From: a virus
IMG/VR virus record: IMGVR_UViG_3300044641_002097
Location: 1 to 40,094 of that record
Strand: one strand, 5' to 3'
Length of the DNA: 40,094 nucleotides
Shown here piece by piece: positions 1-40,094 of this stretch. The notes under the pieces were generated by a model. That model had not been told where the DNA came from and ran no database searches. It saw nothing but the letters and a program-made list of their open reading frames with translations. The position numbers and the translations under genes are program-made. The first letter of the stretch is position 1, and each line of letters begins with the position of its first letter.

Positions 1-65
1 CGGCATTAGAGTTGTTTATTTATCCAATCGTTAACAATGAGTTGCACCATTGCAAGTTCATCTTT
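1..65. repeat. Left copy of terminal direct repeat (circular junction)
   Basis: These 65 bases recur at 40030-40094 with five substitutions. The copy holds the 3' end of the neck-protein gene (stop at 6-8) and the start codon (4-6) of the tail-terminator gene that is written at 40035. The left copy keeps the longer, more plausible C-terminus, so it is probably the accurate version. Confidence 0.9.
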
Positions 66-440
66 TGTCAGGCTGTAAATGCGCCCGTACTTTTCCTGAA
101 CCCATCCCGCTTTATCTGCATTAAATGAGTTCTTAAATCCAAGTCCATAACTGATATTCCCTAGTGGAATCACACTCCAGTCGTTTTCCATTTGCCCTGT
201 CAGTGCTAGTATCACTTTAGGATTAGCGGTGCGGTTATACTTTCGCACCCTTACTTTAATGTAGTCGGGGCTATACTGCCCGATCTGTGTATTATTGGCG
301 TTCTTTCCTTCGATGTGAACCCTGTCACGTACTTCCCCTAACATGGTTTGTGCAATAGTTCGGCATAAGGTATCTAGGCTCTGCTGTGATACCATCTTGC
401 TTAACTTGCCTTGCAATGGATTGATTATCTCAATGCTCAT
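6..440 (-). CDS. Neck / tail-completion protein (phage virion morphogenesis-like)
   Basis: This 144-residue protein has the look of gp10-like or Mu gpG-like virion morphogenesis proteins. It has an N-terminal helix, a charged loop with RVRKYNR around residues 63-69, LALTGQMENDW near 78-88 (this family often has LxxTGxLxxS here), and GLGFKN further on. It lies between the predicted connector and tail-terminator genes, the usual place for a protein joining head and tail. Its TAA stop overlaps the ATG of the next gene by one base across the junction of the circular genome. The ATG start follows the connector gene by 37 bp. The functional call rests on position plus weak motif likeness. Confidence 0.55.
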   Translation of the reverse strand: MSIEIINPLQGKLSKMVSQQSLDTLCRTIAQTMLGEVRDRVHIEGKNANNTQIGQYSPDYIKVRVRKYNRTANPKVILALTGQMENDWSVIPLGNISYGLGFKNSFNADKAGWVQEKYGRIYSLTKDELAMVQLIVNDWINKQL

Positions 441-477
441 CGTTTGCCACCTTTACGGGGTTTCTTGCATCCGCACA

Positions 478-1497
478 TTAGTAGAATTGATTTGATGTCA
501 CCGCCATCACCGACCCTGAACACTCAATGCAACAATCGCAGTCAAGTTCCATGTTATCGCATATCTGTGAAAGTGACTTGTTATACTCTATAATGAACTC
601 ATCACGTAGCTTTGCAGCCGTCATTTTATCAATGGTGGTGTAGCTGTTTAGCTTGGTAGAATACATCTGCTCTGTGAGCAGTTCCACGCCTAAGCAGTAC
701 CAATAAGGTCGGGCAAAGATGTCCTTGTTCTGACATACCATACCATCCCATGCACACTGAACGCTGAATGTAGCAGATAACCCGTAGGTGTTGCCTGTGT
801 AGGTCAGATCATCGCTTGTAATGCCTGTGGTTTGCGAACTGTATGCGCCCCTAATTCGTGCCTGACAGCATCCCGTACCGATTAAATCAGCAGGGGTATC
901 CATGTCAAATACGGTAAGGGCTGATGAAGTAATACCACAAAACACCCGATTAGGAAGCGAATTGAATGACCCTGTTAGCTTGGTGTTAACCTGTACCACA
1001 TTCCATCCCGTTGTGAGCGTTACAGAGGTGGTGAATAGTGTTGCACCTGTAAGAGTGTCGAAGATCGCTACGGTCTTGGTTTCCCCTGCGTCGGACGCAT
1101 CTGCATAGAATTGCAGTGTTTGTATAGAGATATACGTAAGGGCTGATGGTATAAATTCCGTCACGGATGGGTCAACCAACTCAATGACGAAACCACTCAT
1201 GTTTGACGGTGCGGAGGCTGATGTGGATTCAATACCACGCCCCATATTTACCGCCTGATTGAGTGTGCTGATCTTATACTTAGACCCCATTGCATCACGT
1301 ACATCCACAGCGAAACGGGATTCAGCACGTGTCTGAATTGTATTCCACAACTCGGTAAACGTAGCTGATTCCTCATCGGTTAATGACGTGAGTTGACGTA
1401 GTGAAATACCTGTGAGGTCATTCACATATAATCCTGATGGTGGGGTGGTAGTATTTCCGCAGTACCGTAACCCGATGTAATCTCTTAAGCAGTTCAT
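478..1497 (-). CDS. Probable head-tail connector with inserted beta-sandwich domain
   Basis: This is the first gene after the major capsid gene, 339 residues. The first 90 or so residues (RDYIGLRYCG, then a helical stretch with TELWNTIQTRAESRF) resemble head-completion adaptors. Residues of about 95-200 are Thr/Val/Ser-rich alternating strands typical of a carbohydrate-binding or Ig-like beta-sandwich. The last 80 residues are helical again and end in a cysteine cluster (CDCCIEC). The picture is an adaptor interrupted by a display-type domain. Position supports a connector, but no family was recognised with certainty. It could also be a decoration or minor head protein. Confidence 0.5.
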   Translation of the reverse strand: MNCLRDYIGLRYCGNTTTPPSGLYVNDLTGISLRQLTSLTDEESATFTELWNTIQTRAESRFAVDVRDAMGSKYKISTLNQAVNMGRGIESTSASAPSNMSGFVIELVDPSVTEFIPSALTYISIQTLQFYADASDAGETKTVAIFDTLTGATLFTTSVTLTTGWNVVQVNTKLTGSFNSLPNRVFCGITSSALTVFDMDTPADLIGTGCCQARIRGAYSSQTTGITSDDLTYTGNTYGLSATFSVQCAWDGMVCQNKDIFARPYWYCLGVELLTEQMYSTKLNSYTTIDKMTAAKLRDEFIIEYNKSLSQICDNMELDCDCCIECSGSVMAVTSNQFY

Positions 1498-1510
1498 AGG
1501 ATGCGAATAA

Positions 1511-1537
1511 TGGAGGTGAGCATTACACCCACCTCCA
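1511..1537 (-). other. Stable hairpin between capsid and connector genes
   Basis: TGGAGGTG (1511-1518) and CACCTCCA (1530-1537) form a perfect 8-bp stem with an 11-nt loop in the 57-bp gap after the capsid stop. On the transcribed strand it is followed by TTATTCGC, not a good T-tract. A 3' stabiliser or partial terminator lowering expression after the capsid gene is more likely than full termination. Confidence 0.45.
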
Positions 1538-1554
1538 CGTTAAGAGTTTAAATC

Positions 1555-2700
1555 TTAGGTATTAGTCAGGGAGTAGCGCAGTGTTCCGTTGCTTCCTGCA
1601 AGTACATCAGCACCATCGTAAGCATCCGTAGGAGTTACGAAAAGATCATAGTACTTGTAGATACGTACAAGGTAACCACGTCCAGAGATCGTGTTCACGT
1701 TCTTGTAACCTGATGTGATGAAGTTTGCAACATCTTCAGGACAGTCAGCGTAACGAACCTGCATATCCCAACGGACATTGCCGAGCGTGTTACCTTCTGC
1801 CCAACACTGCATACGTGGGTCGATGATGGTAGAGAATGTGGAGTTACCACGTGTTCCTGCCCATGCACCTACGTTCTGCAAGTATTCAAGGTAGTGCGCT
1901 GAATCTTCACTGAACATACCTACGTTGGTAGAACCCCAAGTAGTACCTGCCAATCCTGATGCGTAGAAACGGAATGCGGCACTATCAAGTAATGCACGGT
2001 TATCCAACCCTACACCTGCTGACAGTCCACGCATACGGTACTGCATATCGTAAGCATCCATTAAGCCTCCGAGCGCACCAACGAAACGAGGTGTACCACA
2101 GAACTCATTGGCACGAGCATCAACCAACATCTTCAATACCCCTGCTGTGAGGTCGTTGAGGTTGCCGTCCTGCTCGATGTTTACTGCTACGGCTGATGCT
2201 GATCCTGTTGCTTTGTGCTTTCCGAATGTTGAAGCCATTGCAGTAGTCAGGACTGATTCCTGCTTCTGATAAAGGCTGTTCATCTGAAGCAGTACGAAGT
2301 CCAGTACCTGTGCCATTAACTGTGTTGGAGGTGCGCCAATCGCTACTGTGCGGGTTGCATCTTCGCAGTATTGACGCATTTGAGAATCAGGAATCCAAAT
2401 ACCAACCGATACGAAGTTATCTACGGTTGCTGATGTTTCCTTGAAGAGTGGTTGTACGTCCACAGCGCAGGTGTCAGTAGTAGAAACCTGTGCAATCGTT
2501 CCACGTGTGGCGTATTTGATATTAACTGCACGTGTTTGACCGCCTGTGAAACCTTCCTGAATAGGAGTGTATGCAATAGGCTGATCGAGCAGCATTTGTG
2601 TGAAACCTACTGGGGTGACTTTCTTTGCTGGGTAATTCATACCCGCAATGCTGTCTAAGTGAAGCAATATTGCTTCGCAGAATCCTTGTTGAGATGCCAT
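1555..2700 (-). CDS. Major capsid protein
   Basis: This 381-residue protein has the size and composition of an HK97-fold capsid protein: Ala/Gly/Thr-rich, no signal peptide and no membrane segment. It follows portal, MuF-like and scaffold genes in transcription order. It is the only gene in the late region with a dedicated strong promoter and a 110-nt structured 5' UTR, as expected of the most abundant virion protein. Stretches such as MRQYCED and the long helix around LMAQVLDFVLLQMNSLY fit the spine-helix region. The call is by context and composition, since no sequence match could be run. Confidence 0.7.
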   Translation of the reverse strand: MASQQGFCEAILLHLDSIAGMNYPAKKVTPVGFTQMLLDQPIAYTPIQEGFTGGQTRAVNIKYATRGTIAQVSTTDTCAVDVQPLFKETSATVDNFVSVGIWIPDSQMRQYCEDATRTVAIGAPPTQLMAQVLDFVLLQMNSLYQKQESVLTTAMASTFGKHKATGSASAVAVNIEQDGNLNDLTAGVLKMLVDARANEFCGTPRFVGALGGLMDAYDMQYRMRGLSAGVGLDNRALLDSAAFRFYASGLAGTTWGSTNVGMFSEDSAHYLEYLQNVGAWAGTRGNSTFSTIIDPRMQCWAEGNTLGNVRWDMQVRYADCPEDVANFITSGYKNVNTISGRGYLVRIYKYYDLFVTPTDAYDGADVLAGSNGTLRYSLTNT

Positions 2701-2738
2701 GATTAAGAGATGATTTAGAAATTAGATTCATCTAGTGT

Positions 2739-2770
2739 GGGTAAAGTACCCCTAATCTGTGGCTTTCGCC
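2739..2770 (-). promoter_or_regulatory. Structured 5' UTR of the capsid gene
   Basis: In the leader between promoter and ATG, GGC-GAAA-GCC (2761-2770) and GGGTA-CTT-TACCC (2739-2751) are consecutive short hairpins. A further TAGA/TCTA stem lies at 2723-2734 near the start codon. Such 5' hairpins often stabilise abundant phage mRNAs. No Shine-Dalgarno sequence precedes the ATG. Confidence 0.4.
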
Positions 2771-2816
2771 CAATGCCTGTGCTGATATTACAGCCTGTAC
2801 TCTGCCTTGAGTGAGG

Positions 2817-2846
2817 CAAATATAATAAGATTTTGTGAAAAACAAG
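2817..2846 (-). promoter_or_regulatory. Promoter of the capsid operon (Bacteroidota type)
   Basis: On the minus strand TATATTTG (2824-2817) matches the TAnnTTTG -7 element. CTTG (2846-2843) lies 18 nt upstream, in the -33 position. The predicted transcript starts near 2810 and gives a leader of about 110 nt before the capsid ATG. The GAGGCAAATATA context on the plus strand is identical to that of the helicase promoter at 33010. Confidence 0.75.
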
Positions 2847-2861
2847 TAAAATGTGTTAAAT

Positions 2862-2987
2862 TTAACCCATGATCGACATTCTATGGAATATCTGCAAGGC
2901 TTCGGTTACGGATTCACGGGCGTTGATGTGGTTACGTAGGGCGGGTATTGATTGCAGGAGGGTGATACCAAAACAAAGCCCCCGCAT
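2862..2987 (-). CDS. Possible 41-residue small ORF upstream of the capsid promoter
   Basis: The open frame runs from an ATG in the terminator loop (2987) to TAA (2864-2862) in a gap otherwise without genes. The peptide begins MRGLCFGITLLQSIPAL and continues with RNHINARESVTEALQIF, which looks protein-like. However, its start sits inside a terminator hairpin, it overlaps no neighbour, and the capsid promoter follows immediately. It may be a remnant or a chance frame. No function can be proposed. Confidence 0.25.
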   Translation of the reverse strand: MRGLCFGITLLQSIPALRNHINARESVTEALQIFHRMSIMG

Positions 2988-3006
2988 GAATCGCTCACAC
3001 GGGGGT
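2968..3006 (-). terminator. Rho-independent terminator of the glycosyltransferase/FkbM cassette
   Basis: CCCCCG (2979-2984) pairs with CGGGGG (3000-3005), extended by a G-T pair, around a 15-nt loop. On the minus strand the stem is followed by CTTTGTTTTGG. It lies 24 bp after the stop codon of the FkbM methyltransferase gene and closes the two-gene unit before the capsid promoter. Confidence 0.8.
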
Positions 3007-3029
3007 AACCAACCGTAACATACAATACT

Positions 3030-3611
3030 TTATATCTTCACCAACACCACATTCTCTCCGTTTTCATACACACACTGAAACCCATTTGCAAGCGCAAATA
3101 TTTCATCCTTTCGGTTGTCGTGTTCCACTACCCAAACTTTTACCTTTGGCATTAACGGGAATACCTTTAAGAATAACTCCGCACTCTGTCCTTCAATGTC
3201 AAGGGATACCATATCAAAATCAGTCCCGTAATGGGATAGGATGGTGTTGATATGCACGGGCATAACCGTAATAGCTTGGAAAGGTGTTTGCGCTTTCCAT
3301 TTCTCCACGTGTGAGATGTCAGTAGTTGCGGTGGCTTGGTCGTTATCGTAGAATGTAGTCATTCCGAAAACAGGCTCATGCGTTATACAGGCAAGGCATA
3401 GATGCACATTCTTTCCCTCTAAGTTACGCTGACAGGCAGTGAACATCTTCGGGGATGCTTCCACGTACACACCTTCCCATCCACGTTCTAACAGTGCGTA
3501 GGTGTTGCTGAATGTAATGCCGTCAAATGCTCCTAAGTCTAGGAACTTTCCCGTAACGCCTTCTAGGTGTTGCAGGATGTAGTGCTGTTCATCGTTTTGT
3601 GAGTATTTCAT
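3030..3611 (-). CDS. FkbM-family methyltransferase
   Basis: This 193-residue SAM-dependent O-methyltransferase of the FkbM type is expected to methylate a sugar or related small molecule. The SAM-binding glycine loop is LDLGAFDG (about residues 24-31) followed by an acidic end of strand 2 (VYVEASP). VSLDIEGQ further on matches the DIEG/DVEG signature of the family. It is translationally coupled to the glycosyltransferase upstream (TAATG overlap at 3611-3613), and both sit between scaffold and capsid genes with a promoter before and a terminator after. A role in methylating a sugar added by its partner is inferred. Confidence 0.8.
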   Translation of the reverse strand: MKYSQNDEQHYILQHLEGVTGKFLDLGAFDGITFSNTYALLERGWEGVYVEASPKMFTACQRNLEGKNVHLCLACITHEPVFGMTTFYDNDQATATTDISHVEKWKAQTPFQAITVMPVHINTILSHYGTDFDMVSLDIEGQSAELFLKVFPLMPKVKVWVVEHDNRKDEIFALANGFQCVYENGENVVLVKI

Positions 3612-4204
3612 TATTCAGGATTAGCTTCTGATACTTTTGAATCATATACGTAGGTCATCATTTCGTGATTGATATGATGTGCGTGCTTTGCTTTCTTATT
3701 TGCTTGTTCAGCCCATGCCCAATCTTCACCGTAGTTGCTGTCGGGGAATGTGCAATGCTGTACTACTTCACGCCTCCAAAAGCACACGTGCCAAGGGGGT
3801 CGGATTGCAATACCGTCCTTTACTAATTCGTCATTTGTCGGGTGTCCGTGCTGAAATTGCAGTGCGTATTCTTCACCGTTTAGAATGACTTTTTGATTGA
3901 AAGTGAAAACATCGGGGAGTGCATTAAGGTAACTTACGTATGATTGAACAAACCGTAAAATATACTGCTCATCAGGTTTATCATCATCATCTAAAAAGGT
4001 AATGTATTCCCCTTGAGCGATATTCATCAACGCTTGTCTTTTTGCTCCAATGCTTCGCCTTTTATTATCACAAAGTGAAAGGATTTCAATAGATAATACA
4101 TCCGAATGATTATGATGATTCTGCCTCTCCAATTCACGGATTAGCGGTATCAGATGCGATTCAAGTCGGGATGGGATGGATGGGATAAGGATGGATAGGA
4201 TCAT
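3611..4204 (-). CDS. Family 2 (GT-A) glycosyltransferase
   Basis: The 197-residue protein starts ILSILIPSIPSR, the typical first strand of GT2 enzymes. It carries the metal/nucleotide-binding LDDDD at residues 71-75 and a GEDW acceptor-base motif at 159-162. A longer frame reaches 4276, but that extension would pass through a terminator and the promoter, so the ATG at 4204 is preferred. It shares a TAATG junction with the FkbM methyltransferase. It is short for a GT2 enzyme but has the complete core. Substrates are unknown; a cell-surface or virion glycan is likely. Confidence 0.8.
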   Translation of the reverse strand: MILSILIPSIPSRLESHLIPLIRELERQNHHNHSDVLSIEILSLCDNKRRSIGAKRQALMNIAQGEYITFLDDDDKPDEQYILRFVQSYVSYLNALPDVFTFNQKVILNGEEYALQFQHGHPTNDELVKDGIAIRPPWHVCFWRREVVQHCTFPDSNYGEDWAWAEQANKKAKHAHHINHEMMTYVYDSKVSEANPE

Positions 4205-4222
4205 GATTTTGTATGTGAAGTG

Positions 4223-4254
4223 CAAACATAATAAAACCCCCTCACATAAGCAAG
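4223..4254 (-). promoter_or_regulatory. Promoter of the glycosyltransferase/FkbM cassette
   Basis: On the minus strand TATGTTTG (4230-4223) fits TAnnTTTG and CTTG (4254-4251) stands 20 nt upstream. The -33 part lies inside the stem of the scaffold terminator, so one 30-bp segment ends one transcript and starts the next. The leader before the ATG at 4204 would be only about 10-15 nt. Confidence 0.65.
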
Positions 4255-4258
4255 GGGG
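4231..4258 (-). terminator. Terminator after the scaffold gene
   Basis: CCCCCT (4237-4242) pairs with AGGGGG (4253-4258), 6 bp with a 10-nt loop. It is followed on the minus strand by TTTTATTATG. It lies 32 bp after the scaffold stop codon and overlaps the promoter of the next gene pair. Confidence 0.75.
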
Positions 4259-4290
4259 CTTCTCACATACTAACACTTCAATCCCTGTCT

Positions 4291-5160
4291 TTATTGTGAA
4301 CCTGCACGTAAATCATTCAGGGCTGATGATACCTGTAATTTAGCGGCGGGTGTCGTGATCTTTGTCGGTACGGGTGTCGGGGTAGGTGTTGGGCTTGGTG
4401 ATGGTGGTTGCTGACCTTTTACCTTAATCAGTTTATTCTCTGCCACCACTGAATCCGCAAAACTGTCAAACTCTACGGGCTTGTTGTCAATGGTGAAAGG
4501 TAGTGCGTCATCTGTGGAGGATACAAGGGATACTTTGCCATCAACAAATTTCATTTTCCCGCCCTTTTCAGCAAGTTTGCGCTCAAATAGTGTCCGTGCT
4601 GATGTTGCCTGTACGTCAACGGGAATGGTATCCATTGCGTAATCGTATTGCGTGAATTTGCTATTCACAAGGTGGTCACCAAACTTGCCCCGCCACTCAT
4701 TGTCAATCCGTGCTGTTTCCGCTTTTAGCTGATCTTTAGCGGAGGCAATTTCTGCATTGAGTTTGTTGATCTGCTCAACAAGGGTTTTCTTTTCACCGCC
4801 CACAGCAGTAGCCGCATCTTCCTTCGCTTTAGCAAGTGCTTTCGTGAATAGCTTAATGCGCTCAAAAGAGTTGGTTTCTGTTTTCAGCACCCCCTTTACG
4901 TCATCGGGCAGAGCGTATTCATCGGTCATGTCATTGATGATGGAATCCACAGAGCCGAGATGAACCCCTGCAAAGTGCTTTTTCAGTTCACCGTTGATCT
5001 TGGCTTCATTTACTGTGAGTAGCGAATTAAGTACAGCGGGTTTAAAATCATCGGGCAGTGTAATCTGTGACAATGCGGGGTTAGCCAACAAGTCCTTGAG
5101 TGGTGTCGTGTCGTATCCCGTGCGCTCGGCAAGGGCGTGAATCAATTCTCCTGCGTTCAT
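4291..5160 (-). CDS. Capsid scaffolding protein
   Basis: This 289-residue protein has a highly charged helical body with a coiled coil at roughly 100-155 (KALAKAKEDAA, EQINKLNAEIASAKDQLKAE). A Pro/Ser/Thr linker near 252-267 (PSPSPTPTPTPVPT) precedes a short C-terminal tail that could bind capsid protein. Size, composition and placement between MuF-like and capsid genes match scaffolding proteins of siphophages. No protease gene is evident nearby. It is followed by a terminator, so its expression is separated from the capsid gene. Confidence 0.75.
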   Translation of the reverse strand: MNAGELIHALAERTGYDTTPLKDLLANPALSQITLPDDFKPAVLNSLLTVNEAKINGELKKHFAGVHLGSVDSIINDMTDEYALPDDVKGVLKTETNSFERIKLFTKALAKAKEDAATAVGGEKKTLVEQINKLNAEIASAKDQLKAETARIDNEWRGKFGDHLVNSKFTQYDYAMDTIPVDVQATSARTLFERKLAEKGGKMKFVDGKVSLVSSTDDALPFTIDNKPVEFDSFADSVVAENKLIKVKGQQPPSPSPTPTPTPVPTKITTPAAKLQVSSALNDLRAGSQ

Positions 5161-5178
5161 GTGGTTTTGTTTTTGGTG

Positions 5179-5364
5179 TTACTTTTTGGGTGTAATGACT
5201 TTTACCTTTGGTGCTTTTGGTGTTTCTCCCTGTGGAAGAATTACGCACTTAGCTGATATGCCTCTTTTAACAAGCATATCCTCAACCTCCTGTTGATTGG
5301 TTTCGGGTGAATCAAACCAGTGCTGACCGTCCCGCCATACACTGATGAATTTTTGTTGTTCCAT
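5179..5364 (-). CDS. Small protein of unknown function, between membrane protein and scaffold
   Basis: The 61-residue protein begins MEQQKFISVWRDGQHWFDS and ends in a Lys/Pro/Val-rich tail (KAPKVKVITPKK). The frame can be extended to a TTG at 5376, but the ATG at 5364 is preferred. It probably belongs to the portal-scaffold transcription unit. No family was recognised. Confidence 0.65.
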   Translation of the reverse strand: MEQQKFISVWRDGQHWFDSPETNQQEVEDMLVKRGISAKCVILPQGETPKAPKVKVITPKK

Positions 5365-5376
5365 GTTTAGGTGCAA

Positions 5377-5760
5377 TTATTTTATTTGAAGTGTCTTCAT
5401 AATATAATCTAATGCCCAAAATTCAGGATTAAAAAATCCTGCTAGTATACTACTAAACGAACAGAAGCAAATCATCATAAGCAATCCCCATCCAACAGTT
5501 ACCAAAATCATTGGCACAGCGGCTTGAGGATCGTATTTTTCATAATAACTTTTCCAATAGTCTTGGTTTTTGGGTTGTTCCATTAACTTTCTATGTATTT
5601 TATACAAACCCCATCCAACAAAAAATATGAATATTATTTGAATCAATTCAATAGTTGCAGATATTGGGGCTTGTTTAATCAGAATACTCCACAAATATTC
5701 AGAAGTAGTTCCGAGTTTGTTTGCTAATTGCTCAAGAAGTTTTTGTGTTTGCTCGTTCAT
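5377..5760 (-). CDS. Two-TM phage membrane protein
   Basis: The 127-residue protein begins MNEQTQKLLEQLANKLGTTS and then YLWSILIKQAPI, an amphipathic head seen in small membrane proteins of many phages. Two transmembrane segments follow (about residues 37-55, IELIQIIFIFFVGWGLY, and 85-110, MILVTVGWGLLMMICF), separated by a charged loop. It sits among head genes and not in the lysis region. Holin-like activity is possible but not supported by position. The gene is clearly more AT-rich than its neighbours. Confidence 0.7.
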   Translation of the reverse strand: MNEQTQKLLEQLANKLGTTSEYLWSILIKQAPISATIELIQIIFIFFVGWGLYKIHRKLMEQPKNQDYWKSYYEKYDPQAAVPMILVTVGWGLLMMICFCSFSSILAGFFNPEFWALDYIMKTLQIK

Positions 5761-5785
5761 TGTTTTCAGTTTTTAGTTGTATGTG

Positions 5786-5812
5786 CAAATATATGAATTA
5801 TTCTACTCCAAA
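5786..5812 (-). promoter_or_regulatory. Possible promoter before the small membrane protein gene
   Basis: TATATTTG (5793-5786) on the minus strand lies 25 bp before the ATG at 5760, in the 37-bp gap after the MuF-like gene. A TTTG (5812-5809) upstream is only 15 nt away, shorter than usual, so the site is weaker than the others. Confidence 0.45.
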
Positions 5813-6721
5813 CTGTTGCCGTAATTCTTTCGGGACTACGGCTGTGGCTACCCCGTAGATCTGATGGTTGCACTGAAAGCCCCCTGCATTCACGTAGAAA
5901 TTAGCCACGTTCGTACCCTTCATCATTCCGCTTGGTAGTCCTGTCTTTTTATTTATGTGTATCTGTTCCCCGCATATGCGCCCCTCTAATAGTTCAGGAA
6001 TCTGTGAAGTGTGAAAGTACTTCATGCACCCCGATTTAGCCTCAATCATCTTCACACAAAATTCACGGGAAGTCTCCTTTAACGACCCCGAATAACGCCA
6101 AAACACGAAGCCGAGATCATCGCTGATGACCTTGTTGTAGTTTCGGCTGTATTGGTTCAGGGCATCTGTGGTTATCTGTTTAGCGTACTTTACTAACCTC
6201 CCTTCGGTTTCTCCCTCATTCATTAGGTACGCTCTGATTTCTTCCGTGAACTGCGATACCTTGCCTCCTGTGGTGATGTTCTTGGTTAGAATATCCCTGA
6301 CAGGGTTAATGACGTTCACCTCAATTCCTGCCCGTCCTAAACTTTCGATCGTGATGTCTATGCTTTGCTTTTGCAGTTCAGCAAGTACAGCGGGGACGGT
6401 GAAATCATTTACCGTTGTGGCAAAGTAGGCGTTTTGTAGTTTGGTAATATCATCGTAGGTGCTGACTAGTTTCTTTAATTCCCGTTCGTACTTGCCATCT
6501 ATCATCACTTCTAGTAGCCGTTGTTTGATCTTGGCTATTAGTCGGATATTGGATGCGGATACTTTAATCGTGCCGTCCTTGTATTTCTCCAGTTGGGAAG
6601 TTAATTCCAACACCTCCGCATAGGCTTGTTTCTGAACCGAAGGCATAGAGGCAGTAAACCCATTGATTCGTTTCTCAATGAGTGATTCTAATTCCTCTAT
6701 GATCTTATCGCCTTGTGGCAT
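5798..6721 (-). CDS. MuF-like head morphogenesis / minor capsid protein
   Basis: This 307-residue protein directly follows the portal gene with a TAATG overlap, the normal place for SPP1 gp7/Mu gpF-type proteins that ride with the portal into the procapsid. The N-terminal two thirds are helical (LESLIEKRINGF, LELTSQLEKY). The C-terminal third has conserved-looking Cys/His positions: EFCVKMI, GCMKYFHT, GRICGEQ and GGFQCNHQ, which resembles the GC/H-containing MuF core. The enzymatic part of larger MuF fusions is absent. Its role would be in head assembly or DNA exit. Confidence 0.7.
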   Translation of the reverse strand: MPQGDKIIEELESLIEKRINGFTASMPSVQKQAYAEVLELTSQLEKYKDGTIKVSASNIRLIAKIKQRLLEVMIDGKYERELKKLVSTYDDITKLQNAYFATTVNDFTVPAVLAELQKQSIDITIESLGRAGIEVNVINPVRDILTKNITTGGKVSQFTEEIRAYLMNEGETEGRLVKYAKQITTDALNQYSRNYNKVISDDLGFVFWRYSGSLKETSREFCVKMIEAKSGCMKYFHTSQIPELLEGRICGEQIHINKKTGLPSGMMKGTNVANFYVNAGGFQCNHQIYGVATAVVPKELRQQFGVE

Positions 6722-8466
6722 TATTCAGTTGGTGGTGTTTCGATTAAGTTTGCTCTCATTGCCTGTTCTTTCTCAACGGCATACTTTCGGATGATCTCCT
6801 GCTGTTCACGGTGTGGTAATCCACCAAAATCCCTGACCTCGTTTAATGCTCTGTTTACAAAGTCGTTGATATTGGCATGGATGACAACATCGGTTTGGGA
6901 TACGGCATTATACATCCGCATCATGGATATGTTTTCCTCTGGCATCCCCGCAAACGGGTCTAACAGTAGTTTTAACTTCACCATGTCCCGTAGTGTCGGG
7001 TCATTTACAAACCGCTTTTCTACGAGGTCAATCTGTGCAGCGTTGATAATGGCGGGGTCTACTTTTGCCTGTGACATCTTGGTAATCTCATCAATGAGCA
7101 GGTTAGCGGAAAGCAAGTCGAAGCGTTCAGGAACGGTCACAGCAGGCAACATATCATCTAGCTCGGTATCGCTAAAGTTAGCGGGTTTGAATCTCCACTG
7201 GTTAATATCATAAATGATCTCGGCAAGAATTCTGCAACAATCCGCACCAACGCTGTAAACGGTTGAGTACAATTCTTCCCGATCTACTTGCTTTGCTACT
7301 CCTGATTGCGTTACAGGTGTTTCGGCTAAGAACTCCATGTTAATCGAGGCGAGTGCATCGTAAACGTGTTGACGGATGCGCTCTTCCTGCAACCGTGCAA
7401 TATCGGTCTGTTTCTGCACATATCCCATTGGTGGGGTTGGTACTGCATTCTCCCCTGTCTTTGGCATCGGAATAGTCAGGTGTTCAAATGGATTCAGCGG
7501 TGCAATTCCTACACCGTTGCAATCCTTACATTGTACGGGTGCTGATTCAGCACTGGAACGCATTACGCCTCTCCCCTTACACGTTGTACAGGCTTGTGGC
7601 TGTATAGTCCACATGGTGCTGTGAATGTGCATCACGATCTCTGCCTGCATATCCGAGTACTCTCGAAGAACCTCATTCAGCATCGGTACAATCCCCGCAA
7701 TACGGGATTCATACAGGTTGTATCCTTCCTTCTGATCTACACACACTCCCCGCATGGAGCGGATAGGAATGTACCCAATCTCGTTGGGACGGTTGTAGAT
7801 TTCTGTGATAGTGCCTCTACGTGGTTGATAGTCGAACTCCTGAATAGATTCGGGCGTGATGACCATGAACTTAGCACCATCGGAATAGGTGTAGTTCTGT
7901 TCATCCTCATAGCGTTCAGTGTTGGAGGTTTGAATTACGAAATACTCCCCTTCACGATAGTCGATGATTGCATCCGATGTGAACACCTGTGGAAGCGGAC
8001 GGTAAAACTCGTTATCGGGTGAATCAAAGTTCATCGGTAACGTCAGCACCCAAGCATTGGCATCAATCAGGTAGTATCTGAATCCGATATTCCAAAACCA
8101 CCCATTTAGCGAACCGAAATTCGGGATACCTTCATGGATGAACCGTTGCAAAGATTCCATTTCAGGTACTCGGCTCGGCAGTTCCTTATCGAATAGGATT
8201 GCAAAGTCGGGGCTTCGGTTGATCTTTTGCAGGGAGTTGTATATCTTGGTAAAGACTGGCTTAGTTTTAGCCACGAAAATCTTCTTACGATAGGCTTTGA
8301 TCTGATCTGATTCAGCGGGTCTTCGCTCATCAATCAGGTCATAGGCATACCGTCCCGAAGCGTGTAGGTCTATTGCCTCTGCATTTTCGGTGGTTTGCTC
8401 ATAGAACTTATGGCGTAAATCAGGGTTAGTGATGTACTTCTCAATGAATGATGCTGTTACTGACAT
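6721..8466 (-). CDS. Portal protein with DnaJ-type zinc motif
   Basis: A 581-residue portal of the SPP1 gp6-like class is the best fit. It is a mixed alpha/beta body with a long C-terminal helical region, and is followed at once by the MuF-like gene. It begins ASFIEKYITNPDLRHKFYEQ and has a clip/stem-like stretch after residue 260 (IAGIVPMLNEVLREYSD). Unusually, residues 293-320 hold two CxxCxGxG motifs (CTTCKGRG and CKDCNGVG, 20 residues apart), as in the DnaJ zinc-finger domain. The portal forms the DNA gate at one capsid vertex and binds terminase. Family assignment is by context and overall features. Confidence 0.75.
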   Translation of the reverse strand: MSVTASFIEKYITNPDLRHKFYEQTTENAEAIDLHASGRYAYDLIDERRPAESDQIKAYRKKIFVAKTKPVFTKIYNSLQKINRSPDFAILFDKELPSRVPEMESLQRFIHEGIPNFGSLNGWFWNIGFRYYLIDANAWVLTLPMNFDSPDNEFYRPLPQVFTSDAIIDYREGEYFVIQTSNTERYEDEQNYTYSDGAKFMVITPESIQEFDYQPRRGTITEIYNRPNEIGYIPIRSMRGVCVDQKEGYNLYESRIAGIVPMLNEVLREYSDMQAEIVMHIHSTMWTIQPQACTTCKGRGVMRSSAESAPVQCKDCNGVGIAPLNPFEHLTIPMPKTGENAVPTPPMGYVQKQTDIARLQEERIRQHVYDALASINMEFLAETPVTQSGVAKQVDREELYSTVYSVGADCCRILAEIIYDINQWRFKPANFSDTELDDMLPAVTVPERFDLLSANLLIDEITKMSQAKVDPAIINAAQIDLVEKRFVNDPTLRDMVKLKLLLDPFAGMPEENISMMRMYNAVSQTDVVIHANINDFVNRALNEVRDFGGLPHREQQEIIRKYAVEKEQAMRANLIETPPTE

Positions 8467-8473
8467 GGCTTTG

Positions 8474-9313
8474 TTAAATTACGGCTCGTTCGGGCATTAC
8501 GCTCTTCTTGTGGTTGACCGTGAAGGTCTGTAACCCTGTGATGTACTGAACATTCTTACACAGTTCATTATAAACATTCTGCATGGGTCGGGGTATAAAC
8601 TTCCCACCCATTGAGAACAGGTAATACTCCTGCTTTATCTGCATGGCGTTTTTATATCCTTTCTCCGCCCATTGCCAATACGAAGGCTTGTATGGTGCTT
8701 GGTGCGGTCGTATTCCACAGTGAATCATTCCCATCATCAGGAACGGCTCATCGGGTTTGTCCCCCGCAAATATCTTGGTTTGCAGGTCACCTTCCTTATA
8801 GAATCGTAGTGCGTTCTCAAATACGGATTGTGCCTGTACGTTCTTTTCAAAGTAGATAAATTCACTGGATAGATCATACCAATACGGCACATCTAACACG
8901 CCTGATTCAACCCATTCAGATACGCCTTTACTTGGGTCTTGTTCACCTCTGTTGGCAATCGTAAACGGTATGCCTTTCAACGCTCTGAACAGTTCTTCTG
9001 CTTTCTTCATCGGGGTGAAGATGGTATCAGCATCCACATAGATGGTATGCTCATACGGACTGTACTTGTAGAGGTGATACTTTAATGTGAGCGGAGTACA
9101 TTTAGCCCCGTTGTGGTAGTCGCACAGTTCAGGAGTTACGATCTTATCAAACACGGTGCGCTTATAATCGTCAAGGTGCGATAATCCAACTTCATCAGCT
9201 ATTATCGTGATGGGAATAGTCGGACTGATTGCCCGTAATGACACGGCAAGGTTGTAGGCATAACGCCCATACATGGCGTGTTTGGTGGCTATGGTGATAA
9301 CTCCGATGCTCAT
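8474..9313 (-). CDS. GT-A fold glycosyltransferase (GT8-like)
   Basis: This 279-residue protein starts IGVITIATKHAMYGRYAYNL and has YVDADTIF with a DAD metal-binding motif at 94-96. Both are typical of nucleotide-sugar transferases that act one residue at a time. A later GDKPDEPFLMMGM segment fits the acceptor side. It stands alone between the last tail-tip gene and portal, with a 7-bp gap to the portal ATG. It shares the late transcript with virion genes, which suggests glycosylation during or after assembly. The sugar and acceptor are unknown. Confidence 0.7.
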   Translation of the reverse strand: MSIGVITIATKHAMYGRYAYNLAVSLRAISPTIPITIIADEVGLSHLDDYKRTVFDKIVTPELCDYHNGAKCTPLTLKYHLYKYSPYEHTIYVDADTIFTPMKKAEELFRALKGIPFTIANRGEQDPSKGVSEWVESGVLDVPYWYDLSSEFIYFEKNVQAQSVFENALRFYKEGDLQTKIFAGDKPDEPFLMMGMIHCGIRPHQAPYKPSYWQWAEKGYKNAMQIKQEYYLFSMGGKFIPRPMQNVYNELCKNVQYITGLQTFTVNHKKSVMPERAVI

Positions 9314-10888
9314 CTAGCAGGATCGTTTAAATATTACAGGTTCAGTTACTCGTATCATATCAACCTTTGATTGTGCAAGGTTGTATCGGTTCTCATCCCA
9401 TTCAGGTTCGTAGTCCTTTACAGGCGCAAAGTACACATCCCCGTCAATGGTTAGCACATCGCAGATTAACTGTGTGCTGATGACATCATGCGTAGGCTCA
9501 TCCACGTAGTCAAAGTGGGCTGTTCTAACCTTTCCACGTTGTGCGTATGATCTGCCAAAGATACCACTGCTAAACAGATATTCCTCACCTTGTGTTGGAT
9601 ATTTAGGAGCGAATTGCAGGATGCGCAAACGCTGTGTAAGTTTAAACACGTTGTTAGTAGTAGCCCCGAAATAGAATCCCAAGTTATAGCCGTCACTGTA
9701 CCCTTCCACAACAAAGGTGCAATCCCATCCATCGGGGTTATATCGCAGTACCGTTAATGAATCGTAAGTGGTTGCACCGCCTCCACAATCTTCTGTTAAT
9801 CGCAGTCGGTAGTCAATATTGCACCCTAGTTCAATCGGGAAGCCTCCATTAGTTAAGTCCGACACATCGAAGCACCACGTTATACGGTCATCATTCAGCA
9901 CAAACTCAATTTCGTCTGTTGCACCAGTGCCTGACTGATTGATAACAATGAGTTGATATACGGAGTTTGGTAAATCGGTAGCATCCACTAATCCGAAATC
10001 ATCAACGGTTACGTTGTCAACACACCCGTCAAAGTTTTCTGCTTTAGTCAGGATTAACGTTCCCGATGTATCTGTTGGTACACCGTAGAACTGAAACTCA
10101 CCATTACCTGCTGTTGTGCCTAGATACACCCCGCCTAATATCACCTCCAATCCTCCCTGTGTGCAATCGGTGATGCGTAGATTTACACGGTGATAGTTTC
10201 CATCTGCTGTGTATGCGGTCAGGTTAGTAAGGCTTCCGAAATCCGTGATGGAGCAGAATTTACCGTTAAGATTAGGAAGGTCAAATGTGTAGCCCCAACA
10301 CGGATAACCAAACGGCAAGGAATCAAACCAACACTGACTAAAATCTGTTCTACCAATAGACCCATTTTCAATTACCATTGTATCCCCAGCAGAAGTGGCG
10401 GATGCGTTCATGGTAAATACGAGATCATCGGTGGTTGATTGGCATATCAGGTAAAATCTGTATTGTCCTGCTTCTGTGATTTCAGTTGCATAGGTGTCTA
10501 ATCCAAGCGAAACAAATATTCCACAAGTCCCAGTAACTGATACAACGGTGAGTTCTATTTGATACGGAACACCTGCTGTAAGTGGTGATGAAGGTGTAAG
10601 TGTTACGTTACCAACAACACCACCCGAACCGCTGTAATTGTAATTACCGCCTCCCGAACTCCAACCGCTTCCAAGAGTTGCTACAAACCCAAAGTTAGTA
10701 CCAACGGCAAACATCTGCGGCTCACAGTTTATAGCGTCATCGCACGGGGTCATTATCTGCTGAACGCACACGGTATCATTCGGCTGTACGATTTGAGCAT
10801 ACGCCCTGTTATCGTTGTTCAGGCATGGCTGATCGGGAAGCGGGGATTGCCAGATAAACGGCTGATTAGGTATGAAACTAAGAGGCAT
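9314..10888 (-). CDS. Tail-tip / baseplate protein with beta-sandwich domains
   Basis: The 524-residue virion protein is rich in Thr, Gly, Asn and aromatic residues. It starts with PLSFIPNQPFIWQSP and has a likely carbohydrate-binding beta-sandwich at about 60-175 (LTAGVPYQIELTVVSVTGTC). Further strand-rich repeats of the form DDFG/DDNV follow, with a more globular C-terminal quarter. It overlaps the preceding tail gene by 11 bp. The last of the tail genes before portal, it is a candidate distal-tail or receptor-contact protein. Many scattered cysteines suggest disulfides in the mature particle. The exact role is not resolved. Confidence 0.55.
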   Translation of the reverse strand: MPLSFIPNQPFIWQSPLPDQPCLNNDNRAYAQIVQPNDTVCVQQIMTPCDDAINCEPQMFAVGTNFGFVATLGSGWSSGGGNYNYSGSGGVVGNVTLTPSSPLTAGVPYQIELTVVSVTGTCGIFVSLGLDTYATEITEAGQYRFYLICQSTTDDLVFTMNASATSAGDTMVIENGSIGRTDFSQCWFDSLPFGYPCWGYTFDLPNLNGKFCSITDFGSLTNLTAYTADGNYHRVNLRITDCTQGGLEVILGGVYLGTTAGNGEFQFYGVPTDTSGTLILTKAENFDGCVDNVTVDDFGLVDATDLPNSVYQLIVINQSGTGATDEIEFVLNDDRITWCFDVSDLTNGGFPIELGCNIDYRLRLTEDCGGGATTYDSLTVLRYNPDGWDCTFVVEGYSDGYNLGFYFGATTNNVFKLTQRLRILQFAPKYPTQGEEYLFSSGIFGRSYAQRGKVRTAHFDYVDEPTHDVISTQLICDVLTIDGDVYFAPVKDYEPEWDENRYNLAQSKVDMIRVTEPVIFKRSC

Positions 10889-12785
10889 TTTGCGTGGTCG
10901 TGTTTATGAGGCTGAATGTTGTTACTCCTGTCACGTGGTTACGGGTCACATTCTTAATGTAGGCAGTACGTGGTGTTTGTCCTTCCATCGCAAAGTTAAT
11001 CTTTTGCTTTGGGTCTGCAATCAGCGTCTGCCATTGTGTAGCGGTTAATGGGTATTCAAATTCAAATATATTAATCGGGTAATCCTGATAATCGTAGTCC
11101 TTGAATATACCACCGCCAACGGTATTTTCTTCGCACTCCCAGTAGGTATCTACTGTAATATCCCCTTCCGATGTTGTACCGAATTGGTCAAGTTTAGTAA
11201 AGGATAGTTGCAAGTAATTCCCCGCATTCATTACTACCCGTGCTGAACGGTCGAATACTTTTAAGCCAGTACTGAAATAACTGTACGTTGTTCCGCCTGT
11301 TGTTGCTACGGGTACGATGGTCTGTACTAATGTTCCCGTGCTATCAAATTGACGGATACGCATGGTAATATCCGCACGGTTTCCTGCAAACACATCGCAA
11401 TCAAACTCCATGTGGATATTGATGTCGTACACTCCCGCTACTCCTGCCGTGAATTTATCCGTGCCGTCAAAGTAACTACCCGTGTTGACTGCTACGTTGG
11501 TAGTGTCAACCGAGTTATTTATGAATGCACCCGAAGCAACTGCAATGGGACTACCTACAAACGCCCTGAATATACCATCACCTTTAGCACCTGAAAACGC
11601 TGCTAAGCTATTCGGAATAGCCCCAACGTAACGGTCAAAGATTGCCTGATTGGTCAGGGATTCATTGTAGTAGTATAGAGGCGGGTCTAAGTTCAGGAAA
11701 TTACTATTCGATGTGCGTCCGTTAGATGCGTCTGTAAGCACGGAGGCAAACAGTATAATGTCGTTATCGTATCCCTGATCCCCGTTAGTGGTGATGGCTT
11801 CAATCACATTACTACTCACAATCCAATCACCTTGAAGGCTTAATGTGGTGTCGATGTTGCATTCACCTAGTACGGTGTATGATTCTACACTGAATCCTAA
11901 AAATCGGATATTTTCAGGGAAGGAAAGTGATAAGTCAGCATCCACAACACTTGATCCAATATCTACACGGCTGTATAATTTATTCACCTCGTATTTACGG
12001 GTGATTTCGTAGATGTCATCTATTGCAAATGCGGTGTCCGTTCCGTTGAAGTAGTCCTCCAATTCAATACGCAATACAGGTGCGGTGTAGGGGTTTTCAA
12101 TGGTAAACTTAATCGGTAACCTCGCCTTTAATTCACGGATGATTTTATCAAACGTGGAAGAGGTCATGTCAGCAATGGTAGCAGTACGAAGCATTGCACC
12201 GTTGGTAATACACCACCCTTCATAGTCCCCTCCGATGTCGAAGATAGTCGAAGCAAACCCGACACGGTTATCGGTCAGGAATGCAACTGCTGTACGTATC
12301 ACTTCAAAGATGCGATACGATGGGACGTTGTTAAATAGAAGTACGTTATTCAGCCCGTACACGTCTAAGTTATATAGTGTGGCGGGTGTCATTACTTCGA
12401 GATTCTTTGTCTGATTGGTAGTTGCAACAACTTCAACGCTCTTGTTGTTGTTAATCATGGAGTAAAACGACCGATCCCTGATCTTTGCCGTAGCCGTACA
12501 TAATCGCTCATTAAAAATTACATCAGATATAAATATCTTTCCCTCAATAATGGTACTGTACACATTGCCTCCACACGTATCCTGTACGGTTACATCTATC
12601 ACCGTGCAGAACCCTTCGAGTTCTTTGGTTGTGAGGTAATCATAAGCAGAACCGACAAAAGTGAGTGAAGTATCTTCTACCAATAAGACAGCGTTAAGCA
12701 CCTCATCGAGTTTCAATGCGGATTCTAACTCCTCAAAGTTGGAGGGGTTATCTACTTCTGTGTTATCAAATAGAAATCTTATCAT
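10878..12785 (-). CDS. Large tail-tip protein (tail-associated, C1q-like insert)
   Basis: This 635-residue protein starts at an ATGA overlap with the tape-measure stop, the position of distal-tail or tail-associated proteins. Residues 1-330 and the last 70 (FEFEYPLTATQWQTLIADP) look like a baseplate hub body. The stretch of about 420-560 (FTAGVAGVYDINIHMEF, then alternating strands to YLQLSFTKLD) looks like a C1q/TNF-type jelly roll inserted in that body and could bind surface glycans. No peptidase or lysozyme motif was seen. The assignment is by gene order and fold impression. Confidence 0.55.
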   Translation of the reverse strand: MIRFLFDNTEVDNPSNFEELESALKLDEVLNAVLLVEDTSLTFVGSAYDYLTTKELEGFCTVIDVTVQDTCGGNVYSTIIEGKIFISDVIFNERLCTATAKIRDRSFYSMINNNKSVEVVATTNQTKNLEVMTPATLYNLDVYGLNNVLLFNNVPSYRIFEVIRTAVAFLTDNRVGFASTIFDIGGDYEGWCITNGAMLRTATIADMTSSTFDKIIRELKARLPIKFTIENPYTAPVLRIELEDYFNGTDTAFAIDDIYEITRKYEVNKLYSRVDIGSSVVDADLSLSFPENIRFLGFSVESYTVLGECNIDTTLSLQGDWIVSSNVIEAITTNGDQGYDNDIILFASVLTDASNGRTSNSNFLNLDPPLYYYNESLTNQAIFDRYVGAIPNSLAAFSGAKGDGIFRAFVGSPIAVASGAFINNSVDTTNVAVNTGSYFDGTDKFTAGVAGVYDINIHMEFDCDVFAGNRADITMRIRQFDSTGTLVQTIVPVATTGGTTYSYFSTGLKVFDRSARVVMNAGNYLQLSFTKLDQFGTTSEGDITVDTYWECEENTVGGGIFKDYDYQDYPINIFEFEYPLTATQWQTLIADPKQKINFAMEGQTPRTAYIKNVTRNHVTGVTTFSLINTTTQNAS

Positions 12786-14884
12786 CTCATGCGGGGGTCG
12801 TTATTCCGTGCAATTTCTTTTCCGATCTGCCTAGCTAAAAGTGCAGAATTGCGAATATTCACATTATCATTCTTAGGCATTACACCCGCTAATTCACGGG
12901 CATTAATCTTTGCGTTCACCGTGTTGTTCATCCGACCTTTTAGCTTCATTTCCACAAAGCTATTTATATCGGATGGTTTTATCTGCCTCTTAAACAGTGC
13001 AGAAATAGTTGGATGGTAGTCCCTGTTGCGGTCAGCGGGGATAATTGCTTCGCCTCTGTGAATTATGGCGTGCATACCACCATCAGCATCTACATTGCCA
13101 CCTCCTACATTTAGTGTTCCCGTCTTGAACTTTGGAATCGGAGTTGCTGCTATCCTTGCAAGGTTAGCCGCTCCTACAATTGAAGCTAATGCAACAGCCG
13201 CTGCCCTTGCTGGTGCGGGTGTTGTACTAAGTGCGGCAATAATCGCTTGAGCCACTCCCATTGTAGCTGCGAATATCTGATACTTTTTATCCTCCTCTGC
13301 TGCTTTACGTTTTATCTTTCGTAGCTTTTCCTGATACCTTTCTTCACTTATTGCACCCTGTCTTTTTGATTCTTCAAGTGCTTGTAGTTCTTCGGTGTAT
13401 TGGGCTTGTTGGAATGTCTGATAAACGGATAAGGTTTCCTGTAATACGCTCAATGCAAAATTCGCATTTGCTATCTGTCGTGTCTTCCTTTCTTCGTCTG
13501 ATTCTATTTGTTCCTTTTGCTCTTCCTCTCTGAACTTCTTGCGGTTCAGTGCGATTAGTGCGTCAATCTCCTCTGTGTCCTTTCCAAACTCAATATAGGC
13601 TTCACGCTTTCTTTCAAGCGCAATTAATTCAGAGTTTAAGTCATTTTTTACCCGCTCCGATGTCGTTTTACTCTGAATCTCATTGACTATTTTATTAAGT
13701 GAAAGTGCCTTATCTGCTGCTGATAATCGTGATTGAAACTCTGATTCAAATTGATTTTTCAGTGAATTGGTCGCAGCCTGTTCTAATTCCCTTTGTGCCT
13801 GTGCATCTTTTAAACTCTGAATGTAGATACGCTGTATTTCATTCGCTATCTTTTGTAAGAGTATAGCACGTTCACCAATGGTATCATTGATCTGCTTATC
13901 TAACTCCCTTTGCAGTTCTAAGTTTTCCGTAGTGAACTCGGCTTGGTTTGCCTTTTCACGTGCTGTTTTTAAAAGGTCAAGGTCAACGCTAAGATTCTTT
14001 AAACGTGCATTTAAAATATCCAATTCAGTTGAACCTTGCTCCTTCATTAATTGATACAACTTTTCATTTGCACCAATGAAATCTAGGTATGATCTAGCAG
14101 CGGCTAAAGTTCCTGCTGTTAATTTATCCTGTTCTGCTATTAGCTTATTAATAGCCTCCGCTTCATCGTCAAAGCCCTCTGTTAGCACGTATGTAGCGGC
14201 TAATACTGCACCGATAGCCACGATGTAAGGGGCTGCTGCTAATGCACCCGCCGCCATTGTAGTATTCAGTCCTGCCTGTGCCGTAGTAGTCACCCCCAAT
14301 ACCAACCGCAACTGTCCGTAAACGTCCTTCAACTGCAACACAGAGTTAATCCCCTGCGTTAAGTTCAACACACCCTGAAACTGTTGAGCTAATTTGGTGA
14401 TGCGCTCATTCTCTACTCCGAATAGTTGCAATGCACCCGTAGCGGCTTGGAATCCACCCTGAATACCTTGCCCTAACTTCACGAATGCGTTTAGCTTGGC
14501 ATCTGGATTTAATGCGTCCAGTGTATCATTCAGATCGCCTATTTCATCCTTGATTAAAGCGGCTTTCTTAGCAGCGTTTTGCGCTTCCTTACTGAACGCA
14601 CCAAACTGTTGGGACATTCTAACCGCTTCATTCTTTGCTTCTGCTAATTGAGTGCGGAGGGTCTTGGTGGATTGTGCGGATTGTTCTAATGCCTTGTTAA
14701 ACGTCTTGGCATCTACACCCGCCTCCTTCAATGCTTCGTCAACTCCTTCGAGTGCCGAATCCATGTATTGAGCCGACACACCTGCTTTCTTTAACTCCGC
14801 TTCAAGGGTCTTGGATGATGCAACAGCCCCGTCTAGTTGGGTCTTATCAACGGTGAATTTTATCTGAATGTTTTCTGTTGCCAT
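12782..14884 (-). CDS. Tail tape measure protein
   Basis: At 700 residues this is the longest protein in the genome. The first 130 residues are coiled coil (KTLEAELKKAG and similar), and a hydrophobic segment follows at about 210-235 (APYIVAIGAVLAATYVL). A very long coiled coil runs from about 245 to 545 (many Glu/Lys/Arg/Gln), with an Ala-rich hydrophobic region (VALASIVGAANLARIA) and a C-terminal GGGNVDADGGMHAIIHRGE-like segment often seen in tape measures. It sets tail length and is ejected with DNA. By the usual scaling it implies a flexible tail of roughly 100 nm. It is followed by two tail-tip genes. Confidence 0.88.
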   Translation of the reverse strand: MATENIQIKFTVDKTQLDGAVASSKTLEAELKKAGVSAQYMDSALEGVDEALKEAGVDAKTFNKALEQSAQSTKTLRTQLAEAKNEAVRMSQQFGAFSKEAQNAAKKAALIKDEIGDLNDTLDALNPDAKLNAFVKLGQGIQGGFQAATGALQLFGVENERITKLAQQFQGVLNLTQGINSVLQLKDVYGQLRLVLGVTTTAQAGLNTTMAAGALAAAPYIVAIGAVLAATYVLTEGFDDEAEAINKLIAEQDKLTAGTLAAARSYLDFIGANEKLYQLMKEQGSTELDILNARLKNLSVDLDLLKTAREKANQAEFTTENLELQRELDKQINDTIGERAILLQKIANEIQRIYIQSLKDAQAQRELEQAATNSLKNQFESEFQSRLSAADKALSLNKIVNEIQSKTTSERVKNDLNSELIALERKREAYIEFGKDTEEIDALIALNRKKFREEEQKEQIESDEERKTRQIANANFALSVLQETLSVYQTFQQAQYTEELQALEESKRQGAISEERYQEKLRKIKRKAAEEDKKYQIFAATMGVAQAIIAALSTTPAPARAAAVALASIVGAANLARIAATPIPKFKTGTLNVGGGNVDADGGMHAIIHRGEAIIPADRNRDYHPTISALFKRQIKPSDINSFVEMKLKGRMNNTVNAKINARELAGVMPKNDNVNIRNSALLARQIGKEIARNNDPRMR

Positions 14885-14890
14885 CTGTGG

Positions 14891-15646
14891 TTATGCTGAT
14901 ACGTAGTACACTGCTGTTACCCTCCAAATCACGCTAGTAGTAGCGGGACACACAATGGTTGTGTTAGTTCCTGCTGTGGTAGATTTAATCGGGTTCGATG
15001 GTGAAATCTCCTGTGTGTTGATTGTGCCTTGAGCCGCTGCATCAGCAGGGAAACTAAATGCGATTGACCCGCTAATGTTGGTGGTTGTTACCGTTACAGG
15101 CGTTGCACCCGCTGTCAGCAATGCCACTGCAAAGCGGTCGATACGTAGATAGCAGATGTAATGATACAGCCCCGCACCACCACTGGAAATAGTCAGCGTT
15201 ACTGCTGACCCCGATGTACCTACTGCTGTTCCTGTAAGGTTTGCGGGTATTGGCTTAAGTATGGATGCGGTCTTTCCGATGGATGCGTTTAATGTTACCG
15301 TTGCAGCCCCTGATGTGTAGGAGGTGGCAATACATCTGATGATTTCAAACCCTGCGATGTTAGGCAGTACCCATTGCCCCGCTGCGGTGAATGTGGTAAT
15401 CCACAATTCAGTGAGTGGGTTAAATGCGGAAAGCGTAATGTAGTTTGTGCCGTCAATAGTTCCCTGAATAGTGATTGTTCCGCTAAACGCTGCTGTTCGC
15501 ATATCAATAGTAGCGGTCGTTTCACCGTTCAGGGCTAGTGCTACTTCACCATTGAGAATACCGATTGACCCCGATGTTCTTACGTCTGTCCTCGGACGCT
15601 CAAGATTGGTGCTGTTGAGCGTTGTGCCGTCATTATAAATAATCAT
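14891..15646 (-). CDS. Virion structural protein, Thr/Ala-rich beta fold
   Basis: The 251-residue protein is almost wholly strand-forming and rich in Thr, Ser, Ala and Ile, with repeated patterns such as GTITIQGTIDGTNY and AATVTLNASIGKT. This suggests two or three Ig-like or fibre-like beta domains. It begins MIIYNDGTTLNSTNL and overlaps the previous gene by ATGA. It is the third of three small structural genes between the tail chaperone and tape measure, an unusual place for additional virion proteins. No family was recognised; a tail decoration or fibre component is the best guess. Confidence 0.55.
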   Translation of the reverse strand: MIIYNDGTTLNSTNLERPRTDVRTSGSIGILNGEVALALNGETTATIDMRTAAFSGTITIQGTIDGTNYITLSAFNPLTELWITTFTAAGQWVLPNIAGFEIIRCIATSYTSGAATVTLNASIGKTASILKPIPANLTGTAVGTSGSAVTLTISSGGAGLYHYICYLRIDRFAVALLTAGATPVTVTTTNISGSIAFSFPADAAAQGTINTQEISPSNPIKSTTAGTNTTIVCPATTSVIWRVTAVYYVSA

Positions 15647-16164
15647 GTGCTGATAGTATAATTGATTATGTAATCACCGTATAACAAGTCATTCTCTGTG
15701 GCTACAAGGGTAAATAGGATACTTCCACTTGCAGGGACTGAATAGATAAATATTGCGCTTCCGAAGTTTGCCTGTGTTTGCGCTGTCGGGCTATGAGTTG
15801 CCATCACTTTAGACAGTGCCGTTGCAGATGTATCCGTGACTGTTGCGCTAAATTCTTTGATTGGTGTTGTGACCGTGATAGTGGTAGTTGTGACTGTCCC
15901 GCCTCCACCACCCGCATAGCTGTTCACGATAGCGTCAACCGCTGTCTTGAGTGCCGATGCTGATGCTTCTGATGGTGCGCTACAATCGGTGTAGAGTAGC
16001 TTGTACTGTTGCATCATCAGCCCTGTTTCAGCGTTGTGAGTGCTGAAAATAAAGTAATCACCATCTACCGAAGTCGTGCAGTACACCTTTTTGTAGATGT
16101 ACTCACGGGTATCTTCGGTGACTTTGATCTGTGTAGCGGAATAGCTGACGAAGGAGTAAGTCAT
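15643..16164 (-). CDS. Virion structural protein with Gly-rich hinge
   Basis: The 173-residue protein has an N-terminal part with mixed strands and helix (about 1-85). A five-glycine hinge near 87-91 leads into a Thr run (TVTTTTITVTT), then a C-terminal strand-rich domain (about 105-173). It is coupled to neighbours by TAATG at its start and ATGA at its end, so it is made with the tail proteins. Two-domain architecture with a hinge suggests a surface-exposed structural part. No known family was identified. Confidence 0.5.
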   Translation of the reverse strand: MTYSFVSYSATQIKVTEDTREYIYKKVYCTTSVDGDYFIFSTHNAETGLMMQQYKLLYTDCSAPSEASASALKTAVDAIVNSYAGGGGGTVTTTTITVTTPIKEFSATVTDTSATALSKVMATHSPTAQTQANFGSAIFIYSVPASGSILFTLVATENDLLYGDYIINYTIST

Positions 16165-16475
16165 TATACAAATGCGTATTGGCTAACGTCCTGAACTACT
16201 TGACCGATCAGCGCAACGGGGTTTAATTGTGCTGCACCATTGTAATACCACTCCTGAAACAATCCGTTAGAGATAGTCAGGGAGTTACAACAACCCAAGT
16301 GTAATGTGCCGATTTGCGTGTTTACCGTGTCGTATACTACGGAAAAATCTTCCGCTGCAAATACGTATTCAAATGATGATTGCGTTACACCGTCTTCTGA
16401 AATGTTAACTGGTAATGATACAATTTTACTTGATGCTATCTGTGAGCATATTCCGATGTCGATTCTTGTTGCCAT
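16164..16475 (-). CDS. Small virion-associated protein
   Basis: The 103-residue protein begins MATRIDIGICSQIASSKIV and contains a Cys pair (GCCNSL) in the middle and strand-like patterns throughout. It lies just after the frameshift extension of the tail assembly chaperone and just before two beta-rich structural genes, with a TAATG overlap. Its role is unknown; tail structural or assembly functions fit the position. Confidence 0.5.
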   Translation of the reverse strand: MATRIDIGICSQIASSKIVSLPVNISEDGVTQSSFEYVFAAEDFSVVYDTVNTQIGTLHLGCCNSLTISNGLFQEWYYNGAAQLNPVALIGQVVQDVSQYAFV

Positions 16476-16489
16476 TTTGTTTTAGTTTT

Positions 16490-16693
16490 TTATTGGTTAG
16501 ACTGTTGATCTTGTTTGTCTGTATGTTCAAGGAGCAGTAGATACTCCCATAATGTCAATCTATCTATATCCAATCCGTAACGCTGTCGCATCATTGTGCG
16601 TTGGATGAATCCACGTTCGTTGATTCCTGCGAGTTTAATTGCTGGATGTACTCCAACTGCGAGGCGTTCACTTGTTCGACTGCTATCAAACAT
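16490..16693 (-). CDS. Tail assembly chaperone, -1 frameshift extension (T part)
   Basis: This frame is -1 relative to the chaperone gene, overlaps its 3' end and continues about 100 bases past its stop. The part beyond the stop (MMRQRYGLDIDRLTLWEYLL, then LLEHTDKQ) looks like the C-terminal extension of a G-T type fusion, which recruits tail tube and tape measure. The frame is open upstream through the overlap, as a frameshift needs. No perfect heptamer is present; ATTAAAC near the 3' end of the G frame is the nearest. An alternative is re-initiation at ATGATG, which overlaps the G stop codon. It is listed as a separate frame and not as an independent gene. Confidence 0.5.
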   Translation of the reverse strand: MFDSSRTSERLAVGVHPAIKLAGINERGFIQRTMMRQRYGLDIDRLTLWEYLLLLEHTDKQDQQSNQ

Positions 16694-17217
16694 TTCCTTA
16701 AAACGTCCTCTGATAGCTGTGGCAAAGGAAGCATATCCACGTGCCGCTGCAATATAAAAAAATGATCCACCTCACTGGATGCCTCCTTCCATCGTGCGAT
16801 CTTCTTAGCGATGTAGTCAGGGTCTACTTTGTACGGTGATTCATTCTCATCGAAGTACATAATAGCCGCAAACTTGTAAGCAATGTCTTCTGTCGGTACG
16901 GGGAATTGTGTGCGTTCTTTCAGCATTTCGACAAGCCTCACCATCTCAATGATATTAATGCTTTTCTGATTACGAAGGATAGTTTCAAACCCAAGTATGA
17001 AGTCTTGCAAATCCTCTTTCTTCAATCGCATATCCCATTCCTCATACACCTGCAACGCCTGTAATCCACGTTGGGAATAGGTATTCCACATATCGAGTAG
17101 CTTGTAATACTTGCGTCCTCTGTCCGTGAATGCCAATTCTACAATGTGTCCCTCCTCCAAGTTCCACTGTTTGGGCTTGGAAAACATTTCTAGTAGTTTC
17201 AATAAGATTTTCTTCAT
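16591..17217 (-). CDS. Tail assembly chaperone (G part)
   Basis: The 208-residue protein is mostly helical and charged, with EEGHIVELAFTDRGRKYYKLL near the N-terminus and a Ser/Gln/Asn-rich tail. It precedes, after three small genes, the tape measure gene, and its 3' end overlaps a -1 frame ORF as in lambda G/GT. It is expected to coat the tape measure during tail assembly. It begins at an ATGA overlap with the small gene before it. It is longer than many G proteins, and the start is well fixed by the overlap. Confidence 0.65.
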   Translation of the reverse strand: MKKILLKLLEMFSKPKQWNLEEGHIVELAFTDRGRKYYKLLDMWNTYSQRGLQALQVYEEWDMRLKKEDLQDFILGFETILRNQKSINIIEMVRLVEMLKERTQFPVPTEDIAYKFAAIMYFDENESPYKVDPDYIAKKIARWKEASSEVDHFFILQRHVDMLPLPQLSEDVLRKCLIAVEQVNASQLEYIQQLNSQESTNVDSSNAQ

Positions 17218-17426
17218 AGATTATTTTCTGTCATGTATTGTTGTACTTCCGTTTCAATGCTGTTGGGGTCTTTGCCGTATCGAACTAGAAAGCCTCCACG
17301 TAGTAGCTTCCACCGCCCATCTTTCCATTTCTTTACTTCCAACCTCTTAGCGTTTACCCATCTTTCAGGCTTCCCTGCACAGGCACACGTCCCTAAATAG
17401 CTGAATCCAAGTTCTTGTAGTGTCAT
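17214..17426 (-). CDS. Small protein with CxC motif, unknown function
   Basis: The 70-residue basic protein begins MTLQELGFSYLGTCACAGKP and has VKKWKDGRWKLLRGGFLVRYG in the middle. A frame up to a TTG at 17495 exists, but the ATG at 17426 makes an ATGA junction with the preceding gene and is preferred; an ATGA also links it to the chaperone gene. The CACAG pair could bind metal. No family was recognised. Confidence 0.65.
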   Translation of the reverse strand: MTLQELGFSYLGTCACAGKPERWVNAKRLEVKKWKDGRWKLLRGGFLVRYGKDPNSIETEVQQYMTENNL

Positions 17427-17704
17427 TCCGTTAATCGTGCTAATATGGTCGATAATCCTGCAAGGGCAAACACGTACAATACATAATATCCGCAATTAAG
17501 CAGATTCAGGTCGTGCATATACCAAAACGGTATAATACTATGCACCGATGCCATACAGGTAGGGCAGTTGAATAGTGGTTTGGTAACCCAATACGGTACT
17601 TTGGTTTCAATCCACAACGCAGGTTTACTGAATATCATTTCATCACCCGTTGCAAGGTGAAGCCCGACAATATACAGCGCATTGATGATTAGTAGCGTTA
17701 TCAT
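17423..17704 (-). CDS. Small membrane protein with CPTC motif
   Basis: The 93-residue protein has three hydrophobic stretches: about 1-17 (ITLLIINALYIVGLHLA), 50-63 and 70-88 (YYVLYVFALAGLSTI). FNCPTCMASVHS between the first and second recalls the DUF1360 group of small membrane proteins. It is joined by ATGA at both ends to its neighbours in the tail region. A membrane protein among tail genes is odd. Metal or redox use of the CPTC pair is speculation. Confidence 0.6.
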   Translation of the reverse strand: MITLLIINALYIVGLHLATGDEMIFSKPALWIETKVPYWVTKPLFNCPTCMASVHSIIPFWYMHDLNLLNCGYYVLYVFALAGLSTILARLTE

Positions 17705-18477
17705 GCCGAGTAGGAGTTGATAATAGTCAAATCAATACAGGAATAGTTCACATAGCCATACGTCAACACCACAGGGTTTCCGTTGGTGTCCTTTATCGTA
17801 ATCGTGAATGGGCTGTTGTAAGGGCTGAATAATCCTGTCGGGAAGTCGGCTGTGTTTATATCCGCTTCACCGTTTCCATCGGTTGTAACGCTGTACGTGT
17901 AGGTCTTGCCTGATTGACTGTCTAGAATGTTCAGCGTGTAGTCCGTGTTATCTGATAGCCCTAAAATGGTGATTGGTGTATCGCAAAAATCCGCTTCCTG
18001 CTGATAACAGCTAAGGCAGTCGGTTGCATCTTCTGGGTTGACGGATGGCGGACAGTCGGGGCAGGGAGTTTCGGCATTGCCAATCACCACACCATAGGCA
18101 AGATTAGGAGTAATGGCGGTGTAAAAGTTTGTAGGCGCAAACATCATTGTACCCGTTAAACTTGGATCTGTTGCTGTTCCGATCAGGTTAATTGACCACT
18201 GATTATAGTTGTTTAAACCAATCGTGACCGTTCCCCATGTATGGGTTTCGGTTGTCCAAACTACATCCGTGTAATAGCTTTGTATTGCTAATTTGATTTG
18301 TGCAAAAACAGTGTCCCGTACTGTTGCGTTGGTCATATCTTGGGCTAATATGAAAAACGTCACATTAGCCGTACCTCCATCGGTGCTACTAGCTATTGTT
18401 GACCAAGCCTCTGATGTAACGTTATAACTTGTTAACCACCTGAAATTGGTTATAAGTGATATGGGCTGTGTTGCCAT
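17701..18477 (-). CDS. Virion protein with C-terminal Ig-like domain
   Basis: The 258-residue protein follows the large terminase. Residues 1-130 form one domain (FRWLTSYNVTSEAW, TVTIGLNNYNQWSINLIG). A Cys/Pro linker at about 137-170 (PCPDCPPS, DCLSCYQQ) precedes an Ig-like or bacterial surface-type domain (LDSQSGKTYTYSVTTDGNGE to the end). It resembles tail or neck decoration proteins and was considered for the tail tube, but the 185-residue gene near 39 kb fits that role better by gene order. Confidence 0.5.
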   Translation of the reverse strand: MATQPISLITNFRWLTSYNVTSEAWSTIASSTDGGTANVTFFILAQDMTNATVRDTVFAQIKLAIQSYYTDVVWTTETHTWGTVTIGLNNYNQWSINLIGTATDPSLTGTMMFAPTNFYTAITPNLAYGVVIGNAETPCPDCPPSVNPEDATDCLSCYQQEADFCDTPITILGLSDNTDYTLNILDSQSGKTYTYSVTTDGNGEADINTADFPTGLFSPYNSPFTITIKDTNGNPVVLTYGYVNYSCIDLTIINSYSA

Positions 18478-18534
18478 TGCATAAACAAATCACGCTCATC
18501 CATCTGTGCCGTAGCCGAGTGCGAATATAATCAA

Positions 18535-19830
18535 TTAAATATTAAACCGTACAAAATCACCGTAAAAAGTTGCAAAAAGATAACGTAGGCAGTCGGCTAA
18601 GTCAGCCTCACGGGTTTTATCCTTCCTGTCCTTAAGTATCACCATCTTTTCTTCCTTGTACTCAATCTGTACGTTTTTCAGGTCGTAAATCATGTGAGGA
18701 CATTCATCGGACACGGCAAAGGGCATATTTTGCAGGATGGAATTACACAGGATGTAGGAATCAGCATGGGAACTATTCACCGTCAACTGCCTCATCTGTG
18801 CGGGTGCTAAGTCTAAGGTATTCTCAATCACGGTGTAGTAGTTGATATTCCCCTTTGTCAATGCTGACCTATTTGCGCCTGTTGCATCACCTGTAACTAG
18901 GAATAAGGCATGAGGCATATCCGCCTTTATTTGAGCGGTCAGGGTGTAAATATCCGATCCCATTATCCGCCACTCCTTGAATACCTTTAACCCTTCTGCA
19001 TCTTCCTGCGCTCCAATACAGGTTATTGGGTCACAGTTAAAGTCAAAGGACAGCATCACCTCCAACATCGGATTGTACGTAACGGGTTTTACGTGCTTTT
19101 CTTCCTTAAACGCATAGAAAAACGGTGCTTTCACCTCAAACGCATCCCAGTCCCCTAACACATAACGCCTGTAAGTAAGCGGGTCTAATCGGGACAGGTT
19201 CTTCATGTAGTCAGGGTCAGAACTCAACTCCTGATTATCTACGATGGTAGCGGGTAGGTAGTACCAATCATCAGGCATTGTGCCTTTGCGGTATGCTTCG
19301 AAGATTCGGGTCTTCACCCAGTTCTGCGTTGGGTTTACCGTTGCTAGGATAATCGGTTTCGCCATCGGGTCTATCCTCCACCGTCCTGCACGGATCAGGC
19401 ACACATCTAATAACCCCTCCTGTAATTCCTCAATTTGCTCTAACAGAAACCCGTTCACCTCTAATCCCTTAAACCTATCGAAGTCCTTATCATTCTGATA
19501 ATCCTCTGCCATGAAGATAATCCGTGAACCGTTGGTGAAGGTAGCAGTCAGGTCGTTTTGGTTGAAGTTCTGCAAAAAGTTCATCGGGCATAACTTCTTG
19601 AACGTTTCCAATGCTGTCTTTTTCATGGTCGGCACTGAATCCCTGATGACGCACCATTTACTATTCGGGTACACCTTGCATAAAAAGATCAGGTAGGCAA
19701 TGGCAACAAACGACTTGCCTCCACCCATCGCACCGCCATAAGTAAGCACCGTGTACTTCCCCGAATTACAGGCTTCTAAAAACTCATCCTGTTTTGGATA
19801 GGGTTTAAAAAGTAATTTCTTTGCCTCCAA
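18535..19830 (-). CDS. terL: Terminase large subunit
   Basis: The 431-residue packaging motor/nuclease has a Walker A GGAMGGGKS (32-40), Walker B with catalytic acids GFLLEQIEE (127-135), and coupling motif TVNPTQNW. Its RNase H-like nuclease domain has SFDFNCDP (about 246-253), GDATG and a C-terminal DLADCLRYL. Length and motifs are complete. No ATG lies upstream of the Walker motif. The frame starts at TTG (19830), 26 bases inside the small-subunit gene, and this start is accepted for lack of an alternative. It works with the portal, which is encoded 10 kb away. Confidence 0.92.
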   Translation of the reverse strand: MEAKKLLFKPYPKQDEFLEACNSGKYTVLTYGGAMGGGKSFVAIAYLIFLCKVYPNSKWCVIRDSVPTMKKTALETFKKLCPMNFLQNFNQNDLTATFTNGSRIIFMAEDYQNDKDFDRFKGLEVNGFLLEQIEELQEGLLDVCLIRAGRWRIDPMAKPIILATVNPTQNWVKTRIFEAYRKGTMPDDWYYLPATIVDNQELSSDPDYMKNLSRLDPLTYRRYVLGDWDAFEVKAPFFYAFKEEKHVKPVTYNPMLEVMLSFDFNCDPITCIGAQEDAEGLKVFKEWRIMGSDIYTLTAQIKADMPHALFLVTGDATGANRSALTKGNINYYTVIENTLDLAPAQMRQLTVNSSHADSYILCNSILQNMPFAVSDECPHMIYDLKNVQIEYKEEKMVILKDRKDKTREADLADCLRYLFATFYGDFVRFNI

Positions 19831-20089
19831 TGCTGAACGTCTGAACCTCTTTGGTTTCCACAGCCGCCTGTATTTCAGTTCGGGCTAACTTCGGTTTAAA
19901 ATACTCCAATACCATCAGGTAATTACGGGCAAATGTTTCATCATCCATTTGCGCTAAAACCGCATTAAACCGCTCTGTGTGAACGCTAGAAATGGCAGTA
20001 CCTAACGCCTCCCATTGCACGGTGCGTTCGTTCTTGCTTCCCTTTGGGCGTCCGTTGGGGTTTCCTGTTTGTCCTTTCTTCTGTGCCAT
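19805..20089 (-). CDS. terS: Probable terminase small subunit
   Basis: The 94-residue protein begins with a basic GNPNGRPKGSKNERT stretch, the signature of DUF5681-type terminase small subunits and other phage DNA-binding proteins. A helical rest follows (FNAVLAQMDDETFARNYL). It overlaps terL by 26 bp. It is short for TerS, and the HTH is not obvious; binding pac/cos DNA is inferred from position and the GRPKGSKN motif. Confidence 0.65.
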   Translation of the reverse strand: MAQKKGQTGNPNGRPKGSKNERTVQWEALGTAISSVHTERFNAVLAQMDDETFARNYLMVLEYFKPKLARTEIQAAVETKEVQTFSIGGKEITF

Positions 20090-20113
20090 TGTAATTAAAT
20101 GATAACTACATAT

Positions 20114-20785
20114 TTAGCTTTTAATCCAATATATCGGTGTACTGTTCGGCACTGCTTTAATTTCAGGCTTCAATCCTCTTTCTTCCCAAAACTCCATGAC
20201 TGCTGTACGAACTCCTGCCAATGCCCAGTCATCAATGATGATATACCCGCCTTTGCTGACCTTATCGTACAGTTGACGCAAGGCAAACATAGTCGGATCG
20301 TAAACGTCCATATCCAACCGTAGAATACTGATGCTGTCGGGTGCTTCGTATGGTATGGTATTCTGTACCCATCCCTTCACTAACTTCCAATTTGTATTAG
20401 GGTTGAACCACTTCACAAGGTTATGCGTTACCGATTCCTTACTATGCACGGTAATCCCCGATGATTTCAGCAGTTCCGATTCAGGCACATTTACATCATG
20501 GGTTATCTTTCCAATCCCCGCCTGTTCTTCATCTTTCCTACCCGCCAACTGGATGCCCTCAAATGAATCATATCCCCAAAACCTGCGATTAGTGTGATTC
20601 TCTGCTTTCAGGCATCCGTGAATCATCATTGCGAAGTTTGCCCCCGCTGCGATGCCACATTCCACAATATCCCCCTCAATGCCTAACGCACCTACACTGA
20701 ATCCAAGATCAAAGCTATTCTGCAAGGTTTCCCTAGTCGAATACGCTACACCTGCGATATGTGGATATAGTTCGTGTGGTTTCAT
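20114..20785 (-). CDS. TylF/MycF-family O-methyltransferase
   Basis: The 223-residue protein shows GDIVECGIAAGAN (38-50), the SAM-binding loop of macrocin-type sugar O-methyltransferases. LRLDMDVYDPTMFALRQLYD and GGYIIIDDW follow, with the metal-binding acidic residues. The ATG at 20785 is chosen over an upstream frame start because it gives a TAATG junction with the glycosyltransferase before it. It is the last gene of a four-gene glycan cluster and would methylate the sugar added by one of the three transferases. After it comes a 24-bp gap to terS. Confidence 0.82.
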   Translation of the reverse strand: MKPHELYPHIAGVAYSTRETLQNSFDLGFSVGALGIEGDIVECGIAAGANFAMMIHGCLKAENHTNRRFWGYDSFEGIQLAGRKDEEQAGIGKITHDVNVPESELLKSSGITVHSKESVTHNLVKWFNPNTNWKLVKGWVQNTIPYEAPDSISILRLDMDVYDPTMFALRQLYDKVSKGGYIIIDDWALAGVRTAVMEFWEERGLKPEIKAVPNSTPIYWIKS

Positions 20786-21429
20786 TACATTCCCTGCATT
20801 GCTACGATTCCATCTAACACTTCTGGAGCAAAGGTAACCCATCCCGACTGATTTTGCAAGTCCAAGTTATGTTTTGCCACTAATAGCGATAATACGGACT
20901 GATCGTGCCGTGAACCCCTGCAACGGTCATCATGGCTTTCTGTGTGTAGGCTATTATCCCACTTACCTTTAAACAGGTGTATGTGGTCAGCCCATTCATT
21001 AAACAGCCACCCCGTACTGATCTTGTCAAATCCTACCATCCCACCTACTGCATGAGGTTGCGTCATAGCCTCATCACGGTTGTAACCGAACGCCTCTAAC
21101 TGCCTGTCGTTGCACCACCACCCGTTGAACTGTCCGTGATTGTGCAGGATAAAGTACCCGTGCTTTTCGATGTGGTCAAAAATGGGTGTTGGGTCTTTCA
21201 TAAGCCATGCCGATGAATCCAACCACAGCACACGGTCGTAGGTCTTAAACGCATACTCCATGCAATGTAGTTTAAATGCGTAGGGCAGTTCTGAATGGGT
21301 CGGGCATCCGATAGGATAATCTGTGAAGCCCATGCAGTCAATGCCGAACTTTTCACAGGATGCTTTCAGTCGTGCCACCCCTTGAGGATACCATGCCGAG
21401 TTACCGAATGTTACGATGCAGTTGCTCAT
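20785..21429 (-). CDS. GT-A type glycosyltransferase
   Basis: The 214-residue protein opens with NCIVTFGNSAWYPQGVARLK and has LWLDSSAWL (68-76) in place of the usual DxD, a form seen in enzymes related to GT8 and to DUF1647-like proteins. SRHDQSVLSLLV near residue 175 resembles the acceptor-binding segment of that group. It is coupled by ATGA to the upstream transferase and by TAATG to the methyltransferase. Whether DSS binds metal is uncertain, so activity is inferred. Confidence 0.68.
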   Translation of the reverse strand: MSNCIVTFGNSAWYPQGVARLKASCEKFGIDCMGFTDYPIGCPTHSELPYAFKLHCMEYAFKTYDRVLWLDSSAWLMKDPTPIFDHIEKHGYFILHNHGQFNGWWCNDRQLEAFGYNRDEAMTQPHAVGGMVGFDKISTGWLFNEWADHIHLFKGKWDNSLHTESHDDRCRGSRHDQSVLSLLVAKHNLDLQNQSGWVTFAPEVLDGIVAMQGM

Positions 21430-21992
21430 TTCCTTGATCTATAACGGTAATAATACATCGGCTTATCTTCGATGAAGTATTCCTCATCAGGCGTAATTAA
21501 CCCCGCCTTACTAAGCCGTAGTGAATAGTCGTAATCTTCCCCATGTTTCAGGTCATTGTATCCGATCTGTCGGGCAATATCTGTTTTTATGGGGTTCAGG
21601 TGGTTAATGGGACGGTAATAGAACACACGCCCTTTAATGCGCTTATCGTGCCACGTTTTATGACGGCTTGAATGTTCAAACGGGTGCGGGTTGATGCCGT
21701 TGGTGGTGATGATACCCTTGAATCCGATTGCTGTTGCGCCCTTTTCGATGCCCTTGAACACCTCCACGAAGTACAGCGGGTTCACCTCATCATCCGCATC
21801 TATAAAGCAGATATAGGGCGTATCTACGTTATCTAGTAGCTGTTGCCGATACTGCCCAATGGATCGTGTGCCGTCATTGGGTAGCGACATAAACTGCACG
21901 GGATAGCCTTGTGCGTATTTATTCAGCACCACAATCAGCCTGTTGTAAAACAGTGCGTCCTTGTTGCGATATGGGATACAGACGGTGAGCAT
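21426..21992 (-). CDS. Family 2 glycosyltransferase
   Basis: The 188-residue GT2 enzyme has TVCIPYRNKDALFYNRL as its first strand and loop, FIDADDEV with the DxDD metal motif at 65-68, and GEDYDYSLRL (151-160), the catalytic-base region. It is compact with a full core and no membrane segment. It lies in the middle of the four-gene cluster, with overlaps at both ends (TAATG at 21992, ATGA at 21429). Confidence 0.82.
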   Translation of the reverse strand: MLTVCIPYRNKDALFYNRLIVVLNKYAQGYPVQFMSLPNDGTRSIGQYRQQLLDNVDTPYICFIDADDEVNPLYFVEVFKGIEKGATAIGFKGIITTNGINPHPFEHSSRHKTWHDKRIKGRVFYYRPINHLNPIKTDIARQIGYNDLKHGEDYDYSLRLSKAGLITPDEEYFIEDKPMYYYRYRSRK

Positions 21993-22642
21993 TAGCCGAG
22001 TTTAAACCCAGTTCTTTTTCTCATTTCAAAAAACTTCTTCCCTATATCCCATGCTTTCTGACTGTTTTCACGTTCATAAGTTGCGTCCATAGGTGATTTT
22101 TTATTCACATAGTGCCGATGCTCAAATACCACATCTAGCTTAATAAGTTCCCCGTGAATCTTAGCGCACTCGGTCAGGTCATTATCCGCAAACATACTAA
22201 AGTAGCGGGGATGGTAGACGTATCCGAGTTTCTCATACATTAATCGGTTCATGATGGGCAGTGTCACAATCTCATCCTGTATAGTATCCCGCACCTGAAT
22301 GACAGCAGGACGGTCTAATGGCATTGCCTGTTTGATGATGGTATCCCAACCTTTCGGGCATCCGAAATCATCGGACATAACCACGTAAATATCGGCTACG
22401 ATTTGACTACACGCAACATTCACGGCATCGACAATGGAGCGGTTAGGGTTTTGAATAATCTCATCATCCCCTTCGCCAAAAAGTTGGAAATATAGTGCCT
22501 GTTTGGGGTCGGATGAATCTATACTGATGACATATTCAAAATCATTATCAGCATTTTTCAGCCATTCATGATATGCTACACGTGCTTTATCAGGTCTTCC
22601 ACGTGAGGGGTGGATCAGGGCGATGGTGGTGTTATCTTCCAT
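21992..22642 (-). CDS. Family 2-like glycosyltransferase
   Basis: The 216-residue protein starts IALIHPSRGRPDKARVAY, a first strand/loop found in phage GT2-like proteins. It has VVMSDDFGCPKGWD around the metal motif (SDD, 90-92) and FEHRHY near the C-terminus. It is the first gene of the glycan cluster and overlaps the VRR-NUC gene by 11 bp, so it may be expressed with the early genes. Sugar and acceptor are unknown. Confidence 0.75.
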   Translation of the reverse strand: MEDNTTIALIHPSRGRPDKARVAYHEWLKNADNDFEYVISIDSSDPKQALYFQLFGEGDDEIIQNPNRSIVDAVNVACSQIVADIYVVMSDDFGCPKGWDTIIKQAMPLDRPAVIQVRDTIQDEIVTLPIMNRLMYEKLGYVYHPRYFSMFADNDLTECAKIHGELIKLDVVFEHRHYVNKKSPMDATYERENSQKAWDIGKKFFEMRKRTGFKLG

Positions 22643-22967
22643 AGTTCAATTCAATTAGTTGTATCACTTCATCGAGCGTATAGCATACATGGTATGACCA
22701 TCCGCAGTTTATTAGCCTTACTTCCCATTCCTTTTGTGTATCGGTTTGGGTATTCTTTCCCACTTTCAGTTCAATCGCTGTGCCTGCATACTCCCCGTGT
22801 GGGTTAAAGATCAGGCAGTCAGGTACACCCGCTTTCATGCCTTTGCGCTTGAGTTTATTGCCTGACTTCGGATCACGTTTGCCCTCATTCGGCACATGAC
22901 ACCACGACAACTTTCTAAGGTCTAAGTAGGACGCAACCGCCTGCTGAAATTGATCTTCGAGGTTCAT
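22632..22967 (-). CDS. VRR-NUC domain nuclease
   Basis: The 111-residue protein consists of one PD-(D/E)XK domain of the VRR-NUC type: an N-terminal helix with E4 (NLEDQFQQAV), GVPD (47-50), IELKVGKN (E66 and K68), and QKEW (78-81). All core catalytic residues are present. Stand-alone VRR-NUC proteins in phages are thought to resolve branched DNA or cut during recombination or packaging. It overlaps both neighbours (ATGA upstream, 11 bp downstream). Confidence 0.85.
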   Translation of the reverse strand: MNLEDQFQQAVASYLDLRKLSWCHVPNEGKRDPKSGNKLKRKGMKAGVPDCLIFNPHGEYAGTAIELKVGKNTQTDTQKEWEVRLINCGWSYHVCYTLDEVIQLIELNYGR

Positions 22968-23344
22968 TGTTTGTTAATCCAATCCTGACAGCTAAGTGAG
23001 TAATGGTTAGCGGGTAATGCGGTGAACTCATTGCGCCATACCCGTAATGCGATGCTGAAATATTTGCGCCCCTGTGCTGATTCACGATTCCAAGCAGATA
23101 GGTAGTACATGGTTTGGTTTACGTTCATCACCCCTATGTAGTCGGGGTGCTTTTCGGTTTGCTTATCGGGGTTCTCAAACATTGCACCCTTATTGAGTGC
23201 AAATGCGTCCCGTGCGGTGGTTTCCCAACAGGAGAGTGAATACTTGCCTGTTTCGGTGTTAATGCTTCCTCTGTAATGCGGGTGCTTTTCGGTGGGTCGC
23301 TTGTCGTTTTGGAATAATGCGCCTGTGTTCGGTTTGTCGTTCAT
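22964..23344 (-). CDS. Duplicated-domain small protein, unknown function (DUF736-like)
   Basis: The 126-residue protein is a tandem duplication with a period of exactly 45 residues: GALF (8-11) and GAMF (53-56), TEKHPHYRG (18-26) and TEKHPDYIG (63-71), YSLSCW (35-40) and YYLSAW (80-85). The single unit resembles small single-domain phage proteins of DUF736 type. Those are found near recombination genes and might bind nucleic acid, but that is not established. The ATG at 23344 is preferred over a TTG at 23353. A canonical promoter lies directly upstream. Confidence 0.65.
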   Translation of the reverse strand: MNDKPNTGALFQNDKRPTEKHPHYRGSINTETGKYSLSCWETTARDAFALNKGAMFENPDKQTEKHPDYIGVMNVNQTMYYLSAWNRESAQGRKYFSIALRVWRNEFTALPANHYSLSCQDWINKQ

Positions 23345-23359
23345 GGTATTCAATTACGG

Positions 23360-23389
23360 CAAATATACCAAACTTATTGAATATCCAAA
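23360..23389 (-). promoter_or_regulatory. Promoter before the nuclease/glycosylation region
   Basis: TATATTTG (23367-23360) on the minus strand has TTTG (23389-23386) 18 nt upstream, an almost ideal Bacteroidota promoter. Transcription would start close to the ATG at 23344, giving a very short leader. It could drive the duplicated-domain protein, VRR-NUC and the glycan cluster. Confidence 0.75.
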
Positions 23390-24141
23390 TAGGGCTGAAT
23401 AATCATGTGAACGGTTCGCCTGATGCACTCCCGCTTAATTTCGTCATCCTGTCCGATGGTTTCCGCATCCCTGATCTCCTTTACCGATTGCGCCATTAGC
23501 TTTGTTTCGGTCTTGACTTTAGCAAGGTCGGTTTTTACCTGCTCCCACAAGTTCTGCTTCCATTCAACGGTCAGGTGTGACAGCATCCCTTTTTCGGTCA
23601 TGTGGTCATAAATCCTCCACCAGTCCCAAAATTGTGGGATAGCTTTCTGTGTTTTTACGTAGTCAATCAGCCCATCGTATAACTTTTCGTTGATAATATA
23701 GTCGGGGGTGTCGGGGAAGGTTTTCGGGGTTTCGGATGCTTTCTTGCGCTGACTTTCCAACATTATCTTGCGCTTATAACCATCGTACTCCTTTAACACC
23801 TTGCTAATGAAGTCGATATTAAAATACCCATGAAACGGTACTTGGTTTTCAAACTTACAGGCAAGGTTTGTTTTTACGGCAAGTTCTATTTCTTCGATTC
23901 GGTAATTATACCAAAAATCCAGTGCGAAATTTAGCATTAGTTCGTACTCTTCGGCTTTTGGCATTCGCTCACCATTCACCCCAAGCATAGCGCAACATCG
24001 CTGAACCATTTGAGCAAATACGCCCCGTAGGTTCTGAACATACATGATCTTGGTGCATTTATTGGCTTCCTCCACCTGCTGCCATACGCTCACCCCATTC
24101 CCTGATGGAGTCGATTCGATCTTTTGGATTTGATTTGTCAT
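23374..24141 (-). CDS. Replication-associated protein (helicase-loader position), unknown family
   Basis: The 255-residue mostly helical protein overlaps the 3' end of the DnaD-like initiator gene by 83 bp. It has NKCTKIMYVQNLRGVFAQMV near the N-terminus and a charged middle (KYK/RKK-rich, about 118-137). Phages with DnaD-like initiators often encode a helicase loader next, so that role is possible, but no P-loop is visible and a DnaC-type loader is therefore excluded. It is better described as an unknown protein in the replication module. Confidence 0.6.
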   Translation of the reverse strand: MTNQIQKIESTPSGNGVSVWQQVEEANKCTKIMYVQNLRGVFAQMVQRCCAMLGVNGERMPKAEEYELMLNFALDFWYNYRIEEIELAVKTNLACKFENQVPFHGYFNIDFISKVLKEYDGYKRKIMLESQRKKASETPKTFPDTPDYIINEKLYDGLIDYVKTQKAIPQFWDWWRIYDHMTEKGMLSHLTVEWKQNLWEQVKTDLAKVKTETKLMAQSVKEIRDAETIGQDDEIKRECIRRTVHMIIQPYLDIQ

Positions 24142-24790
24142 TTTGATTATCTTTTAAGATTTCCTTTTTAATCCAGTTGACGCAGTGCCTACGCCAGTCC
24201 TTAATCGTGTTGTAGTGTTCCTGTGTAGCGTTTGCATGGTCGTTAAACTCGTTTATCCAATGTGCAGGATTATTGATCTTACACGACCTCATAACCGATT
24301 CCTGCCAAAGTTCATCATTGATAGATTTTTCAAAAAAATCAAAACTCTCTTTTAAAGTATTTCTTAAATTCTTTAATTCTTTATCATTCTTTAATTCTTG
24401 TATAGTGGTTGATGGCTGGTTGATCGTTGGTTGATCGTTGGTTGATTGTTGGTTGGTTTGCTGGTTAACTTCCTGATACTTTTTATAGTTAACTATTGAT
24501 ATACAGCTTCCTGCGCTGGTTTTTTCGGTGGTTATCTGCTGGTTAATTTCAAATATTTCAAGCCATTTTCGTATAATTTGCTCACTAATTCCAGTCTCAT
24601 GACTTAACTTTTTTCTCCCTGTAATTAACTGACCTTGCTTTAGTTCCACAATTCGACCGTTAAAAATAGTCTTACGTGGTTTATGACACGCCTCCATAAC
24701 CAAATGAATCCACAAATGAACAGCAAAGGAATCGGTATAAAAACCTGAATCCTGAATTGATCTATGAACTTTTATCCAGCCGTCTGTCAT
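24059..24790 (-). CDS. DnaD-like replication initiator
   Basis: The 243-residue protein begins MTDGWIKVHRSIQDSGFY and has a winged-helix domain at about 3-105: LKQGQLITGRKKLSHETGIS, then QIIRKWLEIFE. A Gln/Asn/Thr linker (about 107-135) precedes a helical C-terminal domain (about 140-220) with WINEFNDHAN and HCVNWIKKE, as in DnaD-like replisome organisers. It is expected to bind origin DNA and recruit helicase. The linker region of the gene holds five to six repeats of an 11-bp unit next to AT-rich DNA, as in phages whose origin lies inside the initiator gene. Confidence 0.8.
   Translation of the reverse strand: MTDGWIKVHRSIQDSGFYTDSFAVHLWIHLVMEACHKPRKTIFNGRIVELKQGQLITGRKKLSHETGISEQIIRKWLEIFEINQQITTEKTSAGSCISIVNYKKYQEVNQQTNQQSTNDQPTINQPSTTIQELKNDKELKNLRNTLKESFDFFEKSINDELWQESVMRSCKINNPAHWINEFNDHANATQEHYNTIKDWRRHCVNWIKKEILKDNQNDKSNPKDRIDSIREWGERMAAGGGSQ
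24329..24470. other. Candidate origin of replication inside the initiator gene
   Basis: An AT-rich tract with repeated TTCTTTAA/TTCTTTAT units (about 24329-24405) lies next to an array of 11-bp repeats (24408-24470). This is the layout of initiator-binding iterons next to an unwinding element, as in lambda O and replisome-organiser genes. Position inside the DnaD-like gene supports it. Confidence 0.6.
24408..24470. repeat. Tandem 11-bp iterons
   Basis: The unit GGTTGATCGTT occurs in tandem: GGTTGATGGCT (24408), GGTTGATCGTT (24419), GGTTGATCGTT (24430), GGTTGATTGTT (24441), GGTTGGTTTGCT (24452) and a partial GGTTAAC (24464). Two copies are identical. On the coding strand they encode the NQQ/NDQP/INQP linker of the initiator. 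An 11-bp period puts sites on one face of the helix. Confidence 0.75.
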
Positions 24791-24990
24791 AACATTTCTG
24801 CTAATCTTTTCAGTTCCTCCGATAACGCTAATGCGTCATCCTTAGTCATCAAAACATAGCCTGAATACTCTTGGTGTGGTTCATCAAGTAACCCAGCCTG
24901 TAAATAGATCATTTGGTCTTTATTAATAAATACTTCCAATGATCTTTCTGACCCTTCCTCTAATACGTGAAATACAGTTGTCGTTGCCAT
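24787..24990 (-). CDS. Small phage protein controlled by a structured leader
   Basis: The 67-residue acidic protein begins MATTTVFHVLEEGSERSLEV and ends in a helix with EELKRLAEML. Small proteins of this kind are common in Bacteroidota phages and have no known function. It is the first gene after a promoter and a roughly 95-nt leader with an apparent attenuator, and it is coupled by ATGA to the replication initiator. It could therefore be a regulator or simply the first gene of the replication transcript. Confidence 0.65.
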   Translation of the reverse strand: MATTTVFHVLEEGSERSLEVFINKDQMIYLQAGLLDEPHQEYSGYVLMTKDDALALSEELKRLAEML

Positions 24991-24991
24991 A

Positions 24992-25017
24992 TTAAAATAG
25001 AAAACCCATGTAGGGTT
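24992..25017 (-). terminator. Terminator-like hairpin of a putative attenuator
   Basis: AACCC (25003-25007) and GGGTT (25013-25017) form a 5-bp stem with a 5-nt loop. On the minus strand it is followed by TTCTATTTTAAT, ending at the ATG at 24990. CCCATGT (25005-25011) inside it is complementary to ACATGGG (25040-25046) further upstream in the leader, so the terminator and that longer-range pairing exclude each other. Confidence 0.55.
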
Positions 25018-25078
25018 CAGAGTAGCCGCTCCTCCCCCAACATGGGCAATAATGTCGTTATTAATAGCAGTCGGCTAC
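25003..25078 (-). promoter_or_regulatory. Structured leader upstream of the replication genes
   Basis: In the transcript GTAGCCG (25078-25072) pairs with CGGCTAC (25028-25022), enclosing 43 nt. These include an AATAA/TTATT hairpin and a CCCATGT segment complementary to the downstream terminator arm. The segment AGGAGCG is shared with the helicase leader. An attenuation or riboregulator role is inferred from the mutually exclusive pairings. Confidence 0.5.
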
Positions 25079-25093
25079 CTGCTTTTAACACTA

Positions 25094-25101
25094 CAAATAT
25101 A
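25094..25101 (-). promoter_or_regulatory. -7 element of the replication-region promoter
   Basis: TATATTTG on the minus strand matches TAnnTTTG exactly and lies 104 nt before the ATG at 24990. No convincing TTTG occurs at the usual -33 spacing, so the promoter may be weak or activator-dependent. It lies just after the stop codon of the preceding gene. Confidence 0.55.
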
Positions 25102-25103
25102 CT

Positions 25104-25427
25104 CTATTTCCGTGATTTTCGGTTATGTTTTTTCAACAATTTTCCTGCCCTTCCAATCCATTTATGGCTATCAATCTGAATGATTCCACCAACGGTTACC
25201 ATACCTGCACCGATGTAGCCGAGTTCAGGTAATGGCATTTCCGAGTTTTTAGCCTCCACAGATGCGAGGATTGCCAGTAGTCCGATGATAGACACCACCG
25301 TACCTGTTTTGTACTCCTGATGGCTTCTAAATAGGTTGTACTGCATATCCTGAATGGTCAGGGTGTCCCGTTGTTGCGCCTGTGATGTGGAGGCGAGTAG
25401 GGAAAGTATGAGGATGAGTTTTTTCAT
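25104..25427 (-). CDS. Exported membrane protein, unknown function
   Basis: The 107-residue protein has an N-terminal signal peptide (KKLILILSLLASTSQAQ, probable cleavage after AQA/AQ). Two hydrophobic segments follow at about 43-58 (TVVSIIGLLAILASVEA) and 71-86 (GYIGAGMVTVGGIIQID), with a basic C-terminal tail (KLLKKHNRKSRK). Early expression and envelope targeting suggest a host-envelope role such as superinfection exclusion, but no family was recognised. It starts with a TAATG overlap with the preceding gene. Confidence 0.7.
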   Translation of the reverse strand: MKKLILILSLLASTSQAQQRDTLTIQDMQYNLFRSHQEYKTGTVVSIIGLLAILASVEAKNSEMPLPELGYIGAGMVTVGGIIQIDSHKWIGRAGKLLKKHNRKSRK

Positions 25428-25669
25428 TATGCTTCTGGGTTTGTCATTTCGATTTCACGAACTTTCAGGTTTTTGTCAACTATTCCTGATGCTTCGTTAA
25501 TCTTTAATTGTAGTGCAGTTCTGTCAAGTTCATACCGAAGTGCGTTGTTAGCTTGTTTTGCAAGGTTAGCTTGAGCCTTAGCAGTATCGACATCAATCTC
25601 TCTGCTCTCTAACTTTCCCATTGTTTCAAACAGGAAGTGTAGTAATGATTTGTTGTTAGTTGGTTTCAT
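25427..25669 (-). CDS. Small helical phage protein of unknown function
   Basis: The 80-residue protein begins MKPTNNKSLLHFLFETMGKL and contains IDVDTAKAQANLAKQANNAL. The same pattern (LxxFLFxxMxxLxxxxIDxxxAKAxAxLAxQ) is widespread in small early proteins of Bacteroidota and enterobacterial phages. No function is known. It overlaps the AT-rich gene before it by 14 bp. Confidence 0.7.
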   Translation of the reverse strand: MKPTNNKSLLHFLFETMGKLESREIDVDTAKAQANLAKQANNALRYELDRTALQLKINEASGIVDKNLKVREIEMTNPEA

Positions 25670-26285
25670 CTATATGTTTTTTTAACAGTTTAAGTGCATC
25701 TGCAAAATCTAATTCTTTCGATATGTCAACTTTATACTTAACCCGAAAGTATCTTTCTATTTCGTAGTAAAACTCTAGCGACTTTATTTTTTCATAACCA
25801 AGTTCAAAAAAATCAAACAATTCTATTTTAATTAGTAGATAGTTGTTGAATCCATATTTATGTATAGGTATCCAAACATACTTACCATCTATTTCTGTTT
25901 CGTGCCTTCCCCAATTATGAATTGAGGACACGGTACAGATATTTCTAATTCTAGGATCAAGAATTTTATTTTCAAATAGAATAAAACAGGCTTTGACATA
26001 ATCGTTAGTAGTTGATGTTTTTTGTGAATAATAGTCAGAAACAAATGATGAGGATAGTGAATTTGTGTCGTAGAACTTTATTACATTATTCCAAAGATCA
26101 ATATCTATTTTATAATAACTGCGAAACTCCTCTTCTTTTAGAATATCAAGTGAGTTTTCTTCTTTTACAGTGTAGTCTTTATGGACAAATTTTTTGCCGT
26201 CAATAATAACTGTTTCAGAATTGTCTCTCCGAATTTTCACCATTGTATTAATGGCATAGCCTTCATTAATTGCTTCTAATTTCAT
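25656..26285 (-). CDS. AT-rich gene of unknown function
   Basis: The 209-residue protein is rich in Ile, Tyr, Phe, Asn and Lys and has no membrane segment or recognised motif. It starts MKLEAINEGYAINTMVKIRR, has IHNWGRHETEIDGKYVWIP near the middle, and ends with a charged helix (DFADALKLLKKHIDE). GC content in the lines counted is about 30%, against mid-40s in neighbours, which suggests recent acquisition from an AT-rich source. It sits in frame with its neighbours without gaps. It might be a host-takeover or defence-related accessory gene, but the sequence does not say which. Confidence 0.65.
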   Translation of the reverse strand: MKLEAINEGYAINTMVKIRRDNSETVIIDGKKFVHKDYTVKEENSLDILKEEEFRSYYKIDIDLWNNVIKFYDTNSLSSSFVSDYYSQKTSTTNDYVKACFILFENKILDPRIRNICTVSSIHNWGRHETEIDGKYVWIPIHKYGFNNYLLIKIELFDFFELGYEKIKSLEFYYEIERYFRVKYKVDISKELDFADALKLLKKHIDETN

Positions 26286-26645
26286 TTAGTTTAATTCACT
26301 TAATTGTTGATACACTGGTGGTATTTTCAGATTCTTTCGATTTTCAATATGCGCCAACTCTGACATATACAGCGGATGCGTTACGATGCAGTGCAGGAAT
26401 ACGGTCATGTTGTGCCACGTCATCTTACGGGACAGGAATGTATCATTCGCTTTGCCTGTTGCGTCAATCTGCTCCTGACACTGCTCTTTGATGCGCTTAT
26501 ACTCCCTGAATGCGTAATTACGTAGGGCGTGCGTTGGTGTTGCTTTAATGCCTTGCTTTTCCCAATGTGTGAGCATCCAATAGTAATCGGATTCTAGTTG
26601 CGCCTTTGTTACGGCTTCGTTGGTGATGTTTCTAGGTGTTGCCAT
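26286..26645 (-). CDS. Phage protein of unknown function
   Basis: The 119-residue helical, basic protein has KAQLESDYYWMLTHWEKQG and KYKRIKEQCQEQI-like stretches in the N-terminal half and TWHNMTVFLHCIVTHPLYM in the second. It abuts the AT-rich gene without a gap. No conserved motif was recognised. Confidence 0.6.
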   Translation of the reverse strand: MATPRNITNEAVTKAQLESDYYWMLTHWEKQGIKATPTHALRNYAFREYKRIKEQCQEQIDATGKANDTFLSRKMTWHNMTVFLHCIVTHPLYMSELAHIENRKNLKIPPVYQQLSELN

Positions 26646-26685
26646 GTTTCATTCTCTTCTCCCTACCGTCAATCCGCTCGGTGGG

Positions 26686-26913
26686 TTAGCGGGTTAGTTC
26701 ACTACCAAGTTTATAGTAGGCATCAACAAATTCTTTCTCTTCCTGATTTAATTTACCTGATAAAAAATTGCCACCATCAAATCCAATTAAGTCTATCAGT
26801 TCTTTTGGCGTAACATTTATCTGATAACCATTAAATGTTATTTCGTCAATTTTTTTCCAAGCATTAGAAGTCAAGTTTAATACTTCTATTCTAATTAGTG
26901 TCTTCTCTTCCAT
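26686..26913 (-). CDS. Small acidic protein of unknown function
   Basis: The 75-residue acidic protein begins MEEKTLIRIEVLNLTSNAW and ends with a helix (LNQEEKEFVDAYYKLGSEL). It overlaps the upstream gene by one base (TGATG). No motif was recognised. The 40 bp after it contain an imperfect 8-bp hairpin (26671-26695) without a T-tract. Confidence 0.55.
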   Translation of the reverse strand: MEEKTLIRIEVLNLTSNAWKKIDEITFNGYQINVTPKELIDLIGFDGGNFLSGKLNQEEKEFVDAYYKLGSELTR

Positions 26914-27242
26914 CAGTCGTGCTTGTTTTTGGTTCTCCTTTCATTGCGGTGGTTGATGAAGTCTTGTGCTAAATCAAAAGCACTATGAGCATCCCATCTA
27001 TCTGTATTTACAAATATCTCCCTCGCCAACGCCTCGACTTCATCATCTTGTTGCTGATGCTGTTGCAGTTCTTCTGCCTTCTTACAGGCTTCATCGGCTT
27101 GTTGTCCGAGTGAAAGTCGCTCGAAGCGGGTGATGAGTTCGGTGAGGTGATCTGCTTCTAATTGGGTCGGAATTAATTCTGCAATCTTCTTACAGGAATT
27201 TATAAGACCGTCATTGCAAAGGTTTTTTAAGTCGTGTTTCAT
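26913..27242 (-). CDS. Small coiled-coil protein of unknown function
   Basis: The 109-residue protein is helical, with a probable coiled coil (ADEACKKAEELQQHQQQDDE) in the middle and basic ends (KHDLKNL, NERRTKNKHD). It is preceded by a 17-codon mini-ORF whose stop overlaps its ATG. Function unknown. Confidence 0.6.
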   Translation of the reverse strand: MKHDLKNLCNDGLINSCKKIAELIPTQLEADHLTELITRFERLSLGQQADEACKKAEELQQHQQQDDEVEALAREIFVNTDRWDAHSAFDLAQDFINHRNERRTKNKHD

Positions 27243-27292
27243 GGTTGTGTGGGGTTGAGTGCTTTGATTTTGGCTAGTAGGGTTGGGTTCAT
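27239..27292 (-). CDS. Possible 17-residue coupling mini-ORF
   Basis: The frame starts 6 bp after the preceding stop codon and runs MNPTLLAKIKALNPTQP to a TGA that overlaps the next ATG (ATGA). The overlap pattern equals that of real gene pairs here, so the frame may be translated to deliver ribosomes to the next gene. Its size allows no functional statement. Confidence 0.3.
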   Translation of the reverse strand: MNPTLLAKIKALNPTQP

Positions 27293-27298
27293 GGTTAG

Positions 27299-27565
27299 TT
27301 AGTTTTCTAAATAATATTCTTTACTTCTGCCTTCAATTAATCGGTTTTTTACGTCAACACCTCTTTCAATTAAATCCCGAATCCTTGCTCTCGGATCACC
27401 GATGTTGAGTTCATTCATGGCTTCCTTGACGGTGATAGACTTACCACTTCTTAGCCATTCATACAGCCTCTGACATTGCGCCCCGAAGCGGTGCTTAATC
27501 GCATCGTACTGCATCTGATTCTCGGCAGTGTTTTGCGGTGTGTTGAAGTCGATAGGGAGTTGCAT
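27299..27565 (-). CDS. Winged-helix DNA-binding protein
   Basis: The 88-residue protein has CQRLYEWLRSGKSITVKEAM, then NELNIGDPRARIRDLIERGV, a helix-turn-helix/winged-helix of the type often found in small phage proteins with the pattern LxWLxxGxSITxxEAxxxxxIxxxxARIxDLxxxG. It starts in a TAATG overlap with the NinB-like gene. It may regulate the early operon; targets are unknown. Confidence 0.72.
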   Translation of the reverse strand: MQLPIDFNTPQNTAENQMQYDAIKHRFGAQCQRLYEWLRSGKSITVKEAMNELNIGDPRARIRDLIERGVDVKNRLIEGRSKEYYLEN

Positions 27566-27987
27566 TAGATGGATAGTGTTGTTTGTTCATTTGGGTCGGG
27601 AATATCTATACCAAGATACTCCGCTGACCATTGTTGAATACTTGCAATAAAATCGTTAAATTCTTGTGGCGTTAACTCCGTGCTAGATCGCACCGTCTGT
27701 ATTATTTCACCATCATTGGTTGTTAGTTCCTGTTTGAGAAATCGAAACTTTAACAACTCATGCACCCCGTCTGTTGACAATTCAACACCTAGTGCTTTCA
27801 TTCCATCACGTACAATCGGCACAACTGCACCCCAATAATAACGATTTTGTTGATTTGTACGTCTTCGGTGCTGAAATAAATACAACACTACCTGATTTCC
27901 GTCCATCTCTTTGACCCGTTGCAGGAATGCAGAACGTGCATCCAATACGAGTTTCCCATCAACGACAGCACCGAAGAACGTATCCAC
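27565..27987 (-). CDS. NinB-like recombination protein
   Basis: The 140-residue protein starts at GTG (27987). It contains HRRRTNQQNRYYWGAVVPIV, close to the RxxxQNxxYW signature of the NinB/Orf family, which assists single-strand annealing recombination and replaces RecFOR in lambda. It lies one gene after ERF, in keeping with a recombination module. The C-terminus ends in a short acidic tail. Identification is by motif. Confidence 0.65.
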   Translation of the reverse strand: MDTFFGAVVDGKLVLDARSAFLQRVKEMDGNQVVLYLFQHRRRTNQQNRYYWGAVVPIVRDGMKALGVELSTDGVHELLKFRFLKQELTTNDGEIIQTVRSSTELTPQEFNDFIASIQQWSAEYLGIDIPDPNEQTTLSI

Positions 27988-27988
27988 T

Positions 27989-28474
27989 TTACTTGAATTT
28001 AACCTCTACTATGGTCTTGGATGATTTAACAGGAGGCGCAATGGTTACGACCTCGCCTGTGGTGTCATCTACGATGGTAGTTGTCTGCTTCAATGATTTC
28101 AGGAACGTTTCACGGTCTTTAATCATGTCTTTCATCGCTCCTGATTTCTCCGTAAGGTCACGGTACACGGGATCACCGCATCCGTCAAACGTCCACTTAG
28201 TACCCGCTTCCTTCATAGCTAACTCCGCACCGTGTATGGTGATGCGTTCACCTTTAGCGTATTTACTTGCCTCATCTACACAGGCAGAAAGGATTCCTTC
28301 GGCTACGGTGTTGAGGATGGATTGCGCCCACCGTACTTTGATTAATACATCGAGGGGATTCATTGTGCCGTCAATGGTACAGGCGTTAACGAGGCGGTCT
28401 GCGATCTCCTGCGCCTTTTCTTTGGATGGGGTGGCATACACCACTGCGTCATCAATTTCGATTGATTGTGTCAT
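27989..28474 (-). CDS. Recombination-module protein of unknown function
   Basis: The 161-residue protein starts with an ATGA overlap to ERF and precedes the NinB-like gene by one base. It contains AQEIADRLVNACTIDGTMNP, AELAMKEAGTKWTFDGCGDP and a Lys/Thr/Val tail. Proteins of this shape are common next to phage recombinases in Bacteroidota, without known function. Confidence 0.6.
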   Translation of the reverse strand: MTQSIEIDDAVVYATPSKEKAQEIADRLVNACTIDGTMNPLDVLIKVRWAQSILNTVAEGILSACVDEASKYAKGERITIHGAELAMKEAGTKWTFDGCGDPVYRDLTEKSGAMKDMIKDRETFLKSLKQTTTIVDDTTGEVVTIAPPVKSSKTIVEVKFK

Positions 28475-29121
28475 TTCTTTGCTTTTATTAAGGCTTCAAT
28501 TTCTGCTCTGCATTCCTTGTTCACCTGATAGTATTTTAGAATGTCTGCAAGGCTTGTTACTGTTCCCAGATCAATGCCGTTAAGCATATTCTGCCACTCC
28601 TGCGTAATCTTACCGTCCTTCGTTGTCTTGTTCAGCCATTTACTAGGCTTTGGTGCTGATGGTGTTTGTGGTGCTGATACGGTTTCATGGTGCGTATTCT
28701 CTACGTCATCACCTGTATCCACAGGGATACAGAACAGTTGGAATGCCATGTACTTATAGGCAACACTAAACGCTTTCGGAGTGGCTTTGTCACCGCTATC
28801 CATCCCCTCCCCAAACACCACTACTTCAATACTGCTGTTATCCTGTGAATGTACGATGGTGTATTTCACCTGCACAATGGCACGGAATAACGCACCACCA
28901 TTCTTAGATTCAAACTGTGTGATTTCATGGCTCATCATTTCGGGGATAATCACCACCTTGTTAGCTACAAGCATGGGATTTAAAACAGCATACACATCAT
29001 CAATGCCTCTGAAATTGTAGTTCTGCTGTGTGTTGCGCTTACTCTTTGCAATGGGGTCTATTGCCTCCATGATTGCACATAGAGCGGAGTAAATTAATGG
29101 GAGTTCTTTCGTGTTAGTCAT
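28471..29121 (-). CDS. ERF-family single-strand annealing recombinase
   Basis: The 216-residue protein has the ERF pattern: an N-terminal helical part (IYSALCAIMEAIDPIAKSKR), YNFRGIDDVYAVLNPMLVAN, then the signature GEGMDSGDKATPKAFSVAYKYM, followed by a linker and a short C-terminal domain. ERF proteins anneal complementary single strands during phage recombination and circularisation. It is grouped with NinB-like and VRR-NUC genes. Size is typical. Confidence 0.88.
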   Translation of the reverse strand: MTNTKELPLIYSALCAIMEAIDPIAKSKRNTQQNYNFRGIDDVYAVLNPMLVANKVVIIPEMMSHEITQFESKNGGALFRAIVQVKYTIVHSQDNSSIEVVVFGEGMDSGDKATPKAFSVAYKYMAFQLFCIPVDTGDDVENTHHETVSAPQTPSAPKPSKWLNKTTKDGKITQEWQNMLNGIDLGTVTSLADILKYYQVNKECRAEIEALIKAKK

Positions 29122-29125
29122 TTGT

Positions 29126-29308
29126 TTACGCTTCGTTGAAATTGTTATCCAGTTTAAGTTCGTTAATAAATGCGGTGTCTAGTTCCGCTTCGTATGCAAG
29201 TTCGATGACCTGCTCCCGTTCATCCTGCCGTTGCAGTTCCGACCTGAATCGGGTGTCGATGGTGTCGAAGTATTCCCGAATCATGCGCTTTAGAAGGTCT
29301 TTGTTCAT
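29126..29308 (-). CDS. Small acidic helical protein
   Basis: The 60-residue charged protein begins MNKDLLKRMIREYFDTIDTR and continues with RQDEREQVIELAYEAEL. It starts in an ATGA overlap with the 35-residue membrane peptide and ends 4 bp before ERF. No motif was recognised. Confidence 0.6.
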   Translation of the reverse strand: MNKDLLKRMIREYFDTIDTRFRSELQRQDEREQVIELAYEAELDTAFINELKLDNNFNEA

Positions 29309-29412
29309 TTGCGATTCCTGTATTTAGGTGTGAGTGATCTGATTAATCCGACTATGTAGAATATTGCCACCAATCCGAGTACGGCTAATATTCCTTCTGT
29401 GATGGGGTTCAT
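29305..29412 (-). CDS. 35-residue single-TM peptide
   Basis: The frame begins MNPITEGILAVLGLVAIFYI and ends TPKYRNRK: one transmembrane helix followed by a basic tail. Its start overlaps the previous mini-gene's stop and its stop overlaps the next gene's start (ATGA on both sides), which argues that it is real despite its size. It may insert into the inner membrane early in infection. Confidence 0.55.
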   Translation of the reverse strand: MNPITEGILAVLGLVAIFYIVGLIRSLTPKYRNRK

Positions 29413-29531
29413 TTGCCTATCCAATACATTAACTGTCCTGATTTTCCGACATAGATACCCGTGTCGGCTTTCGGGTTGTTCTCCATGAATCGCATGAAGA
29501 TAGTGAAGGAAGTTGTGATGAGTGTGTGCAT
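29409..29531 (-). CDS. 40-residue small protein
   Basis: The frame begins MHTLITTSFTIFMRFMENNP and ends GKSGQLMYWIGK. It lies three bases after the preceding gene's stop codon (29534) and its TGA overlaps the following ATG. Codons and composition look coding. Function unknown. Confidence 0.5.
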   Translation of the reverse strand: MHTLITTSFTIFMRFMENNPKADTGIYVGKSGQLMYWIGK

Positions 29532-29533
29532 GG

Positions 29534-29782
29534 TTACGGTGCTAATTGTTCCTCAATTTTTTCGTGAAGTTGTCGTTTTACCTTATCCGAATCGTATTGA
29601 TAGTCATGCCGTCCATCGAATCCATTCTCCTGCTCTGCTTCCTCTACTGTTACTTCGATGTCGAACTCAAGGGTAACTACTACCCGCTTGGTGTAGGTCA
29701 GTGGATTCATGGCTCTGTGGAGTTTGTCAACTGCGTTACCTGCGATTTGAGATAGTTTGCGTTGTGCGTCTGTAATGCTCAT
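29534..29782 (-). CDS. Small acidic early protein
   Basis: The 82-residue protein begins MSITDAQRKLSQIAGNAVDK, then has TKRVVVTLEFDIEVTVEEAE and an acidic C-terminal helix. It is coupled by ATGA to the HTH gene before it. No family was recognised. Confidence 0.6.
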   Translation of the reverse strand: MSITDAQRKLSQIAGNAVDKLHRAMNPLTYTKRVVVTLEFDIEVTVEEAEQENGFDGRHDYQYDSDKVKRQLHEKIEEQLAP

Positions 29783-29994
29783 GCCTTTACTGCTTTAAAT
29801 CGCTCCTTATGTTGCTGAATCATCATTTCAGCGTGTTCAAAGATGCGACGGTTAGTAGGTGTTAGTGCCTTGTCATTAAAGGCTTTCTGCACTGTCAGTT
29901 GTGACAGTTCCAACTCATCGGCTATTCGCTTCTTGTCACCGTGAATTAGTGACTTTTCGATGAGTTTAATCATGCTAGGTGTGTATTGTTTCAT
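29779..29994 (-). CDS. Small HTH protein, possible early regulator
   Basis: The 71-residue protein has DKKRIADELELSQLTVQKAF at about residues 20-39, a good helix-turn-helix with a Gln/Thr-rich recognition helix, followed by a helical C-terminus. It could repress the early promoter 400 bp upstream, where an inverted repeat lies next to the -33 box. Assignment to a family (Cro-like or other) is open. Confidence 0.6.
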   Translation of the reverse strand: MKQYTPSMIKLIEKSLIHGDKKRIADELELSQLTVQKAFNDKALTPTNRRIFEHAEMMIQQHKERFKAVKA

Positions 29995-30077
29995 AGTGAA
30001 TTATTAATCTGTTTTACAGCCTCCATTCCACAGGCGATGAAGATGATGAGTCCGATGATTGTGAGGGGGTAGATCAT
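29991..30077 (-). CDS. 28-residue single-TM peptide
   Basis: The frame begins MIYPLTIIGLIIFIACGMEA and ends KQINNSL. Nearly the whole peptide is one hydrophobic helix. Its TGA overlaps the ATG of the HTH gene (ATGA), in keeping with the linkage pattern of this operon. It is a second micro-membrane protein 600 bp from the 35-residue one. Confidence 0.45.
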   Translation of the reverse strand: MIYPLTIIGLIIFIACGMEAVKQINNSL

Positions 30078-30113
30078 TGTAAATGCAGTGTAGGATGCTG
30101 CGCCCCGTTGTGG

Positions 30114-30359
30114 TTATTTTTTGTAAGCTATCGGTGTTATTTCTCGGCTTTCTTTCTGTTGCCATTTAATCTGTCTACCATGATCCCCTTTACCTATCAG
30201 ATCAATTCTACCAAAAAAGAATCTTCCGTCTATCGTTGCGGCAACATATTCTCGGTTGCTTCTTCTGTCTACCAATGTGTTTCCAGCTTCATCTTGGATT
30301 TCGTAAAAGTATTTAGCTGCCTTGTTGTTTGTTTCTGTTACTTTAAGATTGTAGTTCAT
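30114..30359 (-). CDS. First gene of the early operon, unknown function
   Basis: The 81-residue protein begins MNYNLKVTETNNKAAKYFYE and has RRSNREYVAATIDGRFFFGR, ending in KESREITPIAYKK. It is strand-rich and basic. It lies immediately after a canonical promoter and thus is probably among the first proteins made. No family was recognised. Confidence 0.65.
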   Translation of the reverse strand: MNYNLKVTETNNKAAKYFYEIQDEAGNTLVDRRSNREYVAATIDGRFFFGRIDLIGKGDHGRQIKWQQKESREITPIAYKK

Positions 30360-30388
30360 GTCCTTGTGTTTTTGTTTGTTTGACTCTG

Positions 30389-30419
30389 CAAATATACAGT
30401 AGTTATATGATTATACAAG
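30389..30419 (-). promoter_or_regulatory. Early promoter
   Basis: TATATTTG (30396-30389) on the minus strand has CTTG (30419-30416) 19 nt upstream, an ideal Bacteroidota promoter. It lies 30 bp before the first ATG of the early operon. The region around it is very AT-rich. Confidence 0.8.
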
Positions 30420-30424
30420 TATAT

Positions 30425-30455
30425 AGTTACATATTTGTGTAATATATTTGTAACT
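30425..30455. promoter_or_regulatory. Inverted repeat upstream of the early promoter
   Basis: AGTTACA (30425-30431) and TGTAACT (30449-30455) are perfect 7-bp inverted arms with a 17-bp spacer, 6 bp from the -33 box. A plus-strand TATATTTG (30443-30450) lies in the spacer without a -33 partner. An operator is the simplest reading. The whole gap 30360-30522 otherwise holds the promoter and the methyltransferase terminator. Confidence 0.45.
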
Positions 30456-30490
30456 GATTGATAATGAAAGTGGAAATTTTCAGTTAGGGC

Positions 30491-30518
30491 AAAGAAAAAC
30501 CCCTCACATGGAGGGGTT
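30491..30518 (-). terminator. Terminator of the helicase/methyltransferase cassette
   Basis: AACCCCTC (30498-30505) pairs with GAGGGGTT (30511-30518), 8 bp with a 5-nt loop, followed on the minus strand by TTTCTTTG. It lies 4 bp after the methyltransferase stop codon. Confidence 0.85.
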
Positions 30519-30522
30519 GGGG

Positions 30523-31554
30523 TTACATTTCTTCGATTTCCTGTGGTGATTCGTCAAACAGTGTGGCTTGGTCAGTATTAGTAAACCGTGAACCCGTATA
30601 CTTTAGATTTATTATAGCCTGTTTAAAGTAGCTATCCTTTAGTTCTATCCCGATCGCTTTACGTCCCATACTGACAGGGCTGTAAACCTCTGAACCGACA
30701 CCCATGAACGGAGTAAGAACAACCTCATTAGGATTGCTATATAGCTCCACTAATCGGTCAATAACATCGAGTTGTAATGGGTGTACGTGCTTTTCATCGT
30801 CGTCTTCTTTACTGTCACGGAATGGTAGTACATTGTCACTACGAATATCATCCCATACAGATGATGCGTACCGTTGCCAAATGTAGTGATTGAGTTTAGT
30901 GATCTTATCATCCTCATTGATTGCATTTAGGTGCTTCCACAACTGATCTGCGTTGTAGTTGGTTTTATTGGCATTATTCCACGCCCGTTGAATGTTTGGC
31001 AGTATTGGTGTTTCTCCTGCATAGTGGTTGATACCGTACTTGTGTACTACTGGCACTTTGTTTTCCCCTTTTCGTGTAAACACAAGAACGTAGTCGGGCA
31101 TTGCTGTAAAACACTTTGTAGAATCCTCTACAATAAATTTGTGCATTAAACTCTGCACCATTGTTCTTATTCGTACCTTTAGCGGCTCTTTCCAAATGGT
31201 AATGCGGTTACGGTACTCAAACCCGTGTCGCTCGTGAATCTTAATGATTTCGTGAGGGAAATCCCATAGCCTGCACGTATTATCAAATACGTCCGTACAA
31301 TGCACAGCAGTGATGCGACCCGCTTTTGTTACACGTGCAATTTCTGCCACTAAATATTCATACTGTTGCAAAAACTGTTCTTTACTTTCGCAGTTGCTGA
31401 AATCATTTGCGGAACTGCTGTAATTGTAAAGTCCTGCAAATGGAGGCGAATAGATTGAAAGGTCAACCGATTGATCTGCTAGTTGTGGCATTACATACAT
31501 ACAATCTGAATTGTAGATTGCATATTGATCTGTTATTAATTGTTCTTTTACCAT
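30523..31554 (-). CDS. Beta-class DNA methyltransferase
   Basis: The 343-residue enzyme has catalytic motif IV SPPF (36-39) near the N-terminus and SAM-binding motif I near the C-terminus (LTPFMGVGSEVYSPV, then GRKAIGIELKDSYFKQA), the beta-class order. SPPF suits N4-cytosine or N6-adenine methylation. The target-recognition region would be about 100-250. The ATG overlaps the helicase stop by 7 bp. It may modify phage DNA against restriction; a solitary enzyme without a nuclease partner fits that. Confidence 0.88.
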   Translation of the reverse strand: MVKEQLITDQYAIYNSDCMYVMPQLADQSVDLSIYSPPFAGLYNYSSSANDFSNCESKEQFLQQYEYLVAEIARVTKAGRITAVHCTDVFDNTCRLWDFPHEIIKIHERHGFEYRNRITIWKEPLKVRIRTMVQSLMHKFIVEDSTKCFTAMPDYVLVFTRKGENKVPVVHKYGINHYAGETPILPNIQRAWNNANKTNYNADQLWKHLNAINEDDKITKLNHYIWQRYASSVWDDIRSDNVLPFRDSKEDDDEKHVHPLQLDVIDRLVELYSNPNEVVLTPFMGVGSEVYSPVSMGRKAIGIELKDSYFKQAIINLKYTGSRFTNTDQATLFDESPQEIEEM

Positions 31555-32912
31555 GATGGGAGTGTGATTTGTTTGTTGAACTCTTTAGTGTTATGTGTGA
31601 ATGATCTATTAACGTTTTCGGTTAGTTTTTTGTGCAGTTGGATTGCCTTTTCTGTTTTCTGTTGTAGTGCTTCTAATACCCTTGTTTGTCCGTCACTTAT
31701 TACCATGTCGCACACCACGTCTTTAGTTTGCCCGAACCTCCAAAACCTACGTATAGCCTGATAGTATTGCTCATAAGACCATGTAGGAAAAAATACGGTG
31801 TGGTTGCAGTGTTGCCAATTCAACCCCATAGATGTAATCTTCGCCTTTGTAATCAGTCTTTTTATTTCACCATTTGCGAAGGCTAGTAATATCTCTTCCT
31901 TTTTGTCGATAGATTGTGAGCCTATAATTTCCACAGCCTCTGAATCCGATGTTTTAAGTATTGCGCTTTCGTTATTCGTGTTGCACCAATATACAGAGGT
32001 TTTGCCACTTGCTAATTCAATAGCCTTTTCGCACCGCTTTTCCTCTGTTTGCTTTTGCTCATGTCGCACCTCATGAAAACTTTTAGCCACCACGTTAAAC
32101 ATTTGCAGTTGACCATCAATGTTGACTAAACTATCATTGTGTACTACGTGCTTATTATTTATAAGTTCGGGCAAAATATATCTATCATTACTAAATCCTA
32201 AATCGGACGGCATTTTACACATGATAGACCACTGGTTAACCCATGCAAAAAAATCGTTTTCAGCATGAGGTTTAAGGTAGAATTTTTCCCCTATGTTTCT
32301 ATTATTACTGTCAACGCTGTTCTGATTTGTTTTAAAAAACTTTCCCAACATATCCATGTATCCCATGTACCCTAACGCCTCTGAACTTGTACCCAACTCA
32401 ATATAGTCATTAGGTGATGGTGTCGCAGTAGAAAGGAATCTGTATGGTATCTTTTTTACAAATGCGGTTACTTGTGATTTAATTTTACCGTCATAGTTTT
32501 TAAGGATACTACTTTCATCGAGAATAACACCCGTAAAATCATCGGAGTTAAAGTAGTGCAACCGTTCGTAATTACAAATAACAATCTTCTTTGTAAATTT
32601 CCCGTCCTTTGAATATTCAATATCATCTATGCCTAACTTTTCCGCTTCCAACATAAACTGAAATGCAACTGCTAAAGGAGTTAATATCAACACCCGTTTA
32701 TTGGTGTGCAGAACTACATTATTAGCAATAGAGAGTTGGATAAGTGTCTTTCCTAGTCCAGTGTCAGCAAACACCCCTATCCTGCCTTTTCTGATTGCCT
32801 TTTCAATAATAAACTGCTGAAAATCGAAAGCAATGTCAGGCATATAAATAGCATTAAAACCATATTCTCCTGTCGTGTGTCGCTTCCTTTCTAAGAACTC
32901 TGTGTATTCCAT
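31548..32912 (-). CDS. SNF2-type superfamily 2 helicase
   Basis: The 454-residue protein has Walker A DTGLGKT (50-56), motif II LDESS (131-135), motif III STATPSPND (161-169) and motif VI QAIRRFWRFGQ in the C-terminal half. This is a SNF2/DEAD-like ATPase of the size found beside phage DNA methylases. An upstream ATG (32933) falls inside the hairpin loop of its leader, so the ATG at 32912 is preferred. It is paired with a DNA methyltransferase in one transcript. Anti-restriction (compare P1 DarB, which fuses both activities) is one possible role. Confidence 0.85.
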   Translation of the reverse strand: MEYTEFLERKRHTTGEYGFNAIYMPDIAFDFQQFIIEKAIRKGRIGVFADTGLGKTLIQLSIANNVVLHTNKRVLILTPLAVAFQFMLEAEKLGIDDIEYSKDGKFTKKIVICNYERLHYFNSDDFTGVILDESSILKNYDGKIKSQVTAFVKKIPYRFLSTATPSPNDYIELGTSSEALGYMGYMDMLGKFFKTNQNSVDSNNRNIGEKFYLKPHAENDFFAWVNQWSIMCKMPSDLGFSNDRYILPELINNKHVVHNDSLVNIDGQLQMFNVVAKSFHEVRHEQKQTEEKRCEKAIELASGKTSVYWCNTNNESAILKTSDSEAVEIIGSQSIDKKEEILLAFANGEIKRLITKAKITSMGLNWQHCNHTVFFPTWSYEQYYQAIRRFWRFGQTKDVVCDMVISDGQTRVLEALQQKTEKAIQLHKKLTENVNRSFTHNTKEFNKQITLPSW

Positions 32913-32956
32913 AAAATAACAAAGCCCCAACATCGTAGGAGTGATGAAGGGGCTTT
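32911..32956 (-). terminator. Terminator-like hairpin before the helicase start codon
   Basis: AAAGCCCC (32921-32928) pairs with GGGGCTTT (32949-32956), 8 bp with a 20-nt loop. On the minus strand it is followed by GTTATTTTATGG, where ATG is the helicase start. A terminator between promoter and gene implies attenuation, or a barrier to transcripts from the lysis region. Confidence 0.6.
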
Positions 32957-33004
32957 AATGGTTAGCCGTTTAGCCAACGTAATCGCTCCTACCCGTTTAC
33001 GTTG
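32921..33004 (-). promoter_or_regulatory. Structured leader of the helicase gene, loop-loop complementarity
   Basis: Hairpin I is CAACGTAA/TTACGTTG (32975-32982 with 32997-33004). Its 14-nt loop contains GTAGGAG (minus strand, 32992-32986), complementary over 7 nt to CTCCTAC in the loop of the terminator-like hairpin II (32941-32935). The two loops could kiss. Transcription should begin close to 33003, so hairpin I is at the very 5' end. Confidence 0.55.
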
Positions 33005-33009
33005 CGAGG

Positions 33010-33050
33010 CAAATATACAACATTTTCTATCTCTCCGACATCAATGTCGG
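33010..33050 (-). promoter_or_regulatory. Helicase promoter with palindromic operator
   Basis: TATATTTG (33017-33010) is the -7 element. The -33 region is occupied by a perfect palindrome, CCGACAT-CA-ATGTCGG (33035-33050), whose centre lies near -33. A repressor or activator binding there would control the promoter directly. The protein that binds it is unknown. Confidence 0.7.
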
Positions 33051-33082
33051 TCAGATAATATAAATAATTGAATTACAGTAAT

Positions 33083-33109
33083 TAAAAAACCCGCCACTTA
33101 GGACGGGTT
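33083..33109 (-). terminator. Terminator after the lysis region
   Basis: AACCCG (33088-33093) pairs with CGGGTT (33104-33109), with two further C-G pairs after a bulge. On the minus strand it is followed by TTTTTTAATT. It lies 38 bp after the holin-like stop codon and ends the late transcript. Confidence 0.85.
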
Positions 33110-33146
33110 CACGGTAAACTGCTGTCTGATACTTATAAGAACGCTA

Positions 33147-33653
33147 CTATTTTGTAAGTCTTCCAATGGTCGCATCTTTCACGGCACTTGACCGAGATGA
33201 TCCGAAATAATACCCGATGATTAGGGTCGTGATGGATGTCACGGATGACACCACGCTGAACGTGATATTCTCTGACGCATTTAGCTGACGTGTAAGCACG
33301 AGGATATACAGTGTGCAGGTGAATACAACAAAGATCAGTGCAATGATGCTACCCGTGTTCTTATTCAACCACGTAGCTTCTGGGGAAGTGCTGATCTGTA
33401 TTTCACGGTTACGGGCATCTTTGCGGTCATCAACTTCAATCCTGAACGCTTCCAAGTCCTGTTCAAGATACTTTAAGGCTACTTCCTTTTCTTCGGGTGA
33501 CAGATTGGATGACCCTGTAATGAGGTCTTTGATCTGACCCGCTGCATCCACCCAGTTCCCTGTAATGAGCGAACCCGCTGTATCGAGTAGGTCGCCTCCT
33601 TTGTCTTTCAGGAACTTCCCGACCTTAGTTTCTTTGAATGGTTTTTTAGCCAT
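33147..33653 (-). CDS. Holin-like protein
   Basis: The 168-residue protein has a basic N-terminus (KKPFKETKVGKFLKDKGGD) and a charged middle (LSPEEKEVALKYLEQDLEAF). Two transmembrane segments follow (about 100-120, GSIIALIFVVFTCTLYILVL, and 130-150, TFSVVSSVTSITTLIIGYYFG), with a basic tail. This layout is common for phage holins in Bacteroidota (the GxYFGxR/S end). It is the last gene of the lysis region before a terminator. Confidence 0.65.
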   Translation of the reverse strand: MAKKPFKETKVGKFLKDKGGDLLDTAGSLITGNWVDAAGQIKDLITGSSNLSPEEKEVALKYLEQDLEAFRIEVDDRKDARNREIQISTSPEATWLNKNTGSIIALIFVVFTCTLYILVLTRQLNASENITFSVVSSVTSITTLIIGYYFGSSRSSAVKDATIGRLTK

Positions 33654-34383
33654 GATTAAATATTGATTTACTTCCTTTTGTTTTACGGTAATACTGAATG
33701 AGCAAGTAGGATAGAACCCCTACACCAATACCATACGCACCGATGTATTCATCGACAATGAAGGAGAATATTACCGTGCAGATAATGCTGTGAGCGACTA
33801 GCCAAAAAATGATGTTGGGAATGTTGCGGGGCGTGGATTGTTCTGTCGGGTCAACGTCCTCAAACTCGATAGCCTTATTCACCAACGCCCTTGCAGGTAC
33901 AGGCACACGATTCATTTCAATATACATGGTTTCGGGTGCGTTGCAATCCCCTCCGTAGTACGGATTCAGGTAGTAGCCTACTGATGGTGATGCGGTGTAA
34001 GGCAGTGAAAGTACCTTGTCACCACAGGTAAACCATACTAAACCCGCCTGTGTATCGTGCTGAATGCTTATGATGGTAAGTTGTTCAGGGTTCACCCAAC
34101 CAAAGCCTTTGATAGTTCGTACTCCATTCTGATAAACATACCCTGCAACTCGGATTCTGTCACCAACTGCTTTCCATCCGATACGGACAGAGTTAGTTTG
34201 ATGTAGTCCGTAGCTGAATCCGAATAGTTTGTTAAAATCACCATCGCATTTCTGAATACCGTTTAACGCTAAACAGGATTCATCGAAATTAACTGCGAAG
34301 GCTAATTCCTTTGTGCCGAAGTGAAGTGATCCAAGACTAAGCCCAGATGAGTAGTGTGAGCCTTTGGGGATGGTGACGGTCAT
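33646..34383 (-). CDS. Beta-domain protein with C-terminal membrane anchor
   Basis: The 245-residue protein has a strand-rich domain of about 180 residues (GFSYGLHQTNSVRIGWKAVG, GYYLNPYYGGDCNAPETMYI), which recalls concanavalin-like or adhesin folds. Two transmembrane helices lie near the C-terminus (IIFWLVAHSIICTVIFSFIV and GIGVGVLSYLLIQYY). No signal peptide is present. It overlaps the endolysin gene by ATGA and lies between it and the holin-like gene, so it may belong to the lysis system or be displayed at the envelope. Unknown family. Confidence 0.55.
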   Translation of the reverse strand: MTVTIPKGSHYSSGLSLGSLHFGTKELAFAVNFDESCLALNGIQKCDGDFNKLFGFSYGLHQTNSVRIGWKAVGDRIRVAGYVYQNGVRTIKGFGWVNPEQLTIISIQHDTQAGLVWFTCGDKVLSLPYTASPSVGYYLNPYYGGDCNAPETMYIEMNRVPVPARALVNKAIEFEDVDPTEQSTPRNIPNIIFWLVAHSIICTVIFSFIVDEYIGAYGIGVGVLSYLLIQYYRKTKGSKSIFNHG

Positions 34384-34865
34384 GGTTTTATAACTGATGG
34401 TTGTGGATGAACAAATATTGCGGTTGAGTATTTACGCATCCTACGCATTACCTGACCTCCGTTAGATTGATTAGTAAGCGATGTATTGCCTTCTATGGTT
34501 TCAAATGAGGATGAATCTATCTGTCGTACAAAAATGCCCGTATGGTCAAATCTGCCATCACCATTCCAATCAAAGAAAACAATATCACCGATCATCGGTT
34601 CTTTGGTAATCGAACCCTGTTTTTTGAAGTAGGCAACTGCTGTTTGGCAACCTGCAAACCCCTTTTTGAATCCTATATTTCCGAGCCGTAACCCTGCATG
34701 AGTATAAACCCATGAAACGAATATCCCGCACCATGCGACCCCATCCAGTCCAAACCATTGCCCGTACTTGGTTTTATTGGAGTTTATAGGAGTTTCACTG
34801 TATCCGATTTCATTGGTGGCTATCCTTACGATCTGCTCACCTATTACAATACGTTCTTGATTCAT
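34380..34865 (-). CDS. CHAP-type endolysin
   Basis: The 161-residue peptidoglycan hydrolase shows the CHAP triad: Cys46 in AWCGIFVSWVY, His108 in FDHTGIF, and Glu125/Asn127 in IEGNTS. No signal peptide or cell-wall-binding domain is present, typical for a globular endolysin of a Gram-negative host. It cuts the stem peptide or cross-bridge. ATGA overlaps join it to a membrane protein upstream and the beta-domain protein downstream. Confidence 0.88.
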   Translation of the reverse strand: MNQERIVIGEQIVRIATNEIGYSETPINSNKTKYGQWFGLDGVAWCGIFVSWVYTHAGLRLGNIGFKKGFAGCQTAVAYFKKQGSITKEPMIGDIVFFDWNGDGRFDHTGIFVRQIDSSSFETIEGNTSLTNQSNGGQVMRRMRKYSTAIFVHPQPSVIKP

Positions 34866-35200
34866 TTACCTCCGAATTTACAGCCCATGAGTAGTAGAGC
34901 AAGTATGATACTACCAATAAGGCTAAGGATTTGTAATACTATTTTCAGGTTCACCGCAAACGATGGAATCTGCCATTGAATCGGACTACCTGCACGATGT
35001 ACGATATAGGCATCCATCATTACGTAGGTAATCCACACTAAGGGAAGTATTGCCCCAACTTTTAACCGCCTTCCTTTCAGATAGGGATTCACATAAGTTT
35101 CCCGCTTTACGTGTAAGTAGGCAACGTATCCTAAACAGCCCATCAGTGATAGGATTTCGAGGGCGTAGATTGTATAAAGTACCACCACGTTAACGGGCAT
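34862..35200 (-). CDS. Three-TM membrane protein, lysis region
   Basis: The 112-residue protein has three hydrophobic helices (about 5-28, VVVLYTIYALEILSLMGCLG; about 49-68; about 84-106, IVLQILSLIGSIILALLLMG) and a positively charged loop, with N-terminus probably out. Position directly upstream of the endolysin makes a class I holin possible, as an alternative to the 168-residue protein. It overlaps the endolysin start (ATGA). Confidence 0.6.
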   Translation of the reverse strand: MPVNVVVLYTIYALEILSLMGCLGYVAYLHVKRETYVNPYLKGRRLKVGAILPLVWITYVMMDAYIVHRAGSPIQWQIPSFAVNLKIVLQILSLIGSIILALLLMGCKFGGK

Positions 35201-35201
35201 A

Positions 35202-35498
35202 TCACCTATCTAATTTTTCGAGTATTAAGCGTTCAAGGTTTTGCGATGTGCGTTCTGTGCGATCCACTATATCACACAGGCGTTGATTAGTCAGTTTTAG
35301 TTGATTGAATGCCTCTGTATTGCCTGAAACCACTGTAAGTAGTTTCTCCATATACTCCTTACGCTCTTTACGGTTGTCTTTATACAGGAAGATGATTCCC
35401 GTTGTAAGTCCCGTTACGATAGCGCATACAGCCCATATCATAAACTGTGTTAATTCAGGTGTCATCAGGAAGGTGACGTTAGCGGGTACTTCGTTCAT
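35202..35498 (-). CDS. Small one-TM coiled-coil protein (BhlA/UviB-like)
   Basis: The 98-residue protein has one transmembrane helix (about 20-38, MIWAVCAIVTGLTTGIIFLY) followed by a charged coiled coil (NRKERKEYMEKLL to the end). This is the arrangement of BhlA/UviB-type holin-like proteins. It stands first of three membrane proteins around the endolysin. Role as holin, antiholin or pinholin cannot be told from sequence. Confidence 0.6.
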   Translation of the reverse strand: MNEVPANVTFLMTPELTQFMIWAVCAIVTGLTTGIIFLYKDNRKERKEYMEKLLTVVSGNTEAFNQLKLTNQRLCDIVDRTERTSQNLERLILEKLDR

Positions 35499-35674
35499 AT
35501 CACCTCAATACTTGCTGAATAGATGTTACTCATTAAGCGTTTGATAGCACGCAAGGCATTTGCTTTATTTGCATACGGCTCACCACCATCGGCTACAATC
35601 TTTCCATTCTTGGCAACGACGCGGATATACCATCCGCCCTTTTTGCCCTGATAGATTTGGATTTTGTGCGTCAT
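35495..35674 (-). CDS. DUF1508 (YegP-like) small protein
   Basis: The 59-residue protein begins MTHKIQIYQGKKGGWYIRVV and has AKNGKIVADGGEPYANKANA, the WYxRxxAxNGKIxAxGGEGYxxKxNAxxxI pattern of DUF1508. The frame extends to 35767 inside the previous gene, but the ATG at 35674, 3 bp after the previous stop codon, is preferred. Function is unknown for the family. It is not expected in lysis cassettes. Confidence 0.75.
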   Translation of the reverse strand: MTHKIQIYQGKKGGWYIRVVAKNGKIVADGGEPYANKANALRAIKRLMSNIYSASIEVI

Positions 35675-35676
35675 GG

Positions 35677-37047
35677 TTATTTCACGGTTACGCCCTGAAT
35701 GTATTTTTTCTGTCCGTTGGTATCGTACCCCTGAATCGAAGTAAGCGATGGAATAGAGCCTACCCATTTAGTAGCATCGGTGATGAGGAATGTAGCAGGA
35801 GGGTTGACAAACTCCCAACGCCCCGCACCGTTCACGTTCTCAAATTTTGTTCCCGATGTCAGGTAAGGTATTTCACTTACTACCATTTTAGCGTATGCAC
35901 TGGATTCAAACTTTATCAGGGTCTGATCGTACTGCGAATAAACACCACCTACCTGCGCATACCCGTCTTTTAATCGGACATAGTATGCGGCTATCTTCGC
36001 CTGATGTTCGTGATGGTTGCCGTAGCTGAAAAACTCTTTTACTACGTTGGATGAATTATCATCGAAGTAAATATCGTAATCACCACCCGCTTGTACTCCT
36101 TCAAAAATACAGTGTAGTACCTGTAATCCACTGACAGCAGTTGCTTTTATGGAGGCGAAATCACCTGCAGTGTTTCTGAATTTACAATCCCTTACAATGC
36201 TATGGTTAGACTGCGATGCGGAGTTACTGCCTCCACTGAAACGAGCATAATCTAAGTCGATGCTGATGTAATTCTCCCAGAAGTAGCATTGTTCAATAAT
36301 AGTTCCCATAGTCCAACCGCCTTTGTATGCGGTGTGAAAGTTGGAGAATCTGCACCCTTCGATCTTTGCCCCGTAATTCGCCTGTACTGCAATACATACA
36401 TTTGATCCGTTGCCAACAAATTCCACGTTACTGATGCGGAGTTGCATATCAATCCCTGCATTCGCCTCTGATAAAGATGCGTATGTACGGGTGAATAATG
36501 TATCGGATGTTACTGTAACCTTTGCGCTGTTTCCTTCAATCAGGAATATACGTGAATAGTTCTTTGCAAAACTAAACTTTGTGGAGGCTGTGAAATCATT
36601 ATACAGGTATATCGCACGGGTGGAGGTGGAGTTAAGTGCCGAATAAAATTCAGTAGTCGTTCCTGCCCATTTAACCCCGAAGTTGAAGATGGTTGTAATC
36701 CCACCACTCCCCGAACCCGCAGGACCTTGTGGACCTGTTTCGCCTTGTGGACCTTGTGGTCCTTGTGGTCCGACTGGTCCAGTCGCACCCGTATCGCCTT
36801 TATCACCCTTTTCGCCTTTTATAATGCTTACAGGCTTCCAACCTCCACTGTAATAGTATTGCTGACCGTTTACAATGAGGATGTCACGGTTAGCGATGAA
36901 TCCCTGAATAGTTCCGCTTGGCATTACCGAACGGGTGAAGATACGCCCCTGTGATAAGTCCTGTGCTTTTCCTTTAGTGAATATCCCTGCGATGAGGCAG
37001 AGCATGAGCATGATCGCTCCGATTAGTTTCAGTGTTTTGTTTGTCAT
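35677..37047 (-). CDS. Secreted collagen-like beta-helix protein
   Basis: The 456-residue protein has a hydrophobic signal peptide ([16 protein letters not shown], then KGKAQ, likely cut near residue 29), then about 45 residues. A collagen block of 11 G-X-Y triplets (78-110, with [12 protein letters not shown]) and a right-handed beta-helix of pectate-lyase-like repeats (about 120-400) follow. The domain order equals that of tail fibres, yet a Sec signal is atypical for a virion protein. It follows the fibre gene and precedes the lysis genes. It may be displayed on the infected cell, or its N-terminus may be a membrane anchor. Confidence 0.68.
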
Positions 37048-37053
37048 ATAGTT

Positions 37054-38445
37054 TTAGTTCATTGGTGGTTCAAATCTTACTCGGTTTGATGTTGGCACTG
37101 TTGCAGTAGCCCAAATGTTCGGAAATCCGACCGTGTCCCGTACATCAGCCGCATCCGTTGGATTTCCTTGCAGGGTTACGTTCTTCATATCCCATGAGGA
37201 AGTACCGCCTGTAGTATTGATCTGCTTTAACTTCCATGTTTGGTTAGTCAGGCAGTCACGTAGTACGATGTGGTTAGTACCGTTGGTGGATTCGGATTCA
37301 ACTAGGATTACATTGGTGTCGGAACTCTGCCAAAATACCCTACGTACTTCACAGGTAAATGGGTCTGATCCTTTGATACCGATGATAGCGTTGGTGTACT
37401 TATTACCGTCCCCGATCTCCGCATGAACGCCATTAATAACAACGTTCTTCGCTACGGTGGTCACAGAATTGTCGATGTAGATACCATACGCACCATCAGA
37501 ACCTTCAAGAGTGCAGCGGTAAAACTCACAGCTATCTGTCCCGATAATATGCGCTCCAATTTGTGTAGTGCCTGTTGTACGGAAACGGCAATTAATGAAC
37601 ATGGGTTGATTTCCTGAAATACTATATCCCGCACCGCTCCACCAACCTTTGTCAATTTTTATTCCTGATGATCCGCAGAAGTTTGTATTTACATTGGTGA
37701 ATAGCGCATTCAGTAAGAATCCACCAACAAATCCGTGTGAATCAAATCCCTCAAACTCAACATTAGTCATGTTAAGTGAGCGACAGGCTCCCAATCTCAT
37801 TCCGATCTCAACTGTTCCGCCTGCACCCTGCACAATTTTACAGTTAGACCACGCCCACGTATTAAAGATAGATTGTGCGCTTGCTTCTGTCTGATCTGCA
37901 ATGTCCGATGTGAAGCCGTATATCTGTGTGCCTCTGCAAAAGAAGATGCAACCCTGACCATCAAATACGAACTGATTAGGATAGCCTGATGTCCCTGTAC
38001 CTTTGTAGCTTGGCAGTATCACTTCATGCCCTGACAGGATGAAATCACCTGCACCTGCTACCAAATACCTGAACCTATTTCCAGAAGCCGCAATATGTAA
38101 AAACGATTCCTGAATACAGGCTGTATCGTAGTCGACTGCTGATGCGGTGATGCCACCCCATGCCGAAGCGGTGAGTGGAAATTGTGTAGCGGCTGATCCG
38201 TCACTGTATCCCAAACTAGATAGCGTTCGGGGTGTTCCCGTTCCGACCGTATTTACCCCATCGCCAAAATCAGCAAAGCGAAGAGAATCCCCGCCCGTGA
38301 TGGTGATGTTGGTAAGGAGTGCGGAAAGGTCGCCAAGTGATAACCTACGGTTAAGGTACGTCCCGCCTGAAAGACGGGCAATAGGCACAAGGTCTGTTCC
38401 CTGTGCCGTTATCCCATCGGTTAATTCTGATATTTTTTGTCCCAT
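37054..38445 (-). CDS. Tail fibre / tailspike with beta-helix
   Basis: The 463-residue protein starts with MGQKISELTDGITAQGTDLV and RRLSLGDL, the KISELT/DLIPIAR virion-attachment motif of tail-fibre N-termini. A long series of short strands with Asn/Asp/Gly turns follows (about 130-420), consistent with a right-handed parallel beta-helix that binds or cuts surface polysaccharide. No catalytic residues can be assigned. It lies in the same unit as the tail tube. The 117-135 residue protein before it may be a partner or connector. Confidence 0.75.
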   Translation of the reverse strand: MGQKISELTDGITAQGTDLVPIARLSGGTYLNRRLSLGDLSALLTNITITGGDSLRFADFGDGVNTVGTGTPRTLSSLGYSDGSAATQFPLTASAWGGITASAVDYDTACIQESFLHIAASGNRFRYLVAGAGDFILSGHEVILPSYKGTGTSGYPNQFVFDGQGCIFFCRGTQIYGFTSDIADQTEASAQSIFNTWAWSNCKIVQGAGGTVEIGMRLGACRSLNMTNVEFEGFDSHGFVGGFLLNALFTNVNTNFCGSSGIKIDKGWWSGAGYSISGNQPMFINCRFRTTGTTQIGAHIIGTDSCEFYRCTLEGSDGAYGIYIDNSVTTVAKNVVINGVHAEIGDGNKYTNAIIGIKGSDPFTCEVRRVFWQSSDTNVILVESESTNGTNHIVLRDCLTNQTWKLKQINTTGGTSSWDMKNVTLQGNPTDAADVRDTVGFPNIWATATVPTSNRVRFEPPMN

Positions 38446-38458
38446 TGTTTTACAGTGA

Positions 38459-38866
38459 TTACTCTAAGAATATGTAATTGCTGTCTTCAAGCAGAATAGG
38501 TAAGCCATCTTCAAGTAGAAGTAACTCCTGTTCTTCGCAGTTGTAATTAAACTCGCCAATATATGCACCATCCGCTTTTAACCTAATACTGTTACCTGTC
38601 ATATCTGCATCAAATACTATGATTGTAAATGTTGCAGGGGCAGTATACGTTAACTCAACCGTTGCACCAGTGTATCCATCAGCAACTAAATACGCAGCTA
38701 ATTCAGATTCTACCGTTGCAGTGTTATCAGGTGAAGTAGTGAATATACTTGAGCCTCCGATTACTATACCTCCTGAATCAAGTATTTCAATTTCAGTTGG
38801 TGGTAAATCCAATCCGCTTGTCGCAACAGCCTCCCAGTAACATAATTCAGGTACGGGAGGCGATAT
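38459..38866 (-). CDS. Small virion-associated protein, possible non-AUG (ATA) start
   Basis: The frame is open from just after the tail-tube stop. If it begins at ATA (38866-38864), the junction reads TAATA, equal to the TAATG overlap used by many gene pairs here apart from one base. The first standard start is a TTG at 38812 (117 residues), but the 18 residues before it (SPPVPELCYWEAVATSGL) look coding, so 135 residues are favoured. The product is strand-rich, acidic, with a Leu-rich C-terminus (ELLLLEDGLPILLED). Probably a structural protein between tube and fibre. Confidence 0.5.
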   Translation of the reverse strand: MSPPVPELCYWEAVATSGLDLPPTEIEILDSGGIVIGGSSIFTTSPDNTATVESELAAYLVADGYTGATVELTYTAPATFTIIVFDADMTGNSIRLKADGAYIGEFNYNCEEQELLLLEDGLPILLEDSNYIFLE

Positions 38867-39423
38867 TACAAAGGGATGTAGCAGCGATCAAAGATTCCCG
38901 CAGGTGTCGTGTACGGACATGGTGAATCAGGATTCTGCCATTTTACAGTAACGTCCCAAACCACATTGCTCTTCAAGTCATCCGCTACGGGATTCTTTGG
39001 AGTGATGGTCACGGGTGCGTTGGCAAGGTGAACTGCTGATGATGTTCTGAACGCAATGGAGTACTCTGATGAGTATTTAAGTTGCGTGTAGAAATCGCAG
39101 TTCTCCAAGTAGTTCGGGTCTTTGAAGTTCAGCACGTGGGATGTTCCACCATTGGTAAACTCGGAATCACCGAACCCTGCTAATTCAGAGGTTGTACCTC
39201 CGTCATAACTGCCCTGTGTTTGCCAAATTACAATGATGTCACCGTTGTCGATGCCCGTAGTCCATTCCGTAGGATTGGTGGGGTCGGTGAATGAAAACGT
39301 GCTTTTAACGAATGCCACCGAACGAATACGCCCGTACTCGTAGGATGGACAAGGATTGCAGGAATAAGTAGGTATTGCGCCTCCGCTTCCGCATCCTGAA
39401 TCTGATGGATAATATACTGACAT
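38866..39423 (-). CDS. Major tail tube protein (probable)
   Basis: The 185-residue protein follows the tail-terminator gene, the usual order (connector, neck, terminator, tube). It has a Cys-rich N-terminal 27 residues (DSGCGSGGAIPTYSCNPCP), then a beta-rich body (IRSVAFVKSTFSFTDPTNPT, GDIIVIWQTQGSYDGGTTSE) with the alternate-strand and Gly/Thr turns of tail-tube folds. NPVADDLKSNVVWDVTVKW makes the last strand. No family match could be tested. Its relatives seen in Bacteroidota phages are usually annotated only as hypothetical. Confidence 0.55.
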   Translation of the reverse strand: MSVYYPSDSGCGSGGAIPTYSCNPCPSYEYGRIRSVAFVKSTFSFTDPTNPTEWTTGIDNGDIIVIWQTQGSYDGGTTSELAGFGDSEFTNGGTSHVLNFKDPNYLENCDFYTQLKYSSEYSIAFRTSSAVHLANAPVTITPKNPVADDLKSNVVWDVTVKWQNPDSPCPYTTPAGIFDRCYIPL

Positions 39424-39435
39424 ATCTATGTTGTG

Positions 39436-40035
39436 TTAACACTCAAGGCAAGAGGTTATACACTCATTATTATAATCTGTGGTTATGTTGTAATCAATCG
39501 TAAACAGGCATTGGTGCATCCTTACGGGGTATGCGTTGGCATCAAAGGAATACTCCTGTTGCCAAATCTCAATGCCATTGTAATTATCTTCTGTGGTTTC
39601 AACCGTTACGCCCAACAATCCGTTGTAGGGTAGTAAGGTATCACCTAAGTATTGCTTATTGAGGGATGACCTGACCATGAAGCCTAGATCATATTGATTC
39701 AGTCGTGTACGCTGTTTATCAGCAAAAACAACCATTCGCATCTGTGCTACTTCCCGACCGTTGGTTGCACCATCACCATACGACAAGGGTGATTCTTCGT
39801 TCTGAATACCTATGATGCGGTGATAGCATCGAAAACTGAATCTATCATCAAACCCCGCAAACGTGCTGAAATCCCGTTGTGATACGAGGATAGGCACGGT
39901 GCGCTGATCTGATTCATTAACGGGTTGAAGTTCAGAAAGCCCGTTGAGTTGGTTCGTGAACCGTTTGCCGTCAGTGAGTTTGCCCGACTGCAAATCAGAA
40001 TTAAGCATCTCGACTATTTCGGCTATGTACGGCAT
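39436..40035 (-). CDS. Tail terminator / head-tail joining protein
   Basis: The 199-residue protein begins MPYIAEIVEMLNSDLQSGKL, an N-terminal helix as in tail-terminator proteins. A beta sheet region follows (TVPILVSQRDFSTFAGFDD) and it ends in a Cys cluster (NECITSCLEC). It comes directly after the neck protein, with the overlap TAATG across the circular junction (start codon in both repeat copies). The role is inferred from gene order. It is not part of the repeat except for its first two codons. Confidence 0.55.
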   Translation of the reverse strand: MPYIAEIVEMLNSDLQSGKLTDGKRFTNQLNGLSELQPVNESDQRTVPILVSQRDFSTFAGFDDRFSFRCYHRIIGIQNEESPLSYGDGATNGREVAQMRMVVFADKQRTRLNQYDLGFMVRSSLNKQYLGDTLLPYNGLLGVTVETTEDNYNGIEIWQQEYSFDANAYPVRMHQCLFTIDYNITTDYNNECITSCLEC

Positions 40036-40094
40036 TAGAGTTGTTTATTTATACAATAGTTAAAAAAGAGTTGCAACATTGCAAGTTCATCTTT
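40030..40094. repeat. Right copy of terminal direct repeat (assembly overlap, degraded)
   Basis: This equals bases 1-65 except for five substitutions, each to A on the plus strand (C to A four times, T to A once), at 40053, 40058, 40064, 40067 and 40076. All five change the protein (V to L, I to F, V to F, D to Y, W to C), which fits errors at a contig end better than a natural variant. The frame is otherwise that of the neck-protein C-terminus. Confidence 0.85.

Follow-up and report, generated by a model that had tools for sequence, protein, structure and literature searches.

A compact gene cassette in a phage genome encodes three glycosyltransferases and a sugar O-methyltransferase, a combination that is well supported, by fold, family and conserved co-occurrence, as the makings of a methylated oligosaccharide. 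The cassette probably constitutes a virion-glycosylation module, in which an O-methylated glycan would be assembled in the cytosol on virion proteins. A broader interpretation is put forward only tentatively. One of the enzymes, GT3, may be the founder of a glycosyltransferase family that is restricted to viruses and central to a modular system of wide distribution. Environmental phages, probably infecting Bacteroidota, would use this system to assemble an O-methylated glycan on the particles they produce; the cassette would have moved between unrelated backbones and become split over two sites in this lineage.

The cassette lies in IMGVR_UViG_3300044641_002097, a complete IMG/VR record of 40,094 bp that is covered in full by the stretch of DNA analysed here (the window). 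The window phage is of freshwater type, and almost every gene is carried on the minus strand. The two contig ends (1-65 and 40030-40094) repeat each other imperfectly over some 65 bp, which suggests a circular map or a terminally redundant genome. The mismatches between the two copies resemble poor end sequence, and the record is classed as linear. The closest annotated relatives of the terminase large subunit (TerL) and the portal protein are found in phages of Bacteroides, Flavobacterium, Polaribacter and others. Of 48 genes, 6 have a Shine-Dalgarno-like 4-mer in front of them where 5.7 would be expected by chance, and this chance level fits a Bacteroidota host. Judged by these relatives and by the absent Shine-Dalgarno signal, the host is probably a member of the Bacteroidota. 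The cassette and its context genes are the following:

22632-22967, minus strand: VRR-NUC nuclease gene, context outside the pathway (PF08774, 1.2e-7)
21992-22642, minus strand: GT1, family-2-type glycosyltransferase of GT-A fold, 216 aa (phrog_14945, 9.5e-22)
21426-21992, minus strand: GT2, family-2 glycosyltransferase, 188 aa (PF00535, 6e-5, barely above the cut-off; phrog_14775, 5e-23)
20785-21429, minus strand: GT3, GT-A-fold protein of an unnamed family, 214 aa (AlphaFold and Foldseek)
20114-20785, minus strand: TylF/MycF-type class I O-methyltransferase, 223 aa (PF05711, 8e-35)
18535-19830, minus strand: TerL, context (phrog_979, 9e-28)

The four ORFs overlap successively by 1, 4 and 1 bp and sit between the VRR-NUC gene and the terminase genes, directly upstream of the latter. 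A sequence-only reading of this DNA had described such a block of overlapping genes, inserted between nuclease and terminase and holding three glycosyltransferases and a TylF-type O-methyltransferase for a methylated oligosaccharide. This description was borne out by profile searches for GT1, GT2 and the methyltransferase and by AlphaFold and Foldseek for GT1 and GT3. The same reading had also placed a separate promoter region upstream of the block, which did not hold. The VRR-NUC gene overlaps GT1 by 11 bp and an SSB-like gene by 4 bp; the cassette therefore lies within a long operon with no intergenic promoter region. A scan limited to promoters of the sigma-70 type returned one site, compared with 7.1 in shuffled sequence, and none upstream of GT1. 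On the GT1/VRR-NUC overlap and the scan, a dedicated cassette promoter is rejected.

GT1 alone has no Pfam match, and PF00535 is found in five of the 14 members of its family. Its AlphaFold model (pLDDT 90.9) has WrtF as the best Foldseek match (6e-11), with SpsA and polypeptide GalNAc-transferases (ppGalNAcT) also retrieved. GT2 has relatives in actinophages. By family profile or fold match, GT1, GT2 and a further enzyme, GT5 (described below), all belong to the GT2-type GT-A glycosyltransferases. The methyltransferase scores 120.8 bits against PF05711 (cut-off 23) and, when aligned with NovP and MycF, conserves D158-x-D160 and D185-D186, which we take to be residues with a catalytic role. 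Its ORF could open further upstream, at 20842; the starts of its homologues favour 20785. The main enzymes have no predicted membrane helices.

Some phages are known to encode DNA-modifying glycosyltransferases, and GT2 gives a sub-threshold match to TAGT (E 0.19). The enzymes might then glycosylate a modified base of the phage DNA, as TET-associated or T4 enzymes do. However, neither PF20691 (TAGT) nor PF00303 (the thymidylate synthase/hydroxymethylase family) is present above threshold in the genome, and TylF-type O-methyltransferases, the relatives of NovP and MycF, act on sugars. We regard DNA hypermodification as very unlikely.

For GT3, no fitting Pfam family was found in 23 members, the sole stray match being PF01055 at 0.002. 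The GT3 model (mean pLDDT 95.5) resembles GT6/ABO enzymes, UGGT and PBCV-1 A64R at about 1e-6. Foldseek returns 218 PDB chains at E < 0.001, of which the best 50 are glycosyltransferases throughout. On this structural evidence, GT3 is confidently predicted to be a GT-A-fold glycosyltransferase for which Pfam has no family. It lacks the textbook DxD metal motif, and its only invariant Asp is D71 of a W-x-D-S motif. BoGT6a, metal-independent according to its PDB title, is a GT-A enzyme that likewise departs from DxD. Two scans of 84,980 GTDB species genomes, which rely on short peptide patterns, confirmed no bacterial relative of GT3, and tblastn with two queries found none in 50,697 phage records. 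As found here, the family thus appears to be limited to viral contigs. In the sister phage L002, GT3 carries a nonsense codon (CAA to TAA, L002:10574-10576) 22 residues ahead of the normal end, a difference that could reflect either recent truncation or faulty assembly.

Relatives of GT3 were confirmed by profile scan on 108 IMG/VR stretches. The GT3 loci examined came from 88 viral contigs, unclustered and including some near-duplicates, and 49 of these extend for 3 kb or more to each side. Cassette genes were counted with profiles built from curated seeds. Another glycosyltransferase of the set lies within 5 kb of GT3 in 43 of the 49 flanked loci, and two or more do so in 38. A TylF or FkbM gene is near GT3 in 41/49, while a TerL of the window type accompanies it in 14/49. 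The same profiles were run as a control on 30 loci that had been picked by TerL alone and have no less than 4.9 kb upstream. The cassette was present in two, both previously known carriers, and the remaining 28 were without a single match. The near-empty control indicates that the profiles are specific and marks the cassette as an accessory module. In TerL loci without the cassette, other small genes fill the stretch from the DnaD-like region to TerL. Where present, it often adjoins the terminase or falls inside the head-gene block.

The pathway is larger than four genes and is distributed among two or three genomic sites. Its outlying genes in the window are:

8474-9313, minus strand: probable GT8-like glycosyltransferase beside the portal gene, a tentative assignment (glycogenin-1 profile, E 0.0016; conserved D-A-D motif)
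3611-4276, minus strand: GT5, family-2 glycosyltransferase of a satellite pair, likely start at residue 25 (PF00535, 2e-5; phrog_8858, 5e-32)
3030-3611, minus strand: FkbM-type methyltransferase of the satellite pair (PF05050, 5.5e-9)

The GT5/FkbM pair lies about 16 kb from the main cassette, downstream of the portal gene, both in the window and in a sister phage, where FkbM is 98% identical and GT5 is also present. In most relatives, FkbM homologues are found within the cassette, and relatives also hold a GT5 homologue inside the main cassette. For instance, homologues of both satellite genes join those of GT1, GT2 and GT3 in L008/L017 and L009/L016. Four other contigs (L026, L058, L060 and L063) carry GT1, GT3, FkbM, GT5 and GT2 between homologues of the window genes at 5798-6721 and 4291-5160, and two of the four have TylF in the set as well. 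Their portal-block genes are homologous to those of the window, whose GT5/FkbM pair occupies the same block. The presence of the whole set together in the portal block of these contigs indicates that a single cassette is present in the window in split form. The cassettes of L023 and L027 include weak relatives of the gene at 8474-9313.

Other genes are found in or beside the cassettes of relatives. DUF5672 proteins are encoded inside three of them (L017:10651-11418, L016:3847-4533 and L037:3455-4054), a placement that suggests a glycan-related family, perhaps of glycosyltransferases. In L023 (10711-13032), the cassette is followed by genes for a GT9-type protein, a methyltransferase and a GDP-mannose 4,6-dehydratase. 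The dehydratase and the GT9-type protein hint at a 6-deoxyhexose, and in some cassette-bearing phages the nucleotide sugar may be supplied by the phage itself.

In the window, the products of 1555-2700 and 4291-5160, both conserved in the four contigs with a complete portal-block set, resemble major capsid and scaffold-type proteins by position. No match to a family, PDB entry or phage record was found for either, and comparison with PDB profiles and phage records gave no assignment of 1555-2700 as the capsid protein.

All four main genes are under purifying selection, with dN/dS no higher than 0.07. Against sister phages, the values are 0.06 for GT1, 0.05 for GT2, 0.05 for GT3 (versus L003) and 0.07 for TylF (versus L013). 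Apart from the nonsense codon, GT3 differs from that of L002 by 17 synonymous and no amino-acid-changing differences. Across 18535-22642, the stretch from TylF to TerL is near-identical to L002 (dS 0.007-0.02), whereas GT1 has a dS of 0.37. This mosaic divergence points to recombination within the cassette.

In the proposed mechanism, soluble cytosolic glycosyltransferases made by the phage during infection would draw on the nucleotide sugars of the host. A short oligosaccharide would be built sugar by sugar, directly on a new virion protein of the head, tail tube or fibre. The TylF and FkbM methyltransferases would then O-methylate sugars of the chain, probably as a cap. We infer the enzymatic activity, order of action, sugars and acceptor protein from these data, as well as the benefit, which may lie in particle masking, stability or adsorption.

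Virion decoration was one of two functions first proposed, the other being a change of the host surface that blocks superinfection. Precedent and genome position make virion decoration the better of the two. Such enzymes in Corndogvirus modify capsid and tail-tube proteins, according to one source (PMC11600133, citing Freeman 2023). As in that system, tandem glycosyltransferases accompany an O-methyltransferase in the window, and the genes are placed among packaging and head genes, with the cassette next to the terminase genes and the portal block holding the GT8-like gene along with the GT5/FkbM pair. Against virion decoration, GT3 has no textbook DxD, the glycosyltransferases of the Corndogvirus Firecracker are not clearly homologous to GT1-GT3, and the main cassette of the window belongs to a replication-to-packaging operon and is not among the capsid genes. 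This operon context would also suit a small-molecule or other non-virion acceptor, such as a non-structural phage protein or a host factor (for example, a defence protein), that is glycosylated and methylated. The recurrent place of the cassette beside the terminase or in the head block, together with the precedent, favours virion proteins instead, and a non-virion acceptor is considered improbable.

Under the second proposed function, alteration of LPS, capsule or O-glycoprotein precursors of the host would prevent the binding of further phages or of released progeny. Enzymes that build surface glycans likewise include soluble family-2 glycosyltransferases and sugar methyltransferases, and O-glycans of Bacteroidota, the probable host group, are commonly methylated (PMC12871550). 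Slow remodelling of the surface would, however, be of little gain to a lytic phage, and in relatives the cassette is housed in the head-gene block. Temperate phages use Gtr seroconversion cassettes, which are alike in that the glycosyltransferases are phage-borne. The window differs in lacking a GtrA flippase (PF04138) and any membrane-bound glycosyltransferase among the set, and no tyrosine integrase was found in its genome. It is thus unlike temperate-phage seroconversion, and a Gtr-type system is disfavoured. Overall, host-surface modification is judged to be unlikely.

The gene at 35677-37047 encodes a secreted-looking fibre protein that has a pectate-lyase-like region and a short collagen-like stretch. 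The fold matches of GT3 include LH3 and collagen glucosyltransferases, and for this reason the protein was considered as the acceptor of the glycan. This role is not supported, as the stretch has only 11 triplets and few Thr and has no counterpart at the other loci compared. Counting Bacteroidota O-glycosylation motifs in structural proteins gave no candidate acceptor.

Glycosylation of phage virions is documented, as far as found, for mycobacterial phages, in which it shields the particles from antibodies. With the cassette conserved in about a hundred contigs of uncultivated phages, methylated sugar coats would seem to be common on phage particles in water and soil, habitats in which antibodies cannot explain them. 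While loci of glycosyltransferases and methyltransferases were already known from mycobacterial phages, the virus-restricted GT3 family and its breadth are new. GT3 represents an unnamed glycosyltransferase family that is ready for expression and assay.

Known viral systems resemble the cassette to different degrees. In PBCV-1, A064R contains two glycosyltransferase domains and a methyltransferase that act on the capsid glycan, and A064R and A061L exemplify viral glycosyltransferases and methyltransferases that build and O-methylate such a glycan (PMC9614988). The first domain of A064R is a Foldseek match of GT3 and has a GT3-like fold. In contrast to the window phage, PBCV-1 is a giant virus of eukaryotes with an N-glycan and a multidomain protein; the likeness shown is one of fold and function.

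Further parallels are found in phages of actinobacteria. Actinoplanes phage phiAsp2 has three coupled genes (pas33-pas35), of which pas33 belongs to the GT2 family and pas34 has an N-terminal part of the GT1 family fused to a Methyltransf_24 domain; its host is different and GT3 is absent. Mycobacterium phage LittleE encodes several glycosyltransferases (gp15-gp18 and gp21) right after the major capsid gene, with gp15 in the GT2/GT5 family. Instead of a TylF-type gene, it has a kinase-like gene and, as read by eye, a methyltransferase-like N-terminus in gp17. We know of no individual experimental tests of pas33, pas34 or LittleE gp15.

The nearest counterpart with experimental backing is Firecracker, a mid-sized Corndogvirus (cluster O). 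Its gp33-gp36 form an overlapping block of an O-methyltransferase and three glycosyltransferase-type genes, located between the portal and capsid protease genes and near the terminase, much as the window genes lie by the terminase and portal genes. Such pathways had been called rare in phages of this size, a view not supported in the light of gp33-gp36 (PMC11600133) and of the GT3 cassettes of many viral contigs. The O-methyltransferase gp33 is homologous to that of the window (TylF profile match, 1e-10). The profiles of GT1-GT3, GT5 and FkbM gave no match to gp34-36, and the glycosyltransferases of the two systems show no clear homology. None of the phage isolates searched has GT3, and the host of Corndogvirus is Mycobacterium rather than a probable member of the Bacteroidota. 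Compared with Corndogvirus, the window has an additional FkbM methyltransferase and a second locus.
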